Assembly: GCA_019694955.1 (NCBI GenBank)
Contig: JAIBAX010000004.1
Span: 70,001 to 134,000, forward strand
DNA from: Chitinophagales bacterium
GTDB taxonomy: Bacteria; Bacteroidota; Bacteroidia; Chitinophagales; JADIYW01
Direction of reading: 5' to 3'
Length of the DNA stretch: 64,000 nucleotides
Under the pieces are notes generated by a model, which was not told the DNA's origin, did no database searches, and worked only from the letters and a program-made list of their open reading frames with translations. Position 1 is the stretch's first letter. Every line of letters begins with the position of its first letter. The translations under genes and the position numbers were made by a program. Of this stretch, positions 1 to 64,000 are shown in pieces.

Positions 1-1
1 T

Positions 2-403
2 AGAACATTTATAAAAGAGAATTCTTTGTATAACACGCCATCGGTATATGCGATATACATATGTCTTTTGACCTTGAGGTGGCTGAAAGCTCAGGGCGGC
101 GTAGTTGAGATGGAAAGAAGAAATATCTTAAAAGCGAATACCATGTATGCTGAGATAGACAGGAATCCCCTGTTTTATGGTCAGGTAAATACTGAAGACC
201 GATCAAGGATGAATGCGGTTTTTAGGCTGCATGATGAAACTTTAGAGGATAAATTTATGACGCATGTGAAAGAATATGGCATTGTGGGAATCAAAGGTCA
301 TAGGCTTTCGGGTGGTTTCCGGGCGAGCATGTATAATGCGCTTCCACTGGAAAGTGTGGAAGTATTGGTAGGGGCTATGCAAGAATTTGAGAAGATGCAA
401 TAA
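2..403 (+). CDS. serC: Phosphoserine aminotransferase, C-terminal part (5' end outside window)
   Basis: The reading frame is open from base 2 with no internal stop, so the gene starts upstream of the window and only about 133 C-terminal residues are present. They contain landmarks of the SerC small domain: NTPSVYAIYICLLTLRWLK near the start, the stretch EDRSRMNAVFRL in the middle, and GIKGHRLSGGFRASMYNA followed by a final helix. SerC is a PLP enzyme that transaminates 3-phosphohydroxypyruvate with glutamate to give phosphoserine (serine biosynthesis; in many bacteria also pyridoxine). The PLP-binding lysine lies outside the window. DUF1015 and trans-sulfuration genes follow after a convergent hydrolase, so serine and sulfur amino acid genes are loosely grouped. 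Confidence 0.93.
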   Translation, partial: RTFIKENSLYNTPSVYAIYICLLTLRWLKAQGGVVEMERRNILKANTMYAEIDRNPLFYGQVNTEDRSRMNAVFRLHDETLEDKFMTHVKEYGIVGIKGHRLSGGFRASMYNALPLESVEVLVGAMQEFEKMQ

Positions 404-928
404 GGGATTTTTAGCCACGAATGCACGAACAAACCGAAAATCGGCATTAGAAGAACATACACACAATTTAATGTCTAGAGGCAGTTATTTGTCCACAGAT
501 GACGGTCGACTGATGTTGACAGACCGCTGTTGCTCCCGAAAAGCGCAAAAATCAACTATTCTTAGTCTAATGCTGGTTTTGGGGTATTGGATTTTTTTGC
601 CACGAATGCACGAATAAAGACAAATGTTTTAGGTTTAATTCGTTCATTTTTTTGCGCCTTTTAAACCTTACAAGTGAAGTTTGGGTTTTATTTGATTTTT
701 GCAGCAACGGGCGAAATAGTAGCCCGGAATGGTGGTGGGGTTGTGTTAGGCATGAGGACTATACATGTAGCACGTGTTTGCTGCCCAAATCTTCCTGTTA
801 ACTCAAAATCAAGAATACAATATGTATAGAATTAGACTTTTAAACGCTATTTTTTGTCCACATCCCGATATATCGGTATATCGGGAGACAGTCAACAGTC
901 CATAGTAGAAAGGCACAAAAATCTGAGA
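404..928. repeat. Gene-free spacer with short dispersed repeats and a hairpin
   Basis: No plausible gene was found in these 525 bases between convergent serC and the hydrolase. Two copies of GCCACGAATGCACGAA lie at about 413-429 and 599-615, and a variant occurs at about 5203-5218. A perfect 9-bp inverted repeat, CCCGATATA/TATATCGGG with loop TCGG, lies at 864-885. Mixtures of GTCCAC, GTCGAC and GACAGTC motifs occur at about 501-530 and 857-903. The spacer looks like accumulated short palindromic or dispersed elements rather than a regulatory leader. Confidence 0.6.
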
Positions 929-1855
929 TTAATTTACGGATAAAAACCTCAGCACTTCTTTCTCCCAAGTAATTTTACATTCTGAGAGATTAATATTATG
1001 TCCGGTTTGTTTGAGCGGAAGGTATTGTTCATTTTTTAAGTTTTCGAGGATTTGGTTTGTCTCCTGCTGTGTTACCCTTTCATCTTCGAGCCCATAAATA
1101 ACCAATGCTGGACAATTTACTTTTTTCGCGTAGCGAAACGGTTGGTGGCTAAATCCCCAGAACCCATTTTCAATTCCTCCCCAAAAGACAAGGTTTTGCG
1201 ACAAAGGAAAAGTGGGTAGATTCATCTTACGAAATCTGGCATCGGTGGCAGTTTGGAGCGTTGCGAAAGTACTTTCTATGATGATTTTGTTCGGTTGAAT
1301 CGTATCTATCGCTATGGCACGCAACAATGCTGCCGCACCCATTGAGTTTCCGAACAAAATAATTTCTCCATCATACTGCTTCTGGATATAATTGAAACAC
1401 GAGGTCACTTGTTGAGCTTCCTTATAACCAATGGTTGTTTGATTTCCTTTGGAGCCACCACTTCCCATGAAATCTACTAACATAACCCGATATCCATTCT
1501 TTGCGAAAAACGCCCCCTTCTCTACCATGCCAGACTTGTTTCCTCCATAGCCATGGAACATGATGATTGTACCACGAGTACTATCCTGATTCAATATCCA
1601 TGTTTCTATTTCTTTTTCTTCTCCAACAAATACCGTTTGAAATGGCATTGTGGGGCGAGTCGTGTTTTCTGGACGAGGATTATTTACGCCAAAAAGGAGT
1701 ACAGCCAACTTTGACAAAGGGTTATTCATGTTCTCCAGCTTAGTTTTTCCGTGTTGGGTTGTTTGAAAATGTGTAAATCTGTATGCATGAAAGATGGCCA
1801 TCAATTGTATGATGACAATAAGTAGTAGGAGCAAGCGAATGATTTTCTTACGCAT
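929..1855 (-). CDS. Alpha/beta hydrolase with N-terminal membrane anchor
   Basis: This 308-residue protein starts with basic residues and a long hydrophobic helix (residues 5-24), so it is exported or membrane-anchored. The hydrolase core follows: an oxyanion region with GTIIMFHGYGGNKSG, the nucleophile elbow GNSMGA (GxSxG type), and late Asp and His candidates in YGLEDERV and KQTGHN. The layout fits the serine aminopeptidase S33/BAAT-like alpha/beta hydrolases. The substrate cannot be read from the sequence. It stands alone on the reverse strand, convergent with serC and divergent from the DUF1015 gene 110 bases away. Confidence 0.8.
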   Translation of the reverse strand: MRKKIIRLLLLLIVIIQLMAIFHAYRFTHFQTTQHGKTKLENMNNPLSKLAVLLFGVNNPRPENTTRPTMPFQTVFVGEEKEIETWILNQDSTRGTIIMFHGYGGNKSGMVEKGAFFAKNGYRVMLVDFMGSGGSKGNQTTIGYKEAQQVTSCFNYIQKQYDGEIILFGNSMGAAALLRAIAIDTIQPNKIIIESTFATLQTATDARFRKMNLPTFPLSQNLVFWGGIENGFWGFSHQPFRYAKKVNCPALVIYGLEDERVTQQETNQILENLKNEQYLPLKQTGHNINLSECKITWEKEVLRFLSVN

Positions 1856-1946
1856 AAGAGGTTTTTTTTGTAAACATATATATAAATGTGCTACCTATTA
1901 TTGTGTGATATCTTTCGTTAACATTTTTTATCGCAGCGAAAACTGT

Positions 1947-1954
1947 TATTTTTG
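1947..1954 (+). promoter_or_regulatory. Candidate -7 promoter box for the DUF1015 gene
   Basis: TATTTTTG matches the Bacteroidota -7 consensus TAnnTTTG. The position 19 bases upstream reads TTT rather than TTG. The start codon is only 12 bases downstream of the box, so the transcript would have almost no leader. Confidence 0.4.
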
Positions 1955-1965
1955 GAAAAATTTTG

Positions 1966-3219
1966 ATGATGATAACAATACGTCCTTTTCGGGGATTGCG
2001 TCCGAGGGTAGATTTAGTGGATAAAGTAGCTTCCAAACCATACGATGTTTTAAACACTGCTGAAGCAAAAGTGGAAGCACAAGGAAATCCGTACTCCTTT
2101 TTAAGGGTATCAAAACCTGAAATCAATTTTGACGATGATATCTATCCTTATGCGGATGAAGTATATGAAAAAGGCAAAGAAGTCTTTGAGCAGATGATAC
2201 ATGACGAAATTCTGATAAGGGATAAACAAGCATGTATGTATATATATGCACAAACGATGTTGGGTCGAACACAAACCGGGCTAGTAGTGGGTAGTTCCAT
2301 TGACGATTATTTTTCAAATAATATCAAAAAACATGAGCTTACTTTAGTTGCTAAAGAAAATGACCGCATCAGACACATGAAAACAAAGATGGCACAACCC
2401 GGTATGGTTTTTCTTACTTATCGTCCTGTTGCCGCTATTGATAATATCATACAGACATATTGTTCTGCTAACTCGTTAACTTATGATTTTATGGATTCGC
2501 AGGAAGTAAGGCATCAATTGTGGGTGATACAAGAAAAAGACACGATTGAACAACTTGCTGATTTGTTTCACACGCATGTGGAGGCGTCCTATATTGCTGA
2601 TGGCCATCATCGGTCGGCGGCATCGGCGAAGGTTGGCATGCAACTTAGGGAGTCGAACCCAAACCACACGGGAGAGGAACCCTATAATTTCTTCCTTTCC
2701 TGTTTATTTCCTTCTGACCAATTACAGATCCAGGATTATAATCGATTGGTAAAAGACTTGAACGGGCTTGAGGAAGGCGCCTTTCTTGAACAAGTCAACG
2801 AATATTTTGAAGTTGAGCTGATTGGAAGTGAAATTTTTAAGCCTACACAATTGCATGAGTTTTCCATGTATTTGAACCAACAATGGTATAAATTAACAGC
2901 GAAACCAATTACCTATCATGAGGTGGATGCCATTGGCATTTTAGATATTTCTATACTCAGCAAGCATGTTTTGTCGCCTATTCTGGGCATACATGATCAG
3001 CGAACAGATAAAAGGATTGATTTTGTGGGGGGCATCAGAGGATTAGGCGAGTTGCAAAAGCGCGTAGATAGTGGTGAGATGCAATTGGCATTTGCCTTTT
3101 ATCCTGTTACGTTAGAACAATTGATGAATATTGCCGATACCAATAATATTATGCCACCTAAATCTACTTGGTTTGAACCAAAATTGAAAAGCGGGTTGGT
3201 GATCAATTTATTGAAATAG
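1966..3219 (+). CDS. DUF1015 family protein
   Basis: The protein is 417 residues. The frame opens with TTG ATG ATG, and I take the first ATG because a promoter-like box lies just upstream. Hallmarks of the DUF1015 family are the N-terminal ITIRPFRGLRP, the central ADGHHRSAAS motif (around residue 215) and the late DxRxDKRIDFVGG segment. The biochemical role of the family is unknown. In Bacteroidota, members often sit close to serC/serA, which agrees with serC here, although a reverse-strand hydrolase intervenes. The next gene, cystathionine gamma-synthase, begins 66 bases downstream and has its own -7-like box. Confidence 0.85.
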   Translation: MMITIRPFRGLRPRVDLVDKVASKPYDVLNTAEAKVEAQGNPYSFLRVSKPEINFDDDIYPYADEVYEKGKEVFEQMIHDEILIRDKQACMYIYAQTMLGRTQTGLVVGSSIDDYFSNNIKKHELTLVAKENDRIRHMKTKMAQPGMVFLTYRPVAAIDNIIQTYCSANSLTYDFMDSQEVRHQLWVIQEKDTIEQLADLFHTHVEASYIADGHHRSAASAKVGMQLRESNPNHTGEEPYNFFLSCLFPSDQLQIQDYNRLVKDLNGLEEGAFLEQVNEYFEVELIGSEIFKPTQLHEFSMYLNQQWYKLTAKPITYHEVDAIGILDISILSKHVLSPILGIHDQRTDKRIDFVGGIRGLGELQKRVDSGEMQLAFAFYPVTLEQLMNIADTNNIMPPKSTWFEPKLKSGLVINLLK

Positions 3220-3258
3220 GTTTCGTGCTTACGGTTTTTTCTTTAGTGTAATAATTCC

Positions 3259-3266
3259 TACTTTTG
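3259..3266 (+). promoter_or_regulatory. Candidate -7 promoter box for the cystathionine gamma-synthase gene
   Basis: TACTTTTG fits TAnnTTTG and lies 19 bases before the ATG. The -33 region is T-rich rather than TTG, so the strength is uncertain. Confidence 0.35.
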
Positions 3267-3285
3267 TGGTTTTAATTTTAATTTG

Positions 3286-4428
3286 ATGAAATTTGCAACA
3301 AAGGTCATACATGCCGGCATTGAACCGGATGTAAGTTCAGGTGCCATTATGACACCTATATTTCAAACTTCTACTTATGTTCAAGATGCACCCGGTGTTC
3401 ATAAAGGCTTTGAATACGCCAGAACGCAGAATCCTACGCGCAATGTCTTACAAAATCAGTTAGCGGCTTTGGAGAATGGTGATTATGGTATTTGCTTTGC
3501 CAGCGGATTAGCCGCCACGGACGCCATCATGAAGATGTTTAAAAGTGGTGACGAAGTTATTTCATGTAATGACCTTTATGGTGGAACTTACCGCATTTTT
3601 AATAGGGTTTTTGGGAAATTTGGTCTCAAGTTTTCTTTTGTAGACATGAGCGAGATGAAAAACATAGAAGCTGCCATAACTTCTAATACCAAACTCATCT
3701 GGATAGAAACGCCTACCAATCCGATGCTCAACTTAGTAGATATCGTTGAAGTAGTCGCATTGGCTAAGAAACAGGGTGTTTTGGTTTGTGTTGACAATAC
3801 CTTTGCATCACCTTATTTACAAACTCCGTTGGATTTGGGTGCAGATATTGTTATCCATTCTGCTACTAAATATTTGGGCGGACATAGTGACGTTATACAC
3901 GGTGCGGTGGTTGTTAAAGACAAAAACTTAGCCGATGAATTGTATTTCTTACAAAATGCTAGTGGTGCCGTTCCCGGGCCACAGGATTGTTTTTTGATTT
4001 TACGAGGCATTAAAACTTTACATCTACGCATGGATCGTGCTTGTGAGAATGCTGCAAAAATTGCTGCTTTTTTGGAAGGTCATGACAGGGTAGAAAAAGT
4101 AAATTTTCCGGGACTAAAGAGCCATCCACAACATGAACTGGCAAAGAGGCAGATGAAAAATTTTGGTGGCATGGTATCTTTTTCATTAAAAGAAGATAGT
4201 ATTGAAGCTGCAAATAAAGTCCTGAGCAATACAAAATTATTTGCGTTAGCAGAGTCTTTAGGCGGTGTAGAATCATTAATTGGACATCCAGCTACGATGA
4301 CACACGCTTCTATTCCGCTGGAAGAAAGGAGAAAAACGGGGGTTTTAGACTCATTGATACGACTAAGCATCGGTATTGAGGATGCGGATGACTTAATTGA
4401 AGACTTGAATATTGCTCTAAACGCTTAA
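3286..4428 (+). CDS. metB: Cystathionine gamma-synthase / trans-sulfuration PLP enzyme
   Basis: This 380-residue member of the Cys/Met metabolism PLP family has the expected order of motifs: an N-terminal KFATKVIHAG, YARTQNPTR (tetramer-face cofactor contacts), ENGDYGICFASGLAA, the PLP aspartate in CVDNTFASPYLQ, and the Schiff-base lysine in HSATKYLGGHSDVIHG. A late ESLGGVESLIGHPATMTHAS is typical of gamma-synthase/lyase members. It likely joins an activated homoserine to cysteine, or cleaves cystathionine; sequence alone does not separate MetB from MetC/gamma-lyase. An ATG immediately after a TTG is used as the start. The stop is one base from the prsW start, so the two are probably co-transcribed. 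A second paralogue lies at 33027. Confidence 0.88.
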   Translation: MKFATKVIHAGIEPDVSSGAIMTPIFQTSTYVQDAPGVHKGFEYARTQNPTRNVLQNQLAALENGDYGICFASGLAATDAIMKMFKSGDEVISCNDLYGGTYRIFNRVFGKFGLKFSFVDMSEMKNIEAAITSNTKLIWIETPTNPMLNLVDIVEVVALAKKQGVLVCVDNTFASPYLQTPLDLGADIVIHSATKYLGGHSDVIHGAVVVKDKNLADELYFLQNASGAVPGPQDCFLILRGIKTLHLRMDRACENAAKIAAFLEGHDRVEKVNFPGLKSHPQHELAKRQMKNFGGMVSFSLKEDSIEAANKVLSNTKLFALAESLGGVESLIGHPATMTHASIPLEERRKTGVLDSLIRLSIGIEDADDLIEDLNIALNA

Positions 4429-4429
4429 T

Positions 4430-5182
4430 ATGATTTTACTTGCACTCACCCTTGCTCCTTGTGTAGCCATCGTATTATACATTATATACAAGGACAAGTA
4501 TGAGAAAGAGCCGCTTAGGTATCTTATAATCAGTTTCATCTTGGGTTGCGTTACCATTATACCAGCTGTACTATTAGAAGCGTATCTGGAAAATTACTTT
4601 TTTGTATCAACAGATCCAATTACTACGGCTATACATGCCTTTTTAGGAGTGGCATTGCCGGAAGAATTATTGAAGTTTCTCGTTTTGCGTTGGTATATTT
4701 TCAGAAAGAAAGATTTTAATGAACCCATGGATGGTATCGTCTATTCGGTGATGATTTCCATGGGGTTTGCTGCTGTTGAGAATATTTTTTATGTTATTGA
4801 CAGTGGTGGAGGTGTTGGTACGGCTTTATTGAGGATGTTTACGGCTGTTCCGGCGCATGCTATTTTTGGAATTGCTATGGGCTATTATGCCGGAAAGGCA
4901 AAATTTGACACATGGAACAGCACCAGTCTTTTGCTGCAAGGATTTTTGGTAGCTTTTATTTTACATGGATTGTACGACTTCTTCTTATTCCAACAGAACT
5001 TTGAGTTTTTGGGGCTACTTTCCTTTGTTGGTGTTGCCTTATCCATCCGATATGCAAAAAGAGCCATCCATGAACATGTGGAAGCATCGCCGTTTAAGAA
5101 TGGTATTCAAGAAATAACTCCACCAGAAAATAATGAAAAGACGCCACCGATAGATGAGGTGTCGCAGGAACGGAATGAGTAG
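4430..5182 (+). CDS. prsW: PrsW family intramembrane metalloprotease
   Basis: The 250-residue polytopic membrane protein has about seven hydrophobic segments. It carries the PrsW signatures: PEELLKFL (EExxK type) near residue 77, the second glutamate motif GFAAVENIFY near residue 120, the histidine of PAHAIFG, and the HGLYDF motif near residue 182. PrsW proteases cut transmembrane proteins such as anti-sigma factors in Bacillus. No anti-sigma gene is adjacent here, so its substrate is unknown. The charged, proline-rich tail after residue 215 is probably cytoplasmic. It follows metB by one base, suggesting an operon without an obvious functional link. Confidence 0.85.
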   Translation: MILLALTLAPCVAIVLYIIYKDKYEKEPLRYLIISFILGCVTIIPAVLLEAYLENYFFVSTDPITTAIHAFLGVALPEELLKFLVLRWYIFRKKDFNEPMDGIVYSVMISMGFAAVENIFYVIDSGGGVGTALLRMFTAVPAHAIFGIAMGYYAGKAKFDTWNSTSLLLQGFLVAFILHGLYDFFLFQQNFEFLGLLSFVGVALSIRYAKRAIHEHVEASPFKNGIQEITPPENNEKTPPIDEVSQERNE

Positions 5183-5242
5183 TTTTTTTTGGGAAAGAAT
5201 TTGCACGGATGCACGAATTCTAGTAGATTTAATATTTTGCCA

Positions 5243-5830
5243 TTAACTATCTTCCCCGGCGTATTTAACACTGGCTTCCAAAGCTTCATACACTTCAACT
5301 CCAAATTTTCTGATTAAGGGTTCTTTCAGGAATTGATATACCGGAACTTTTAGCTTTTCGCCTAATTTACAGGCTTCGCTACAGATATCCCATTCATCAT
5401 AGTTTACAGCTGTGAATCCTTCATATGCTTTTATTCTAATGGGGTATAAATGGCAACTGATAGGTTTTCTCCAGTCTGTTTTCCCCTCGAGGAATGCCTT
5501 TTCAATGGCGCAATAGGAAATACCACTTTTATCAAAATTCACATAAGCACAAGCCCCGGTACCATCAATGAGTGGCGTTGCAATGCCTGTATATTCGTCC
5601 TCTTCTTCAATTACAGAATACCCATATTTTTCAACGGCAGCGATGCCTTTTTCAGACATGTGCTTTTTAAATCTGGGATAAAATTTCTTTACTAGCGCCA
5701 CCTCATCCTCTTCTAAAGGCGCGCCGCTATCCCCTTCTATGCAGCATGCTCCTTTGCATTTTTGTAGGTTGCAAACGAAAGCGATATTTTTAACATCATC
5801 ACTAAAGAGGATATCATCTATGACGATCAT
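5243..5830 (-). CDS. DUF3109 family cysteine-rich protein
   Basis: The frame could begin at 5860, but the ATG at 5830 gives the usual N-terminus MIVIDDILFSDDV, so I prefer 195 residues. The cysteines CNLQKCKGACC near the N-terminus, the GACAYV and SYCAIEK segments, and the SCHLYPIR and DICSEACKLG segments match the DUF3109 group, related to YkgJ-like proteins thought to bind iron or zinc through clustered cysteines. The function is not established. The start overlaps the 3' end of the upstream methyltransferase gene by 17 bases on the same strand, which implies translational coupling. Confidence 0.8.
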   Translation of the reverse strand: MIVIDDILFSDDVKNIAFVCNLQKCKGACCIEGDSGAPLEEDEVALVKKFYPRFKKHMSEKGIAAVEKYGYSVIEEEDEYTGIATPLIDGTGACAYVNFDKSGISYCAIEKAFLEGKTDWRKPISCHLYPIRIKAYEGFTAVNYDEWDICSEACKLGEKLKVPVYQFLKEPLIRKFGVEVYEALEASVKYAGEDS

Positions 5831-6554
5831 GTCTTCTGGGTTGTTTGGGTGGTAAAACAATAAATACCGTTGGTTTTTTTTGTATATCGGGTGTCATCTT
5901 CGACCATTCTTGTATGGATTTGGTTTGAATGAACTGATCTGGTGCTGTAATATTACAAGCTATACAAAGTTCTGTCTCTGCACCTGAATATCTTAGTAAG
6001 TCTTCTAAAAGCCCTTGATTCCTATAGGGTGTTTCAATAAAAATCTGTGGAGCGGCATGTTTCTGCTCGCCAAAATTGCGAATCATTTTAATGCGCTTTT
6101 CCTTTTCTATGGGCAAGTAGCCATGAAAATGAAAATACTGACCATTCAATCCTGATGCCATGAGTGCCATAATTACAGAATTGGGACCTACCAATGGAAT
6201 TACCTCAATTCCTCTATGATGTGCTTCTTTTACAAGATGAAATCCCGGATCGGCAATACAGGGGCAGCCTGCTTCGCTGAGAATGCCGCCATCTTTACCA
6301 TCTAATATAGTATCAAAGAAACCTTTCTCGACGGTATATTTTCCATGTTTGTCCATTTCAAAGAATGTACATGCGTCGATATCTTTGTTGCTGTCTAGCG
6401 CCTTTAAGAAACGTCTGCCTGAACGAAGATTTTCTACTGCATAGCAAGTAATTTCCAGTGCCGCCTTTCTTGTCATTTCAGGAATCCCCGATATTTCGCC
6501 TTCCCAAAGTGGCGTTGGTATCAAAAACAGGCGTCCTTTTTTGGTAACATTCAT
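5814..6554 (-). CDS. RsmI-like SAM-dependent methyltransferase (tetrapyrrole methylase fold)
   Basis: The 246-residue protein begins with GRLFLIPTPLWE, then shows SEAGCPCIADPGFHLVKEAH and VIPLVGPNSVIMALMASG, the glycine/proline loops of the tetrapyrrole-methylase (TP_methylase) fold. It resembles RsmI (16S rRNA 2'-O-methyltransferase), but the leader is PTPLWE rather than the usual PTPIGNL, and the sequence matches a Bacteroidota paralogue normally annotated only as SAM-dependent methyltransferase. The substrate is therefore left open. It forms an overlapping pair with the DUF3109 gene and diverges from the DNA glycosylase gene 37 bases away. Confidence 0.85.
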   Translation of the reverse strand: MNVTKKGRLFLIPTPLWEGEISGIPEMTRKAALEITCYAVENLRSGRRFLKALDSNKDIDACTFFEMDKHGKYTVEKGFFDTILDGKDGGILSEAGCPCIADPGFHLVKEAHHRGIEVIPLVGPNSVIMALMASGLNGQYFHFHGYLPIEKEKRIKMIRNFGEQKHAAPQIFIETPYRNQGLLEDLLRYSGAETELCIACNITAPDQFIQTKSIQEWSKMTPDIQKKPTVFIVLPPKQPRRHDRHR

Positions 6555-6591
6555 GTTGCAAATTTAGCGATATTTAACCCAAAAAAGAAAA

Positions 6592-7206
6592 GTGTTGCTG
6601 ACACGTGATTTTTACCAGAGAGAAGATGTTGTACAAATCGCTAAAGATTTGATTGGAAAAGTGCTAGTGACCAATATTGACGGAAAAATTTCTTCAGGTA
6701 TCATCTGTGAGACAGAAGCCTATAGTGAACGTGAAAAGGGCTGCCACGCCTACTTAGGAAAAAAAACCGCCCGCAATGAGGTGATGTTTGGAGAGGGTGG
6801 TTTTGCGTATGTTTATCTGTGTTATGGTATCCATCACTTATTCAATGTGGTGACGAATGTCAGCGGCTGTGCCGAAGCAGTACTAATCCGTGGAATTGTT
6901 CCATTAGATGGTATCGAACATGTTTTACTGAGGAGGAAAAAGCAACAGCTTCTTCCCAACATAGGTATTGGCCCGGGCAACATGAGTGTGTCTTTGGGAA
7001 TTAAAACCACTCATAACACTACAGATTTACTTGGAGATACTATCTGGATAGAAGATCGTGCAATAGAAATTGATGAAGGAAAACTTTTTTGCGGTTCGAG
7101 AATCGGCATAGATTATGCTGGTGAGGACGCTTTGTTGCCTTGGCGTTTTTGGGTAGATATAAATTCGTGGGGATATAAAAATGCTAAAATTGTATCTACT
7201 AAATAA
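6592..7206 (+). CDS. mpg: DNA-3-methyladenine glycosylase (AAG/MPG family)
   Basis: The 204-residue protein matches the AAG/MPG family of base-excision repair enzymes, which remove 3-methyladenine and other damaged purines. Seen in order: LTRDFYQREDVVQIAKDLIGKVL, ICETEAYSEREKGCHA (with the catalytic glutamate of the ETEAY motif), GFAYVYLCYGIHHLFNVV, EAVLIRGI, and GPGNMSVSLGI near the C-terminus. The start is GTG at 6592 or TTG three bases later; there is no in-frame ATG close by. It stands alone, divergent from the methyltransferase gene. Confidence 0.92.
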   Translation: MLLTRDFYQREDVVQIAKDLIGKVLVTNIDGKISSGIICETEAYSEREKGCHAYLGKKTARNEVMFGEGGFAYVYLCYGIHHLFNVVTNVSGCAEAVLIRGIVPLDGIEHVLLRRKKQQLLPNIGIGPGNMSVSLGIKTTHNTTDLLGDTIWIEDRAIEIDEGKLFCGSRIGIDYAGEDALLPWRFWVDINSWGYKNAKIVSTK

Positions 7207-7299
7207 ACAGATGATGATATGGAGTGTCGTCAAATATTTAGGTTTCTTTTACAATAAAGACTTTGATTTTGAGAGCAAATAATAAATGGATTCTTTAAA

Positions 7300-8856
7300 A
7301 TGAAGAACATACAGCAAACTTTAGAACAAATAACAAGTTTAATTTATACTGACACAGTAGAAGCAAGTCGCTTACTTACACAAGTTGCCAATGATGTAAT
7401 GGATTGCGATGATAGCGATATAAAAGGGTTATATCACAATCTATTAGGAATTATTGCTTATCTTAAAAATGATATTAGCCGTTCGCTCAATCAATATTTA
7501 ATTGCTGACAGTTATCTAAAAACATCCAAACTATGGAAAAATAGGATAAAACCTCAAGTAAATATCGCCATGCTCTATTCGAAAACAAATCAGGATTTTT
7601 TAGCATTAGATGTATATATGGACATTGTTGAACAGTTAAAAGATATCCCGATGGAAATCACCCATGCACAGATGTATATCAATATTGACACCATATACTA
7701 CAACATACATGATTATGCTAAAGGAAGTATGTATGCTAAAAAGGCCTACGAAATTGCAACACTACTAAACCATGATTTTGGAATAGCGTTGTCTGCCTCA
7801 AATCTGGCTGGTCATTTATTGCATTTGGGTGAGATGGATGACGCAAGAAAATATCTTTTAGTAAGCACATCATTAGCAGAAAATAATTTTGAAAACCTAT
7901 TGTGCAGCATTTATTACAAACTAGCGAAAGTACATCTGCATCAAAAAGATTATATCATGACTTTTGAGTATTTAGATAAAGGAATACCGATTACACAGAA
8001 ATATAATAATAAATATGAATTATACGAGTACTACTTAATTTATGCTCAATTATATGAGGAAATGGGAAACGACAAATTAGCGTTGGAGAAATACAAATTA
8101 TTCCATCAATTCAGGGATGAGTGGGTAAATGACGAAAAAATAAAAACATATAATCAGCTACAATTGCAGTACGAAACTGAGAAAAAAGAAGTCCGTTTAA
8201 AGGATTTGAAAATTAAGCAACAAGAAAGTGAACTTACTGCCTTAAAAGCACAGATGAATCCACATTTTATCTTCAACACACTAAACTCCATACAATCATT
8301 GTATATGAAGGGGTTGCAGGACATAGCAAATGAACAAATGGGAAATTTTTCCTTACTTACAAGAAAGATTTTGGAAGCTTCCGGTAAACAAGAAATAGCT
8401 TTATCGGAAGAGTTAGAAATTCTTATCAAGTACTTGGAATTAGAAAGCATACGCTTTGATCAAACTTTCCATTATTCAATTCAAATCTCTCCTGATATCG
8501 ACGATGATTACATCAAGATACCACCTATGTTGATACAGCCATATATCGAGAATAGCATAAAACATGGGTTATTTCACAAAACAGGGTCAAAAGAGCTGAA
8601 CGTTGTGTTTGAAATCTGTGAGGAAGAAAACTTGTTATACTGCACCATCCATGACAATGGAATTGGGAGAGTTGCTGCAAATGAAATTAATAAAAGAAGA
8701 ATGAACCACTCTTCATTTGCTACTTCTGCTACAGAAAAGAGGTTACAACTACTGAACGACGTTTATGAATCTAAATTCAGTGTCTCTTACGAAGACAAGT
8801 ATGATGAATATGACAAGGCCTCCGGAACAAATGTGGTACTAAAGATACCAATATAA
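7300..8856 (+). CDS. Cytosolic TPR-containing sensor histidine kinase (LytS/YehU type)
   Basis: In this 518-residue protein, residues 1-270 are helical tetratricopeptide-like repeats (for example LYHNLLGIIAYLKNDISRS and YAKKAYEIATLL), followed by a short coiled coil at about 280-310. The His_kinase (PF06580) region contains ALKAQMNPHFIFNTLNS, with the phosphorylatable His at about residue 322. An HATPase_c domain follows with the N-box PYIENSIKHG and G-box DNGIG. No transmembrane helix is visible, so it probably senses an internal signal or a partner through the TPRs. The LytTR response regulator at 9423 is the likely partner, although a reverse-strand lipoprotein gene separates them. Confidence 0.9.
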   Translation: MKNIQQTLEQITSLIYTDTVEASRLLTQVANDVMDCDDSDIKGLYHNLLGIIAYLKNDISRSLNQYLIADSYLKTSKLWKNRIKPQVNIAMLYSKTNQDFLALDVYMDIVEQLKDIPMEITHAQMYINIDTIYYNIHDYAKGSMYAKKAYEIATLLNHDFGIALSASNLAGHLLHLGEMDDARKYLLVSTSLAENNFENLLCSIYYKLAKVHLHQKDYIMTFEYLDKGIPITQKYNNKYELYEYYLIYAQLYEEMGNDKLALEKYKLFHQFRDEWVNDEKIKTYNQLQLQYETEKKEVRLKDLKIKQQESELTALKAQMNPHFIFNTLNSIQSLYMKGLQDIANEQMGNFSLLTRKILEASGKQEIALSEELEILIKYLELESIRFDQTFHYSIQISPDIDDDYIKIPPMLIQPYIENSIKHGLFHKTGSKELNVVFEICEEENLLYCTIHDNGIGRVAANEINKRRMNHSSFATSATEKRLQLLNDVYESKFSVSYEDKYDEYDKASGTNVVLKIPI

Positions 8857-8858
8857 AT

Positions 8859-8886
8859 GCAGGCAACACCGGGCGGTGTTGCCTGC
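8859..8886. terminator. Strong stem-loop between convergent genes
   Basis: A perfect 12-bp inverted repeat, GCAGGCAACACC/GGTGTTGCCTGC with loop GGGC, lies between the histidine kinase and PKD lipoprotein stop codons. A-rich sequence on one side and T-containing sequence on the other suit bidirectional termination. Confidence 0.75.
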
Positions 8887-8910
8887 AAAAAAGAGAAGGG
8901 ACGAAAAAAA

Positions 8911-9264
8911 CTATTCGCAATAGTTCACTACCACACTTTTCGATATCGTTGAAGATTTTCCATTTTTACTAGCAGTTAAAGTAATTGCAAACGAATTTCC
9001 ACATCCACCAACTTCAACATTAAAAGTGCTTTTTGTAGGACTGACCTGAGTACTTGTTGTGCCATCTCCAAAATCCCACAGATAAGTATCTGCATCGGTA
9101 GAGGTGTTTGTAAATGTGAAAGTTTCACCAGCACTTAGCGTATCATTTGGAGAAATAGTAAAGTCCGCCACCGGATCTTTTGTAACTTCATCTTTTTTGC
9201 AAGAAGAAAAAAACAAGGTAGTAAGAACTGCCAAGACGCTGAAAAATTTGATTGTTGTTTTCAT
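8911..9264 (-). CDS. PKD-domain lipoprotein
   Basis: The frame is open further upstream, but the ATG at 9264 gives a clean lipoprotein signal (MKTTIKFFSVLAVLTTLFFS, then SCKK), so I call 117 residues. After the lipidated cysteine comes a single PKD domain at about residues 30-110 with the typical TYLWDFGDGTTS strand. Such domains are beta-sandwich adhesion or spacer modules in Bacteroidota surface proteins. It lies between a histidine kinase and its presumed response regulator but on the opposite strand. It could be a periplasmic or surface input for that system, but nothing in the sequence proves this. Confidence 0.8.
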   Translation of the reverse strand: MKTTIKFFSVLAVLTTLFFSSCKKDEVTKDPVADFTISPNDTLSAGETFTFTNTSTDADTYLWDFGDGTTSTQVSPTKSTFNVEVGGCGNSFAITLTASKNGKSSTISKSVVVNYCE

Positions 9265-9422
9265 AAGAGTAAAATTTAATGTTTTTAAAAAATTAATAGC
9301 ACAAATTTGCAGGAAATCACCCGATGGCAATTCCCGTAATTCATGAATGGTGGGTTTCATTTCATAAATGGTGAAAAGACTAAAAATTATAATATATTAG
9401 CCAATCAAATGGCAAAATAATT

Positions 9423-10181
9423 ATGTATACAGCTATTATAATTGATGATGAAGCAAATGCACGAAGCGTTTTGTCCATGCTGTTAACAGAAAATTGCCCG
9501 CAACTCAGCATTGTAGCTGAAGCATACGATGTTCCTAGTGGCGTAAAAGCCATACACCAATACCAGCCCGATATTGTTTTTTCTGACATTGAAATGCCCA
9601 ACTACGATGGGTTTCAATTATTAGATTTTGTTGACAAAGCTAATTTTGAATTGATTTATTGTACCGGACACAATGAATTTGCATTAAAAGCCTTTGAAGT
9701 CTCTGCAATAGCTTATTTATTGAAACCGATACAACTTACACCCTTGATCAATGCCGTGAGCAAAGCTATTAAACTAATTAACGCCCCTTTTCGCAACAAG
9801 GACGAGCGGTTGACGGTATTAAAAGAGAACATTAAGAATCCTGTTTTTAAAAAAATAGCCCTACCTGTAATTGATGGATTAATATTTATTGAAGTAAATG
9901 AAATTGCTCATTTAGAAGCTGAGGGTTCCTATACGACCGTTTATTTAAAGGACAACAGCAAACTTACTATTAGCAAGAAATTAAAAGAATTTGAAAATAT
10001 TTTAGTAAGCAATGACCAATTTTTTAGAACCCATCGCTCTCATATTGTCAATTCCACCTTTATAAAACAATATATAAAAACAGATGGAGGAAGTATTATA
10101 TTGCAAAATAACCAAACCGTTCCCGTCGCAAGAGAACGAAAGGATGATTTTCTTCGATTAATAGAACAAATCAAAATTTAA
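9423..10181 (+). CDS. LytTR-family response regulator
   Basis: The 252-residue protein has an N-terminal receiver domain with the acidic pair IIDDE (residues 6-10), phospho-acceptor Asp55 in FSDIEMP, and the lysine in YLLKPI. A LytTR DNA-binding domain fills about residues 145-250 (AHLEAEGSYTTVYL and FFRTHRSHIVNSTFI). This is the usual partner of LytS-type kinases, and the TPR kinase 570 bases upstream on the same strand is the likely cognate. LytTR proteins bind paired direct repeats in promoters; none was identified here. Confidence 0.92.
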   Translation: MYTAIIIDDEANARSVLSMLLTENCPQLSIVAEAYDVPSGVKAIHQYQPDIVFSDIEMPNYDGFQLLDFVDKANFELIYCTGHNEFALKAFEVSAIAYLLKPIQLTPLINAVSKAIKLINAPFRNKDERLTVLKENIKNPVFKKIALPVIDGLIFIEVNEIAHLEAEGSYTTVYLKDNSKLTISKKLKEFENILVSNDQFFRTHRSHIVNSTFIKQYIKTDGGSIILQNNQTVPVARERKDDFLRLIEQIKI

Positions 10182-10223
10182 AATATAAAGATTCTTGGCA
10201 AAGCAACTAACCATAATGGCCCA

Positions 10224-10802
10224 CTAATCATGCAAAATCTTCCCTGCACTGGTGAACACACTCGCTAAGCGTATCGCATCCCACACCCGTGCTTCTGTTG
10301 CGCCGGCATCTAAAACAGATTGCTCATGCGATCTTACACACATCTCACAACCATTTACTGCAGAAACTGCCAAGCTTATCATCTCAAAAAACTCTTTTCC
10401 TAATACCGGAGACATCATAATGTTCATCCGCAACCTGGCCGGAGCCGTATTATATGCATCTTTGGCAACATAATGCCTAAACCTATAAAATACGTTATTG
10501 GCACTTAAAAGGGAGGCGCAAGAAATTGCTTCTGCAATTTCTGCATCTGATGCACCTAATGCCGTTGCCTTATTCTTCAAGCCATTCAACAAGGCTTGTT
10601 GACCATTATTTGACACAACTGCTATCGCCAACAAATGTGTTTCTTTCGGCGAGAAATGACTGCTTTCTAAGACACTTTTGATATTCATGCGCAAATCACG
10701 CAAGTACTTATATTCTGTTTTCACCAATAATGCTAAGGTGTCGTTATAGAAATTTTCGGGCAAACTGAGGTCTTTAAGCAAATCGATTTTGGTATCTTCC
10801 AT
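10224..10802 (-). CDS. ahpD: AhpD-like carboxymuconolactone decarboxylase family protein
   Basis: The 192-residue all-helical protein carries the AhpD core AVNGCEMCVRSHEQSV with the CxxC pair (C152, C155) and the proton-relay histidine H159. In AhpD this motif gives alkylhydroperoxidase and disulfide-reductase activity that regenerates AhpC. The neighbouring ahpC gene on the same strand, and the absence of a nearby ahpF, support AhpD serving as reductant here (inference). A stem-loop sits in the 78-base gap after ahpC, so ahpD expression may depend on read-through. Confidence 0.85.
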   Translation of the reverse strand: MEDTKIDLLKDLSLPENFYNDTLALLVKTEYKYLRDLRMNIKSVLESSHFSPKETHLLAIAVVSNNGQQALLNGLKNKATALGASDAEIAEAISCASLLSANNVFYRFRHYVAKDAYNTAPARLRMNIMMSPVLGKEFFEMISLAVSAVNGCEMCVRSHEQSVLDAGATEARVWDAIRLASVFTSAGKILHD

Positions 10803-10844
10803 GATTATATTTTTATATATTGTTAAAAATGCTTCTAAAAAGCA

Positions 10845-10871
10845 GGAAGGCGTTGATTTTCAACGCCTTCC
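10845..10871 (-). terminator. Stem-loop between ahpC and ahpD
   Basis: A 12-bp inverted repeat, GGAAGGCGTTGA/TCAACGCCTTCC, lies downstream of ahpC and upstream of the ahpD-like gene. On the reverse strand it is soon followed by a short T-run, so it may terminate or attenuate transcription between the two genes. Confidence 0.6.
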
Positions 10872-10880
10872 TTTTATATA

Positions 10881-11429
10881 CTATCCTAAAGTTGCCTGAC
10901 CTTTTTCCCAATTACATGGGCAAAGTTCATCCGTTTGTAAGGCATCCAATACCCTTACTACTTCAGCTACATTGCGACCAACGCTTAAATCATATACACT
11001 CACCCAACGAATCATTCCTTGTGGATCAACGATAAATGTTGCACGGAAGCAGATTTTTTCATCCTCATTTAGGATGCCTAAATCTTCAGAAAGCGATTTA
11101 GAAGTATCTGCCAATAATGGATATTTCAAACCTCTTAGGTCATCGTGGTTGTTTCTCCATGCTAAATGCACAAACTCAGAGTCTGTAGAAGCACCTATCA
11201 ATACAGCATCACGGTCGCGGAAATCTTCAAAATGTTTATTGAATTCTGCAATTTCCGTTGGACAAACGAAAGTGAAATCTTTTGGATAAAAATAGATAAC
11301 CAACCATTTGCCATCTTTTTCATGGATATCGTTTGAAATCGTTTCAAACTCTTTTCCTTTTTCTAAACTTACTACTGCTTTTTTTGAAAATCTTGGAAAC
11401 TTCGTTCCCACATTTGCTAAATTTCCCAT
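10881..11429 (-). CDS. ahpC: Peroxiredoxin AhpC
   Basis: The 182-residue typical 2-Cys peroxiredoxin has its peroxidatic cysteine C56 in FYPKDFTFVCPTE and resolving cysteine(s) C170/C172 in DELCPCNWEKG. It reduces hydrogen peroxide and organic hydroperoxides in the cytosol. The CPC at the C-terminus, rather than the YFxx ending of sensitive AhpC, agrees with AhpD-type or thioredoxin-type recycling, and an ahpD-like gene follows. It lies between dps and ahpD on the reverse strand, 29 bases after dps, and is probably part of the OxyR regulon of this locus. Confidence 0.93.
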   Translation of the reverse strand: MGNLANVGTKFPRFSKKAVVSLEKGKEFETISNDIHEKDGKWLVIYFYPKDFTFVCPTEIAEFNKHFEDFRDRDAVLIGASTDSEFVHLAWRNNHDDLRGLKYPLLADTSKSLSEDLGILNEDEKICFRATFIVDPQGMIRWVSVYDLSVGRNVAEVVRVLDALQTDELCPCNWEKGQATLG

Positions 11430-11458
11430 ACTAATTATTAATTTTTATTGTTTACAAT

Positions 11459-11929
11459 TTATTTTAACCATGCATTGAACATCCAAACCTGCTTTTCCAG
11501 TTGCATTACAAAATCCGTCAGCATTGTAATCGTTCCTTCATCTTCTAATTCTTGCGCCGACTTCAGGTTTTTGCGCAGCAAAGTTAAGAGTGTTTTAAGA
11601 TTTTCTACTATTAAGTTTACAGCATTTTTATCATCTGTAACGTTTTTTCCGATTTCAATCTTTGCAATAGCAAGATAGTCTGCGAAGGTATGTAAAGGTG
11701 TACCGCCTAAGGTCAAGATTCTTTCTGCAATTAAATCTATCTTTAGTTGGGCATCCGTATAGAGCTCTTCAAACTTTACATGTAGTTCAAAGAAATTTTT
11801 ACCAGTTATATTCCAATGCAGTCCTCTTAAATTTTGATAATACACTTGAAAATTCGCTAGCGTTTTATTCAATCCGTCGATTACGGTTGCAGACTTTTTT
11901 TCATCTAATCCTATCCATGTTGTTTTCAT
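11459..11929 (-). CDS. dps: Dps-family DNA-binding ferritin-like protein
   Basis: I use the ATG at 11929 (156 residues), because the upstream extension in the frame overlaps the promoter. The Dps ferroxidase signature is present: NLRGLHWNITGKNFFELHVKFEELY followed by KIDLIAERILTLGG. Dps forms dodecamers that oxidise and store iron with hydrogen peroxide and protect DNA. The gene heads the dps-ahpC-ahpD set and is divergent from oxyR across an 80-base intergenic region that carries a good promoter for dps and a palindrome resembling an OxyR site. Confidence 0.93.
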   Translation of the reverse strand: MKTTWIGLDEKKSATVIDGLNKTLANFQVYYQNLRGLHWNITGKNFFELHVKFEELYTDAQLKIDLIAERILTLGGTPLHTFADYLAIAKIEIGKNVTDDKNAVNLIVENLKTLLTLLRKNLKSAQELEDEGTITMLTDFVMQLEKQVWMFNAWLK

Positions 11930-11944
11930 ATTGATTATTTTATG

Positions 11945-11975
11945 CAAAGTTGCTACATTTACACCTATAAAACAA
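11945..11975 (-). promoter_or_regulatory. Promoter of dps
   Basis: Read on the reverse strand, TTG is followed by 20 bases and then CAACTTTG, one mismatch from TAnnTTTG. The box lies 16 bases before the dps ATG, at the right place for a housekeeping Bacteroidota promoter that needs an activator. Confidence 0.5.
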
Positions 11976-11996
11976 ATCAATTATATTTATAATTCA

Positions 11997-12011
11997 ATAG
12001 AAATTATCTAT
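11997..12011. promoter_or_regulatory. Candidate OxyR binding palindrome
   Basis: ATAG-N7-CTAT matches the half-operator spacing known for OxyR (ATAGntnnnanCTAT), with one internal position different. It overlaps the oxyR start codon and lies just upstream of the dps -33 region. That position would allow activation of dps and repression of oxyR. Confidence 0.4.
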
Positions 12012-12951
12012 GAACTATTCTTTAACGCAACTCAAGTACTTGGTAGCGGTGGATACTTATCGAAATTTTGCGCAGGCAGCAGAAAAATGCTTAGTAACTC
12101 AGCCTACGTTGAGCATGCAATTGAGGAAAATGGAAGAAGCTTTTGGCATTTCTTTTTTTGACAGAGGAAAACAACCCATCGTTCCGACAGAATCAGGAAA
12201 ACGGATGGTGGAACAAGCACGAAATATTTTGCGAGAATGTGCAAAGTTTGAGGAAATGGCATCGCAAGATCTGAAAGCATATTCGGGAAAAGTAAAGATG
12301 GGTGTTATCCCTACCATTGCACCATATCTGCTTCCAATTTTCTTAGGAGATTTATTGGCAAAGTTTCCCGGCTTAGAATTGGAAATCCATGAAATGAAAA
12401 CCGCCGATATTTTAGAACATTTGAAAACAGATGAGCTCGACTGTGCTATCTTGTCAACGCCTGTTAATGAGCCATACATTAAAGAAGTCACCCTATATTA
12501 TGAGGAAATAAAAGTCTTCTCAAATGCCGAACATCCCTTTGTTGCACTAAATGAACTCACCTCTGATCAATTGGTTCGGAATGACATTTGGATGCTGACC
12601 GAAGGCAATTGTTTTAGGAATCAAGTGATTAATCTCTGCTCGTCGAAGATTCAAAAACTCTATGGAAGCCGATTAAGCTATCAAAGTGGCTCCTTGGAAA
12701 CATTAAAGAAGATGGTAGAAACCGAAGGTGGATTCACACTATTACCGGAACTTGCCGTCATGGATTTATCCGTACGTCAGCTGAAGCAAGTAAAATCTCT
12801 TGTTCCTAAAGCAGTGAGAGAAATCAGCCTTATTTATATCCGCAATGAAGTAAAAAAAGAATGGATGCAAGTGATTACCAATACCATAAGGAACGCTATT
12901 CCAAAGGAGATGTTGGACAAAGATAGAGGGTTGATGGTAGAGTGGAAGTAA
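12010..12951 (+). CDS. oxyR: Hydrogen-peroxide sensor OxyR (LysR family)
   Basis: The 313-residue LysR-type regulator has the winged-helix N-terminus (residues 1-60; FAQAAEKCLVTQPTLSMQLRKME) and a substrate-domain fold. The decisive residues are C201 and C210 in EGNCFRNQVINLC, with the same spacing as the redox cysteines C199 and C208 of E. coli OxyR, which form a disulfide on peroxide exposure. Divergent orientation to dps-ahpC-ahpD is the classic arrangement for direct control. A palindrome overlapping its start codon suggests autorepression. Confidence 0.92.
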   Translation: MNYSLTQLKYLVAVDTYRNFAQAAEKCLVTQPTLSMQLRKMEEAFGISFFDRGKQPIVPTESGKRMVEQARNILRECAKFEEMASQDLKAYSGKVKMGVIPTIAPYLLPIFLGDLLAKFPGLELEIHEMKTADILEHLKTDELDCAILSTPVNEPYIKEVTLYYEEIKVFSNAEHPFVALNELTSDQLVRNDIWMLTEGNCFRNQVINLCSSKIQKLYGSRLSYQSGSLETLKKMVETEGGFTLLPELAVMDLSVRQLKQVKSLVPKAVREISLIYIRNEVKKEWMQVITNTIRNAIPKEMLDKDRGLMVEWK

Positions 12952-12961
12952 GTGCAACAAC

Positions 12962-14479
12962 CTAGGAATTTGTTTTCCCTTTTACGTCAAAGGCATCACT
13001 CAACCCATTGCCTAGTAGATTAAATGCCAATACGAGTACAGCAATGGCTAATCCGGGATATAAAGCAAGAAAGGTTTTCCCGGGAATCGTTAAATATGCT
13101 CTGTACTCATTTAACATAGTTCCCCAAGACGGCATGGGTGGTTTGGCACCGATGCCTACGAAACTCAATCCTGCTTCTATTAATATTGCAGAGGCAAAAT
13201 TTGCGGATGTGATCACCATAATAGGCCCTAGTATATTGGGTAATATATGTTTGAAGATAATTCTATTGTCATTATACCCCAACCCTCTTGCGGCTTGAAC
13301 ATACTCCATTTCTCTAATGCCCAATACCTGACCACGTACCACCCGTGCCACTTCTACCCACATCGACAAGCCTACCGCTATATAAATTACCCAAAAGCTA
13401 TCAATAAAATTTCCTAAAGCAAAATTAATGGACATAGCCAATAATATGGTAGGAATAGACCAAACCACATTGATTAACCACATAATACCGGAATCTACAG
13501 GAAGCGCATATTGCTTTTTATACATGGACAAAAGTTTGCTTAAAATGAAATTCAGCAATAAATAAATCACACAGAATACGGCAACCATTGCAAAGACAAC
13601 CAATAAGAAGATAACAAGATTTCCGCTTACTTTAATAATGGTAAACAAAAAACCAATTTCAATATTTAAACTCTTAGCCGTGAGAAATGAAATAGTATAT
13701 TTTTTAAAAAAAAGTATAGATAAAAAAGTGGTTGACAGTAATGAGAGTATGAAGCTTATAATTTTAGGCAAGGTAGTTTTAAGTGCGTCGTCTTTATAAA
13801 ACCCTGCAATTGCTCCTAAGAAAATTCCTATCGTCAAAGAAATTAAAACAGCGACGAAGCCAACTGAAATAGATACCCTTACACCATATAATAAACGACT
13901 TAATATATCTCTTCCGTAATTATCTGTGCCAAGTCTGTATTTTTTGGTGATGATGCGTTCTTTTTCAAATCTCTTTGCCAAATCTGAAATACTAGCGGTG
14001 ATGGTGTTTTCTTTAGCATCGTTAAATACTACTTTATCTCCATCATATACCATTTTCTTATTAGAAATAGATAATGGATAGAACACATCTACCAACCCAT
14101 ATTTTTTCGTTTCTGTTTCCAATTCTCCACGAAATACTACTACTTCAACGCTATCTTTGACAATTTTCCATGAATTTATGGGAACCATGGTGTTGGAATT
14201 TTCTCTACCCAATAGCAATGCAGCTAGAAAGAAACGGTGTTTCTCATTTCTATTCTTTTGATCGAGCATCATCTTTGTTTGGAAACCAGGTTTCTGTTGT
14301 GATATTTCCAACACCTGATCATCTGCAAAAGGAGTGGCATCCGGTGCCATTGCCGGACCGAATATGGCTAAGAAAACGGCTATGATAATAACACCTAAAC
14401 TCACCATGGCGGGTTTATTCTTTTTCAGGCGCTTCCACGCCTTCAGCATGGGAGATTCAATAACAGCTTGTCTTTCCAT
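12962..14479 (-). CDS. OppC/DppC-type ABC transporter permease with enlarged insert
   Basis: The 505-residue inner-membrane protein has an N-terminal helix (residues 24-44) in the LKAWKRLKKNKPAMVSLG context typical of OppC. A hydrophilic insert follows at about 50-180. A second part has six or more helices, GTDNYGRDILSRLLYG and the EAA loop EYVQAARGLGYNDNRIIFKHILPNILGP, which contacts the ATPase. It is about 200 residues longer than a standard OppC, in the periplasmic-type insert and in extra helices at about 240-340. No partner permease, ATPase or binding protein is adjacent, so the rest of the importer must be encoded elsewhere. Peptide uptake is the family expectation, not demonstrated. 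Confidence 0.88.
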   Translation of the reverse strand: MERQAVIESPMLKAWKRLKKNKPAMVSLGVIIIAVFLAIFGPAMAPDATPFADDQVLEISQQKPGFQTKMMLDQKNRNEKHRFFLAALLLGRENSNTMVPINSWKIVKDSVEVVVFRGELETETKKYGLVDVFYPLSISNKKMVYDGDKVVFNDAKENTITASISDLAKRFEKERIITKKYRLGTDNYGRDILSRLLYGVRVSISVGFVAVLISLTIGIFLGAIAGFYKDDALKTTLPKIISFILSLLSTTFLSILFFKKYTISFLTAKSLNIEIGFLFTIIKVSGNLVIFLLVVFAMVAVFCVIYLLLNFILSKLLSMYKKQYALPVDSGIMWLINVVWSIPTILLAMSINFALGNFIDSFWVIYIAVGLSMWVEVARVVRGQVLGIREMEYVQAARGLGYNDNRIIFKHILPNILGPIMVITSANFASAILIEAGLSFVGIGAKPPMPSWGTMLNEYRAYLTIPGKTFLALYPGLAIAVLVLAFNLLGNGLSDAFDVKGKTNS

Positions 14480-14559
14480 ATAAAAATTGAAGCGTAAAAA
14501 TACAAAAATATGCTTAGATTTTAGTGGGAATTTTTTTAGAATTCCAAACTGCCAACCAT

Positions 14560-15705
14560 CTATTTATTAATTTTCCGTCCCTTCCACCTGTATGGCAAGA
14601 AAACGCCTAGCAAACCAATTACCACAATATAGGCAATGTGTAAAAACTGACTTGGTATAAAAACGTCCATCAATTGGGACAATTTATAGAACCTACTAAC
14701 AGCGTTTAGCAATATCCATTCGACAACAAATTTACAGATGATTTGTGGCACAAAGACTAAAATAGCCCGATGATCAATAAATAAGAAAAGAAAAAGGTTT
14801 GTCAAAAGAAAAATATTGAACGCCAGTGCCAGCGTGAGGTCTCGACTAATCCTTTTGTCCTGATAGGCGCCTGCTTTACTGGTCCAGCGGATTCTTTGTT
14901 GGAAAAATGCCGATAAACCAGATTCAGGACGTGTAAGTACTGCTGCATTTGGGTTTTTTAGGTAGGTGACTTTGCCGGGAAATTGTTGTTCAATTTTATA
15001 TATTAGCAACATATCATCGCCGGAGGCAACGTGGTCGATACCTTTATAGCCTTCTACCGCTTGAAAAGCTGCTTTCTCATAAGCAAGATTTGAACCATTA
15101 CACATGTTAAAAATCCGCTGTTGGAAATAGGCAACTGTAATGCCCATCATGCCCATGAAATCAAGCGCCTGAAATTGTTCAAAGATAGAATGTGCTGGTT
15201 GAAAGAAAACAGGCCCTGCCATCATCTTGCTACCCTTCTGCTGATACACAGAAACATAATTTTCTATCCATTCTTTGGGTAGCCTGCAATCGGCATCTGT
15301 CACAATAATAAGTTCATTTGAGGCTTGTGACACGCCAAGTTCAATAGCTTTTTTCTTTAGCGTCAGTGCATTGCCCTGCTCATCTTTAAAGTTTGCCAAC
15401 TGTATTAATCGCACATTCTTTCTGTCATTTGTCAGAACAAGGTCTGCGGTTTTATCTTCAGAATGGTCATCTAATACCAGAATTTCTGTGAAGCTGGCAG
15501 GATACGTTTGTTGGGAAAGATCTGTTAGGACGTTCAATATATTATTTTCCTCGTTTCTAGCCGGGATGAGTACCGTTACTTTTGTTTTGGGAACGAGTGG
15601 TGGGAAAAATGTTGCAGGATAATTTCGCCACGACCACCAATATCTCAGCATCATTGCCAGATATAGGCATGCCACCAGTCCGGAAACAATTAACCAAACA
15701 ACCAT
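14560..15705 (-). CDS. Membrane glycosyltransferase, family 2
   Basis: The 381-residue protein has an N-terminal membrane helix (residues 2-22), then a GT-A domain with VTVLIPARNEE, LVLDDHSED and VTDADCRL (the DxD-type metal site), an acidic HVASGDDML motif and the acceptor-site motif QQRIRW. Three or four C-terminal membrane helices follow. This architecture fits processive or lipid-linked transferases; the sugar and acceptor are unknown. Its ATG overlaps the stop codon of the YdeI-like gene by one base (TAATG), so translation is coupled to it. Confidence 0.88.
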   Translation of the reverse strand: MVVWLIVSGLVACLYLAMMLRYWWSWRNYPATFFPPLVPKTKVTVLIPARNEENNILNVLTDLSQQTYPASFTEILVLDDHSEDKTADLVLTNDRKNVRLIQLANFKDEQGNALTLKKKAIELGVSQASNELIIVTDADCRLPKEWIENYVSVYQQKGSKMMAGPVFFQPAHSIFEQFQALDFMGMMGITVAYFQQRIFNMCNGSNLAYEKAAFQAVEGYKGIDHVASGDDMLLIYKIEQQFPGKVTYLKNPNAAVLTRPESGLSAFFQQRIRWTSKAGAYQDKRISRDLTLALAFNIFLLTNLFLFLFIDHRAILVFVPQIICKFVVEWILLNAVSRFYKLSQLMDVFIPSQFLHIAYIVVIGLLGVFLPYRWKGRKINK

Positions 15706-16184
15706 TAAAAAATAAATTTGGCTTTGGGGTTCGTGAATTTATCTTGTAAATACCGGATAGATTTTTCTACCCTTCTCATCTTCGTTTCTTCCTTTTTTGC
15801 CTCCAAAATATATAGCACGATTTCCTTTTTGTGTGTGAAAGACATTTTGTTAAACGAGGCTTCTGCTTCTTTATTTTCTTTAAATATGTTAAGAAGTATT
15901 TCCGGCGTTTCTATTTCTCTCGGCGCCATATCTTCTTCAATAACGACCTGTACATATTCTCCTGCTTCTTTATTCAGTTTTGCCCTTATCTGCTTATTCA
16001 CTATCAGGTTCCAATCTAAAGAATTATATCTTGCTAAGGTTCCTTTATACAGATGTCCATCGAACCATGCATTTATAGGAAGCCTTTTTTTGCCAAAAAC
16101 TTCTTCTACATTGAATGGAATGTGTACATAAAATACATCTATAGTGGTATCCTTTATGAGTATGGCATCAAATGCTTGTTTCAT
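15705..16184 (-). CDS. YdeI/OmpD-associated family protein (DUF1905)
   Basis: The 159-residue protein has an N-terminal DUF1905 beta-barrel-like part (FYVHIPFNVEEVFGKKRLPINAWFDG up to about residue 85) and a helical C-terminus with FNKMSFTHKKEIVLYILEAKKEETK, the bacteriocin-protection YdeI/OmdA signature. The molecular function is not settled. It overlaps the 3' end of the uvrA paralogue by 17 bases and the GT2 gene by one base, so the three genes form a tight reverse-strand operon. Confidence 0.82.
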   Translation of the reverse strand: MKQAFDAILIKDTTIDVFYVHIPFNVEEVFGKKRLPINAWFDGHLYKGTLARYNSLDWNLIVNKQIRAKLNKEAGEYVQVVIEEDMAPREIETPEILLNIFKENKEAEASFNKMSFTHKKEIVLYILEAKKEETKMRRVEKSIRYLQDKFTNPKAKFIF

Positions 16185-18972
16185 AGCGAAGCTTTTCCTT
16201 TAAGTATCGACCCGTTAACGACGCCTGATTTTCAGCAATCTTATAAGGATTCCCTTGTTCGACAAGATAACCGCCTTCATCACCGCCAACCGGGCCAAGA
16301 TCTACAATCCAATCTGCACATTTAATCACTTCTAAATTGTGTTCAATAATCATCACACTATGTCCGGATTCGACTAATTGTTGTAATGTCTGCATCAATT
16401 TGCTGATATCATGAAAATGGAGACCTGTTGTAGGTTCATCAAAGATAAAAAGTACGGGTTTTTCTACAATCCCTTTTTTAAGAAAAGTGGCTAATTTTAC
16501 CCGCTGCGCTTCTCCACCTGAAAGTGTTGAAGAAGATTGCCCAAGCTGTATGTAACCCAACCCTACTTGTTGCAAGGGCATCACTAGTTCTATCAATTTC
16601 TTATTTCCTTCAAAAAAGGCAATGGCCTCATCTACGGTAAGATGGAGTATATCGTCGATATTTTTCTCTTTATATTTTACTTCCAATATTTCCTTTTTGA
16701 AGCGCATCCCCTTACATGAATCACACATCAGGTGTACATCTGCCAGGAATTGCATCTCAACAATTTGTTCACCCTCTCCTTTGCACTCATCACAGCGCCC
16801 ACCATCTACGTTAAAAGAAAAATGCTTGGCTTCATAACCCCTGATTTTTGATAAGGGTTGAGATGCCATTAGGTCGCGAATCAAGTCGTAAGCTTTTGTA
16901 TAGGTTACCGGATTTGAGCGGGACGAACGTCCGATAGGGTTTTGGTCAACAAACTCAACCCCTGTTAATTTTTTCCAGTTGCCACCCATGTTTTTAAACT
17001 TGGGCAATTGCGTATTCACCCTATCCAAAGTTGCTTTTAATACGGGATAAATAATTTTTTTCACCAAGGTTGTCTTTCCGGAGCCGCTAACGCCTGTGAT
17101 GACAGTGAGTGCCTGCAACGGAATTTTTACATCAATATGTTTTAAATTATGTTCATAGCAGCCTTCAAATTCGATAAAATTTATGGGCGTTCTATATTGT
17201 TCAGGGATGGAAACTGAAAGTTCTCCGTTGAGGTATTTGGCGGTTAGGGTTTTATTTTCTGTAAGGGCTGTTTTAAAATCTCCGGCAAAGACAATTTCAC
17301 CACCTAAATTCCCTGCATAAGGACCGACATCTACTAAAAAATCTGCTGCACGAATGGCATCTTCTTCATGTTCAACAACGATTACTGTATTGCCGAGGTT
17401 TCTTAAATGCTTTAAAATCTTGACCAATTTTCCTGTATCGTGCGGATGAAGACCAATGCTGGGTTCATCGAGAATATACAATGAGCTGGTAAGGTTGCTG
17501 CCTAATGACCTTGTTAGATGGATTCGTTGGGTTTCTCCACCGGAAAGGGTATTGGCAAACCTATTTAACGTAAGATAATCCAAACCAACATCCTGCATGA
17601 AGCGCAACCTGTTATTGATTTCTACAAGAATTCTTTGCGCAATGCTTTTTTCATAATCTGTAATATCGAGTGTCTTGAAAAATGAGATCAGGTTTTTTAT
17701 GGGCATCAACAAGAGTTCTCCTATATGTTTTCCATTGATTTTCACATATGCAGTATCACCTCTCAAACGACTTCCCTGACATTCCGGGCAAGCGGTTCTA
17801 CCCCTATATCTAGATAACATGACACGATACTGTACTTTGTATAGCTGACTCTCTACATCTTTAAAAAATGCGTGTATTCCATAGAAAGACTTGTCGCCAT
17901 TCCAAAGGAGTTGGTATTGTTCCTTTGTCAATTCTCGAATGGGTTTATGTATGGGAAATCCCAAAGTGGAAGCCTTTTTTATGAACTGATCGCGCCACCA
18001 ACCCATGGTTTCACCCTTCCAAGCTGCTACGCCATAATCATATACGGAGAGGTTTCTATCCGGAATGACAAGGTTTTCATCTATACCGATAATTGTTCCG
18101 AAGCCTTCACATGTTTTACAAGCGCCATAGGGTGAATTAAAATTAAAAAACTGGGAACTGGGTTCTTCAAAACTTATTCCATCCAATTCAAATCGCGTAG
18201 AGAAGCTTTTTCTTTCCTGATGGGGGAAATCAATTACACAAACTCCCTGTCCTTCCTCAAAACCAATGTTTATAGAATCTGCTATTCGGTTTTGCTCTTC
18301 TTCTGTATCATCCACAACGAATCTATCGATGAGAATAAACATTTGTGCGTCGCTATTTATTGGAGTATTTTCATCGAGTATTTCTTCTATTCTTACCACT
18401 TCCTCATTTAAGAGTACCCTGACAAATCCTTTTTGTAACAATTCAGTGAGTACATCTTTCCAGTTTTCATTCTTTTTTAAATGAAGTGGCACCAATACCT
18501 GACCCTTTGTTTTAAGTGGTTGAAGGTTAATAAAATCTATTACACTGGAAACGGTATCTCTGACTACCAATTGACCGGAAACTGGACTATAGGTTTTGCC
18601 GATTTTCGCATACAGCAGGCGCAGGTACTCATATATCTCCGTCATAGTTCCAACGGTTGAGCGGGTGGTAGCTGTGCTAACCCGTTGTTCAAGTGCAATA
18701 GCGGGAGCAATGCCTTTAATATACTCGACATCCGGTTTGTTCATTCTGCTCAGGAATTGTCTTGCATATGAGTTGAGGGATTCCACATAGCGCCTTTGTC
18801 CTTCTGCATATAAGGTATCCATGGTTAAAGACGACTTCCCGCTACCGGAAACCCCTGTGATGACGATGAGTTTGTTATGAGGGATGCTGACATCGACATT
18901 CTTCAGGTTATGCACCCGTGCGCCTTTTATAATTATCTGATTATTAACATTATTTAAGCCTGACTTAACCAT
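16168..18972 (-). CDS. uvrA: UvrA-family excinuclease ATPase, probable paralogue lacking half of one zinc site
   Basis: I choose the ATG at 18972 (934 residues, MVKSGLNN), because the 46-residue upstream extension lacks family similarity. Both ATPase halves are present: Walker A GVSGSGKSSLT and GVSGSGKTTLVKK, ABC signatures LSGGETQRI and LSGGEAQRV, and Walker B segments ILDEPSIGL and IFDEPTTGL. The C-terminal zinc module (CDECKGEG and CDSCKGM) is intact. In the insertion domain only GACKTCEG is present; the preceding CPxC of canonical UvrA is replaced by SFSTRFELDG. The stretch ATTRSTVGTMTEIYEY also differs from the usual NPRSTVGT. It may be a second UvrA rather than the main repair enzyme. 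Confidence 0.9.
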   Translation of the reverse strand: MVKSGLNNVNNQIIIKGARVHNLKNVDVSIPHNKLIVITGVSGSGKSSLTMDTLYAEGQRRYVESLNSYARQFLSRMNKPDVEYIKGIAPAIALEQRVSTATTRSTVGTMTEIYEYLRLLYAKIGKTYSPVSGQLVVRDTVSSVIDFINLQPLKTKGQVLVPLHLKKNENWKDVLTELLQKGFVRVLLNEEVVRIEEILDENTPINSDAQMFILIDRFVVDDTEEEQNRIADSINIGFEEGQGVCVIDFPHQERKSFSTRFELDGISFEEPSSQFFNFNSPYGACKTCEGFGTIIGIDENLVIPDRNLSVYDYGVAAWKGETMGWWRDQFIKKASTLGFPIHKPIRELTKEQYQLLWNGDKSFYGIHAFFKDVESQLYKVQYRVMLSRYRGRTACPECQGSRLRGDTAYVKINGKHIGELLLMPIKNLISFFKTLDITDYEKSIAQRILVEINNRLRFMQDVGLDYLTLNRFANTLSGGETQRIHLTRSLGSNLTSSLYILDEPSIGLHPHDTGKLVKILKHLRNLGNTVIVVEHEEDAIRAADFLVDVGPYAGNLGGEIVFAGDFKTALTENKTLTAKYLNGELSVSIPEQYRTPINFIEFEGCYEHNLKHIDVKIPLQALTVITGVSGSGKTTLVKKIIYPVLKATLDRVNTQLPKFKNMGGNWKKLTGVEFVDQNPIGRSSRSNPVTYTKAYDLIRDLMASQPLSKIRGYEAKHFSFNVDGGRCDECKGEGEQIVEMQFLADVHLMCDSCKGMRFKKEILEVKYKEKNIDDILHLTVDEAIAFFEGNKKLIELVMPLQQVGLGYIQLGQSSSTLSGGEAQRVKLATFLKKGIVEKPVLFIFDEPTTGLHFHDISKLMQTLQQLVESGHSVMIIEHNLEVIKCADWIVDLGPVGGDEGGYLVEQGNPYKIAENQASLTGRYLKEKLRYETSI

Positions 18973-19209
18973 CGATAACTTGCGTTTATGGATATGAATA
19001 TGCAAATTTGCTTGAGGATGCCAAATTACGGTTTTCTTGTGTAAGTCAACACTAAAAAGCTTAGCAATTTGAAAGTCTAAAATATTGTTAAGAAATTTTA
19101 AAAGAGACAATTTTTTTAATAATCAATCGTTTAACTACAAAAAGGAAAGATTTGAGCACAATTTTACATGATAGAAAGGTATTTATAAAAGGTATAAAAA
19201 AGAGTAGTC

Positions 19210-19788
19210 ATGTCGTTGCGTGTTCAAACAGATCCGGAATTAATTCGCCGCTATATTGCAGGTGAAGAAATCGCCTTAGAGGAGTTGATAAGAAGATATC
19301 AGAAACAAGTATTTTCCTTTATTTTATTAAAAGTAAAAGACAGGATACTTGCCGAAGATTTGTTTCAAGATACATTTATTAAAGTAATTGATAGTTTGCG
19401 TTCCGGCAATTATCGTGACGAAGGAAAGTTCATTCCATGGGTATTGCGGATTGCACATAATCTTTGTATCGATTATTTCAGAAGAGCCAGCAGGCATCCT
19501 AAAATAATTACCAGCGAGGGCAAAGATATATTTGAGCTTATGGGCTTCTCTGATGAAAGTAAGGAAGATATCATCATACGAGACCAAACCTATTCTACGA
19601 TGAAGACCTTGGTATCAAGGCTACCTGAAGAGCAAAAAGAAGTCGTGATTTTGCGGCATTATGCAGAATTGAGTTTTAAAGAAATTTCTGAAATTACCGG
19701 AGTGAGTATTAATACCGCTTTGGGTAGAATGCGGTATGCACTTATGGGGCTCAGAAAAATGATGAAAGAAAACGTTATTACGATTTAG
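19210..19788 (+). CDS. ECF-type RNA polymerase sigma factor
   Basis: The 192-residue protein has sigma region 2 (ALEELIRRYQKQVFSFIL and AEDLFQDTFIKV, with FIPWVLRIAHNLCIDYFRR in 2.3-2.4) and region 4 (RLPEEQKEVVILRHYAELSFKEIS with a helix-turn-helix). The size and two-domain form place it in the ECF group. No anti-sigma factor or FecR-like gene lies next to it, so its control is not visible here. It is divergent from the uvrA paralogue, and a stem-loop follows the gene. Confidence 0.9.
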   Translation: MSLRVQTDPELIRRYIAGEEIALEELIRRYQKQVFSFILLKVKDRILAEDLFQDTFIKVIDSLRSGNYRDEGKFIPWVLRIAHNLCIDYFRRASRHPKIITSEGKDIFELMGFSDESKEDIIIRDQTYSTMKTLVSRLPEEQKEVVILRHYAELSFKEISEITGVSINTALGRMRYALMGLRKMMKENVITI

Positions 19789-19822
19789 TTAGTTGGTTAA
19801 TACCTAAGGAGCAATTCCTTTG

Positions 19823-19853
19823 CAAGGGCGCTATTTGTAGGATAGTGCCCTTG
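19823..19853 (+). terminator. Stem-loop after the sigma factor gene
   Basis: A 12-bp stem, CAAGGGCGCTAT/ATAGTGCCCTTG (one G-T pair), with a 7-base loop lies about 35 bases after the stop. The following T content is modest, so termination is likely but not certain. Confidence 0.5.
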
Positions 19854-19978
19854 TTAGTAATGACAGAAACCTTGTTGATTACCTGCACTCATTTTTCTTG
19901 CCATAACACCTGTAAATCAATTTAATATTTAATATGCTGATAATGAAAAGCATATGGTCAGAGTTGCCAAGCAACCAG

Positions 19979-19995
19979 CTATCCACTTATCCACA
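19979..19995 (+). other. Two adjacent DnaA-box-like sites
   Basis: CTATCCACT and TTATCCACA overlap by one base; the second is a perfect match to the E. coli DnaA box. They lie in the 268-base spacer upstream of the repeat protein gene. No AT-rich unwinding region or further cluster was recognised, so this is not claimed as an origin. Confidence 0.3.
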
Positions 19996-20056
19996 GCATT
20001 GTGTACAAAGTTTTTAACATGCGTTGATTTAAACTGATACTTTTGCATATATTTTT

Positions 20057-21133
20057 ATGTTTATGTTAAAAAAGCGAATAAGCATATTGCCCATATTTCT
20101 TACGGTTTTTACTGTTGCAGGTCAGGATTTCCCTTCGAACCCTGAGCCGGGAAGATGTTATGCGAAATGCTATATTCCGGAACAATATGAGACGATAACT
20201 GAGCAGGTATTAATCAAATCCGCATATAAGAAAATTGAAGAAATTCCTGCTTCTTATAAAACAGTTGAAGAAAATAAGCTCATTAAAGAGGCTGTTATAC
20301 GCACCGAAATCATTCCAGCGGAATATAAGACCATTGAAGAACAGATTATGGTTAAGCCTGAGCGAATTGAGTATGAGGAAATTCCTGCGGTGTATGAAGA
20401 GGTAGAGCAACAGATTTTAGTAACACCTTCGTCCATCAAATACGTTGAAGTTCCCGCCGTATATGAAACAGTTGTTGAGTATTTAGAGACAGCTCCCCCT
20501 ACCAATAAATGGGAAAAAAAGCCAGCAACAGATTGTACCTCAAATAATCCGAAAGATTGTTTGTTATGGTGTAATGTTCAGGTTCCGGCAGAAAACAAAG
20601 CCATCAGCAAACAAGTATTGATTACGCCTGCCACCATACAGCCCGTAGAAATTCCTGCGGAATATAAAACTATCAAGGAAAAGGTACTTAAGACGCCAGC
20701 ATCGACCAAACAAATTATTATACCCGCAGAATACAAAACGATTACGAAACAGGTTTTAGTAAAACCGGCAGAAAAAAAAGAAATAGTGGAACCTGCCGTT
20801 TACCAAAACATTACAAGGAATGTTTTAGATCAGCCTGCAAGAACCATAGAAATAGAAGTTCCTGCACAATATAAAACCATCACCAAAACGATTCTAAAGG
20901 AAAAAAGCGGTTACTCGGAATGGAAAGAAGTACTGTGTGACACGGAGCGTCCATCAACATTGTTACAAGTACAGGAAGTTCTGATAAAAAAGGGATATAT
21001 ATTAAGCGACAGGGTAGTTGTTGGCGATGAGATGCAAACAATGAATGCATTAATAAAATTCCAAAGCGATAACAATTTACCAACAGGACAATTAGATTTT
21101 GAAACGCTTTCCGCTTTAGGTATACATCTTTAA
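20057..21133 (+). CDS. Exported repeat protein (ten EYKTI-type repeats) with C-terminal peptidoglycan-binding-like domain
   Basis: This 358-residue protein has a signal peptide (MLKKRISILPIFLTVFTVAG; a start at 20063 is also possible). About ten imperfect repeats of 22-23 residues follow, with the pattern I/VPA-x-Y-K/E-T-I-x-x-x-VL-x-x-PA, broken in the middle by a cysteine-containing segment (ATDCTSNNPKDCLLWCNVQ). The last 65 residues resemble a PG_binding_1 helix bundle (LLQVQEVLIKKGYILS and ALIKFQSDNNLPTGQLDFETLSALGI). It is probably envelope-associated. I know no defined function for the repeats. A -7-like box TACTTTTG lies about 12 bases before the ATG. Confidence 0.75.
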   Translation: MFMLKKRISILPIFLTVFTVAGQDFPSNPEPGRCYAKCYIPEQYETITEQVLIKSAYKKIEEIPASYKTVEENKLIKEAVIRTEIIPAEYKTIEEQIMVKPERIEYEEIPAVYEEVEQQILVTPSSIKYVEVPAVYETVVEYLETAPPTNKWEKKPATDCTSNNPKDCLLWCNVQVPAENKAISKQVLITPATIQPVEIPAEYKTIKEKVLKTPASTKQIIIPAEYKTITKQVLVKPAEKKEIVEPAVYQNITRNVLDQPARTIEIEVPAQYKTITKTILKEKSGYSEWKEVLCDTERPSTLLQVQEVLIKKGYILSDRVVVGDEMQTMNALIKFQSDNNLPTGQLDFETLSALGIHL

Positions 21134-21178
21134 AGCAAACTTCACAATCAAAACGCTTTATTTGCGTAATTTTGCGAA

Positions 21179-21625
21179 GTGAAAAGGGTGCTAATTCTTG
21201 TTACAGCGATATTACTTATAACATCTTGCAAGAATGGAATATATTTTGGCAAGCGGTTTCCTACTGCAAATAGCATCTCTCAAGATTCCTTGTATACTTT
21301 ACTTACAACGGACACACTAATTAAAGGGGTAAAAGTTAATGGAATTGTTGATTTTGTTTGTCAACAAGAAGGATGTTGGTTTACATACCTTACCAGTGAC
21401 GGCGAGATTATCCGAGTAATGTTAAAAAACAAAGCTTATGTGATTCCCAATGAAATCAATTTGAAGTCTGCCATTTGTTTAGGTGACGGTAGGCGAAAGG
21501 TATTTCCTCCGGAAGAATTAAAAAGAATCTATCAGCAAGCTGGCTATCCACCAAAAACATGGGATACCATAGAAAATGCTCAAGTTCATTATATCCTGGA
21601 AGCGGAATCCATCTTCCTCTATTAA
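21179..21625 (+). CDS. Small lipoprotein, possibly DUF4920-like
   Basis: The 148-residue protein starts at a GTG. The signal MKRVLILVTAILLI ends in TSCKN, a good lipobox. The mature part has VNGIVDFVCQQEGCWFTYL, which resembles the VxxVCxxxGCWM core of DUF4920 proteins, with two cysteines that could bind a metal or form a disulfide. The C-terminal third has no recognisable motif. It begins 45 bases after the repeat protein on the same strand and may be co-transcribed with it. Confidence 0.65.
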   Translation: MKRVLILVTAILLITSCKNGIYFGKRFPTANSISQDSLYTLLTTDTLIKGVKVNGIVDFVCQQEGCWFTYLTSDGEIIRVMLKNKAYVIPNEINLKSAICLGDGRRKVFPPEELKRIYQQAGYPPKTWDTIENAQVHYILEAESIFLY

Positions 21626-21673
21626 GGCCGAATTATAGCAAAAGTAGTTATAAAATAGTCCATAAGTAAAATC

Positions 21674-21737
21674 TAATTCCCTGTATACGTCGACACGTGA
21701 ACACAAGTGGACTGCTTTATACATCATTCTGGGATTA
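21674..21737 (+). repeat. Dispersed hairpin repeat, copy A
   Basis: The copy begins with AATTCCCTG, has a GTCGAC-containing inverted centre (ACGT-CGAC-ACGT) and continues with GTGGACTGCTTTATACATCA. It aligns to copies at 45197, 48377 and, in reverse orientation, 60539. It is the most diverged of the four. Confidence 0.7.
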
Positions 21738-21880
21738 TTTGTTCATTGGAAGATGCTTCACCCGCCATTTGTCAAGATGCAAACCGTATGAATCGTTGAT
21801 GAATACATGTTATTTTAGCATAAAAAGTAGGAATGTCTTTAAATTATCTTTAGCATAACATATTTTTTTAGCCTTAACTA

Positions 21881-21910
21881 TTGGTTTTTTACAATATAGC
21901 TTTATCTTTG
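21881..21910 (+). promoter_or_regulatory. Promoter of the tRNA-Lys/tRNA-Leu unit
   Basis: TTG at 21881-21883, a 19-base spacer and TATCTTTG at 21903-21910 match the Bacteroidota housekeeping consensus TTG-N19-TAnnTTTG exactly. The tRNA starts 28 bases downstream. Confidence 0.8.
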
Positions 21911-21938
21911 CACCACCTTTTTAAAAAGGTAAGTTCTT

Positions 21939-22011
21939 GATTCCGTAGCTCAGCCGGTAGAGCAATACACTTTTAATGTATGGGTCCTGGGTTCGAATCC
22001 CAGCGGGATCA
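21939..22011 (+). tRNA. tRNA-Lys (anticodon TTT)
   Basis: The cloverleaf is complete. The acceptor stem GATTCCG pairs with CGGGATC (one G-T pair), the D-arm is GCTC/GAGC, the anticodon loop reads CTTTTAA with anticodon TTT, and the T-arm contains GGTTCGAATCC. The CCA end is not encoded. A terminator-like hairpin follows. Confidence 0.96.
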
Positions 22012-22018
22012 CAGATTT

Positions 22019-22038
22019 GCCCCTTACGGGGCATTTTT
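22019..22038 (+). terminator. Terminator-like hairpin after tRNA-Lys
   Basis: GCCCC-TTAC-GGGGC is followed by ATTTTT. It lies between tRNA-Lys and tRNA-Leu, so partial read-through or processing would be needed if both share the upstream promoter. Confidence 0.7.
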
Positions 22039-22050
22039 GTTTACAAGCAT

Positions 22051-22134
22051 GCCCGGGTGGTGAAATTGGTAGACACGCTACTTTGAGGTGGTAGTGGTCG
22101 CAAGGCTGTGCTGGTTCGAGTCCAGTCCCGGGCA
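22051..22134 (+). tRNA. tRNA-Leu (anticodon GAG)
   Basis: The acceptor stem GCCCGGG pairs with CCCGGGC. The anticodon stem CTACT/GGTAG closes a loop with GAG, and a long variable arm (GTGGTCGCAAGGCTGT region) marks a class II tRNA. The T-arm GGTTCGAGTCC is standard. The length is 84 bases and CCA is not encoded. Confidence 0.95.
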
Positions 22135-22140
22135 CTCTTA

Positions 22141-23838
22141 TTATTGCTTGATTATCTTCTTAATCATACTGGTTCCATCCAAAAATGTAATCTTCACAGC
22201 AAGCATACCGGAAGACAATTGCTCCAACCCAATTTGTGCACTCCATTTATCCTCTGGGGTGTAGTTCACCGCTCTACCTAACACATCTGTTATTTCCACA
22301 GAAGACATTTCTTCCCCTGCTCTAATATTCAATTCCCCGGTTGCCGGATTAGGAAAGGCAACCACCTCTATGGTTTGCGCTACTCTTTCTGCATTTGGAA
22401 GCGAGTATTTTATATCTAAATATGGCGTCCAAGGTTCATCGGGATTTGTTGTCAATCCATTGTAATAACTGATTAACTCGTTTGTATTGCAATCGTAGGA
22501 AATGCGAAACTGTGTTATACCAGAGGTATTGATAAATTGTAAAGCGGGCGTAGTCAAGTCAATTCTAGTAGAAAAATCATTTTTATAGGCTTGTCCAACA
22601 AAACAACCTGCATCAGAAAAGCTCATCTCTGTATCATAGTCCATTGCTTCAACCTGTGGATTATTTATATATCCTTCATTAATTTCTAATAGGGCGTTAT
22701 TTGGAAATATTCGCTTCAGAGGGTTCGAGCCATCAACGCCTTTACGTGTAATAAAGATGCTGGCATGTTCTATAATTGCATTATCGGGAATGGAGGCCGT
22801 ATTAAAAGAAAAGATTCCTTTATAGCTGGTATTATCCTTTCCTTTACCTACTTTCACATCATTTGTTCCGGTGACGCCCGATGACGACACCCATCCATCC
22901 AAAGCACCTTCTGAGCGGATGCTTTCAGTGGGATAGTCTCTTAATTGTTCTGAAATAGCTTTCTTTATATGGTTGCCGGCAAACACGGTAAACCCTTCAG
23001 GACCTAAATGATATGCATCAAACCCCCATAAACCCATTGCCTTTTGTGGCGTTGGATATCTGGGATCACCATATGGGAAAGGCACACTTTTAGGGGCATA
23101 AGGTGGGAGAATCAGATAATCATATCCTAGTGGTGATGTATTTGGAGTGTTCTCGGGTTGTCCAAAGGCATATTGCATCAACCCCAGATTTTGAACATAG
23201 GTCATATTAGTATGTGTTTTAGACCATTGCTCTCGCTTTGACTCTATGTATTGTAAAGTTGTATTTGCTTGCAACGGTGTTGGTGAACCAAAGCTATACC
23301 AAGAGTCGATATATGGATTTCCCGGTAAATCAATCAGTGGATCCACAAAATTAGGATAGTCATAACTGGGAAGAACAATTCTGACATCAGGACGGATGGA
23401 GCGAATGACGTCTACGACTGAGTCCATACCGACATTTGTTCTAGCTAAGGAAGCATCCAGCTGTTCTATTGGATCGCCATAATCCCAGTCCCAAACAAAA
23501 TCATTTCCTCCTAATTGCAAAACTACTACTTCAATTTCCGGGTGGAGGGTAAGCGTTTTGCGAATAAATTGTTTGCCCAATCCTTTTGTCCAAGAACCTG
23601 TTTGTGCACCCAATAATACGGTAGAGCTTCCTAATTCTACAACATCTGCAAATCCATACTTTTTCAGGGCTTCCCTGTAAGCATGGTAAGACCACATGAA
23701 CTGACCCCAGCTATCTCCAACCAAGAGAATTTTACTTGAAACCTTTTGGTCACAACCATTGGGTGGCTGTGCATTTGAGGTAAAGGGTTGAAAGAGAAAT
23801 ATGGTCAATAAACTAAAGGCATAAAATAATTTTTTCAT
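22141..23838 (-). CDS. Secreted SGNH/GDSL-type hydrolase with T9SS sorting domain
   Basis: The ATG at 23838 gives 565 residues with a clear signal peptide (MKKLFYAFSLLTIFLFQPFT, ending SNAQ). The SGNH domain follows, with block I ILLVGDSWGQF (serine nucleophile), a block III-like QLGGNDFVWDWDYGD, and a late DAYHLGPEGF supplying Asp and His. A beta-rich middle (about 320-480) resembles a DNRLRE/CBM-like domain (IPDNAIIEHASIFITRKGV). The last 75 residues (VVAFPNPATGELNI to the final KKIIKQ) are a type A T9SS C-terminal signal. It is likely secreted or surface-bound through T9SS; ester or carbohydrate substrates are unknown. Confidence 0.87.
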   Translation of the reverse strand: MKKLFYAFSLLTIFLFQPFTSNAQPPNGCDQKVSSKILLVGDSWGQFMWSYHAYREALKKYGFADVVELGSSTVLLGAQTGSWTKGLGKQFIRKTLTLHPEIEVVVLQLGGNDFVWDWDYGDPIEQLDASLARTNVGMDSVVDVIRSIRPDVRIVLPSYDYPNFVDPLIDLPGNPYIDSWYSFGSPTPLQANTTLQYIESKREQWSKTHTNMTYVQNLGLMQYAFGQPENTPNTSPLGYDYLILPPYAPKSVPFPYGDPRYPTPQKAMGLWGFDAYHLGPEGFTVFAGNHIKKAISEQLRDYPTESIRSEGALDGWVSSSGVTGTNDVKVGKGKDNTSYKGIFSFNTASIPDNAIIEHASIFITRKGVDGSNPLKRIFPNNALLEINEGYINNPQVEAMDYDTEMSFSDAGCFVGQAYKNDFSTRIDLTTPALQFINTSGITQFRISYDCNTNELISYYNGLTTNPDEPWTPYLDIKYSLPNAERVAQTIEVVAFPNPATGELNIRAGEEMSSVEITDVLGRAVNYTPEDKWSAQIGLEQLSSGMLAVKITFLDGTSMIKKIIKQ

Positions 23839-23884
23839 AATATGTTGATTTGGCAACATGAAATTAACCAAAAATCAACAAATC

Positions 23885-23916
23885 ACAAAAAAAGGGAGCC
23901 AAAACTGACTCCCTTT
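23885..23916 (-). terminator. Terminator of the giant T9SS protein gene
   Basis: On the reverse strand AAAGGGAG...CTCCCTTT forms an 8-bp stem followed by a run of T residues, just after the stop of the 2215-residue protein. Confidence 0.8.
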
Positions 23917-23935
23917 AAAAATAAAGTGTATAATT

Positions 23936-26900
23936 TTATGGAACGAAGAGTTTCACAACAATCCTTCTTTCATTGCTTTCCGCAGTTACGAAATACGTTC
24001 CAGTAGCTAAGTCAGCATTATTGAGTAGGTTTCTAGTAAATCCTTCCGCCAAGTTCTTATTAAAATCAAACAGGACTTGTCCGATATCATTATAAATTCT
24101 GAAATTAAAGTCTTCATCCTCATTCATGTAAGAAGTTGCCGTAATGCCTTCGCCCGGAGCATAAAACACATTTACAAACTCATCATTACCATTAAAGCAG
24201 TCTGCCTTAATAATTTTTGAATAGGATACCTCTCCGTTATTATCCACTTGTTTTAACCTATAGTAAGTGGTGCCATCATAAGGATTATTATCTGTTTCAA
24301 AATAGTGGTGTGTAATATTTGTTGTATTATAACCGTCTTTCACTGCCAGTTGAGCAAAGTTTTCTCCATCTTCGGATTTCTCAAGAACGAAATAATCATT
24401 ATTGACCTCACTAGCTGTTGCCCAATGAATGTTAACTGCACCATTATCACAGTTTGCAACGAAAGTAATCAATTCTACAGGAAGCGGATTGTCCGGGATT
24501 AAGCTACCGAAGGTAATTGGAGAAAAGTTCGGTACAACATTAGATTGTACATAACCCCAACTTGTTGAAACACCAGAAGTAGCATTGTTTCCTTCGTCAT
24601 TCCAATCAGCACCATCATGGTGAGCAACACGTAAGTCTGCCCAATCTCCACTAGTAGAACTTACAATTGTATGATCTCTCCAATACAACTTAACGTTGGC
24701 ATTATCATTAGCGCCTGTCGCCGTCGATGCAACTGTCCAATACTCAACCACGCTAACGTGGTCTAACATTGGCATATCTGCTGCATCAATATCATAATCA
24801 CCAAAGCCTGTACTAAAATACTCGCAAGAATATGTTTGTGCCGTTGCAGCAGCAGGTGTTATTGCTAAAGGACCATAAACCGAAGCACTTCCAATAGGGA
24901 ATACTTTTTCAGATCCGGAAGCATCTGTATTTCTACCCATAACGCCAATAACATAGCTATTCTCGTGACCCATATTGGCCACACCTCCAGCATTTGTAGG
25001 CGTATTTACTATGGATGCAGTAGTTTCTAAAGTCAATTTGTTTGTTGACGAGGATAAGATTTTCCCATTATGTAGTCCGAAAACGCCATTATCAAGTACG
25101 CTCTTAGATAAAGTTACCACATCCGCAGAGGCTGTTTTATAAACATATAGCCCTGCAACACTTGAAGGAATTCCGTCTCCGGAAACCATGTTTCCGTTGC
25201 CAATAAAGCCATAAATAGCGCCAGAATTAAAGTTTCTGGTGCTTGTTCTAATACTGCCCGCAGATGGATTTGCAGATCCTTTAGTGGGATCTAAACCTGT
25301 ACCTCCTGTACCGACCGTTGTAATTCCGAATGGACTTCCATAAAACAAGCCACCTCCGTTATTTATATTTACAACACTAGTGCTTGTGACATGATGTTTA
25401 TATATGAAGTCCGTTTCATCCATCCTTAATATAGCAGGAGAATTAACATTTAATGTGCCTTGTAGTACAAAACTGCTTGAAAGGTCTACATTCCCAGGGT
25501 TAGCTGAATTTAACCTAATCTCATCAGCATTGATTTCTAGGTTGTAATAGTTGACAACTTTAGAAGGGGCGCCATAGTTTCCACGAATTTGCTGCGAGCC
25601 TCCTGCGGCATTTGTTCCATAAAATTCAATAGTTCCTCCTGTTAAGGTGTAAGGCATTGCAATCCCTTCTAGTTCAGGATTTGGATCGGTTCTTTTCTTT
25701 ATTCTTAACAATCCTCCATCCATGATTAGTCCACCATTTCCAATAAATGATGCTGCTGCTCCTGCACCGCCGGTAAAACAATCTACGATGGGTGTTCCTG
25801 TAATATATAGAGCCGAATCTATGTAGGTTGCTTGAGACAAGTTTTTATAAGTACCTACATCATTACTCCCACTATATTTTACATTTACATAGTTAAAAAA
25901 GGCATTATCAGATCTTAATCTTTGCCACTGGTGATTAGTTCCTGTACCTGCCAATTCAATGGTTCCTCCTGATAAAACATAAGCAAATGTCGTAGAATAC
26001 ATCCTTGGGATATCATCTAAATCTGTATATGCATTATTCCCTTTTAATATCTTGTATAAAGTACCAGGAGCCATATACAAGGTGCCGGTAGTTCCAAAGA
26101 CATAAGCGGTTTCTGTTTCTATAAACTGTCCTTTTCTGATATCGAGTTTGCCACCTGTTGCACTAATTGTTGTAGCATCCGTAACACCAAAGGATACTGT
26201 TGGCGTTAGAATTAAATGATTGCCGGGCAAATCACAGATAACGACTTTTGCATTGCCGGAAGATGACAAAGCAGGATTGGTACAATCTCCAGTATAATTC
26301 TGATTGGCTTTTGCTTTAAACCAAAATGTTGCCAGTGTATTTATAGTTCTATTCGATTTAGCAATGGCCTGCACATTACCAGTGTTAACAGTAACTCCAG
26401 AAGCGGTATAACCATCCCAATTTTGATATAATCCGTCTGGAGATGTAATTATCAATGTAGATTGCTGTTTTGTTGTGAACTTATTGCTTCCAGTTGGGGA
26501 TGCTGGTTGATTAACGACCAATGGCGTGATTCCATCTAAATCCCAATTAAAATCAAAAGTACTAAGGGTATCTATCGTAAGATGTGCTCCATTATTTAGC
26601 GTCAGGTTATTATCATACAACTGTACATTTGAATTCATTTTGGCATTCATCTGCACTCCATCTACAGATGAGGCTGCGTTGATTTTTTGCAAGGTTGTGC
26701 CAATAAAATTCAAGTTATTATCAGTAAGTGTTGTTGTATTTAGATTGTTTAATTTACTAGTTGATCCCACAATCAAATCTCCCTTGAGGTTAATAGTAGC
26801 TTTAGCAGGATTTGAGGTACTGGTACTATTCAGTGTTAGAGTTCCTCCTCCCGTAACATATATTGTACTATCGACATTAAAAGTTCCTGAAAAGGTTGAA

Positions 26901-29900
26901 GAACCTGAACACACTCTAAGTGGAACAGTAGACTCGTGTTTGAGATTAGCACCAATATTTAAGGTGACATTCCCACTTGTAGTATTATTTATTGTAGAAC
27001 CTGTCCAAGAAGACTCTATAATCATATCGTGCTTTATGCCCATGTTTATAGTTCCCGTAGAAGAAACCCTATATGTTGCCACAGATGGTGCTGCTGTCCG
27101 CCAAATGAAATCATTATGACTTAAGTTATTGGTGATTCCAGTGTTAAACAAGCTAAATGATTGCGTATTATCCGAACCAGACATGTCTACAATTAAAAAA
27201 CCAAACATGGCAGAATAGCCATTATAGGTATTCGCTGTGACTTCGGTGTTGCTATTAACGAAGAAGAAATTGCTGGGATCCGGCAATTCTTTTATATAAA
27301 AATAAGAGCCGGGTCTAAAGTTCTCTGTTCCATTCCACATCGTTGTTGTAAGCGTTGTTGCTGCTCCAGAATTATATGCATAATTACAAATGCCCCCACT
27401 TTCAATTTCAAAAGTACCATTATTTGTAAGTGCCGCATTAACATTCAATATTCCGCCATTTTTCACAAGAATACTTCCCGTTGTTGAAGGGTGGTTTACA
27501 TTAAAAGTAGCTCCATTCTCAATTACAATATTTACAGTATTACCAAAACTACCTCCAGATGTCAATACTACACCAGATCTTATGTAAATAGTATTTGTAG
27601 TTGCATATGTAGCCGAATTATTATTTGTCCATACTCCTGATATTTTCCGTCTCCATTGCGGAGGGGTAGCAGAACTATTTGACAACCACGTTCCACTAGT
27701 TAAAACTTCATAATCTCCATCTACAGAAGGATCGCTAATAATGTCAAAAGTATTACTCGTTGCACCAGTTAAGCTGCCAGACGTTGCAGATAATGTAAGA
27801 CCTGTTCCGATAACAGTATGCACTACACTACTATATGTAGCAACACCAGAAACAGGTGTCACGCTAATTGGGCTACCTGTCATTGTTCCAGTAGACGTTA
27901 TAGAAACCGATGTTACATAATCCAGATCGACCCTATTATTGGCATCTAATGCACTTACCGTTGGTGATGGAGACATAGTAGCACTAACACCTGTATTAGT
28001 AGGCTGCTGTTGGAATGCTAATTTGGTTGCTGTAATTTCAATTCTGTTCCTATCATTGGCATTGCTAGCGTCAGAAGAGGCGCCTCCACCATTTGCTGCT
28101 GCAAATGTAGAAGTACCCGCACCTGCTGTTACATTAGATACTGCAAAAACCAGTTTTGTATTATCAATTACTTGTGCCTCATCAAAAGAAACCCTTAAAT
28201 GTATAATTGTTTCATTATTATCTGCTGCAGTAACATTCGCTCCTGACATACCTGAAAAAACCAATTCTGTTCCTACTTTTGTTGCTGTAGCAATAACTGT
28301 TCCTCCTGTTGTAGTTAATATTGCCGTTTTTATTTGCACCAATTGATTTGCGCCCAAATGATCTTGAACGGTAAATTTAATGCCATTTAATACTGTACCC
28401 AAATTATCAGCATCGGTAAGTGTGCTGCCACCATCTCTGATCTTAAACTTCATGGGTATCATCTTTCCTGTTATCGTGGAAGTACCATCTGTAAAGTTGA
28501 TATAATTTATGTTGCTGTTAAACTCAGGTGAGCCTGTTGCATAATTGGTATTATCTGACACATCCGACAAGTTGCTTGGTGTGCCTGTCCCTTGAATTGC
28601 AAAATCATAAACTGATTCATCTGCATCATTATTGTTTACTGTAATGGTAGCAGATTTTAACCCTGTTCCGCTTGGGGTGAAACGGATTACAAAAGTGGTG
28701 CTTGATGCAGGTGCAACTGAAGCTGCTGGTGGAGTTAAAACGGTAAAATCGGTTGAACCAGTTATAACGACAGGCAATGAAATGGTTAATGTACCCGAAC
28801 CTGTATTCTGTATCGTAAAAGTTCTATCAAAAGTACTTCCCCATGCTACACTGCCAAAATCTGTATGATCTGTTGTTGTTGGTGTAGCATCACCATCTAC
28901 GATATTGGTTGCATTTCCTTGAAGGTTGATTTCCGGATTCAATGCATTAACATTAAAAGTACTGCTATTGCCTGTGGCTGTTAACGCCCCAGATGTTCCA
29001 GACAAAACAAGTCCGGTTCCGGCAACGGTATGCACAATTCCTCCATAGGTAGCTACGCCTGAACTAGCCGCGACAACGATTGGGTCTCCGGTCATAGTTC
29101 CTGTTGAGGACAATGAAACATTCGCAGTATAACCTAAATCTCTATTATTGTTTGGGTCATTTGCACTAATAGTTACTGATGGAGACATGGTGGCATTCTG
29201 ATTGACGTTGGTGGGTTGTTGCACAAAGTTCAATTTTGTAGCTACAACTGCCACTGCATTATTGGTGCTTCCAGACTCAACAACTGTACCTGCGCCACTT
29301 TCGAATTGTGTAGAAGTCGTAGAACTGGCTGTTGTAAAATTTGTTCTATCAATTTTAAATGCGAAGTTTAGTCCATCAATTGTAGTAGGTAATGAGCCCC
29401 CTAAAGCGGTTTTTAGCCAAATTTTCAGTGTATATGTTTTGTCGGAACCATCTGTTACTTCTCCTAATGCTCCAGAACCTGTTGGAATACTTGCAAAGGT
29501 AATGGTGGTCGCCGCTACCGTACCTGTTAACGTATTTGTTCCATCACTCAATTCTGCCCCTTGGATGGCTTGTGTCCAGTCCGCAATATCATTTCCTGTA
29601 CCTTGTGGAATAACAATTTGTGTTATTAAGGTTGGCAAGGCATCATTGCCACTAGTGGTATTGGCATCATCCGTTACTTTGAAATCAAAATTCAGGATGG
29701 CATTTGTTTGTGGGGAAACGGCACCGGAAAGGGCGGTAGTAGTTGAAGGCAATGTTGCTGGTTCAGAAGCGGCGCCTGCGGTTACTCCGGAATAAGAAGA
29801 GGTTGGTACTACAGGAGCATAAATATCATCAAATATTGCATTATCAGAAGCTCCAGTGGAGTGGTTCCAAAAACCACCGAAATATTTCAAGTCATTACCT

Positions 29901-30583
29901 GTTGCCGTGTAGGTCGTATTGGATGTTGTTGAACCAATTTGTGTGGCAGTACTTCGAGGATCTGATTGAGGGAAAGCAGAAGCGTTGCTTTCAGCATACA
30001 AACTCCAATTGTCTGTACTTGGGTCATAAGTTACTTTAACGCTAATATATTCATTACCGTAGTCATTTCCTGAAATAATATTTGTAAAATCTGCATTTGC
30101 ATTTGTTCCACCGGTAAAACGAGCTAACCTAATAGCATCAGTGGTGCCACTTTGACCAATAACAACAGCGTATCCGTTTCCGGTACTAGTTGCAGTTGTA
30201 GATTTACACAATACAAAACCAACGCCATAATTACCGGCATCAAATCCACTTGGGTCGGTTCTTGTATTTCTGAAATTAAATGCCCATGTAAGAGTATTTG
30301 AGTTGTTGGTAATACCGTTGGTTGTAATAGGACCGGTAAGTGCAGACAAATCTTGATAAACAAATTCAATTCCTGCGGTGGTAGAACCCATTGTCAATCG
30401 GTTGCTGGCTATTCTTGCACCTGTAGCAACTGTTTCGATTTCGGTCCAACCGCCACCCACGCTATTATTGTCCGCACGGGTAAAATCGTCCACCAATACT
30501 GTTTGCGCATTAAGATTAACAGAAAACGCGCATAAAATGGGCAATGTTGTTTTTAAAAGAATACTGAGTAAATTTCTTTTCAT
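23936..30583 (-). CDS. Giant T9SS-secreted adhesin-like protein
   Basis: The 2215-residue exported protein has a signal peptide (residues 1-27, ending NLNAQ). A jelly-roll/LamG-like N-terminal region runs to about 260. Two similar modules with QQPTN...GTMTG...GVATY...VHTV...GTGL...SGTSG start near 448 and 852. Between them is a choice-of-anchor D (ASPM/SPD-2/Hydin-like) domain at about 574-664 ([20 protein letters not shown]). A long threonine-, asparagine- and glycine-rich beta-repeat region (about 960-2050) follows, and the end (about 2130-2215; [14 protein letters not shown]) is a T9SS sorting domain. A role in surface attachment is inference. It precedes the SGNH hydrolase in the same orientation but has its own terminator. 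Confidence 0.85.
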
Positions 30584-30917
30584 AATATAAATGTATAGAC
30601 GTTTGCAAAAATAAAATATAAAAATGGCCTAGCTATGAAGCCAATATTATTAAAATGCGTGGTTTTTGAAAAAATTATCATTATTTGATGTTTTTCAAAA
30701 ATTGTGCAACAATAATATAATGTATTAAATAGTTGTAAAATTTAACCATGTAGTAAAATTAACAAGTAAAGATATTTAATATTTTTAAAAAAATCTACCC
30801 AAATTTTTCTAAACCATTAACAATTTTCAAATACACATGTGGATTAAATTGTTAGTTTTATTAAAAATAGGTCATTTTTGACCATTTATTTCTTTCTTTA
30901 CAATCAATATCTGATTT
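30584..30917. other. AT-rich divergent spacer
   Basis: The 334 bases lie between the divergent giant-protein and porin genes. A reverse-strand TATTTTTG box (30606-30613) lies 23 bases before the giant-protein start. A GATTTTTG near 30914 could serve the porin gene. There is no gene, tRNA or clear repeat; the remainder is AT-rich. Confidence 0.5.
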
Positions 30918-32795
30918 TTGCACCCTGTGTTATTGAGAAAATATATCGGCATAGCTTTTTTGCTACTACCATTCTTCTGTAATGGTCAATCTTCCTTAGG
31001 AATTGTTCCTAACCCGGTCTTTGACATCGAAACCAATTATACTACAGACCAAATGGTTTTAAAGGATGTTTCCGACACAAGCATTCAAGATATACATATT
31101 TATACACCGATACAAAAAGGACATTACCCGGCGCATTATCTCTCTAACCTAGGACATGCTTATAAATCATTGGTTATCAACGATTGGAGACAGATTGGTT
31201 TTGACCCTGGGTTTCATCAGACGGATCGTTATTTTTTCTTTTCTGACAAAGTAAGGTATTATAGTACCAAAACGCCCTTTACACAACTTACTTACTCGTT
31301 TGGGCAAAAGAATGAAAATTATTTTGATGCTTCCCATTCGCAAAACATTACAAAAGAAATCAACCTTACGCTAGATTATCGCAGATTAAATTCTGATGGC
31401 ATCTTTGCGCAAAATGCCACCTCTTGTAATACCTTGTCTTTAGGTGGGTGGTATAGTTCCAAAAACGGGCGTTATGATGTGTTTGCAAATTTTTTACTCA
31501 ATAATTACAAAATTCAGGAAAGCGGTGGATGGGCCTTGGACAATGTCTTCAAAGATGCTGCCTATAAAAGAGATAAATCTATCATTCCGGTAAAGTTACA
31601 AGAAGATGCTCAAAATTTGTGGAAACAGAAGGAAGTGCATTTTAAGCAATATTTTAATCCTTTTAAAAACACCTTCTCTGACACTACTGTTGCTAAAGAC
31701 TTTAAAGCAGCACGATATTTCACACATGACTTTACATGGCAAAAAAATAATCTAATATATACAGACCAAGAAGAAGACTCTACATTTTATTATGATTATT
31801 TTATTGATTCAACTGCTACTGAGGACAGAACAAATTATTCTAAAATTGGCAATAGATTTTCTTTTTTTGCTCAAAACGATACTGCCGCCAACCTCCACTT
31901 TGAATACCTCGCTTTTGTAGCGTATGAATTCTATAAATATCGACAAAATACCCTTTCGGAAAACGTTCATCAGGTTTTTTTAGGCAGTGAAATAAAAACA
32001 GCCTTTTTGGACAATCGACTTTCCACCGCTTTGTCCGGGCAGGTGGCACTCACACCAAAATATTTTGGCGATTTTTTGATTACTACAAATAATACATTTC
32101 AACTTAAAGACACCAATAGCATCGCTTTTGGCGCAGTAATTAAATTAAGTTCGCCAACATATCGGGAGGAGCATTTTATGTCCAATCATTATAGATGGAA
32201 TAATGATTTCAAAAAGATATTCACCACTACCCTATTTGCCTCTTGGGAACAACCTAAATGGCTATTATCTACTGAAGTAAGAACCCATCTTATTCAGCAT
32301 TTCATCTATTATGATACGATTTCACAGCCACATCAATATGATGCGCCGATATGGCAAATTCAGCTACAGGCAAGAAAAGATTTTGATTGGAGGATGTTCC
32401 ATTTGGGCATAATGGGTGTGGTTCAGTACAATACCGGAAAAGAAGTATTGCGTTTGCCTAATTTTTGGGGAAGAACTACCCTATACTATCAAGGAGGATT
32501 TATTAAAGGAAAACTACATGCACAATTGGGTTTTGACGTAACATATAACACCAATTATCGGGGCGATGCCTATAATCCGGCATTGATGAGTTTTTATCTT
32601 CAGGATAAGGAAAAACTTACATTTTATCCGGTCTTAGATGTTTTCTTTAATATTCATATTAAGAGAGCCCGCTTATTTTTTCTGTATCAACATGTAAACT
32701 CCGGCATGTTTCAAGGTGGATATTATACGGCACCGGATTATGCTATGCCAGATAGGAATATCAAGACTGGTGTAGTATGGCAGTTTTTCGATTAA
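30918..32795 (+). CDS. Putative outer-membrane porin (Bacteroidota type)
   Basis: The 625-residue protein has a signal peptide ending FFCNGQ. No ATG is present at the start; TTG at 30918, GTG at 30927 or TTG at 30933 are possible, and the last gives the most compact signal. The body has alternating aromatic beta-strands throughout (for example FTQLTYSFGQKNENYFDASHSQNI and LHAQLGFDVTYNT) and ends with a strand terminating in a phenylalanine-rich WQFFD. This resembles the Bacteroidota putative porin family, which comprises outer-membrane barrels of unknown cargo. Confidence 0.78.
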   Translation: MHPVLLRKYIGIAFLLLPFFCNGQSSLGIVPNPVFDIETNYTTDQMVLKDVSDTSIQDIHIYTPIQKGHYPAHYLSNLGHAYKSLVINDWRQIGFDPGFHQTDRYFFFSDKVRYYSTKTPFTQLTYSFGQKNENYFDASHSQNITKEINLTLDYRRLNSDGIFAQNATSCNTLSLGGWYSSKNGRYDVFANFLLNNYKIQESGGWALDNVFKDAAYKRDKSIIPVKLQEDAQNLWKQKEVHFKQYFNPFKNTFSDTTVAKDFKAARYFTHDFTWQKNNLIYTDQEEDSTFYYDYFIDSTATEDRTNYSKIGNRFSFFAQNDTAANLHFEYLAFVAYEFYKYRQNTLSENVHQVFLGSEIKTAFLDNRLSTALSGQVALTPKYFGDFLITTNNTFQLKDTNSIAFGAVIKLSSPTYREEHFMSNHYRWNNDFKKIFTTTLFASWEQPKWLLSTEVRTHLIQHFIYYDTISQPHQYDAPIWQIQLQARKDFDWRMFHLGIMGVVQYNTGKEVLRLPNFWGRTTLYYQGGFIKGKLHAQLGFDVTYNTNYRGDAYNPALMSFYLQDKEKLTFYPVLDVFFNIHIKRARLFFLYQHVNSGMFQGGYYTAPDYAMPDRNIKTGVVWQFFD

Positions 32796-32874
32796 CCTCG
32801 GAGGTTGACGGCAAAAAAGTTGTTATTAACAATAGAATCGTTGATTATCAATTCATATCAACCTCGGAGGTTGA
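32792..32874. repeat. Pair of 17-bp palindromes
   Basis: TCAACCTCGGAGGTTGA occurs perfectly at 32858-32874, and a close copy (TTAACCTCGGAGGTTGA) at 32791-32807. Each could form an 8-bp (or 7-bp) hairpin. The first touches the porin stop codon region, and the second is followed by TTTTT-rich sequence. They may act as transcription ends or be copies of a small palindromic repeat. Confidence 0.65.
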
Positions 32875-32925
32875 TAAAACTTAATACGTTCTTTTTGAGA
32901 AAAGTTTTAGTTTTGTTCAGTATAT

Positions 32926-32998
32926 GCGTGAGGGATAGAAACGGAAAGCGCGCTTGCAGTGGATAGCCCGACCCAAGCGTTAGCGCAGGGACACGCCC
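32926..32998 (+). ncRNA. Candidate structured element upstream of metZ
   Basis: The ends GCGTG and CACGC can pair. An AAGCGCGCTT palindrome lies at 32946-32955, and GACCC...AGGG can form an inner stem. GC content is clearly higher than in the flanks. The layout (GAGGGATAGAA...GGATAGCCCGACCC...GGGACACGCCC) resembles a dispersed intergenic element I have seen in Bacteroidota genomes, but I cannot name an Rfam family. It ends 28 bases before metZ. Confidence 0.4.
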
Positions 32999-33026
32999 AA
33001 AATATCGTTTAATAAAAAAAAGAAAT

Positions 33027-34190
33027 ATGCAATTTGAGACCAAAGCCATTAGGCTTCAACATGAGCGTGGACACCGGGAGCATTCAGTTCCTTTGTATCT
33101 AACATCGAGTTTCATCTTTGAAGACGCTGAACAAGCTCGGGCACTTTTCGCCGATGAAGTAGAAGGAAATATATACAGCCGCTTCAGCAATCCGAATGTG
33201 AATGAGTTTGTAGGAAAGATGTGTGTATTAGAAGGTTGTGAAGATGGTTTTGGCACCGCTTCGGGCATGGCGGCAGTTTTTTCGAGCATGATGCCCTTTT
33301 TGAAACAGGGCGACCATGTGTTGGCATCGAGTGCACTTTTTGCGTCTTCCACGAGAATCATGAATGATTTTTTGCCGAAATGGGGAATTTCTGTTTCTTA
33401 TTTCGACATCCAGCAACCGGAAACTTGGGAGGGGATGATTCAGGAAAATACAAAGATGATTTTTGCAGAAACGCCATCAAATCCGGGATTGGTGCTGATT
33501 GATTTGCAGTTTCTTTGTGATTTAGGTAAAAAACACGGTATTTTAGTAAATATCGACAATTGCTTTGCTACGCCATATCTTCAAACGCCGTTTTCATTTG
33601 GTGCGGATATCGTTACCCACAGTGCTACCAAGTTCATCGATGGACAAGGCAGGGTTGTTGGCGGCATTGTTTTAGGAAGCAAAGAAATTATTAAAGAAGT
33701 GCGTGCTTTCTGTCGTCAAACGGGGCCGTCGCTATCGCCTTTCAATGCTTGGGTGTTGAGTAAAAGTTTAGAAACCTTGCATGTTCGTATGGACAGGCAT
33801 TGCGAAAACGCTTTGAAGTTAGCACAATGGTTGGAGCAACATCCGGAAATTGTGCAGGTAAATTATCCTTTTTTACCCTCCCATCCGCAGTATGCATTAG
33901 CAAAAAAACAAATGAAATTGGGTGGCGGTGTAGTAACTTTTGAAGTAAAAGGTGGTTATGAGCGAGGAAAGAAGTTCCTGAATAGCCTGAAGATGTTCAG
34001 TCATTCTGCGAATTTGGGTGACACTAGAACGATTGCCACACATCCTGCCTCTACTACCCATTCGAAGATCGCTGAGGCAGTGAGAGAAGCGGCAGGGATT
34101 TTTGGTGGAACGGTACGTGTATCTGTCGGTTTAGAACATATAGATGATATTTTTGCAGACATTGAACAGGCGCTACAAGTTTCAAAATAG
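33027..34190 (+). CDS. metZ: O-succinylhomoserine sulfhydrylase (MetZ-like)
   Basis: The 387-residue Cys/Met PLP-family enzyme shows IYSRFSNPNVNEF, GFGTASGMAAVFSS, the PLP Asp in NIDNCFATPYLQ, and the lysine in HSATKFIDGQGRVVGG. The DGQGR after the PLP lysine is typical of MetZ, which makes homocysteine directly from O-succinylhomoserine and sulfide; the metB-like paralogue at 3286 instead has LGGHSDV. Having both suggests direct sulfhydrylation and trans-sulfuration are both possible. The next gene begins two bases after the stop. A GC-rich structured element precedes it. Confidence 0.88.
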   Translation: MQFETKAIRLQHERGHREHSVPLYLTSSFIFEDAEQARALFADEVEGNIYSRFSNPNVNEFVGKMCVLEGCEDGFGTASGMAAVFSSMMPFLKQGDHVLASSALFASSTRIMNDFLPKWGISVSYFDIQQPETWEGMIQENTKMIFAETPSNPGLVLIDLQFLCDLGKKHGILVNIDNCFATPYLQTPFSFGADIVTHSATKFIDGQGRVVGGIVLGSKEIIKEVRAFCRQTGPSLSPFNAWVLSKSLETLHVRMDRHCENALKLAQWLEQHPEIVQVNYPFLPSHPQYALAKKQMKLGGGVVTFEVKGGYERGKKFLNSLKMFSHSANLGDTRTIATHPASTTHSKIAEAVREAAGIFGGTVRVSVGLEHIDDIFADIEQALQVSK

Positions 34191-34192
34191 AG

Positions 34193-35635
34193 ATGCCTAC
34201 CCGTTTTAGATATTTAAAATGGATAACCGTAATATTTCTCTTTGTTGAGATTATTTCTACTTGTTATATTTATTCAAAGAAGCGTTTAGATGGTGATATT
34301 GCCACCATTGTATTGCCAATTGGAAGCAATCAGGAAGTTTTAAAGGATCCCTTTGGACTACAGGCTGCTATTCATCATAAAAAATATAGTGGCCCCAATC
34401 GGTGGTTTTGTCATCAGTCGATGCGGGTGCTTTTCATTCAGGTGGCAAATACTTATAATCTATTTATTAAGGATAAGGTATTGAGCATTTACTTGGCAAA
34501 CATGACGGGATACTTAGTTGCACATTTACTCCTATTTTTCGCTTTATTTTTATATGCCTCCGTTCTTACAAAAAAGCTGAATATTAATGCCTTATTTGTA
34601 ATAATAACCATCATCCCCTTTTTTCATGGTAGTATATTCAGCAAATGGTTTATGCTTGTTGACAATAGTGTGACATATACTATTTTTTATACTTTTCCTT
34701 TGGCAATTGCCCTGCTATATTTCTATCCTTTTTATAAATCCATTGTATTAAAACAACTGTTTTGGCGTCCCTATCATTGGTTGGGATGGATATTTTTAGC
34801 TTATATTGTAGCCTTTTCGTCTCCCTTTAATCCGGTTATTGGAATCTTGGTTTCTGTGGGAATATTCTTGTTCTATTGGCGAGAGAACTTCTCAAGACAA
34901 AGCATCAATAATTTTCCCTTACGTATTTTGAAAAGTCTAATGCAGATTCCACCGCATTATTTTATATTTTTATTTCTATTTTCTTTGATGTGTTTATATG
35001 CGATATATGTTGGCACATTCAACATTGAAAATGTGACCATGCCTCTGAATGAGCGGTATAAGATTTTTTTTCAGTTTTTGCCTTCTTATTTCATTTCCGT
35101 ACCCTTTCTCGTGGTTGCATTTACAACTCTTTATGCACTTGAAATCAGTAGTTGGGAAAATTTGTTAGAAGAGCAACGACGCCAAATCAAAATGCTTTGC
35201 TTTTTAATCATCATCATGTTAGTATATGTATTCCTCATTCCTTTTGGTGGTTATAGGAGTTATAGACCTGAAATATTGCGTGGTGATATCACGATGCCAC
35301 TGACGGTTGTTTTGGTTATCATTTGTTCTACCAGTATGCTGTTTAGTTGGGAGAATTTTAAAAGTAAACCATCGAAAAAATATCTGGCGACCTTATTATT
35401 TACAGGAGTTCTCTTTTGGAGTCCGGATAAATTTAATATATCAAATAACAAAAAACAGAAGGAATATCTGTACAAATTGAGTCAACACGTAGGAAAGGAG
35501 CCTTTGTTACTGCCAAAAGATGAAACGATTATTAGTTGGTCAACTTTTGACACGCCGGAACAGGGATATTATATTTCAAAATTTCTCGAAGAACGTGGTA
35601 TTACGAAGGGGTTTGTTCCTTTCTATCAGCAGTGA
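34193..35635 (+). CDS. Polytopic membrane protein of unknown function
   Basis: I do not recognise a family for this 480-residue protein. About ten hydrophobic segments are visible, starting at residues 9-27, then about 100-125, 133-152, 160-180, 195-240, 258-282, 300-320 and 340-410. A hydrophilic loop at about 30-95 contains GPNRWFCHQSMRVLF. The C-terminal 55 residues are soluble (KQKEYLYKLSQHVGKEPLLLPKD). The general look (large extracytoplasmic loop after the first helix, many helices, soluble tail) is like GT-C glycosyltransferase-type proteins, but no catalytic acid motif is certain. It follows metZ by two bases. Confidence 0.6.
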   Translation: MPTRFRYLKWITVIFLFVEIISTCYIYSKKRLDGDIATIVLPIGSNQEVLKDPFGLQAAIHHKKYSGPNRWFCHQSMRVLFIQVANTYNLFIKDKVLSIYLANMTGYLVAHLLLFFALFLYASVLTKKLNINALFVIITIIPFFHGSIFSKWFMLVDNSVTYTIFYTFPLAIALLYFYPFYKSIVLKQLFWRPYHWLGWIFLAYIVAFSSPFNPVIGILVSVGIFLFYWRENFSRQSINNFPLRILKSLMQIPPHYFIFLFLFSLMCLYAIYVGTFNIENVTMPLNERYKIFFQFLPSYFISVPFLVVAFTTLYALEISSWENLLEEQRRQIKMLCFLIIIMLVYVFLIPFGGYRSYRPEILRGDITMPLTVVLVIICSTSMLFSWENFKSKPSKKYLATLLFTGVLFWSPDKFNISNNKKQKEYLYKLSQHVGKEPLLLPKDETIISWSTFDTPEQGYYISKFLEERGITKGFVPFYQQ

Positions 35636-35909
35636 TATTTGGTTTCTTTCGTAAAATAGTTACTAAAAAATTGCATGGGTATGAATAGGAGATTCCTGAT
35701 GTTCGTGTCTCCACGAACATCGACATCAACCATAAATATCAGTGTTTGTATTCAAAACATGATGCTTCCAACGCCGTTGGTGTAGACACGAACAACCTAA
35801 ATCGTTGTCGAATTCATATTAAATATATTCTATTCTTATAATTGTACAAACAACCAAAATATTCTACCTCTAATAGGTTTTTGGAAACCTGTCAAATGTA
35901 TGCAATTTG
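35636..35909. repeat. Convergent spacer with a 10-bp hairpin
   Basis: GATGTTCGTG/CACGAACATC with loop TCTC lies at 35698-35721, preceded by ATTCCTG as in the dispersed hairpin repeat family. It may be a diverged member. The rest of the 274 bases is AT-rich and carries no gene. Confidence 0.5.
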
Positions 35910-37745
35910 TTATTGAAAATTCAGCCACCATTTCCATTCCATGAGTCGGTATTGTTTGTAGGCTTTGAGCAAGACATGAGGGTTATTATCGACGAAATAT
36001 TTTTGTTGATCGTATAAATGGAAAGCTTCGGGGTCTTTAGGTTTATAGCCGTTGTGGTATCTTTCGTCATTGATAAGAATTAGAATAGGCTTTTCGTTGA
36101 GGCGCATGGCTATGCTTCTGTCTACTTTGCTATATGCTACCATTTCGAGTAGAACCTTTGCATGTTCTCTGGGAACACGCGGCATCTTGCTACTCATCAA
36201 TGGCAAATGGGTGAGGTAGGAAGCTTGAAAAGCCATTCTACACTGGAAGTCATCGGGATCCACCATATAGTCAAAATCCTCACACATACCATGGAAGTAT
36301 GGAATGGGTAAAATTGCTTGATACTTTGAGACATCTATTCCTTTGAAGAGTTCATTCATATCGGCCATTTCTTCCTGATTGGTGAAGAGGTTGGTATGAG
36401 TTGTTGGTCGACTCCACAATAACGTAGTAGTTAAATCGCCCAACATTAAAAATGACAACCCGTAGAGCATTCCTTTTTGCCATTTTAAGGCAGATTTCTT
36501 GATCAAAAATCCGACAAAACAAATCATGGTGATATTAAATGTCCAGAAGAAATACCAGCCAAAGCGGCTCAAACAACGGAAATGGGTGATTTTGTCTGTC
36601 AATTTATGTATGTAAAAGAATGGATTTAAGATATTGGTAAATTTAATGTCTTTGGCAGTGATGAGTGCACGTTCGCCAATGGCTATATTCAACATCATTA
36701 AGCCAGCAAAAAAGAATATTATCCAAAATGACGCAATTTGCCAGTTTTTCTTCTTTTTAAAATAAAAGAAAACAGGCACTAATAAGGAAGCATATAGAGC
36801 AAATGCGCCTAGATAGGCAAAGGTTTCATACTCATAACCGATGGTACTCTTATAATTATAGATGAAAGGAATCTTAAACCAATCGTTTCGCATGAATATA
36901 TTTTCAAGGCGCCATTTCCAGTTTATCCAATCATAACCGTCAGATTTTTCCGGACGCAACTCATAGAACCCGTCTAATGTGCTGATCATAAATAAAAAGA
37001 GAAAAAATATCAGCAAACTCCATCCGGAATGAGTCAAGAAGGCTTTAAAAGAGGATTTTGTTCTTTTCACCACCCAATAAAAAAACCAGAAGAAACCTAA
37101 GAAGGTAAGATTTATGGCTAAATAATACATATGGAAGAGCGGCGAAATAAACAACGCCGGAATTTGCCAAAGTATCCACCTATGGAAAGAAGTGAAATCA
37201 CCTTTCTCCAATGCTTTGTATTGTTTAATAGTGAAATACAATTGCAACACCAGTAACCATGAATATCCTAGATTAAAATGAAAAGTAATCCGGATAAACT
37301 GCGGATTGATCCATGGCAATGCCAATGCTCCAATAAATATGAGGAATTTATTATCGGTGAGTTCAGATAACACCCAATAGGTAAGGATGCCACAAAGGAT
37401 AAAATTAGAAAGAAATAAATAGTGGTGAATAGCGAAAGCATGCGGTTGTAAATCAATGATTCCCGACTGTTGTATCCCACGAAGGAGCATGCAATAAATG
37501 GGTGTATTATCAGGGTAAAAGACATACTCTCCAAAGGGATAGTTCATCATGCTATAATGGAAGAGATCGTTGGGTTGGTCGTAAAATATATAAGAATACC
37601 AACAGAAAAGGCTTTTGAGTCCGTCCCATTGATTGTCGAAAATATATTCGGAAGGATGAAAGATATACTTTGGGTAGGCAATGAGGATAAATACTATTTG
37701 TAATAGCCCCACCAATAGCCATTCTTGCCGTTTAGAAAGATTCAT
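35910..37745 (-). CDS. Large polytopic membrane protein of unknown function
   Basis: The 611-residue protein has about eleven hydrophobic segments between residues 8 and 440 and a soluble C-terminal domain of about 170 residues (from MADMNELFKGIDVSKYQAILPIPYFHG onward). The long first loop (YIFDNQWDGLKSLFCWYSYI) carries aspartates, as expected for GT-C transferases, and the whole resembles YfhO/GT-C-like proteins, but I cannot assign a family firmly. It is convergent with the other unassigned membrane protein and divergent from tRNA-Phe. Confidence 0.6.
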   Translation of the reverse strand: MNLSKRQEWLLVGLLQIVFILIAYPKYIFHPSEYIFDNQWDGLKSLFCWYSYIFYDQPNDLFHYSMMNYPFGEYVFYPDNTPIYCMLLRGIQQSGIIDLQPHAFAIHHYLFLSNFILCGILTYWVLSELTDNKFLIFIGALALPWINPQFIRITFHFNLGYSWLLVLQLYFTIKQYKALEKGDFTSFHRWILWQIPALFISPLFHMYYLAINLTFLGFFWFFYWVVKRTKSSFKAFLTHSGWSLLIFFLFLFMISTLDGFYELRPEKSDGYDWINWKWRLENIFMRNDWFKIPFIYNYKSTIGYEYETFAYLGAFALYASLLVPVFFYFKKKKNWQIASFWIIFFFAGLMMLNIAIGERALITAKDIKFTNILNPFFYIHKLTDKITHFRCLSRFGWYFFWTFNITMICFVGFLIKKSALKWQKGMLYGLSFLMLGDLTTTLLWSRPTTHTNLFTNQEEMADMNELFKGIDVSKYQAILPIPYFHGMCEDFDYMVDPDDFQCRMAFQASYLTHLPLMSSKMPRVPREHAKVLLEMVAYSKVDRSIAMRLNEKPILILINDERYHNGYKPKDPEAFHLYDQQKYFVDNNPHVLLKAYKQYRLMEWKWWLNFQ

Positions 37746-37778
37746 CGTGACGAAGATACATATTTTTGGTTGTAGGTA

Positions 37779-37808
37779 TTGGAAAAATGAAAAAAAGGAC
37801 TACTTTTG
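37779..37808 (+). promoter_or_regulatory. Promoter of tRNA-Phe
   Basis: TTG at 37779-37781, exactly 19 bases, then TACTTTTG at 37801-37808: a full match to the Bacteroidota consensus. The tRNA starts 26 bases downstream. Confidence 0.8.
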
Positions 37809-37833
37809 CAGTCCCGTTTGTAAAAACGAAGTC

Positions 37834-37906
37834 GGTGCGGTAGCTCAGTCGGTAGAGCAATGGACTGAAAATCCATGTGTCGGCGGTTCGATCCCGCCCC
37901 ACACCA
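37834..37906 (+). tRNA. tRNA-Phe (anticodon GAA)
   Basis: The anticodon stem GGACT...(A)ATCC closes a loop CTGAAAA with GAA. The D-arm GCTC/GAGC and T-arm GGCGG-TTCGATC-CCGCC are intact. The acceptor stem GGTGCGG/CCACACC pairs except for a C5-A68 mismatch. CCA is not encoded. Everything from the anticodon arm onward is repeated 406 bases downstream. Confidence 0.93.
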
Positions 37907-38106
37907 CAAAAAGGTCTCCAAATCTGGAGGCCTTTTTTTATGGAATGCCTTATTTCGTTTATATCATTTTCTCTAAAAAAATAAACCGATTTTACATTGG
38001 CGAGACGGTTGATGTTGAAGAGCGTTTAATGCAACATAATACAGCCTTTTTTAGGGGTGCTTCAACCAGCAAAGCGGATGATTGGGAATTTAGAATTCAA
38101 ATTTCA
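37856..38106 (+). repeat. Tandem repeat unit 1: tRNA-Phe 3' part, terminator and nuclease 5' half
   Basis: From AGCAATGG in the tRNA D/anticodon region to the codons around residue 54 of the GIY-YIG protein, about 251 bases are repeated at 38262-38542 with few changes. The unit spans an RNA gene, its terminator and part of a protein gene, so the duplication ignores gene boundaries. Confidence 0.9.
37913..37939 (+). terminator. tRNA-Phe terminator
   Basis: GGTCTCCA-AATC-TGGAGGCC (with G-T pairing) is followed by seven T residues. The start codon of the GIY-YIG gene lies only six bases after the T-run. Confidence 0.85.
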
Positions 38107-38274
38107 TTAGCGAATCGTCAGGAGGCAAGGCAGGTAGAGCGATATATAAAAGACATGAAGTCAAGAAAAATGATTGAGAGATTAATTCACGACGTTGCGT
38201 ATCAAGATTATTTCAAAGATGCGATATTACAGAAAAAAGGAATAAAAATCTTAGCAATTCAAGCAATGGGCTGA
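37945..38274 (+). CDS. GIY-YIG nuclease family protein
   Basis: The 109-residue protein starts at ATG 37945 (MPYFVYIIF); the open frame upstream is tRNA and terminator sequence. The domain has VYI (GIY) and FYIG (YIG) motifs ten residues apart, the arginine of EERLMQHN, and the late helix EARQVERYIKDMKSR with the metal-binding glutamate. It is like the small YhbQ/UvrC-N single-domain nucleases. The last residues (AIQAMG) and the TGA stop lie in the duplicated tRNA fragment: TGA is part of the copied anticodon arm. The only visible promoter is that of tRNA-Phe upstream of a terminator, so expression would need read-through. The DNA or RNA target is unknown. Confidence 0.87.
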   Translation: MPYFVYIIFSKKINRFYIGETVDVEERLMQHNTAFFRGASTSKADDWEFRIQISLANRQEARQVERYIKDMKSRKMIERLIHDVAYQDYFKDAILQKKGIKILAIQAMG

Positions 38275-38344
38275 AAATCCATGTGTCGGCGTTCCGAATG
38301 CATTCGTTCCGAATGCATTCGGAACGATCCCGCCCCACACCACA
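38262..38344 (+). pseudogene. tRNA-Phe 3' fragment with disrupted T-arm
   Basis: The fragment begins at AGCAATGG, retains the anticodon arm (GGCTGAAAATCC, one change from GGACTGAAAATCC) and the 3' acceptor strand CCACACCA, but has no 5' half. The T-loop is replaced by two copies of GTTCCGAATGCATTC plus GGAAC. It cannot form a tRNA. Confidence 0.88.
38291..38325. repeat. Palindromic insertion in the tRNA fragment
   Basis: Two direct copies of GTTCCGAATGCATTC (38291-38305 and 38306-38320) end with GGAAC. The second copy plus GGAAC makes the perfect 20-bp palindrome GTTCCGAATGCATTCGGAAC (38306-38325). Each copy also holds the inner palindrome CGAATGCATTCG. Confidence 0.92.
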
Positions 38345-38348
38345 AAAA

Positions 38349-38375
38349 GGTCTCCAAATCTGGAGACCTTTTTTT
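38349..38375 (+). terminator. Duplicated terminator
   Basis: GGTCTCCA-AATC-TGGAGACC is a perfect stem followed by seven T residues. It is the copy of the tRNA-Phe terminator, with the earlier G-T pair restored to a Watson-Crick pair. Confidence 0.8.
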
Positions 38376-38380
38376 ATAGT

Positions 38381-38560
38381 ATGCCTTATTTCGTTTATAT
38401 CATCTTCTCTAAAAAAATAAACCGATTTTACATTGGTGAGACGGTTGATGTTGAAGAGCGTTTAATGCAACATAATACAGCCTTTTTTAAGGGTGCTTCA
38501 ACCACCAAGGCTGATGATTGGGAACTTAAAATTCAAATCTCACAAGATTATAATTTATGA
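38381..38560 (+). pseudogene. Truncated GIY-YIG nuclease copy
   Basis: The 59-codon frame starts MPYFVYIIFSKK and is nearly identical to the first 53 residues of the upstream protein. It then ends with a short unrelated tail (SQDYNL). The GIY and YIG motifs remain, but the late helix with the metal-binding glutamate is lost, so nuclease activity is unlikely. Confidence 0.8.
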
Positions 38561-38752
38561 CACTCAACAAAAGTTCTAGTATTTTCGGCAATCCATCCAT
38601 TAGTTATGAGAAAAAATAAAACAAATTTGTAACGCATTGCAACACAATCTGTTGCATTATACATTTATCAATAAAAACCTTAAAAATCCCAGCATAATTT
38701 CTTTTCTATTACGTACTTCATTTATTATTTTCATTGTTTGAATAATAGAATC

Positions 38753-41700
38753 ATGAAGAACTTAATTATTGTTTGTTTAAGTATGTGGATGATTTCCACC
38801 TCCTTACAACCCCCATCATCTGTTTCTGATAATCTTTCAAAAGGAAAATATGCGCTCTATAATGCAAACTATGATTCAGCTATTTATTACTTCAAAACTT
38901 GTGTGAACAATGCTGACAGGACAACTGAAGTAAAATTACTCTTGCTGCAAACATACTTGGTGAAAAATGATTTCGCAACCGCAAAAACGTTACAAAATAC
39001 GATTGTTCTAAAAACGAAAAACGACTCCGCCAAATATTTCAGGTTATGTGGTGTATTGGCATTTGAACAATCGGATTTGAATAAGGCTACATCCACATTT
39101 GCAAGTGCATATGCGATCAACACCACATGGAGTGATGAAAAATGTGCTTTGTTGAATGATTGGGGAAATGTATATCTGGAAAGCAACCAATTTGAAAAAG
39201 CACAAGAATTATATTCTATTGCATATAAAAAGCTGAGGCAGATTCCAAAAACTTATGCCACTCAATATGTGCTTATCCGAACATTGATCAATCTCGGGAA
39301 TATCTATTATTATAAGTCTGCATTAGACTCCGCCAATATGTATTATACAGAAGCCGCCAAGCATGCCAGACACTACTTTGGCAGTAAACACTACCTATAT
39401 GGTCTCGCCTATTCCAATATTGGGTTGGTACAGGAAGTTCGTGGGTATTATGATGACGCCTTAATTAGTTATGGGATAAGCAGAAAGATATACCAAAACA
39501 TCTTTGGCGAAAATCATAAAAATATGGCCGAATTGTATTGCTCTATTGGTAATGTGTTTCTACTTAAAAAAGAATATGATCTTGCTAGAATATACTTTAA
39601 TAAAGAATTGAACTTAAAAACATCATTGTTTGGAGAAAAACATCATAATAACGTTATCGTTTTTAAGAACTTAGGGTGTCTTGAAGCTGAGTTAGGAAAT
39701 TATAATGGATCTTTAATTTACTTAAAAAAAGCATTCCAATTAAATTATCACAATTTTGGGAAATGGCACTCAGAAACAGCGGAATCATTGTTAGAGCTTT
39801 CCAAATTCTTTCTTAAAACCAAACAATATGATTCTTGTATTATTTATGCTCAACAATGTAAAGAAATTAGTCAACAAATTGACGGCGAAATCTCTGAATC
39901 AATTGGCGTTGCAGATATTGCCATATCCGAAGCACTTTTTTGGCAACATAAATTTAAGGAATCTTCCATTTCCGCAAAAAATGCTCATGTTGTGTTGAAG
40001 CAAGTTTTTCAAACGGAACAACATCCATTAGCAATTGAGGCAGCCATATGGATAGCAGAAAACGAACTTGCATCCGGCAATTTAAATGAAGGTTTAAAAT
40101 GGTGTCAAAATGCCCTTAAAAATAATAATGTTGATATAAACAACCTCTCTCATTCCATTAAAAATCAAACCTATCTGTTCGAATTAGAATTACTAAAAAC
40201 ACTTTCTCTTTATGGTCAGGTTTTATACAATATCGCTCAAAACAGCACAGATAAAAAGTTGTTTTATTTTAAGCGGACATATTTGGTATGTGACCAATCC
40301 CTTCAGGTCTCCAAACATGTACTGAACACTATTTATTCCGGAGAAGGAAAATTCAACCTGCTGGATATTCAATCAAATATTTGTGCAACAGGAATCAGTG
40401 TAAGTTATGCGTTGTCACTTATTACACGGGATGAACATTATACATCGTCTATATTGCATTTTATAGAGAGCAACAAAGCGAATTTGATGAAACTCGAGTC
40501 TGAAAAATTAGATCATTATCATCTGGCCAAAGTAGATCCAAAGTTGATAAGGAAAGAAAAAAAACTTCAATCAGATATCAATTATTATAAGAATGAAAAA
40601 TTGCTTTACTGGGAGGCGAAAAAAGATGACGCTGAGATACAGCGTATCCAAGAGAGAATTTTTCAGCTAGAAAATGAATACCAATCACTAGCAAAAGATA
40701 TTCAAAGAAAATATCCCGCCTATTATGCACTCAAATTTCATCAAAATGAATGGAATATAAGTGAAATTCAACAACAACTTTCCAAAGACAAGGTCATTCT
40801 TGAATATGCTGTTTTTGATAGCATTTTATGCTGTTTATTCATCAGCAAAGAAAAAACAGAAACCTTTCTTATTGAAGAGGATTTTGAAGAAGACATCCGT
40901 CTTTTAACCGAGGCAAGAATACACAACTTAGATACAGCCTTCTATCATCTTTCAAGATCCTTATTCACACAATTATTTTCGCCTACTTTGCAACAAATGA
41001 TTAAAAATAAAACACTGGTAATCATCCCTGAATCTTATTTAAACAAACTGCCGTTCGAACTATTGATTCAAGACCAACTCCATCCAACTGAACCCAATAA
41101 TTGGAACTACCTCATTCGGACAAACCCCATCATATACAATACGTCAATCTATTTTTTATTAAAAAAATATGCATACAAAATGGGCAGCGGTATTGCATTA
41201 GTATCTATTCCACAAAAAAAAGAAGATTTGCCGTATGCAATAAAGGAAGTTCAGGAAATCAGTAAATTATTTGATGAACAAGACTGCTTGGTAACTTCAG
41301 AAGAACAATTGTTTAAAAAGAAGAGTACAAATTACGCTTGTTTACATTTTGCTACACATGCCTTTCTAAATGACACCATCCCCAACTATTCTTATCTTGT
41401 TTTGGACTCAAATAATAATGAAGATGGGAGATTATATACGCATGAAATATACGGACTAAATTTGCATGCCAGATTAGTAAGTTTGAGTGCGTGTGAAACA
41501 GGACTGGGAAAAAATATTGCCGGAGAAGGGAATTTAAGTTTAGCACGAGCCTTTACCTATGCAGGATGCCCGAATATTATCTCATCAACATGGAAATTGC
41601 CGGATGCTGCTTCATACAAAATCATGACTGCCTTTTACAGAAATCTCACTAAGGGTATGACTAAAGAAAAAGCCCTTCAATCAGCGAAAGTATCCTTTAT

Positions 41701-41890
41701 TGATAGCCATATGCGATTTGAAGAAGCACCGGTATATTGGGCTGGGTTGAGGTTGCAAGGAAATCAAGAACCACTTTGCTTCGGGCAAGATAGACATTAT
41801 AAATTTTGGCTACTTGGGATACTATTAAGTGCATTCATCTTTATTGGATATTTTCAGTTAAAGACCAAAAATCTACCAAAACCCTTATAA
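38753..41890 (+). CDS. TPR-CHAT caspase-like protein
   Basis: The frame opens at a TTG (38738), but ATG 38753 gives a proper signal peptide or membrane anchor (MKNLIIVCLSMWMISTSLQ); length 1045 residues. Residues of about 30-450 hold eight or more TPRs (for example YGLAYSNIGLVQEVRGYYDDALISY), and a coiled coil lies near 590-650. The C-terminal CHAT domain (about 680-1000) keeps the caspase-type dyad, His869 in LHFATHAFLN and Cys914 in LSACETGLG, plus the downstream AGCPNIISSTWKL and YWAGLRL. A final hydrophobic helix (about 1017-1037) anchors it. It would therefore be an envelope protease facing the periplasm. No gasdermin or effector gene is adjacent. Confidence 0.88.
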   Translation: MKNLIIVCLSMWMISTSLQPPSSVSDNLSKGKYALYNANYDSAIYYFKTCVNNADRTTEVKLLLLQTYLVKNDFATAKTLQNTIVLKTKNDSAKYFRLCGVLAFEQSDLNKATSTFASAYAINTTWSDEKCALLNDWGNVYLESNQFEKAQELYSIAYKKLRQIPKTYATQYVLIRTLINLGNIYYYKSALDSANMYYTEAAKHARHYFGSKHYLYGLAYSNIGLVQEVRGYYDDALISYGISRKIYQNIFGENHKNMAELYCSIGNVFLLKKEYDLARIYFNKELNLKTSLFGEKHHNNVIVFKNLGCLEAELGNYNGSLIYLKKAFQLNYHNFGKWHSETAESLLELSKFFLKTKQYDSCIIYAQQCKEISQQIDGEISESIGVADIAISEALFWQHKFKESSISAKNAHVVLKQVFQTEQHPLAIEAAIWIAENELASGNLNEGLKWCQNALKNNNVDINNLSHSIKNQTYLFELELLKTLSLYGQVLYNIAQNSTDKKLFYFKRTYLVCDQSLQVSKHVLNTIYSGEGKFNLLDIQSNICATGISVSYALSLITRDEHYTSSILHFIESNKANLMKLESEKLDHYHLAKVDPKLIRKEKKLQSDINYYKNEKLLYWEAKKDDAEIQRIQERIFQLENEYQSLAKDIQRKYPAYYALKFHQNEWNISEIQQQLSKDKVILEYAVFDSILCCLFISKEKTETFLIEEDFEEDIRLLTEARIHNLDTAFYHLSRSLFTQLFSPTLQQMIKNKTLVIIPESYLNKLPFELLIQDQLHPTEPNNWNYLIRTNPIIYNTSIYFLLKKYAYKMGSGIALVSIPQKKEDLPYAIKEVQEISKLFDEQDCLVTSEEQLFKKKSTNYACLHFATHAFLNDTIPNYSYLVLDSNNNEDGRLYTHEIYGLNLHARLVSLSACETGLGKNIAGEGNLSLARAFTYAGCPNIISSTWKLPDAASYKIMTAFYRNLTKGMTKEKALQSAKVSFIDSHMRFEEAPVYWAGLRLQGNQEPLCFGQDRHYKFWLLGILLSAFIFIGYFQLKTKNLPKPL

Positions 41891-41957
41891 ACATTGAGTT
41901 TTCCACTAAAAATATCCTAAAATCAACGCATTGTGAATAAAAATCCCTGTAAAAGCT

Positions 41958-41987
41958 TTGTATTTGCTGCAAATCCGAATATTTTTG
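41958..41987 (+). promoter_or_regulatory. Promoter of the HU gene
   Basis: TTG at 41958-41960, a 19-base spacer and TATTTTTG at 41980-41987 match TTG-N19-TAnnTTTG. The ATG is 38 bases downstream. Confidence 0.8.
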
Positions 41988-42025
41988 AGGCGTTAATATT
42001 TGCTTAACTTAAAATTTTTAACATC

Positions 42026-42304
42026 ATGAATAAAGGAGATTTAGTATCAAAAATTGCTGCAGACGCAGAAATTACCAAAGCAGCAGCAGCAAAAGCTTTA
42101 GACGCTGTAATTGATGGCATTGGAGGTGCTTTGAAAAAAGGAGACAAAGTAAGTTTAATTGGCTTCGGAACGTTCTCAGTTTCTGAGAGAGCTGCAAGAG
42201 TTGGAAGAAATCCTTCAACCGGAAAAGAAATCAAAATCGAAGCTAAGAGTTCAGTAAAATTCAAAGCCGGAAAAGAATTATCTGAGTCTGTAAACAAAAA
42301 GTAA
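42026..42304 (+). CDS. hup: HU-family DNA-binding protein
   Basis: The 92-residue protein begins [21 protein letters not shown] and contains the HU arm and signature [24 protein letters not shown] with the proline at the arm tip. HU bends DNA and organises the nucleoid. A consensus promoter lies upstream and a strong terminator follows, so it is a single-gene transcript. Confidence 0.96.
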
Positions 42305-42346
42305 TAAACCGTATTTTCTTATACAAGAAAAACCGTTTAAGTTTAT

Positions 42347-42381
42347 CCCATCAATCATTTAAGTTGATGGGATTTTTTTTT
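42347..42381 (+). terminator. HU terminator
   Basis: CCCATCAA/TTGATGGG with a 9-base loop is followed by A and a run of nine T residues. Confidence 0.9.
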
Positions 42382-42497
42382 GCCATTTGTCAAAATTAAA
42401 CACGCCCCATTATAAGCAATAAAACCATTTCTAGGACGTTCTTGCTTACTAAAATGACGAATGCTTTTTTCGCTTTTGCAACTGTGTTTCATAAAAT

Positions 42498-42528
42498 TTG
42501 CATTTCTAATGTTTTGTCATTATTTTTG
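42498..42528 (+). promoter_or_regulatory. Promoter inside the extended M23 reading frame
   Basis: TTG at 42498-42500, 20 bases, then TATTTTTG at 42521-42528. It lies downstream of the first possible start codons of the peptidase frame and 27 bases before the TTG at 42556, favouring that TTG as the true start. Confidence 0.6.
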
Positions 42529-42555
42529 GGGACTTTTTCAAAAAAAGGGACAGCT

Positions 42556-43860
42556 TTGAGAAGAATATATCCTATTATCGTTATTGTGTTGGTTGCGCTA
42601 TATTTTATTGCGTGTGAAAATGCTATTCAAAAGAAAGCCATTACTTACGTCCCACCGAAGCAAAACACGCCGTGTGAGGAATGGGTATTTTTATGCGGAC
42701 ATCGGATTGACACCCTCATTTATGAGAAAAGCACTTTAGCTGTAGGAGAAAAAATCAAGGATATTTTTAAAAGACATAATTATGGCGACTCTGCACTGAG
42801 TGTATTAAAGAAAAAAACTAAAGATTATTTCGATTTTACGGCTGTTAAACCAGGCGATCAGTATTTTGTAGCACATATCGGGGATGCCGCCCAAACCATG
42901 CAATTATTTGTACTCAAAAAAAGCCCTACTGCGTATTTGGTATGTGAATTTGGCAAAGATTCCATCTCTGCAATCCTCTATAATAAACCCATTTCTATCA
43001 AAGAAAGGCAATTGGCGGTAGAATTGAATGCGCCACTTCCCAAAATGTTGAAACAACAAAAAATTCAAGATCAGTTGACACAAATGATTATTGAAGCTTA
43101 TACAGATAAATTAGATGTGCGTAGCTTCAAAAAAGGCGATAAATTCAAAATCATTTATACAGAAAAGATGGTAGAAGGAGAATCGCTGGGTATTGATGAA
43201 ATCAAAGGAATGCTCTACACGCGCGGAGATAAAGAATATTATGCTGTACATTACATGGCTCCTGACGATACTTCTAACTATGGATACTACGATGAAGGGG
43301 GCAATAGCCTGAATAAATTCTTTCTAAAATCTCCGATTAAGGGCGGCGGAAGGCTTGCCTCTAAATACAATATGAATAGATTTCACCCTGTATTAAAAGT
43401 CTTTAAAGCCCATCTTGGAACCGACTTTGCTGCACCTACCGGAACACCCATTCTATCAACTGCAAAAGGTGTTATTGTGGAAGCCGGTTATAAAATTAAT
43501 AATGGCAATTATGTAAAAGTACAACACAATAAAACATACACTACACAGTACTTACACATGTCAAAAATTGGCAAGAACATCAAACCCGGCACTCGTGTGC
43601 GACAAGGGCAGGTAATTGGCTATGTAGGCAGTACAGGATTGGCAACTGGTCCCCATGTATGCTACCGATTTTGGAAGAATGGAAAACAAGTAGACCCGTT
43701 TAAAGAAAAAACAGCCGTTTCAAATCCAATGGAAAGCGAGTACTTAAAAGACTATCTTCAGGTATTTTCTGACATCTCTTACAAACTAACGAATTTAAAA
43801 TATCCCTCAGAAATTGTACCGGAAACGACTCCCTTAATTGCACAAAACAACACCCACTAA
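42556..43860 (+). CDS. M23 family metallopeptidase, probable lipoprotein
   Basis: The open frame extends back to 42442, but a consensus promoter lies inside the extension, and the TTG at 42556 gives a short basic start plus hydrophobic core ending YFIAC, a plausible lipoprotein signal. That start gives 434 residues. A helical region and an OapA/LysM-like segment (TDKLDVRSFKKGDKFKIIY) precede the M23 domain with HLGTDFAAPTGTPI, QYLHMSKI and GPHVCYRFWKNG, which supply the zinc ligands H-x3-D, and HxH-type residues (HVCYRF replaces the usual HLHFE). Such enzymes cut peptidoglycan cross-links. The DinB-like gene starts 6 bases later. Confidence 0.85.
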   Translation: MRRIYPIIVIVLVALYFIACENAIQKKAITYVPPKQNTPCEEWVFLCGHRIDTLIYEKSTLAVGEKIKDIFKRHNYGDSALSVLKKKTKDYFDFTAVKPGDQYFVAHIGDAAQTMQLFVLKKSPTAYLVCEFGKDSISAILYNKPISIKERQLAVELNAPLPKMLKQQKIQDQLTQMIIEAYTDKLDVRSFKKGDKFKIIYTEKMVEGESLGIDEIKGMLYTRGDKEYYAVHYMAPDDTSNYGYYDEGGNSLNKFFLKSPIKGGGRLASKYNMNRFHPVLKVFKAHLGTDFAAPTGTPILSTAKGVIVEAGYKINNGNYVKVQHNKTYTTQYLHMSKIGKNIKPGTRVRQGQVIGYVGSTGLATGPHVCYRFWKNGKQVDPFKEKTAVSNPMESEYLKDYLQVFSDISYKLTNLKYPSEIVPETTPLIAQNNTH

Positions 43861-43866
43861 GCATTT

Positions 43867-44307
43867 ATGTCTATTCGTCATTCCATTCATCAATTGGGTT
43901 TATTGTGCGACACCATCCCTGCGAAGTTGCGTTGCCTTTCCTCAGAAGACTTCAATGAAAAAGTAGGTAGCATTTGGACGAAAAAACAAGTTCTGGGACA
44001 CCTCATTGACAGCGCTGTAAATAATCATCAAAGGTTTATCAGAACGCAATTTGAAGAACGCCCTCAAATCGCCTACGACCAAGACAAATGGAATGCCCTC
44101 AATCATTATGAAGCAATAGACGAACAACTCTTGATTCAACTTTGGGAGACTTATAATCGTTTTCTTTGTGAAGTTCTTGAAAAGATTCCGTCTGAAAACC
44201 TTATGAAAATATGTATTGTCAAAGGCGAAAAGTATTCGCTGCAATTTATTGTTGATGACTACCTCGCTCACATGGAATATCACTTACATCAGTTGGTAGC
44301 GTTTTAA
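43867..44307 (+). CDS. DinB-like family protein
   Basis: The 146-residue four-helix protein has TKKQVLGHLIDSAVNNHQRF with the first metal-binding histidine, and LAHMEYHLHQL at the C-terminus with the other two. This is the DinB_2/DfsB three-histidine arrangement. Members include metal-dependent thiol transferases; the specific activity is not known. It follows the M23 peptidase by 6 bases and is probably co-transcribed. Confidence 0.85.
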   Translation: MSIRHSIHQLGLLCDTIPAKLRCLSSEDFNEKVGSIWTKKQVLGHLIDSAVNNHQRFIRTQFEERPQIAYDQDKWNALNHYEAIDEQLLIQLWETYNRFLCEVLEKIPSENLMKICIVKGEKYSLQFIVDDYLAHMEYHLHQLVAF

Positions 44308-44343
44308 GACAAACAATTCTCTTATTTCATTGTTAACAATGGA

Positions 44344-45132
44344 ATGGAACAAATAAAGTACACTTATGGATGGCCATTATTGGTTATTTTCCTCTTTATG
44401 AACCTTGTCTTTGCTTTGGCAACCATAAAGAAAAACAATTCTATAGTTGATATCTTCTGGGGTGTTGGCTTTGCGGTTACAACCATTTTCCTGTGGCAGA
44501 AACATCCACACATTTCAATCACACAAATCATTGTCAATGTACTTGTACTTATTTGGGCCATTCGGCTTTCCGGACATATTGCTATTAAAAACTGGGGGCA
44601 ACCTGAAGACTGGCGGTACGTAAACTTCAGAAAAGCGTGGGGAAAACATCCTTTCATAGGCGCTTATTTCCAAGTCTTTTTATTGCAAGGTATATTTATG
44701 TTCATCACTTTGCTTCCGGTAATACACGTCAACACCTTTTTTGTACCGATTTCGCACCTCACTTATTTTAGTATCATTTGCTGGGTGATAGGATTCTTAT
44801 TCGAGGCAGTAGGTGATTATCAAAAATCAGTATTTAAAGCGGATGTTAAGAATAAAGGAAAAATTATGACTACCGGCCTGTGGAGCCTCTCTCGCCATCC
44901 AAATTATTTTGGTGAGGCACTCATGTGGTGGGGCATATGGATGATTTCCTTCAGTTTCTTTCATCCAATAGCCTCTACTGTAGGGATATTATCACCTTTA
45001 ATACTCAATTGGCTGTTGGTGAATGTATCAGGCGTAGCTATGTTAGAGAAAAAATATACAGAAAATGAAGCTTATCAAGCTTATAAACAATCTACACCAG
45101 CATTCTTTCCAAGGCTATTTAGGAGGAAATAA
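44344..45132 (+). CDS. DUF1295 membrane protein (steroid 5-alpha-reductase/ICMT-like fold)
   Basis: The 262-residue protein has about six hydrophobic segments. It carries IVDIFWGVGF near the start and the cofactor-binding motif TTGLWSLSRHPNYFGEALMWWGIW near residue 180, then AYQAYKQSTPAFFP at the end. The family shares the fold of isoprenylcysteine methyltransferases and steroid reductases; its own substrate is unknown. It lies 36 bases after the DinB-like gene on the same strand. Confidence 0.87.
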   Translation: MEQIKYTYGWPLLVIFLFMNLVFALATIKKNNSIVDIFWGVGFAVTTIFLWQKHPHISITQIIVNVLVLIWAIRLSGHIAIKNWGQPEDWRYVNFRKAWGKHPFIGAYFQVFLLQGIFMFITLLPVIHVNTFFVPISHLTYFSIICWVIGFLFEAVGDYQKSVFKADVKNKGKIMTTGLWSLSRHPNYFGEALMWWGIWMISFSFFHPIASTVGILSPLILNWLLVNVSGVAMLEKKYTENEAYQAYKQSTPAFFPRLFRRK

Positions 45133-45196
45133 TCATTGCTAATAACCATAATCACAAAAAAGCAAACATAAAATAATCCATTTATTTATAAAACCC

Positions 45197-45259
45197 AATT
45201 CCTGTTCTCGGGAGACACGAGAACATGAGTGGACTACTTCATAAATCATCCTGTTATTA
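45197..45259 (+). repeat. Dispersed hairpin repeat, copy B
   Basis: AATTCCTGTTCTCG, a short loop, CGAGAACATG, then AGTGGACTACTTCATAAATCA and TCCTGTTATTA. The 8-bp arms TGTTCTCG/CGAGAACA are perfect. The end of the repeat coincides with the sulfotransferase stop codon. Confidence 0.8.
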
Positions 45260-46234
45260 CTTATACTTTTCATTCCTGTTAAGGTGGTGGAAATATGCAG
45301 GATAAGCCTGACAAACCAACATCGCCGCCTTTAACTTCAAACTATTCTTCAATTGATTTTTCATGCCGGCAGTATTTGCTGGAACGATGTCGTAGCCTAA
45401 TTCCTTCATACTATCCGAAAGATGGTGTTGTATAACGGCAATTTGCGTTTCGTCTAATCCTGTTCTCCACCTGTCTAAATTCTCGGTATTAAATTTTTTG
45501 TCGGTTTGCTCTTTATCTTTAAAGGAGCTATTTACGACCCCTACTTCCAGCATTAGTGGCTGAAAATCAACGCCAACAAAAGAACATAAAGATCTTACCG
45601 TTTCTTCGGGATGTAGGACGATGTCTTCATATTTTACATATTTCACCTGATGAGAACCATATTTTTTGACCCATTTCTTTGCTAAAATATGTGCCGATTC
45701 CCATCTGGCGATAAATGAAAAAAGGTTGAATCGAGCATTTCTCCTTTTATTTTCTGCTAGTTTTACCATTTCAGACAAGGCAATGGCTCTCGGGTCTCTC
45801 ACCGTGATAATAAATTTTGCATTCGGACAATGCTTAAAAATTTCTTCTGCGTAATAAATATGTGCCGGGGTTTTCTCCCCAACATGCGCTTCTGGATATT
45901 TTCCTTGCCAATTAGACAAAAGAAAATCCAACGCTGCTACGGATGATTGTGGTACAAAATCCTTTTCTATGATGCTTTGACAAATTTCCGCTAAGTATGG
46001 AAGTTCTTCTGTCCAACCATTGTTTACTTTTGGGAAATGCTCTTTGATAAATGTAGAAAATGCCTTAGCATCGGCAAAGGATTTTGTATTGCCTAAAGAC
46101 CATAGCAAAGGGAATAAATGTGTTTCGCGCGGAAAAAATTTTATGTCAGCACTTTTCGACAGCATCCTTATCACCAACGTTGTTCCGGAACGTTGAACGC
46201 CATTTACAAATATAGGTGCTTTGCTCACTGTCAT
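45257..46234 (-). CDS. Sulfotransferase family protein
   Basis: The 325-residue protein has the PAPS 5'-phosphosulfate loop APIFVNGVQRSGTTLVIRML at residues 6-25 and the 3'-phosphate motif FIITVRDPRAIALSEM near 143. The conserved GEKTPAHIYY also fits bacterial sulfotransferases that modify lipids, sugars or peptides. The acceptor is unknown. Its last codon and stop lie within a dispersed repeat, so the C-terminus may have been set by insertion of that repeat. It lies 16 bases downstream of the prolyl oligopeptidase gene on the same strand. Confidence 0.87.
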   Translation of the reverse strand: MTVSKAPIFVNGVQRSGTTLVIRMLSKSADIKFFPRETHLFPLLWSLGNTKSFADAKAFSTFIKEHFPKVNNGWTEELPYLAEICQSIIEKDFVPQSSVAALDFLLSNWQGKYPEAHVGEKTPAHIYYAEEIFKHCPNAKFIITVRDPRAIALSEMVKLAENKRRNARFNLFSFIARWESAHILAKKWVKKYGSHQVKYVKYEDIVLHPEETVRSLCSFVGVDFQPLMLEVGVVNSSFKDKEQTDKKFNTENLDRWRTGLDETQIAVIQHHLSDSMKELGYDIVPANTAGMKNQLKNSLKLKAAMLVCQAYPAYFHHLNRNEKYK

Positions 46235-46250
46235 TTTTATTGTTTACGAC

Positions 46251-48320
46251 TTAATTCATTCCCAAATTATGCATTAAAAACCGCAATTGAAATTCTTGGA
46301 AATCTATGGTTTGTTGAATAGACTTACCGCTTCCATGCCCACTATCATAGTCAATATATAGCATAATTGGGTTTTCTTGACCAATATTATTTTGCAACGC
46401 CGCCGTCATCTTTTTAGCATGCAAGGGATCTACTCTTGTGTCATTCTCTCCGGCAATAATTAATGTTGTGGGATAGTCAATCCCTTGTTTGATATTGTGG
46501 TATGGAGAATATTGTAGGATGTTTCTAAAATCGTGGTCGCTGTCAGGATCGCCATATTCCGGAATCCAATAGCGAGCAATGAGGAACTTGTGGTACCGCA
46601 CCATATCCAAAAGCGGCACACCACAAATAGCGGTTTTATATAAGTCGGGTCTTTGTGTGAGCATCGCACCAACCAATAATCCACCATTGCTACCACCTTT
46701 AATGGCAAGCTTTGTTGGTTGAGTATATTTTTGACTGATCAGGTATTCTGCGGCAGCAATAAAATCGTCAAAGGAGTTTTGCTTTTTATCTAACATACCA
46801 TCCAAATGCCAGTTCTCACCATATTCATCCCCACCACGGATGCAAGCAATGGCATACACTCCACCTCGATTGATGAAGGTCGAGGTCAGCCCTACATAAG
46901 TGGGTGTTTGTGCAATCTGAAACCCACCATATCCATATAATAAGGTAGGATTATTGCCATCCAGCACCGTACCTTTCTTATACATGATAAATAAAGGCAC
47001 TTTTGTGCCATCGTGGGATGTATAAAAATCTATTTTAGCCTCAATGTCTGCTGTTTTCAAAGGGGATGTCATTTCATAAAACAAAGACCATACTTGTGTA
47101 TTGGCATCTATTCTATAAATTCTTGTTGGCTTCGTAAAGGTATTAAGTGTAACGAAAATAGCGTTTGTTTCTCTGTTGTATTCTAGCTTGCCCACGCTTC
47201 CCACTTCCGGCAAAGCCCATTCTTTTATAAACTTCCCTTTTAAATCATACTGTAAAAGTCTGCTAACCACATCTTTTTTATCTTGCACTAGGATATAATT
47301 CTTTGTCACCACATAAGCTTCGAATACCGTTTTTCCTTCAGGAATAAGCGTTTTCCAGTTAGCAAAGTCAGGATTGTTTTTATCTGCCACCATCAATTTA
47401 TAATTGGGTGCCTCGAAATTTGTTTTAATGTATATCCTATCATCGATAGCATCCGGTTCAGCAGAATATTTATCGCTAGAAAAAATCAACTTCGGAACAT
47501 CGCTTGTGCCATACGTTTTAATTTTTAATGAATTGGAATAAAAATCACCTTCCTGAATGAAAGTAGTGTTGCTGTATCTGCTTTCGTAGATGGCGAAATA
47601 ATTTTTTGGATCATTGGGTGCGCCGATAAAGACATCTTGTTCTCTGGGTTGACCAAGAATGTGGAGATATGTTTTTTGTGGCTCTTGTTTTTCTAATGAT
47701 TCTTTTGTAGCGGTAGTAATATAAGCGGATTTACCATCTTTCGCCCAAACAAAAGACCGAAGGTTCTCTATCTTTTCACCCAAATCCTTACCTGATGTTG
47801 GATCGATGATATAGGTTGTTTCAATCTCAGCACCCTTATACTGCACGCTAACAGCACATTTATCATTATTTTCAGTAAATGCAACATCAGTAATGGATGT
47901 TTTTCCGGTAGGATCAATTTTTTCAGGATCAAAAATCAGCACTTCTGCGTTGCCAACCTTCGCATATAAATTATTTTGTAATTCGCCTTGTTTTCTTGCA
48001 TAGAAAAATTGTTGCTCACCGGAAAGAAACACCGGACCGATATAATCTCTGTCTAGGTAGGCAGTGATTTCCTCTTTTAACCCATTTATCATGGGATAGT
48101 TTTTATTCACATAGCTCAAGGTTGCCTCATGTTGCGCCTTTGTCCAATTGACAACCGCTGGGTTTTTCTTATCTTCCAACCAACGGTAGTTGTCGGTAAT
48201 ACGGAGACCGTGCAAGGTATCTATTACAGGAATTTTTTGCGTATTAGGAAAAATAAATGGATTTTGTGCAGACATCGTTCCCCATGTGCCAAGTGTAATA
48301 AAAAAAAGAATGTTTTTCAT
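46251..48320 (-). CDS. Prolyl oligopeptidase family serine peptidase (S9A)
   Basis: ATG 48320 gives 689 residues with a signal peptide (MKNILFFITLGTWGTMSAQ), so it acts in the periplasm or outside. Next is the N-terminal DTLHGLRITDNYRWLED, then the seven-blade beta-propeller (about 90-420), and the catalytic alpha/beta domain with serine in KGGSNGGLLVGA, aspartate in GENDTRVDPLHAKK and histidine in DSGHGSGKS. S9A enzymes cut short peptides after proline. Size and order are standard for the family. A dispersed repeat lies in the divergent spacer upstream. Confidence 0.94.
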   Translation of the reverse strand: MKNILFFITLGTWGTMSAQNPFIFPNTQKIPVIDTLHGLRITDNYRWLEDKKNPAVVNWTKAQHEATLSYVNKNYPMINGLKEEITAYLDRDYIGPVFLSGEQQFFYARKQGELQNNLYAKVGNAEVLIFDPEKIDPTGKTSITDVAFTENNDKCAVSVQYKGAEIETTYIIDPTSGKDLGEKIENLRSFVWAKDGKSAYITTATKESLEKQEPQKTYLHILGQPREQDVFIGAPNDPKNYFAIYESRYSNTTFIQEGDFYSNSLKIKTYGTSDVPKLIFSSDKYSAEPDAIDDRIYIKTNFEAPNYKLMVADKNNPDFANWKTLIPEGKTVFEAYVVTKNYILVQDKKDVVSRLLQYDLKGKFIKEWALPEVGSVGKLEYNRETNAIFVTLNTFTKPTRIYRIDANTQVWSLFYEMTSPLKTADIEAKIDFYTSHDGTKVPLFIMYKKGTVLDGNNPTLLYGYGGFQIAQTPTYVGLTSTFINRGGVYAIACIRGGDEYGENWHLDGMLDKKQNSFDDFIAAAEYLISQKYTQPTKLAIKGGSNGGLLVGAMLTQRPDLYKTAICGVPLLDMVRYHKFLIARYWIPEYGDPDSDHDFRNILQYSPYHNIKQGIDYPTTLIIAGENDTRVDPLHAKKMTAALQNNIGQENPIMLYIDYDSGHGSGKSIQQTIDFQEFQLRFLMHNLGMN

Positions 48321-48376
48321 GCGATAACAATTTCCAATAGTAATCATTGCAAAACTAAACATTTTAACCCAAATTC

Positions 48377-48441
48377 AATTCCCTGTTTTCGTGTCGACAC
48401 AAAAACATGCGTGGACTACTTTATAAATCATCCTGTTATAA
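48377..48441 (+). repeat. Dispersed hairpin repeat, copy C
   Basis: AATTCCCTGTTTTC, the perfect palindrome GTGTCGACAC (48391-48400), then AAAAACATGCGTGGACTACT and TTATAAATCATCCTGTTATA. It occupies the spacer between the divergent S9A peptidase and aminotransferase genes, where promoters are expected. Confidence 0.8.
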
Positions 48442-48473
48442 TTTGAAAAACGATATAAAACCGCTAAGTTTGA

Positions 48474-49667
48474 ATGATGAATCAACGTCAACTTTTTTTG
48501 CAGCATGTTGCACAAACCAGCCCTTCTGCGTTAATGTTAGAAGTCGTTAAGGGACAAGGCATACATTTGTGGGATGTTCACAGCAAAAAATATATAGATC
48601 TCATCTCTGGAATTGGGGTGAGTGCATTGGGGCATGGGCATCCTTCCGTCATTCAAGCCATCAAAGAACAGGCGGATAAGTACTTACACACCATGGTTTT
48701 TGGCGAGTATGTCTTGACACCACAAGTTCAGTTGGCGACAAAAATATGTTCACTCCTACCGGAAGTGTTAAATACCGTGTATTTTACTAACTCCGGCACA
48801 GAAGCGACCGAAGGAGCTATGAAGTTAGCGAAACGCATTACTGGTCGTTCAGAAATCGCTTATTTCAAGCATGCTTACCATGGAAGTACGCAGGGAGCGC
48901 TCAGCATCTTAGGTGACGAGTATTTCAAAGCTGCCTTCAGACCCTTGTTGCCGCAAACCCTTGAATTGCAGTATAATGACCAACGCTGTTTGTCTCAAAT
49001 TACCAAGAAGACTGCCGCCGTATTTTTTGATTTGGTACAAGCCGAGTCTGGCATGACAGTCGCTGATAAAGATTTTGTTCTTGCCCTGAAAAAGAGGTGT
49101 AGTGAAACTGGAACGCTATTAGTTTTAGACGAAATTCAAACGGGAATGGGTAGAACAGGAACTTTGTTTGCCTTTGAGCAATACGGCATTGTTCCCGACA
49201 TATTATTGTTGGGAAAGGGTTTTGGTGGTGGATTGCCTTTGGGGTGTTTTATTTCTTCACATGAAAACATGAAAGAACTAACGCATCATCCCGTCTTGGG
49301 ACATATCACTACTTTTGGAGGAAATCCGCTATGTTGTGCTGCTGCATTGGCAAATCTCAATGCCATTCTTGAAGAAAGGGTCGTTGAACAAGTAAGGTAC
49401 AAATCAGCCTTGTTTTTATCTCTATTGCAACATAAGGCTTTTGAACACATTTCGGGCTTAGGACTCATGTTGGCCATACATTTCAAAAACGAAGAGATGC
49501 TCCAAAATGTTATCCATCAATGTATGGCTCATGGATTAATAACAGATTGGTTTTTATTTGCGCCACACGCATTGAGAATTGCACCTCCATTGATTATCAA
49601 CGACGAGCAGATAAAAGAGGCTTGTGAAATTATTATACACGCTGTTGAAATTGTCAGCAAACATTGA
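48474..49667 (+). CDS. Class III aminotransferase (acetylornithine/ornithine aminotransferase-like)
   Basis: The 397-residue PLP enzyme (start ATG 48474 or the next ATG at 48477) has YIDLISGIGVSALGHGHP, FTNSGTEATEGAMKLAKR, LLVLDEIQTGMGRTGTLFAFE and the PLP lysine in LLLGKGFGGGLPLG. The closest common families are acetylornithine and ornithine aminotransferases, but the gene is not next to other arginine genes, so the substrate stays open. The downstream metzincin gene begins 79 bases later on the same strand. Confidence 0.88.
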   Translation: MMNQRQLFLQHVAQTSPSALMLEVVKGQGIHLWDVHSKKYIDLISGIGVSALGHGHPSVIQAIKEQADKYLHTMVFGEYVLTPQVQLATKICSLLPEVLNTVYFTNSGTEATEGAMKLAKRITGRSEIAYFKHAYHGSTQGALSILGDEYFKAAFRPLLPQTLELQYNDQRCLSQITKKTAAVFFDLVQAESGMTVADKDFVLALKKRCSETGTLLVLDEIQTGMGRTGTLFAFEQYGIVPDILLLGKGFGGGLPLGCFISSHENMKELTHHPVLGHITTFGGNPLCCAAALANLNAILEERVVEQVRYKSALFLSLLQHKAFEHISGLGLMLAIHFKNEEMLQNVIHQCMAHGLITDWFLFAPHALRIAPPLIINDEQIKEACEIIIHAVEIVSKH

Positions 49668-49746
49668 GGAAGTTAAAATTTCCAAGTTAAGTTTTATTCT
49701 TTTATATCTTTACGCTTCTATCTATTATTCAGTAAAATTGAAAAAC

Positions 49747-50370
49747 ATGGGAGAAATAGAAATAAAACAAGAAACTAAGAACATACATATTCATGCCAAT
49801 ATCATCTTGTATGGCAATGCTGCTGATGAAATGATTTCTAAGCGCATTGGGGAGGAAATTAGAGACATGTGGAATGAACCGCAAGGGAAGGTTTGGTTAG
49901 AAAACGATGCGTATACTGTCAGTTTTATGATTCAGGAATACTTTTTTCCGATTTTAGAACCAACACATATCCGTCAGAATGCCAACCCTAGAAATAATTA
50001 TTTTAGAATTGAAGAGTATGCGGCTATTAAAATCTCCAGCGTAGATGGTTTGGGTTCGAATACGGGTTATTTTTTGCGGGTAAACCTTGAGCAGCGTTCG
50101 ACGGCGGCACATGAATTTGGACATACGATGGGGTTAGTACATCCTCAGATGCTAGATATCCGTGGCAAAGGCATTCCTGGAATCATGTACCCAAGAGGCA
50201 CCATTGTCGATCCCGAATTTCAATACGATCCAACGGCACTAGCGGGCGGACCGAACGGGACGATGAACCCTGCCCATAGAAAAGTAAAACAGGAGGACAT
50301 TGACAATCTTCAATTAAATACTTTGCTCGCAAATAATCTTGCTGTTATTGGGAAGCTAAGCAATATTTAA
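49747..50370 (+). CDS. Small metzincin-type zinc metalloprotease without signal peptide
   Basis: The frame continues upstream through the end of the aminotransferase gene, but ATG 49747 (MGEIEIKQETKNIHIHANI) gives a sensible 207-residue protein. The zinc site HEFGHTMGLVHP (H122, E123, H126, H132) and a Met-turn GIMYPRG (M147) define a metzincin. No signal peptide, T9SS tail or propeptide is visible, unusual for a group that is normally secreted. The N-terminal half has features of bacterial contact- or system-delivered proteases, but none that I can name. A gasdermin, immunity protein or secretion gene is not adjacent. Confidence 0.72.
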   Translation: MGEIEIKQETKNIHIHANIILYGNAADEMISKRIGEEIRDMWNEPQGKVWLENDAYTVSFMIQEYFFPILEPTHIRQNANPRNNYFRIEEYAAIKISSVDGLGSNTGYFLRVNLEQRSTAAHEFGHTMGLVHPQMLDIRGKGIPGIMYPRGTIVDPEFQYDPTALAGGPNGTMNPAHRKVKQEDIDNLQLNTLLANNLAVIGKLSNI

Positions 50371-50413
50371 CACGAGATGCAAATCGATCCGGAGCCGCCA
50401 ATTGCATAGGATA

Positions 50414-50866
50414 TTAGTTTCTGTAACGTTCAATAATCTGCTCGCAAGCTTCATCGAGCATCTTAAAGACTTGCTCAAAGCCGTTGTCATCCCAATAAGG
50501 GTCAGGTACGGATACTTTAGAACCGGGTTTTGATTCTTCCATGATAAGCTTGATTTTTTCTCGTTCTTCCGCCAATGCATATCGACATAAATCGTTATAG
50601 TTACTGGTATCCATGGCGAAAATCACGTCAAACTCCTCAAAATCTGTCGACCGAATTTTTCGCGCACGTTGGTCGGTAATATCTATCCCATATTTTTTAG
50701 CCACCTGTATAGAGCGATTATCCGGCAAAGAACCGATGTGCCAACCGCCCGTTCCGGCAGAATCAACCTGCCAATCCAATTTATGTTTCCTAACTTTTTC
50801 TTTTAATATGCCTTCTGCCAGTGGTGAACGACAAATATTTCCCAAACAAACCATTAATATCTTCAT
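50414..50866 (-). CDS. Low-molecular-weight protein-tyrosine phosphatase
   Basis: The 150-residue protein has the P-loop VCLGNICRSPLAEG (C-x5-R-S) at residues 6-19 and the general-acid loop VPDPYWDD near 120. These are the full catalytic set for LMW-PTPs. In bacteria they often counter tyrosine kinases of exopolysaccharide export, but no such kinase is nearby. It is convergent with the metzincin gene and divergent from the FKBP gene. Confidence 0.93.
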   Translation of the reverse strand: MKILMVCLGNICRSPLAEGILKEKVRKHKLDWQVDSAGTGGWHIGSLPDNRSIQVAKKYGIDITDQRARKIRSTDFEEFDVIFAMDTSNYNDLCRYALAEEREKIKLIMEESKPGSKVSVPDPYWDDNGFEQVFKMLDEACEQIIERYRN

Positions 50867-50950
50867 GGCACGGTATTAGTTTAATGTTTAAACGAATTTT
50901 GTACTATTATACTATTACAAAATCCGGGTTAAAAGAATATTTTTGCGCAT

Positions 50951-51871
50951 ATGCAATTATCTCGTAAAGAAAATAAAAAATCAAGATTCCTGATAATTCT
51001 TGCAGGAATATGTTTGATTTTTCTGCATGTTAATGTCTCGGCACAAGATAGTTTAGCCTTTAAAACAACAGAATATGGTGTCCGGTATCGTCTTTCTGAT
51101 ACAAGCGAAGGCTTACGCCCCAAACCCGGCGATTATATTTGGATGAATCTGCAAAAGCTCAACCACGAAGGAAAAGAAATTTTTAATACGCAGCTTTTTG
51201 AAGCACCTGAAGGCATCGAAATGGAGTTAAAGCAACCGAAAGATCCGGGAGATGTAGAACAGCTATTTCCATTGATGAAGGCAGGCGACACGCTATTTGC
51301 AGAAATCCCCTATAGTTTCTTTGATGCAAATGAAGGTGGTGACAAGTATTACACTTTTCAAATCATTCTTTACAAATTCCTCTCTAATGAAACCTATCAT
51401 GCGTTTAAAAAAGAGGCTTCCGAACGCCAGTTTGCCGCTGACAGTGATTCCATCCGCGATTATTTAGGTCGATGGTCTATTGTGAATGCTGTATACGACT
51501 CTAGCGGGTTGGTAATTTGGGGCAATTTGAAAAAAGGAGAAAAAATAAAGCCTGGAGATACGGTGACCTTACAATACATCGGCAGGTTTTTGGATAATAG
51601 CATTTTTGAGAGTTCTTATGAAACCCAACATCCCATCACCATTGTTGCCGGAAGAAAAGATGTTATAGAAGGTTGGGAAATCGCTTTAAAATATTTCGGG
51701 CTGAACGATAGAGCCACTGTATTGATTCCTTCAAAATTAGGATATGGAGACAAAGGTGCCGGGTTGACGATACCGCCAAATACGGTTCTTCAATTCGAGA
51801 TAGAAGTCGTTGATCTTCGTCCAGCAAAGGAGGTCGTCGCAAAAAAGAAACGGAAGAAGAAAGAACGCTGA
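50951..51871 (+). CDS. Exported FKBP-type peptidyl-prolyl isomerase with tandem domains
   Basis: The 306-residue protein has an N-terminal signal helix (residues 14-32, ending VSAQ). The C-terminal FKBP domain (about 195-295) has VTLQYIGRFLDNSIFESSYE, VIEGWEIALKYF and the LIPSKLGYGDKGAG...IPPNTVLQFEIE strand, all usual. Residues 50-150 (KPGDYIWMNLQKLNHEGKEI, then MKAGDTLFAEIPYSFF) look like a second, degenerate FKBP domain. It ends in a lysine-rich tail. It probably assists folding in the periplasm. A -7-like TATTTTTG lies upstream. It is convergent with purA across 10 bases. Confidence 0.88.
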   Translation: MQLSRKENKKSRFLIILAGICLIFLHVNVSAQDSLAFKTTEYGVRYRLSDTSEGLRPKPGDYIWMNLQKLNHEGKEIFNTQLFEAPEGIEMELKQPKDPGDVEQLFPLMKAGDTLFAEIPYSFFDANEGGDKYYTFQIILYKFLSNETYHAFKKEASERQFAADSDSIRDYLGRWSIVNAVYDSSGLVIWGNLKKGEKIKPGDTVTLQYIGRFLDNSIFESSYETQHPITIVAGRKDVIEGWEIALKYFGLNDRATVLIPSKLGYGDKGAGLTIPPNTVLQFEIEVVDLRPAKEVVAKKKRKKKER

Positions 51872-51881
51872 TATTGCAATT

Positions 51882-53189
<1,308 letters not shown>

Positions 53190-53229
53190 TTACTTAAAAT
53201 CTGAGAAGGTTATCCACTTTCAACGGGAA

Positions 53230-53730
53230 TTATTTTATCAAGCCATTGTTATTGCGGTTTTCTTCCTTCTTCCTGTTTTCGCAATTGATTTTCTCACAGT
53301 GGGCATACAGTGTGAGTGCATGGTTTTTTATCTTCATTTGAAAAAGTGGTCCGATGGTATTTTTGATTTGCTGAATCCTTGGGTCGCAGAATTCTATCAC
53401 ACAACCACAATCCACACATAACAAATGATCGTGTTGCTTATATCCGTAAGATTTTTCGTAGAGCGCATGATTTTGCCCGAACTGATGTTTGGTTACCAAT
53501 TCACAATTGACTAATAAATCCAACGTATTATAAACCGTTGCACGGCTGACGTTGTATTCTTTATTTTTCATGTGGATATATAATTCTTCGGCATCAAAAT
53601 GCCCTTCACGACTATATATTTCTTCCAAAATAGAATACCGCTCCGGGGTTTTCCTTTGCTTATTTGTTTCCAGATAAGCAACAAAAATTCCCTTTACCTC
53701 ATTAAATAATTTTGGATCAACCTTCGGCAT
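53230..53730 (-). CDS. fur: Fur-family transcriptional regulator
   Basis: The 166-residue protein has a winged helix (about 1-95; HFDAEELYIHMKNKEYNVSRATVYNTLDLL) and a dimerisation domain with KQHDHLLCVDCGCVIEF, which carries the metal ligands and a structural CxxC, and a second cysteine pair (HCEKINC) at the C-terminus. It may sense iron, zinc or peroxide; the sequence does not decide. It begins 29 bases after rel/spoT on the same strand. Confidence 0.93.
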   Translation of the reverse strand: MPKVDPKLFNEVKGIFVAYLETNKQRKTPERYSILEEIYSREGHFDAEELYIHMKNKEYNVSRATVYNTLDLLVNCELVTKHQFGQNHALYEKSYGYKQHDHLLCVDCGCVIEFCDPRIQQIKNTIGPLFQMKIKNHALTLYAHCEKINCENRKKEENRNNNGLIK

Positions 53731-53759
53731 CGTTACAAAGATAGAAAAAATCGGTTTAT

Positions 53760-55988
53760 CTAATTCTCAATCCTGTTTACAGAAATAATTCCAGGGAGTT
53801 GTTTCATTTTTTGCATGAGTTCATTCAGTTGATCCTGATGTTGTATATAAACATAAATCTCTCCTTTGAAGATGCCATCTTTTGATTCCAGCGAGATGGA
53901 TTTCATGTTTATCTTCATTTCTGAAGAAATGATATTGGTGAGTTTATTGATTAATCCGATATCGTCTAAACCATCCAACATTAATCCTGACAGGAATTCC
54001 GGTTTCCTTGGATTGGTCCACCTTGTTTTAACAATCCTATATCCATATTTGGACATGAGGTTGATCATATTATTACAACTGGTGCGGTGAATTTTTACTA
54101 AGCCATTGATAGATAAAAAACCGACCACATCATCTCCGGGAATGGGTGCACAACACTTGGCAAATTCGTAGGGAATCATATCTGAGGTATCGCCAAAAAT
54201 AACCAATTCGGTATTTTTGGAAATATCCTCGGCATTCGTCATCGGGATAAATTCTTTGACTTCTTTTTTCTCCGGTCGGGGTAGTTCAAAATTGCCTCCA
54301 ATAATCTTAAACCCTTTGAGTTTGGATAAGTCTACCTTCTCATTTGCGATATCGTAATACAAATCCAATGGGGTGTTTTTCTTATAGTAATTGGCAAGAA
54401 ATTGTATATTTTCTGTATTAAAATTGGCTTTTACCTGTCTTAATTTTCTATCTAATATGTCTTTGCCGTCTTCTCCGACTTTCTTTTTTAGTTCTTTAAG
54501 AGATGCTTTTATCTTGGATTTCGCCTTACTGGTAACAACAAAGTTCAACCAGTCTTCGCTGGGTTTTTGTTTTTTTGAAGAGATGATTTCTACCTGATCG
54601 CCATTTCTAAGGACATGGCTGATGGGGACTAATTTATTATTTACCTTGGCGCCAATACAATTGTCTCCTAATCCGGTGTGTATGGCATAAGCGAAGTCTA
54701 GCGCCGTAGCATCTTTAGGCAATATTTTTAAATCTCCAGAAGGTGTGAAAGTATAAATTTCTTGTGCATAAAGTTGCAGTTTAAAGTCATTAATAAACTC
54801 AATGGCATTAGAATCCGGGCTTTTCAAAAATTCTCTCACTTGCATCAGCCAACCCTCCACAGCTTCATCGACTGTTTTGGTACCTTTGTTTTCTTTGTAC
54901 TTCCAGTGTGCGGCAAGTCCTCTTTCTGCAATGATATCCATGCGTTCAGTGCGAATTTGCACTTCTACCCACTTTCCTTTCGGTCCCATTACAGTGGTAT
55001 GCAAGGACTCGTAGCCATTCGCTTTGGGATGTGAGATCCAATCCCTCAATCTATTTGGGCTGGGCGTATATAAGTCAGTAACGATAGAATAAGCTTTCCA
55101 ACAGTCTTCTTTTTCTTTTTCCGGCTCTGCATCAATAATGATACGGATAGCGAATTTATCATACACATCTTCAAAATCTATCCCTTTTTTCTTCATTTTA
55201 TTCCAAATGGAGAAAATTGTTTTAGGACGCCCAAAGACTTTCGCTTTTAATCCGCTTTTTTCAATTTCTTTGGCTAAGGGTGTACAGAAGTCATTGATAA
55301 ACCTGTTTCTTTCTCTTTTCTTGGAGTTTAGCTTGGAGGCAATCTCTTTATATTTTTCCGACTCGGTATATTTCATAGAGAGGTCTTCAAACTCCCCTTT
55401 AATGGAATACAATCCCAAGCGGTGCGCCAAAGGCGCGTACAAAAACAAGGTTTCGGAAGATATCTTCAGTTGATTTTTTCTGGGTACATCATCTAATGTC
55501 CGCATATTATGTAAGCGGTCTGCAATTTTTATAAGAATTACTCTTATATCGTCGCTGAGTGTGAGCAGGATTTTTCTATAGTTTTCTGCTTGTACAGAAT
55601 CTGAGCCCGAACCCAGTTTACTGATTTTTGTAAGTCCATCAACAATGGTGGCAACCTCTCCACCAAACTCTCTTTTTACTTCATCGAGTGTATAGTCGGT
55701 ATCTTCAACCACATCGTGTAGTAATGCACAAATGACAGAAGTTACACCCAATCCAATTTCTTCTGCAACAATCGTTGCGACGGCTAAAGGGTGATGGATA
55801 TAAGGCTCGCCGGACTTCCTGCGCATATCTTTATGGCTTTCTAGGGCTATTTCAAAAGCTTGCCGTATGCGTTTTTCATCGCCATCCCTAAGGCGTGGTT
55901 TTATCGCCTTGAGCAGCGTTCGATAATCACGCAGGATATTGCGTTTCTCTAAATCCTCATCATGAGGTAAAATCTCAGGTGCCGTCAT
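53760..55988 (-). CDS. rel: Bifunctional (p)ppGpp synthetase/hydrolase Rel/SpoT
   Basis: The 742-residue protein has the HD hydrolase domain (YIHHPLAVATIVAEE and ALLHDVVEDTDYT with the HD pair), the synthetase domain (IFSIWNKMKKKGIDFEDVYD, then GYESLHTTVMGPKG and EVQIRTERMDIIAERG), a TGS domain (about 400-465; IYTFTPSGDLKILPKDATAL), a helical and zinc-finger region (CCAPIPGDDVVGFL) and a C-terminal ACT domain (about 665-742). All catalytic parts look intact, so it probably both makes and breaks the alarmone. It leads into fur and purA, a gene order common in Bacteroidota. Confidence 0.96.
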   Translation of the reverse strand: MTAPEILPHDEDLEKRNILRDYRTLLKAIKPRLRDGDEKRIRQAFEIALESHKDMRRKSGEPYIHHPLAVATIVAEEIGLGVTSVICALLHDVVEDTDYTLDEVKREFGGEVATIVDGLTKISKLGSGSDSVQAENYRKILLTLSDDIRVILIKIADRLHNMRTLDDVPRKNQLKISSETLFLYAPLAHRLGLYSIKGEFEDLSMKYTESEKYKEIASKLNSKKRERNRFINDFCTPLAKEIEKSGLKAKVFGRPKTIFSIWNKMKKKGIDFEDVYDKFAIRIIIDAEPEKEKEDCWKAYSIVTDLYTPSPNRLRDWISHPKANGYESLHTTVMGPKGKWVEVQIRTERMDIIAERGLAAHWKYKENKGTKTVDEAVEGWLMQVREFLKSPDSNAIEFINDFKLQLYAQEIYTFTPSGDLKILPKDATALDFAYAIHTGLGDNCIGAKVNNKLVPISHVLRNGDQVEIISSKKQKPSEDWLNFVVTSKAKSKIKASLKELKKKVGEDGKDILDRKLRQVKANFNTENIQFLANYYKKNTPLDLYYDIANEKVDLSKLKGFKIIGGNFELPRPEKKEVKEFIPMTNAEDISKNTELVIFGDTSDMIPYEFAKCCAPIPGDDVVGFLSINGLVKIHRTSCNNMINLMSKYGYRIVKTRWTNPRKPEFLSGLMLDGLDDIGLINKLTNIISSEMKINMKSISLESKDGIFKGEIYVYIQHQDQLNELMQKMKQLPGIISVNRIEN

Positions 55989-56030
55989 ATTAGCATAAAA
56001 TTACAATGTATTTTCACTTATACAACTTGG

Positions 56031-57146
56031 TTACGAAAAAACTTTATCAAACGTTCTATCCCAATCTTTCCAAACAGGTTCTAAACCTTGTTTTTGTAAC
56101 ATAGAGGCTATTTCGCTTGCACTCCTGTCGTCATCAATTTCAAACTGTTCGAGGTGTCCATTGTCGGAATATCCGCCGGGAGAAGTTTTTGATGCGGCAC
56201 TCATTGAAGTGATGCCACACTGTATGATATGATTTCTGAACGTCGGCGTTTCCCTTGTTGAGATGGATAATTCAACTTCCTGGTTAAAGATTCTGTACGC
56301 CGAAATCAATTGAATCAATTCTTTGTCGCTCATTTCCATCTTGATAAGCTCGCCACCGCTGAAAGGTCGTAATCTTGGGAAGGAAATAGCGTATTTTGTT
56401 TTCCAGTATTTCTTTTCGAGATAAGAAAGATGTAATGCCGTAAAAAAACTATCGATGCGCCAATCTTCCAACCCTATCAATACACCCAACCCTATTTTGT
56501 GCATGTCTGCCACACCAATCCTATCCGGAGTGGCCAATCTATAGCGAAAGTTTGATTTCTTTCCTTTGGGGTGATGTGTTTTGTATGTCTCTTCATGATA
56601 TGTTTCTTGATACACCAGAATACTGTGAACGCCTACATGTTTAAGCAGTATATATTCATCGGTTTCTAAAGGTTGCACTTCAATGGAAATATTAGAAAAA
56701 TAAGGTCTTAGAATCTTTATGGCGTTTAGAAGATAATCCACGCCGACCGTTTGATTTGCTTCACCTGTCACCAGAAGGACATGATCAAAACCCATCGCTT
56801 TAATGACCTTGGCTTCGGCAATTATCTCATCTTCTGTTAAGGTTTTGCGTGGAATTTTATTGGTAAATGAGAAGCCACAATAAGTACAAATATTCTGACA
56901 TTCATTAGATAAATATAGGGGAACATACATTTGTATAGTATTTCCAAATCTTTTCTTGGTGAGCAAGTGGCTTTTTTGTACCATTTGAGGTAGAAAGGGC
57001 AGTGCTGCGGGAGAGATAAGTGCTTTAAAATCTTCCAAAGTCGGTACAGAAGCACTCAATGCGCTCGACACATCTTGTTGATTTTTAAGATATATCTCAG
57101 CCGCTATCTCGTCCCATGAATATTTATCGAATTCTTTTTCAAACAT
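56031..57146 (-). CDS. thiH: 2-iminoacetate synthase (ThiH)
   Basis: The 371-residue radical-SAM enzyme has the cluster motif CQNICTYCGFS (CxxxCxxC), then LVTGEANQTVGVDYL and a conserved HGKK-like stretch (KTHHPKGKKSNFRYRL). ThiH splits tyrosine to dehydroglycine and p-cresol for the thiazole part of thiamine. Other thi genes are not next to it. A promoter-like box on the reverse strand (57305-57312) predicts a leader of about 150 bases without recognisable TPP-riboswitch motifs. Confidence 0.94.
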   Translation of the reverse strand: MFEKEFDKYSWDEIAAEIYLKNQQDVSSALSASVPTLEDFKALISPAALPFLPQMVQKSHLLTKKRFGNTIQMYVPLYLSNECQNICTYCGFSFTNKIPRKTLTEDEIIAEAKVIKAMGFDHVLLVTGEANQTVGVDYLLNAIKILRPYFSNISIEVQPLETDEYILLKHVGVHSILVYQETYHEETYKTHHPKGKKSNFRYRLATPDRIGVADMHKIGLGVLIGLEDWRIDSFFTALHLSYLEKKYWKTKYAISFPRLRPFSGGELIKMEMSDKELIQLISAYRIFNQEVELSISTRETPTFRNHIIQCGITSMSAASKTSPGGYSDNGHLEQFEIDDDRSASEIASMLQKQGLEPVWKDWDRTFDKVFS

Positions 57147-57304
57147 ACCCTTCGTTCATTACTGCTTAGCATTCAACCCAGCATTATCATTAGAAATTTA
57201 CTGCAAGAAAATGCTACTTCCTCTCTATTTCTGTACTCTTTTTCTATCCTCATAACTATTTTGTATAATTTCCTTTCGTCACAATGCCTAACGCTGGTTC
57301 AATA

Positions 57305-57336
57305 CAAAAATACAATTATATTAGCCATTTCGTCAA
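57305..57336 (-). promoter_or_regulatory. Candidate promoter for thiH
   Basis: On the reverse strand TATTTTTG (57305-57312) lies 21 bases after a TTG (57334-57336), slightly longer spacing than the consensus. It overlaps the 3' end of the tauE gene. Confidence 0.45.
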
Positions 57337-58089
57337 ATGGAAAAACTGAAATATGCCAATTATTATCATCACTACCAGCAGCCTCCGAACCCATTTATGT
57401 GCATCGGGAAATTGAATCATAAACTTTGCAGCAAAATACGCTCCCGACATTTGCCCGACAGCTAATATCAATCCTGCTTTCCAAACAATCATATGTTGCA
57501 GTTGAAATACAATTACGGACGGTATTGTAAACACGGCTACCAATAGTGCTTTTATGAGGTTGGCGTATTTGATATTATAACCGGAAAACAATACAGCAAC
57601 AGCCATAATAAAGATGCCTACTGCCACCTGAACAAATCCACCATAAAAACCGATGAGCAAGTATATAAAAATGGATGCCATGCTCTTGTGGTTTTGTTTA
57701 GGCTTAGCATCTGCTTTTGTCCACGAGTCGTTGTTTGTAATCACCAATAGCAACACGAATACTAGCAGCACCCCAATTACCCTATCCAGCCAATACTCTG
57801 GAATACTAACGACTGTTAACGCTCCTAAGATTCCGCCTATTGCACCGGGAACCAATTGCCACCAGATGGTTGTTGGAATTTCATCTTTTAGCCCATGGTA
57901 TAAGGTAGAACCGCCGACTAAAGTTTGTGCTAAAACGCCCACCCTATTTGTGGCATTTGCGATGGGCGAGGGCAATCCCATAAGACTTAATGCGGAAAGT
58001 GTAATAATAGAACCACTACCGGCAATGGTATTAATAAATCCTGCAAACACTCCTGCAATAATGTACAGAATTATCTCCAGTAAAGACAC
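57316..58089 (-). CDS. TauE/SafE family sulfite exporter-like permease
   Basis: The 257-residue protein has about eight membrane helices and two glycine-rich motifs: FAGFINTIAGSGSIITLSAL near the N-terminus and GFYGGFVQVAVGIFI in the second half. This is the inverted repeat signature of the TauE/SafE family, which exports sulfite or other small organosulfur anions. The substrate is unknown. It starts 4 bases after the dnaN stop and is probably co-transcribed with it. Confidence 0.9.
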   Translation of the reverse strand: MSLLEIILYIIAGVFAGFINTIAGSGSIITLSALSLMGLPSPIANATNRVGVLAQTLVGGSTLYHGLKDEIPTTIWWQLVPGAIGGILGALTVVSIPEYWLDRVIGVLLVFVLLLVITNNDSWTKADAKPKQNHKSMASIFIYLLIGFYGGFVQVAVGIFIMAVAVLFSGYNIKYANLIKALLVAVFTIPSVIVFQLQHMIVWKAGLILAVGQMSGAYFAAKFMIQFPDAHKWVRRLLVVMIIIGIFQFFHLTKWLI

Positions 58090-58093
58090 TTGG

Positions 58094-59212
58094 TTAGTTA
58101 TTGATCATAACGGGCATCACCAACATCAGAAGGTCTTCATTTTCGATAGGTTCTGATGGTCTTAAGATGCCTGCTCTTGAAGGTGTAGACAGTTCAAAAT
58201 TAACTTCTTCGGCATGCAAGGTACTCAGCATTTCCACTAAGAATTTCGCATTGAAAGCAATTTCGATATCATCGCCTTTATATTCGCAAGTTAGTCTTTC
58301 TGAAGCTTCATTAGAGAAATCTAAGTCTTGCGCAAATACTTGCAAATCGCTACCGGAAATGCGTAAAATCACCTGATGGGTGGTTTTATTGGAGAAAATA
58401 GCAATTCTTCTAAGTGAGGAAAGGAAATCTTCTCTATTGATTGTCAGCAAGTTTGGATTTTCTTTAGGAATGACGGCATTATAATCCGGATATCTGGCGT
58501 CAATTAAGCGACAGATAAGGTGCGTATTTTCGAAGGTAAAAAAGGCATTTGAACTATTAAAGGCGATTTCTACTGCTGCATCATTGCCCGGCAGCGCTCC
58601 TTTCAACAAATTCAACGCTTTTTTGGGAACGATAAATGAAGTTGGTTCACCAATAACAACATCGCTTCTATTGAATTTTACCAATTTATGTGCGTCCGTT
58701 GAAACGAATGTGATGCCGTTTTCTGCCAATTGAAAGAAAACACCTGTCATCGCAGGGCGTAATTCGTCATTGCTAACTGCAAAAAGTGTCTTTGAGATGG
58801 CTTCTGACAATATGGAGCCGGCAAAGGATATGGTTTGTGTATTTTCTGCCACCGGAATTTTAGGATAGTCTTCGCCATTTTCTCCGGTAAGTTTATATTT
58901 TCCTTTGTCAGAGGTAATTTCTATTCCATAGCTAACCTCATCGATAGCAATCGAGATGGGTTGATTAGGTAGGGCTTTGAGTGTTTCCAGAATTATTTTT
59001 GCCGGAATAGCAATCTTAACATTTTCTTTCGCCTCCACTTCTAATTGTGTGGACATAGAAGTTTCTAGGTCTGTTGCAAAAACGGTCAAGATGCCATCAT
59101 TGATATCGAAGAGAAAATCTTCTAAAATAGGTAATACAGTATTTGTACTGATAACACCACTTATTTTTTGAAGATTTTTTAGTAATGTTGCTGATGATAC
59201 AATAAAATTCAT
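58094..59212 (-). CDS. dnaN: DNA polymerase III beta subunit (sliding clamp)
   Basis: The 372-residue protein has the three-domain clamp layout. It starts MNFIVSSATLLKNLQKISGV and shows LPILEDFLFDI, STDAHKLVKF and the final LVMPVMI, which lines the clamp-loader and polymerase-binding groove. It encircles DNA and tethers the replicase. There is no dnaA or recF in the vicinity, so the common dnaA-dnaN order is absent. On the reverse strand a TACCTTTG box (59248-59255) lies about 35 bases upstream. Confidence 0.96.
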   Translation of the reverse strand: MNFIVSSATLLKNLQKISGVISTNTVLPILEDFLFDINDGILTVFATDLETSMSTQLEVEAKENVKIAIPAKIILETLKALPNQPISIAIDEVSYGIEITSDKGKYKLTGENGEDYPKIPVAENTQTISFAGSILSEAISKTLFAVSNDELRPAMTGVFFQLAENGITFVSTDAHKLVKFNRSDVVIGEPTSFIVPKKALNLLKGALPGNDAAVEIAFNSSNAFFTFENTHLICRLIDARYPDYNAVIPKENPNLLTINREDFLSSLRRIAIFSNKTTHQVILRISGSDLQVFAQDLDFSNEASERLTCEYKGDDIEIAFNAKFLVEMLSTLHAEEVNFELSTPSRAGILRPSEPIENEDLLMLVMPVMINN

Positions 59213-59284
59213 TCGGATAATTTTTAAACTACAATAAAAATATTCTTCAAAGGTAAAAATTTTGTTACTTTCAAAGGCTTAAAT

Positions 59285-60451
59285 ATGGTAAAAAATAAGA
59301 AAGATAACAAAAAATTTCGCATTGGTGTTAATGTGCGGTTCTTGTTGCAAGGAAAATTAGAAGGAATTGGCTGGTACACCTATGAAATTTTCTCTCGTTT
59401 GGTGTCATTAATGCCTGATATTACTTTTGTATTCTTCTTCGATCGCCCTTTCGACCAACAATTTATTTTTGGTGACAATGTAGAAACAAAGGTTGTAAAC
59501 CCGCCGGCACGCCATCCTTTACTTTGGTACATATGGTTTGAAAAAACGCTACCGAGCGCCATAGAAAGTGAAAATATCGATGTATTTATATCGCCGGATG
59601 GTTATATGCCCGGAAAGTTGAAGGTGCCATCGTTGCTTACTATTCATGATTTGGCTTTTGAGCATTATAAAAATCATATCCCTTGGTTGGTTTGGAAGTA
59701 TTATACGCATTACACGCCCATTTTTACACAACGGGCAACAAAAATCATTGCCGTTTCCAAAGCTACCGCTACTGACCTAAAAGAAAAGTATCATATTCCT
59801 GACAATAAAATATCCGTCATTTACAATGGTTGTTCTACTAGTTTCAAACCTATTGTTAATACCCGAAAAGCAACTATACGGGAAACCTATACTGACGGAC
59901 GTCCATATTTCATTTTTATAGGAGCCTTTCATCCGAGAAAAAACATCGAAGGCATTCTGCAAGCGTTTGATATTTTTAGGCAAAAATGTAAAACTGCGCA
60001 TAAGTTGGTATTGGTAGGGCGGATGGCATGGGAAACTCATTCTATAAAGCACACTTTTCAAGCAATGCAGTTCAAGGAAGAGGTTGTTTTCATTGGTTCG
60101 GCAGGGAGGGATTTGCTAAACGATCTTTTAGGTGGTGCAGAGGCTTTATTGTATCCAAGTTTTTTAGAAGGGTTTGGACTACCGCTTGTTGAGGCGATGT
60201 ATTGCGAAGTACCTATTATTACATCTAATGTATCTTGTATGCCGGAAGTTGCCGGAAAAGCGGCGTTATTGGTGAATCCGACAAGTATTGAAGAAATTGC
60301 TCAAGCCATGCAAACAATCGCTGAAAACAAAAACGCTGGCCAAGCACTTGTAGAAGAAGGAAAGAAAATAAGAAACCGCTTTAATTGGGATGACGCTGCA
60401 TTAAAATGGAAGGATGAAATTTGGGCGTTATTAAGCGAAATTCAGTGTTAG
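59285..60451 (+). CDS. Glycosyltransferase family 4 protein (GT-B)
   Basis: The 388-residue protein has an N-terminal FRIGVNVRFLLQGKLEGIGWYTYEI, then LLTIHDLAFEHY, IIAVSKATATDLKEKY, a domain-start FIFIGAFHPRKNIEGILQAF and the nucleotide-sugar motif YPSFLEGFGLPLVEAMYCEVPIIT with the E-x7-E pair. This is the classical GT4 mannosyl/glucosyl-type layout. The sugar and acceptor are unknown. It stands alone and is divergent from dnaN. Confidence 0.92.
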   Translation: MVKNKKDNKKFRIGVNVRFLLQGKLEGIGWYTYEIFSRLVSLMPDITFVFFFDRPFDQQFIFGDNVETKVVNPPARHPLLWYIWFEKTLPSAIESENIDVFISPDGYMPGKLKVPSLLTIHDLAFEHYKNHIPWLVWKYYTHYTPIFTQRATKIIAVSKATATDLKEKYHIPDNKISVIYNGCSTSFKPIVNTRKATIRETYTDGRPYFIFIGAFHPRKNIEGILQAFDIFRQKCKTAHKLVLVGRMAWETHSIKHTFQAMQFKEEVVFIGSAGRDLLNDLLGGAEALLYPSFLEGFGLPLVEAMYCEVPIITSNVSCMPEVAGKAALLVNPTSIEEIAQAMQTIAENKNAGQALVEEGKKIRNRFNWDDAALKWKDEIWALLSEIQC

Positions 60452-60538
60452 ATGAAAATATGATACATTGAAGTACATTACCATATTGTATCACAAAGTT
60501 TCTCAAAGAAGGCACTAAGAACATTATGGTGACGGCAT

Positions 60539-60582
60539 AATAACAAGATGATTTATAAAGTAGTCCACGAGAACAAGGAATT
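60539..60582 (-). repeat. Dispersed hairpin repeat, shortened copy D
   Basis: Read on the reverse strand: AATTCCTTGTTCTCG, directly joined to TGGACTACTTTATAAATCAT and CTTGTTATTA. The loop and right arm found in copy B are missing, leaving a clean 19-base deletion. It lies between the convergent glycosyltransferase and VanZ genes. Confidence 0.75.
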
Positions 60583-60608
60583 TGATTTGATTCTATTCAT
60601 GGGCTATT

Positions 60609-60989
60609 TTATAATTGCCTTTGCACTAACTTCCATTTATTTGACTTCATCAACACGAAAGAACAGCATACACCGGAAGCGTTGGCTACAATATCCCAAA
60701 CATCAAATGATCGGTTGACGGGTAAATATTCTTGCAAAAATTCTACGGAAATGCCTATTATTACACAAGTCACAGCAGATAAAACTACTTTATAGCGGAA
60801 AGGTTGGAGTGCAAGAAGGTAAAAAACAAACATGATGGCATAAAACCCGAAATGGACAACTTTGTCAAAATATATCCTATCTAAAAAGGTTATTTTAGGC
60901 AGTTCACTCTTGGGTAAGAGGCATAAATAGAAGACCAATGTGGTCCAGCATATTGCCGGAATACATTGCAATCCTCTTTTAATGTTCAT
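60609..60989 (-). CDS. VanZ-like family protein
   Basis: The 126-residue protein has about four hydrophobic segments and the VanZ-like features LCLLPKSELP, DKVVHFGFYAIMFVFYL and ISVEFLQEYLPVNRSFDVWDIVANASG. VanZ relatives can give low-level teicoplanin resistance in Gram-positives, but the function in Bacteroidota is unknown. It starts 2 bases after the gcvH stop. Confidence 0.88.
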   Translation of the reverse strand: MNIKRGLQCIPAICWTTLVFYLCLLPKSELPKITFLDRIYFDKVVHFGFYAIMFVFYLLALQPFRYKVVLSAVTCVIIGISVEFLQEYLPVNRSFDVWDIVANASGVCCSFVLMKSNKWKLVQRQL

Positions 60990-60991
60990 GG

Positions 60992-61375
60992 TTACTTTCC
61001 TGTTACCATTGCCTCATAAGCGGCGGCGTCCATTAGGCTATCTAACTCTGCGGCATCAGACATGCTTATTTTTATCATCCAGCCGTCACCATAGGGATCG
61101 CTATTCACTAAATCAGGAGCGTCTTGAAGTTTAGGATTTATTTCCAAAACTTCTCCACCAACAGGCATATATAAGTCCGAGACTGTTTTAACAGCCTCCA
61201 CTGTGCCGAAGATGCCATCTTTTTCTATGGTATCTCCTTCGCAATCAACATCTACATAAACGATATCGCCTAATTCCTTTTGTGCGAAGAACGAAATCCC
61301 AATATACGCTTCATTGCCAGAAACACGTACCCACTCATGTTCTTTAGAGTATTTTAAATCTGTCGGAAAACTCAT
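60992..61375 (-). CDS. gcvH: Glycine cleavage system H protein
   Basis: The 127-residue protein has the lipoyl domain order with [32 protein letters not shown] and the lipoylated lysine in [19 protein letters not shown] protein shuttles the aminomethyl group between P, T and L proteins. It sits between sprA and vanZ, an arrangement also described around sprA in other Bacteroidota, and not with other gcv genes. Confidence 0.95.
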
Positions 61376-61441
61376 TTTATATATTATTTGTTCAAAAGTA
61401 CAGAATGGAACAGAATTTTAAAAATAAAGATGGGAATATTT

Positions 61442-64000
61442 TTACGGTGCTAAGGAGAACCTAAATGTCAATCCGCCTCGATGGCTGGTTATCGGGTACG
61501 ATGCCAGTGTCGCTGGTATTTGTTTTCGGAAATCGTAGAAAATACGGACATTCAGCTTCTGATTGACGACATAGTCTATCGTCGGTGAGAAAGAAATCGT
61601 CTTATTTCCTCGGGTCGGTTCTGCAACGTTTTGGTCTAACTTATAGTTCACGGTTCTATCATTTCTCAAGGAGAAATCTGCACGAAGGTTCACATCATTT
61701 TCCAACTCGAGTTTTTTGCCACCAATTTTGAAGGGCAATTTGAATTTTGCCAATGTATATCCCAAGCCGGCCGTTATTTCTGTTGAGCGTGTTTCACTCA
61801 ACTGAAAATCCAAGAAACTCAACCCAAGCGTTCTGGATTTCTTAAATTCAAAATCTGTAATCAAGCTATTTTTCCACGTGATATCTATCCCGATGAGTGG
61901 TGCCAATTGCTCTGTCACGCTGATTTGTGGGATATTGTATAAATTATAATAATTGCCGGAAAGCGAGTCAATAGCCGAAGGTACAAAGAACACATCATCA
62001 CCACCAAAGCCGGGTGTTCCGGCAAAATTTAAGTCCGTACTAAAGCTACTGACAGTAAATGTACTTTGGTAACCATGGGTAATGGTGAAAGATTGGAACA
62101 ATTTCTGCCCCCATTTCATTTTTGAAAAGCCGCTATACGTTAATCGCCAGTTCGGTAATGGCAATGTTTTCAGCGGATTTAATTTTACTTTTCCAACATC
62201 TTTACCGGTATATGCTGCAATAAAAGCCGGCACAAGCACATCCTGAGAATATGGCCCATAACCCTTGGTGAAATTATTTAATTTCAAAGTGTCGTTTTCA
62301 AATATTTGTCCTGCCGAATTCGGGTTATTATTTCCTAAGGTCTGTGAGAATTCTTCGCGTAATTCTTCAAAATTTCTGAATGCTTTGGAGAAATTGTTCT
62401 CATCGATTTTGTCGAATACGGTTCTAAACATTAGGAATGAAACTGAAAAACTTCCGTTCTCAGCAGGTGTAAGGTGCTGATATGTAGACTCAAAACCGAT
62501 TTTCTTATAAAACTCGGAATAATTTTGTGTGCTTTGCTTATTTAAATTGATATCTACTCTCAAATCTCGGAACGGTTCCAACCCTATTTTTAAGCTAAAT
62601 GTTTTTGTTTTAGTTTGTTGGAACTGATAGTTGAAGGTGGTGTCGGTCGTCAGCCAACCTTTGTTTGCAATTTCTCCCAACCAAGTGGTATCTTTTTGTG
62701 CGCCAAACAAGAATCCAAACCCTGGCGCCCTACTTTCAAAACTTTGACCAAACATATTTTGATTGGGCATAAATCCCGGCAATGTTGTTGAACGCTTAAC
62801 ATCATAATTTATCGATACTCTTTTCAGCATCATTAAGGGTTGCATGAATATATCGACGGTTGGGTTTGCGTAGGCATTTACCTTAGAGCGATCTTCTTTA
62901 AACTTCCTAACATCATTCTTCATCATTTTCTTCTGTGTGATGAGCTGTTTGATGTCCTCTTTAGTTTTGGAGGTATCTTCTTTGGCTTGTTCTATTTCGA
63001 ATTCTTTCTTTTCAATCTCCTCCATCTTCATTTGAATTTTATTGGAGATATTTGTCTGTTGTTCTTTCTTCTTTTGAACCGATTCTTCGTATTCTGCCTT
63101 GGTGTGTTTCGTCGGTGAATTATACGGCCTCAGGAATGGGATGGCATTATAGAAATTCTTAAAATTCAACTCTCCCGTCATTTGGATATTGTTGGAGTTG
63201 CTGATAATATTTCCCCATTCTTTCACTTGTAAAGAAGGTGCTGTCCATGTATAACTGCTACCATATCTTACATTGCCGGAAATCCAGTCGAGATAAGGGA
63301 CATTTTTAAATGGCAACACATATCCGGCGTTGAAATTATGGGTATAGTTAACATTTCTGCCGAAGCTCCAGAAGCTTTGCTTAAGGGAGTCTCTCTTTTC
63401 TTTTGTATCAATCCTACCAAAAGGCTCATCAATTCTTGCGGCATTGGAAGCGTTGAAATCAAAACTCAGGGTTTTTGTCAAATCATGTTTGTAATTATAT
63501 GCCCTGTTCCAAGTGAAATATTTGTCAAAAGTAGGATCAATTACTAAGCCATCGTTTCCAATATCTCTAACTTTTGTTTCTCCGAACTGTCGGTTGATTT
63601 CCGTTCTGAAACCAAGTGTTGTCGGTCTATAATTGATGCCTATTTCTTTAAAAGGTTTCAGGTATTTGCTATTGTTTTTGACATTCTTGAAGGGCTGCCA
63701 AAAATCTGCTCTTGAGCTATAATTATACCCCATTGCACCTTTGTGCTTATTAATGACTTCATTTTCAATTGTTGGATTCTGCCTTTCCGTTTGTGTGAAA
63801 GCATACGTAAAATTGAAATTTTCTATGTCGTAAATATGTGTTTTTTGCTGTGGATTGGTTTTTACCTTTCTAAGATTGGTAACATTAATACTCTTAATGG
63901 TTGTTACTGTTTGCGCTTCGTCTTTAATTTCTTTCTTTAAATCCTTTTTTTCCTCCGGATTGAGGTTTGGATCTACATCTACTGCGTCAATTTTATTTTT
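61442..64000 (-). CDS. sprA: SprA, T9SS translocon / gliding protein, C-terminal part (5' end outside window)
   Basis: The first internal ATG is at 63733, but the frame stays open to the window edge (IYDIENFNFTYAFTQTE upstream of it), so the gene continues beyond base 64000; 852 residues are visible. The sequence is rich in amphipathic beta-strands (FGFLFGAQKDTTWL, FEFKKSRTLGLSFLDFQL, TLAKFKLPFKIGG) and ends with a typical outer-membrane strand, RGGLTFRFSLAP. A charged coiled-coil insert (about residues 300-370 of the visible part) is present. SprA forms the very large outer-membrane barrel of the type IX secretion system. It links with the T9SS cargo genes at 22-30.6 kb. Confidence 0.9.
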   Translation of the reverse strand, partial: KNKIDAVDVDPNLNPEEKKDLKKEIKDEAQTVTTIKSINVTNLRKVKTNPQQKTHIYDIENFNFTYAFTQTERQNPTIENEVINKHKGAMGYNYSSRADFWQPFKNVKNNSKYLKPFKEIGINYRPTTLGFRTEINRQFGETKVRDIGNDGLVIDPTFDKYFTWNRAYNYKHDLTKTLSFDFNASNAARIDEPFGRIDTKEKRDSLKQSFWSFGRNVNYTHNFNAGYVLPFKNVPYLDWISGNVRYGSSYTWTAPSLQVKEWGNIISNSNNIQMTGELNFKNFYNAIPFLRPYNSPTKHTKAEYEESVQKKKEQQTNISNKIQMKMEEIEKKEFEIEQAKEDTSKTKEDIKQLITQKKMMKNDVRKFKEDRSKVNAYANPTVDIFMQPLMMLKRVSINYDVKRSTTLPGFMPNQNMFGQSFESRAPGFGFLFGAQKDTTWLGEIANKGWLTTDTTFNYQFQQTKTKTFSLKIGLEPFRDLRVDINLNKQSTQNYSEFYKKIGFESTYQHLTPAENGSFSVSFLMFRTVFDKIDENNFSKAFRNFEELREEFSQTLGNNNPNSAGQIFENDTLKLNNFTKGYGPYSQDVLVPAFIAAYTGKDVGKVKLNPLKTLPLPNWRLTYSGFSKMKWGQKLFQSFTITHGYQSTFTVSSFSTDLNFAGTPGFGGDDVFFVPSAIDSLSGNYYNLYNIPQISVTEQLAPLIGIDITWKNSLITDFEFKKSRTLGLSFLDFQLSETRSTEITAGLGYTLAKFKLPFKIGGKKLELENDVNLRADFSLRNDRTVNYKLDQNVAEPTRGNKTISFSPTIDYVVNQKLNVRIFYDFRKQIPATLASYPITSHRGGLTFRFSLAP

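Follow-up and report, generated by a model that had tools for sequence, protein, structure and literature searches.

A small GIY-YIG nuclease cassette at tRNA genes of Bacteroidota that looks like an undescribed selfish element

A tandem array of tRNA-Phe sequence, terminator and small GIY-YIG nuclease gene was analysed in the window (the whole stretch of DNA under study, 64,000 nt from a Chitinophagales bacterium) and was found to belong to a family of tRNA-linked cassettes that recurs across the Bacteroidota. On balance, this family is probably a minimal selfish cassette living on tRNA genes, in which a free-standing, homing-type GIY-YIG nuclease gene amplifies in tandem. The reading is based on the architecture of the cassette, its recurrence, its presence or absence at given sites, the arrays that it forms, the selection acting on the nuclease and the palindromes linked to nuclease lineage.

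The array at tRNA-Phe

The array sits within a 162-kb contig and comprises the following features (window coordinates):

37834-37907, + strand: intact tRNA-Phe (GAA), presumed functional (ARAGORN; Rfam tRNA, 69.8 bits)
37908-37939, + strand: terminator of tRNA-Phe, a hairpin with T-run (sequence; inverted repeat I1/I17)
37945-38274, + strand: small GIY-YIG nuclease gene, 109 aa (ORF; Pfam PF01541, E=3.5e-12)
38262-38343, + strand: defective tRNA-Phe copy, 5'-truncated, running from the anticodon arm to the 3' end (repeats D1/D3)
38290-38326, no strand assigned: palindromic hairpin in the T-loop of the defective tRNA-Phe (inverted repeat I7, direct repeat D9)
38344-38376, + strand: second copy of the terminator (repeat analysis, sequence)
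38381-38560, + strand: second nuclease copy, C-terminally truncated, 59 aa (ORF; repeat D1, 94%; translation)

The repeat of tRNA-Phe, terminator and nuclease described in the first-pass annotation is real: the copies are identical at 209 of 223 bases, plus a 30-bp insertion, and they lie 406 bp apart over the initial 36 bases but 436 bp apart over the following 223, because the second tRNA copy carries this insert in its T-loop. The divergence of the copies, together with the insert, marks an aged duplication and no assembly duplicate, so that the assembly error named in the same annotation as a possible refutation is excluded (94% identity with an insert; arrays are also found in a closed genome). 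What that annotation overlooked was the palindrome, and likewise the class of loci that have the intact tRNA downstream of the nuclease.

All catalytic residues are present in the alignment of the 109-aa nuclease, and its reading frame stops within the defective tRNA-Phe copy, for which neither ARAGORN nor Rfam gave a tRNA call. The T-loop insert of this copy forms a hairpin with 17-bp arms around a perfect 18-bp palindrome (38307-38324, TTCCGAATGCATTCGGAA). A pattern search of the window genome allowing 0-1 mismatches found no further copy of this palindrome; it is therefore not a dispersed repeat there, and a dispersed REP was ruled out for this genome. The second nuclease copy covers the first 55 or so codons, after which the frame is lost, and retains the Y, YIG, Arg and His motifs but not the catalytic Glu. 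Immediately following the array is a large ORF of 1050 aa (38738-41890), by eye a putative TPR-repeat protein that ends in a CHAT-type protease domain.

A further array of the window genome was found at tRNA-Val, where a second contig runs through tRNA-Val, nuclease, altered tRNA-Val and an identical nuclease to the contig end, and the end of a third contig continues with the nuclease C-terminus, altered tRNA-Val, terminator and a decayed nuclease remnant. In the altered tRNA-Val, TCCCGAT...ATCGGGA stands in place of the anticodon stem. The contig ends of the window genome at L123 and L002 lie in this array; such arrays thus break assemblies, and copy number is underestimated. In a closed (single-contig) genome of 3.67 Mb, two arrays of three units each (periods of 323 and 317 bp) each precede an intact tRNA (Ser, Pro), and another contig carries about eight 364-bp units with a 92% match.

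Linkage of the nuclease to tRNA genes

Small GIY-YIG genes were collected by domain alone from 60 genomes of the same order, the window genome included, which yielded 95 matches listed. A tRNA on the same strand ended 14-67 nt before the domain in 33 of these 95 and lay just downstream, again on the same strand, in 15; a close tRNA on the opposite strand was found in none of the 95 matches listed, and no tRNA of any kind was found within the fetched stretch at 20 UvrC control loci. By a rough estimate (about 45 tRNAs per 3 Mb), chance would place a tRNA beside about 0.1 of the 95. The linked isotypes number more than ten and include Phe, Val, Met, Lys, Glu, Asp, Asn, Pro, Leu, Arg, Ser and Ala, with Gly linked via fragments. 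The protein tree separates two clades of small GIY-YIG proteins, one of which has a tRNA link in 60 of its 63 members, with tRNA fragments at contig ends included (a few of these assigned by eye), whereas the other (clade A) is linked in none of 31. The small tRNA-linked nuclease module proposed in the first-pass annotation is strongly supported, and in one clade the arrangement that it suggested looking for, a GIY-YIG gene 3' of a tRNA with a partial tRNA at its far end, proved to be standard.

Named genomes were scanned independently, with protein alone as the query, and each of the best 80 loci lay at a tRNA (53 intact, 27 fragments); in 48 of the 52 upstream-tRNA loci among these 80, the tRNA recurred in another copy beyond the nuclease. 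Nearly all of the best 80 loci are titled Bacteroidota, with one Melioribacteraceae MAG in addition. The query was a narrow alignment of Val-, Met- and Lys-linked proteins, and the isotype proportions among the best 80 loci are therefore biased, towards tRNA-Val. Between them, the two independent samples (the 60-genome set and the best 80 loci) rule out chance adjacency. A match at E<=1e-12 is present in 68 of 148 well-assembled Bacteroidota genomes.

Isotypes are strongly clustered on the nuclease tree (27 label changes vs 57.9 when shuffled), so a nuclease lineage keeps to its tRNA isotype. Lineage and isotype are still partly confounded in the clustering tests, and vertical inheritance could account for part of the pattern, given that the tRNA-Asn locus is syntenic across two families.

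Broken tRNA copies and palindromes

Two arrangements were observed, namely intact tRNA, terminator, nuclease and tRNA 3' part, or tRNA 5' part, nuclease and intact tRNA; in both, the nuclease is flanked by an intact tRNA on one side and a broken copy on the other. The unit measures about 320-440 bp and the nuclease is its only ORF. Most extra tRNA copies lack half of the tRNA or have the anticodon arm replaced. Of the broken 3' copies, 61 of 70 contain a palindrome foreign to the intact tRNA; it usually occupies the anticodon arm and in the remaining cases the T or D arm, the window copy being a T-loop case. A TCCCGA...TCGGGA core is frequent in broken copies across isotypes, and TCCCG-type palindromes number 8-47 per genome. 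Palindromes were found near tRNA-clade nucleases at 30 of 62 loci, against a shuffled mean of 1.0, and near the gene in controls at 1 of 31 (clade A) and 1 of 15 (UvrC).

The palindrome type was common to the nearest relative in another genome at a frequency of 0.68 vs 0.47 when shuffled (maximum 0.57 in 300 shuffles), a test that does not separate lineage from isotype. Lineage palindromes include CCTGC/CCTGT in Arg lineages, TCTCG in Asp, TCCGCC in Met and TCACGC in Pro. At orthologous tRNA-Val loci of two congeners (L082 and L083), an extra palindrome, GTCCCGATAATTATCGGGAGTGC, is present within the broken tRNA of one (L083). Arrays of palindrome-bearing tRNA 5' parts were also seen, without a nuclease and upstream of an intact tRNA, at L059 (1507-1890), L025 (891-1342), L077 (1672-1843) and L296 (971-1200; all in nuclease reading direction), with a period of about 96-110 bp where regular.

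Presence and absence at syntenic tRNA genes

In many genomes of the order a kinase gene adjoins tRNA-Asn, and this locus is syntenic across two families. It is occupied by a nuclease and broken tRNA in G004, G015, G036 and G060, and by a nuclease of different type in G051. The cassette is missing from it in many genomes, including the G004 congeners G008, G010, G011 and G012 and the G051 congener G020. In G048, a congener of G015, G036 and G060, there is no nuclease and an upstream palindrome-bearing fragment is retained, which is a footprint of cassette loss. The tRNA-Lys locus is occupied in G036 and empty in G048 and G015; between G036 and G048 the flanks are homologous on both sides and the net difference is about 336 bp. 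Syntenic genomes without the nuclease gene, the comparison proposed in the first-pass annotation, thus do exist at both tRNAs; independent gain fits this distribution best, with repeated loss as a less likely origin.

The terminators of tRNA-Asn vary between genomes and gave no answer on which tRNA copy is original, and the tRNA-Lys body differs at a few positions between occupied and empty sites. Two tRNA-Asn body types occur within one genus (L150-L155, L145, L149), and the type of occupied loci is also present at some empty ones, possibly as a scar of lost cassettes. These differences raised the possibility that the intact tRNA is recoded at occupied sites, but G010-G012 carry the occupied-type tRNA-Asn without a nuclease.

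The nuclease

Nucleases of the tRNA clade are 80-110 aa long. The aligned proteins show no variation at the GIY, YIG, Arg, His and Glu positions, and dN/dS is 0.04-0.23 in measurable pairs, indicative of purifying selection; together these argue, at the level of sequence, that the nuclease is maintained as a presumably active enzyme. Domain matches are of GIY-YIG type only, with none to the Y1 HUH tyrosine transposases, and no extra DNA-binding domain for site specificity is recognisable in the protein. The ORF stands alone, outside any intron or intein, and tRNA was the sole RNA family above its Rfam gathering score at the locus, with no group I intron among the matches. As in free-standing homing endonucleases, a catalytic domain is thus combined with the lack of an intron or intein and with presence or absence at a conserved site. 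A match to PHROG homing endonucleases was weak for the window protein (E=0.0016) and lacking for two other nucleases, and a search for a phage or plasmid carrier gave no match. The UPF0213 or YhbQ-type small GIY-YIG proteins (PDB ID: 1zg2) share the single-domain fold family and are of similar length, but their similarity to the nuclease is weak (E=2.6e-05).

Discussion

In the homing-cassette reading favoured here, the GIY-YIG nuclease would cut a tRNA gene of its isotype, or the DNA close to it, and recombinational repair with the tRNA sequence as homology would place a copy of the nuclease gene next to the tRNA. The insertion would be tolerated because one tRNA remains functional; the other would be left broken, mostly with a short palindrome that matches the nuclease lineage and may provide a site for the nuclease or mask one. 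Through the flanking tRNA repeats, the unit could then expand into tandem arrays, shrink again and decay; at tRNA-Phe of the window, one unit would have been duplicated and the second nuclease copy would then have died. We infer, as did the first-pass annotation, that cuts made near the tRNA may help the nuclease to spread, and part of the spread of the cassette may be vertical. Counted against this reading are the negative search for a phage or plasmid carrier, the lack of a recognisable additional DNA-binding domain, the possible vertical share in isotype fidelity, the single-copy state of the window palindrome, the partial confounding of lineage with isotype and that it offers no account of why the intact tRNA escapes cutting.

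The first-pass annotation knew of no such system; phage SegB is a close functional precedent. This GIY-YIG enzyme is implicated in cutting tRNA-containing sequence, and its action leads to tandem repeats of tRNA and C-terminally truncated segB (PMC13096335). The window layout, a tRNA piece and a C-terminally truncated nuclease in tandem, is what a SegB-like process would leave behind and therefore favours a homing-type cassette. SegB and the free-standing Seg enzymes of T-even phages resemble the window family in being GIY-YIG nucleases outside introns and beside tRNA genes. SegB is phage-borne and reported to be without isotype preference, whereas the Bacteroidota family is chromosomal, of 80-110 aa and isotype-faithful by lineage, and its nuclease, unlike SegB, is flanked by defective, palindrome-bearing tRNA copies. 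The best reading is that this palindrome-bearing tRNA component is what is new relative to SegB.

GTAG REPs are served by RAYT transposases, which are Y1 HUH transposases, and the RAYT/REP system (REPtron) is like the cassette in that a nuclease-type gene is flanked by short palindromes tracking the enzyme lineage. Unlike RAYT/REP, the cassette has a GIY-YIG enzyme, and its palindromes lie inside tRNA copies and are mostly not dispersed in high copy number. An alternative modelled on REPs, which we consider unlikely, would make the palindrome the mobile unit and the GIY-YIG protein its processing nuclease, with tRNA hairpins as favoured landing sites for which spare copies alone are suitable. 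That palindrome type tracks nuclease lineage, that one TCCCGA...TCGGGA core serves several isotypes and that one of two orthologous tRNA-Val loci carries an extra palindrome would all agree with it, but the window palindrome occurs once in its genome, the TCCCG-type palindromes are few per genome, and GIY-YIG enzymes are not known to act as transposases. Some clade-A genes do lie amid repeated palindromes, yet the clade overall has little nearby palindrome excess. The statement that CGTC REPs have no dedicated transposase (PMC3733652) would leave room for such an enzyme. Clade-A genes amid repeated palindromes, such as ATTCCCTTGTAAAAGGGAAT and ATTCCCGCCTTCGCGGGAATGACG, were seen at L024, L052, L065, L057, L062, L086 and L090; these two are CGTC-type REPs, reportedly without a mobiliser. 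ATTCCC-N8-GGGAAT reaches up to 58 copies per genome, with 0 for the reversed control there.

Passive tandem duplication, in which tRNA loci recombine often, a host nuclease gene hitchhikes and the spare copies decay and gain palindromes neutrally, is improbable. Arrays and decaying copies do exist, and tRNA repeats alone make recombination possible, but one clade lies at many tRNA genes phylum-wide while its sister lies at none, the gene is present or absent at fixed syntenic sites, and the palindromes far exceed shuffles and track lineage.

Very little weight is given to a tRNA-quality or defence device, in which the nuclease would target tRNA or invaders and the extra tRNA would be a decoy, antidote or dosage reserve. 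The strict isotype link would suit it, as would the phage SegB arrays, which boost tRNA dosage against tRNA-cutting defence (PMC13096335). Against this, most extra copies are half-missing or anticodon-replaced and hence unable to raise tRNA dosage, close relatives are often without the cassette, and known defence systems give only weak matches, to the shared catalytic motif.

A remnant of an integrase-type element using the tRNA as attachment site is scarcely credible: the partial 3' tRNA copies look att-like, as in tRNA-targeting integrative elements with their partial tRNA 3' end copy at the far side, but the cassette is far smaller and has neither integrase nor cargo, its break positions vary, and partial copies are of both 5' and 3' type, the 5'-half copies with a nuclease upstream of the tRNA being unlike att sites. 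Between the tRNA copies of the window and of the two closed-genome arrays, the nuclease ORF was found alone, with no site-specific recombinase, and an integrase element is ruled out for the sampled loci.

The literature search covered openly available papers, and novelty is therefore provisional: it found no description of tRNA-linked GIY-YIG cassettes in bacterial chromosomes, and none of the papers listed joined GIY-YIG with repetitive extragenic palindromes. A term search of the 2006 GIY-YIG family survey gave no mention of palindromes or Bacteroidetes, and 'tRNA' occurred there in unrelated uses only. The tRNA-linked cassette looks like an undescribed selfish element. More tentatively, and with some doubt on our part, it could be a new selfish system that combines a nuclease with a lineage-matched palindrome in a duplicated, defective tRNA, is thereby able to enter essential tRNA genes yet always leaves one working copy, and has radiated over most isotypes phylum-wide, and that may be the GIY-YIG counterpart of RAYT/REP.

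If the reading as a selfish cassette is right, the chromosomes of a major bacterial phylum contain a very small mobile element that had escaped notice, one that would account for many of the tRNA fragments and contig breaks in Bacteroidota genomes. It would provide a chromosomal relative, in function, for the phage SegB mechanism and a candidate enzyme type for CGTC REPs, palindromic repeats without a known mobiliser, and it would illustrate a way for selfish genes to live in essential ones.
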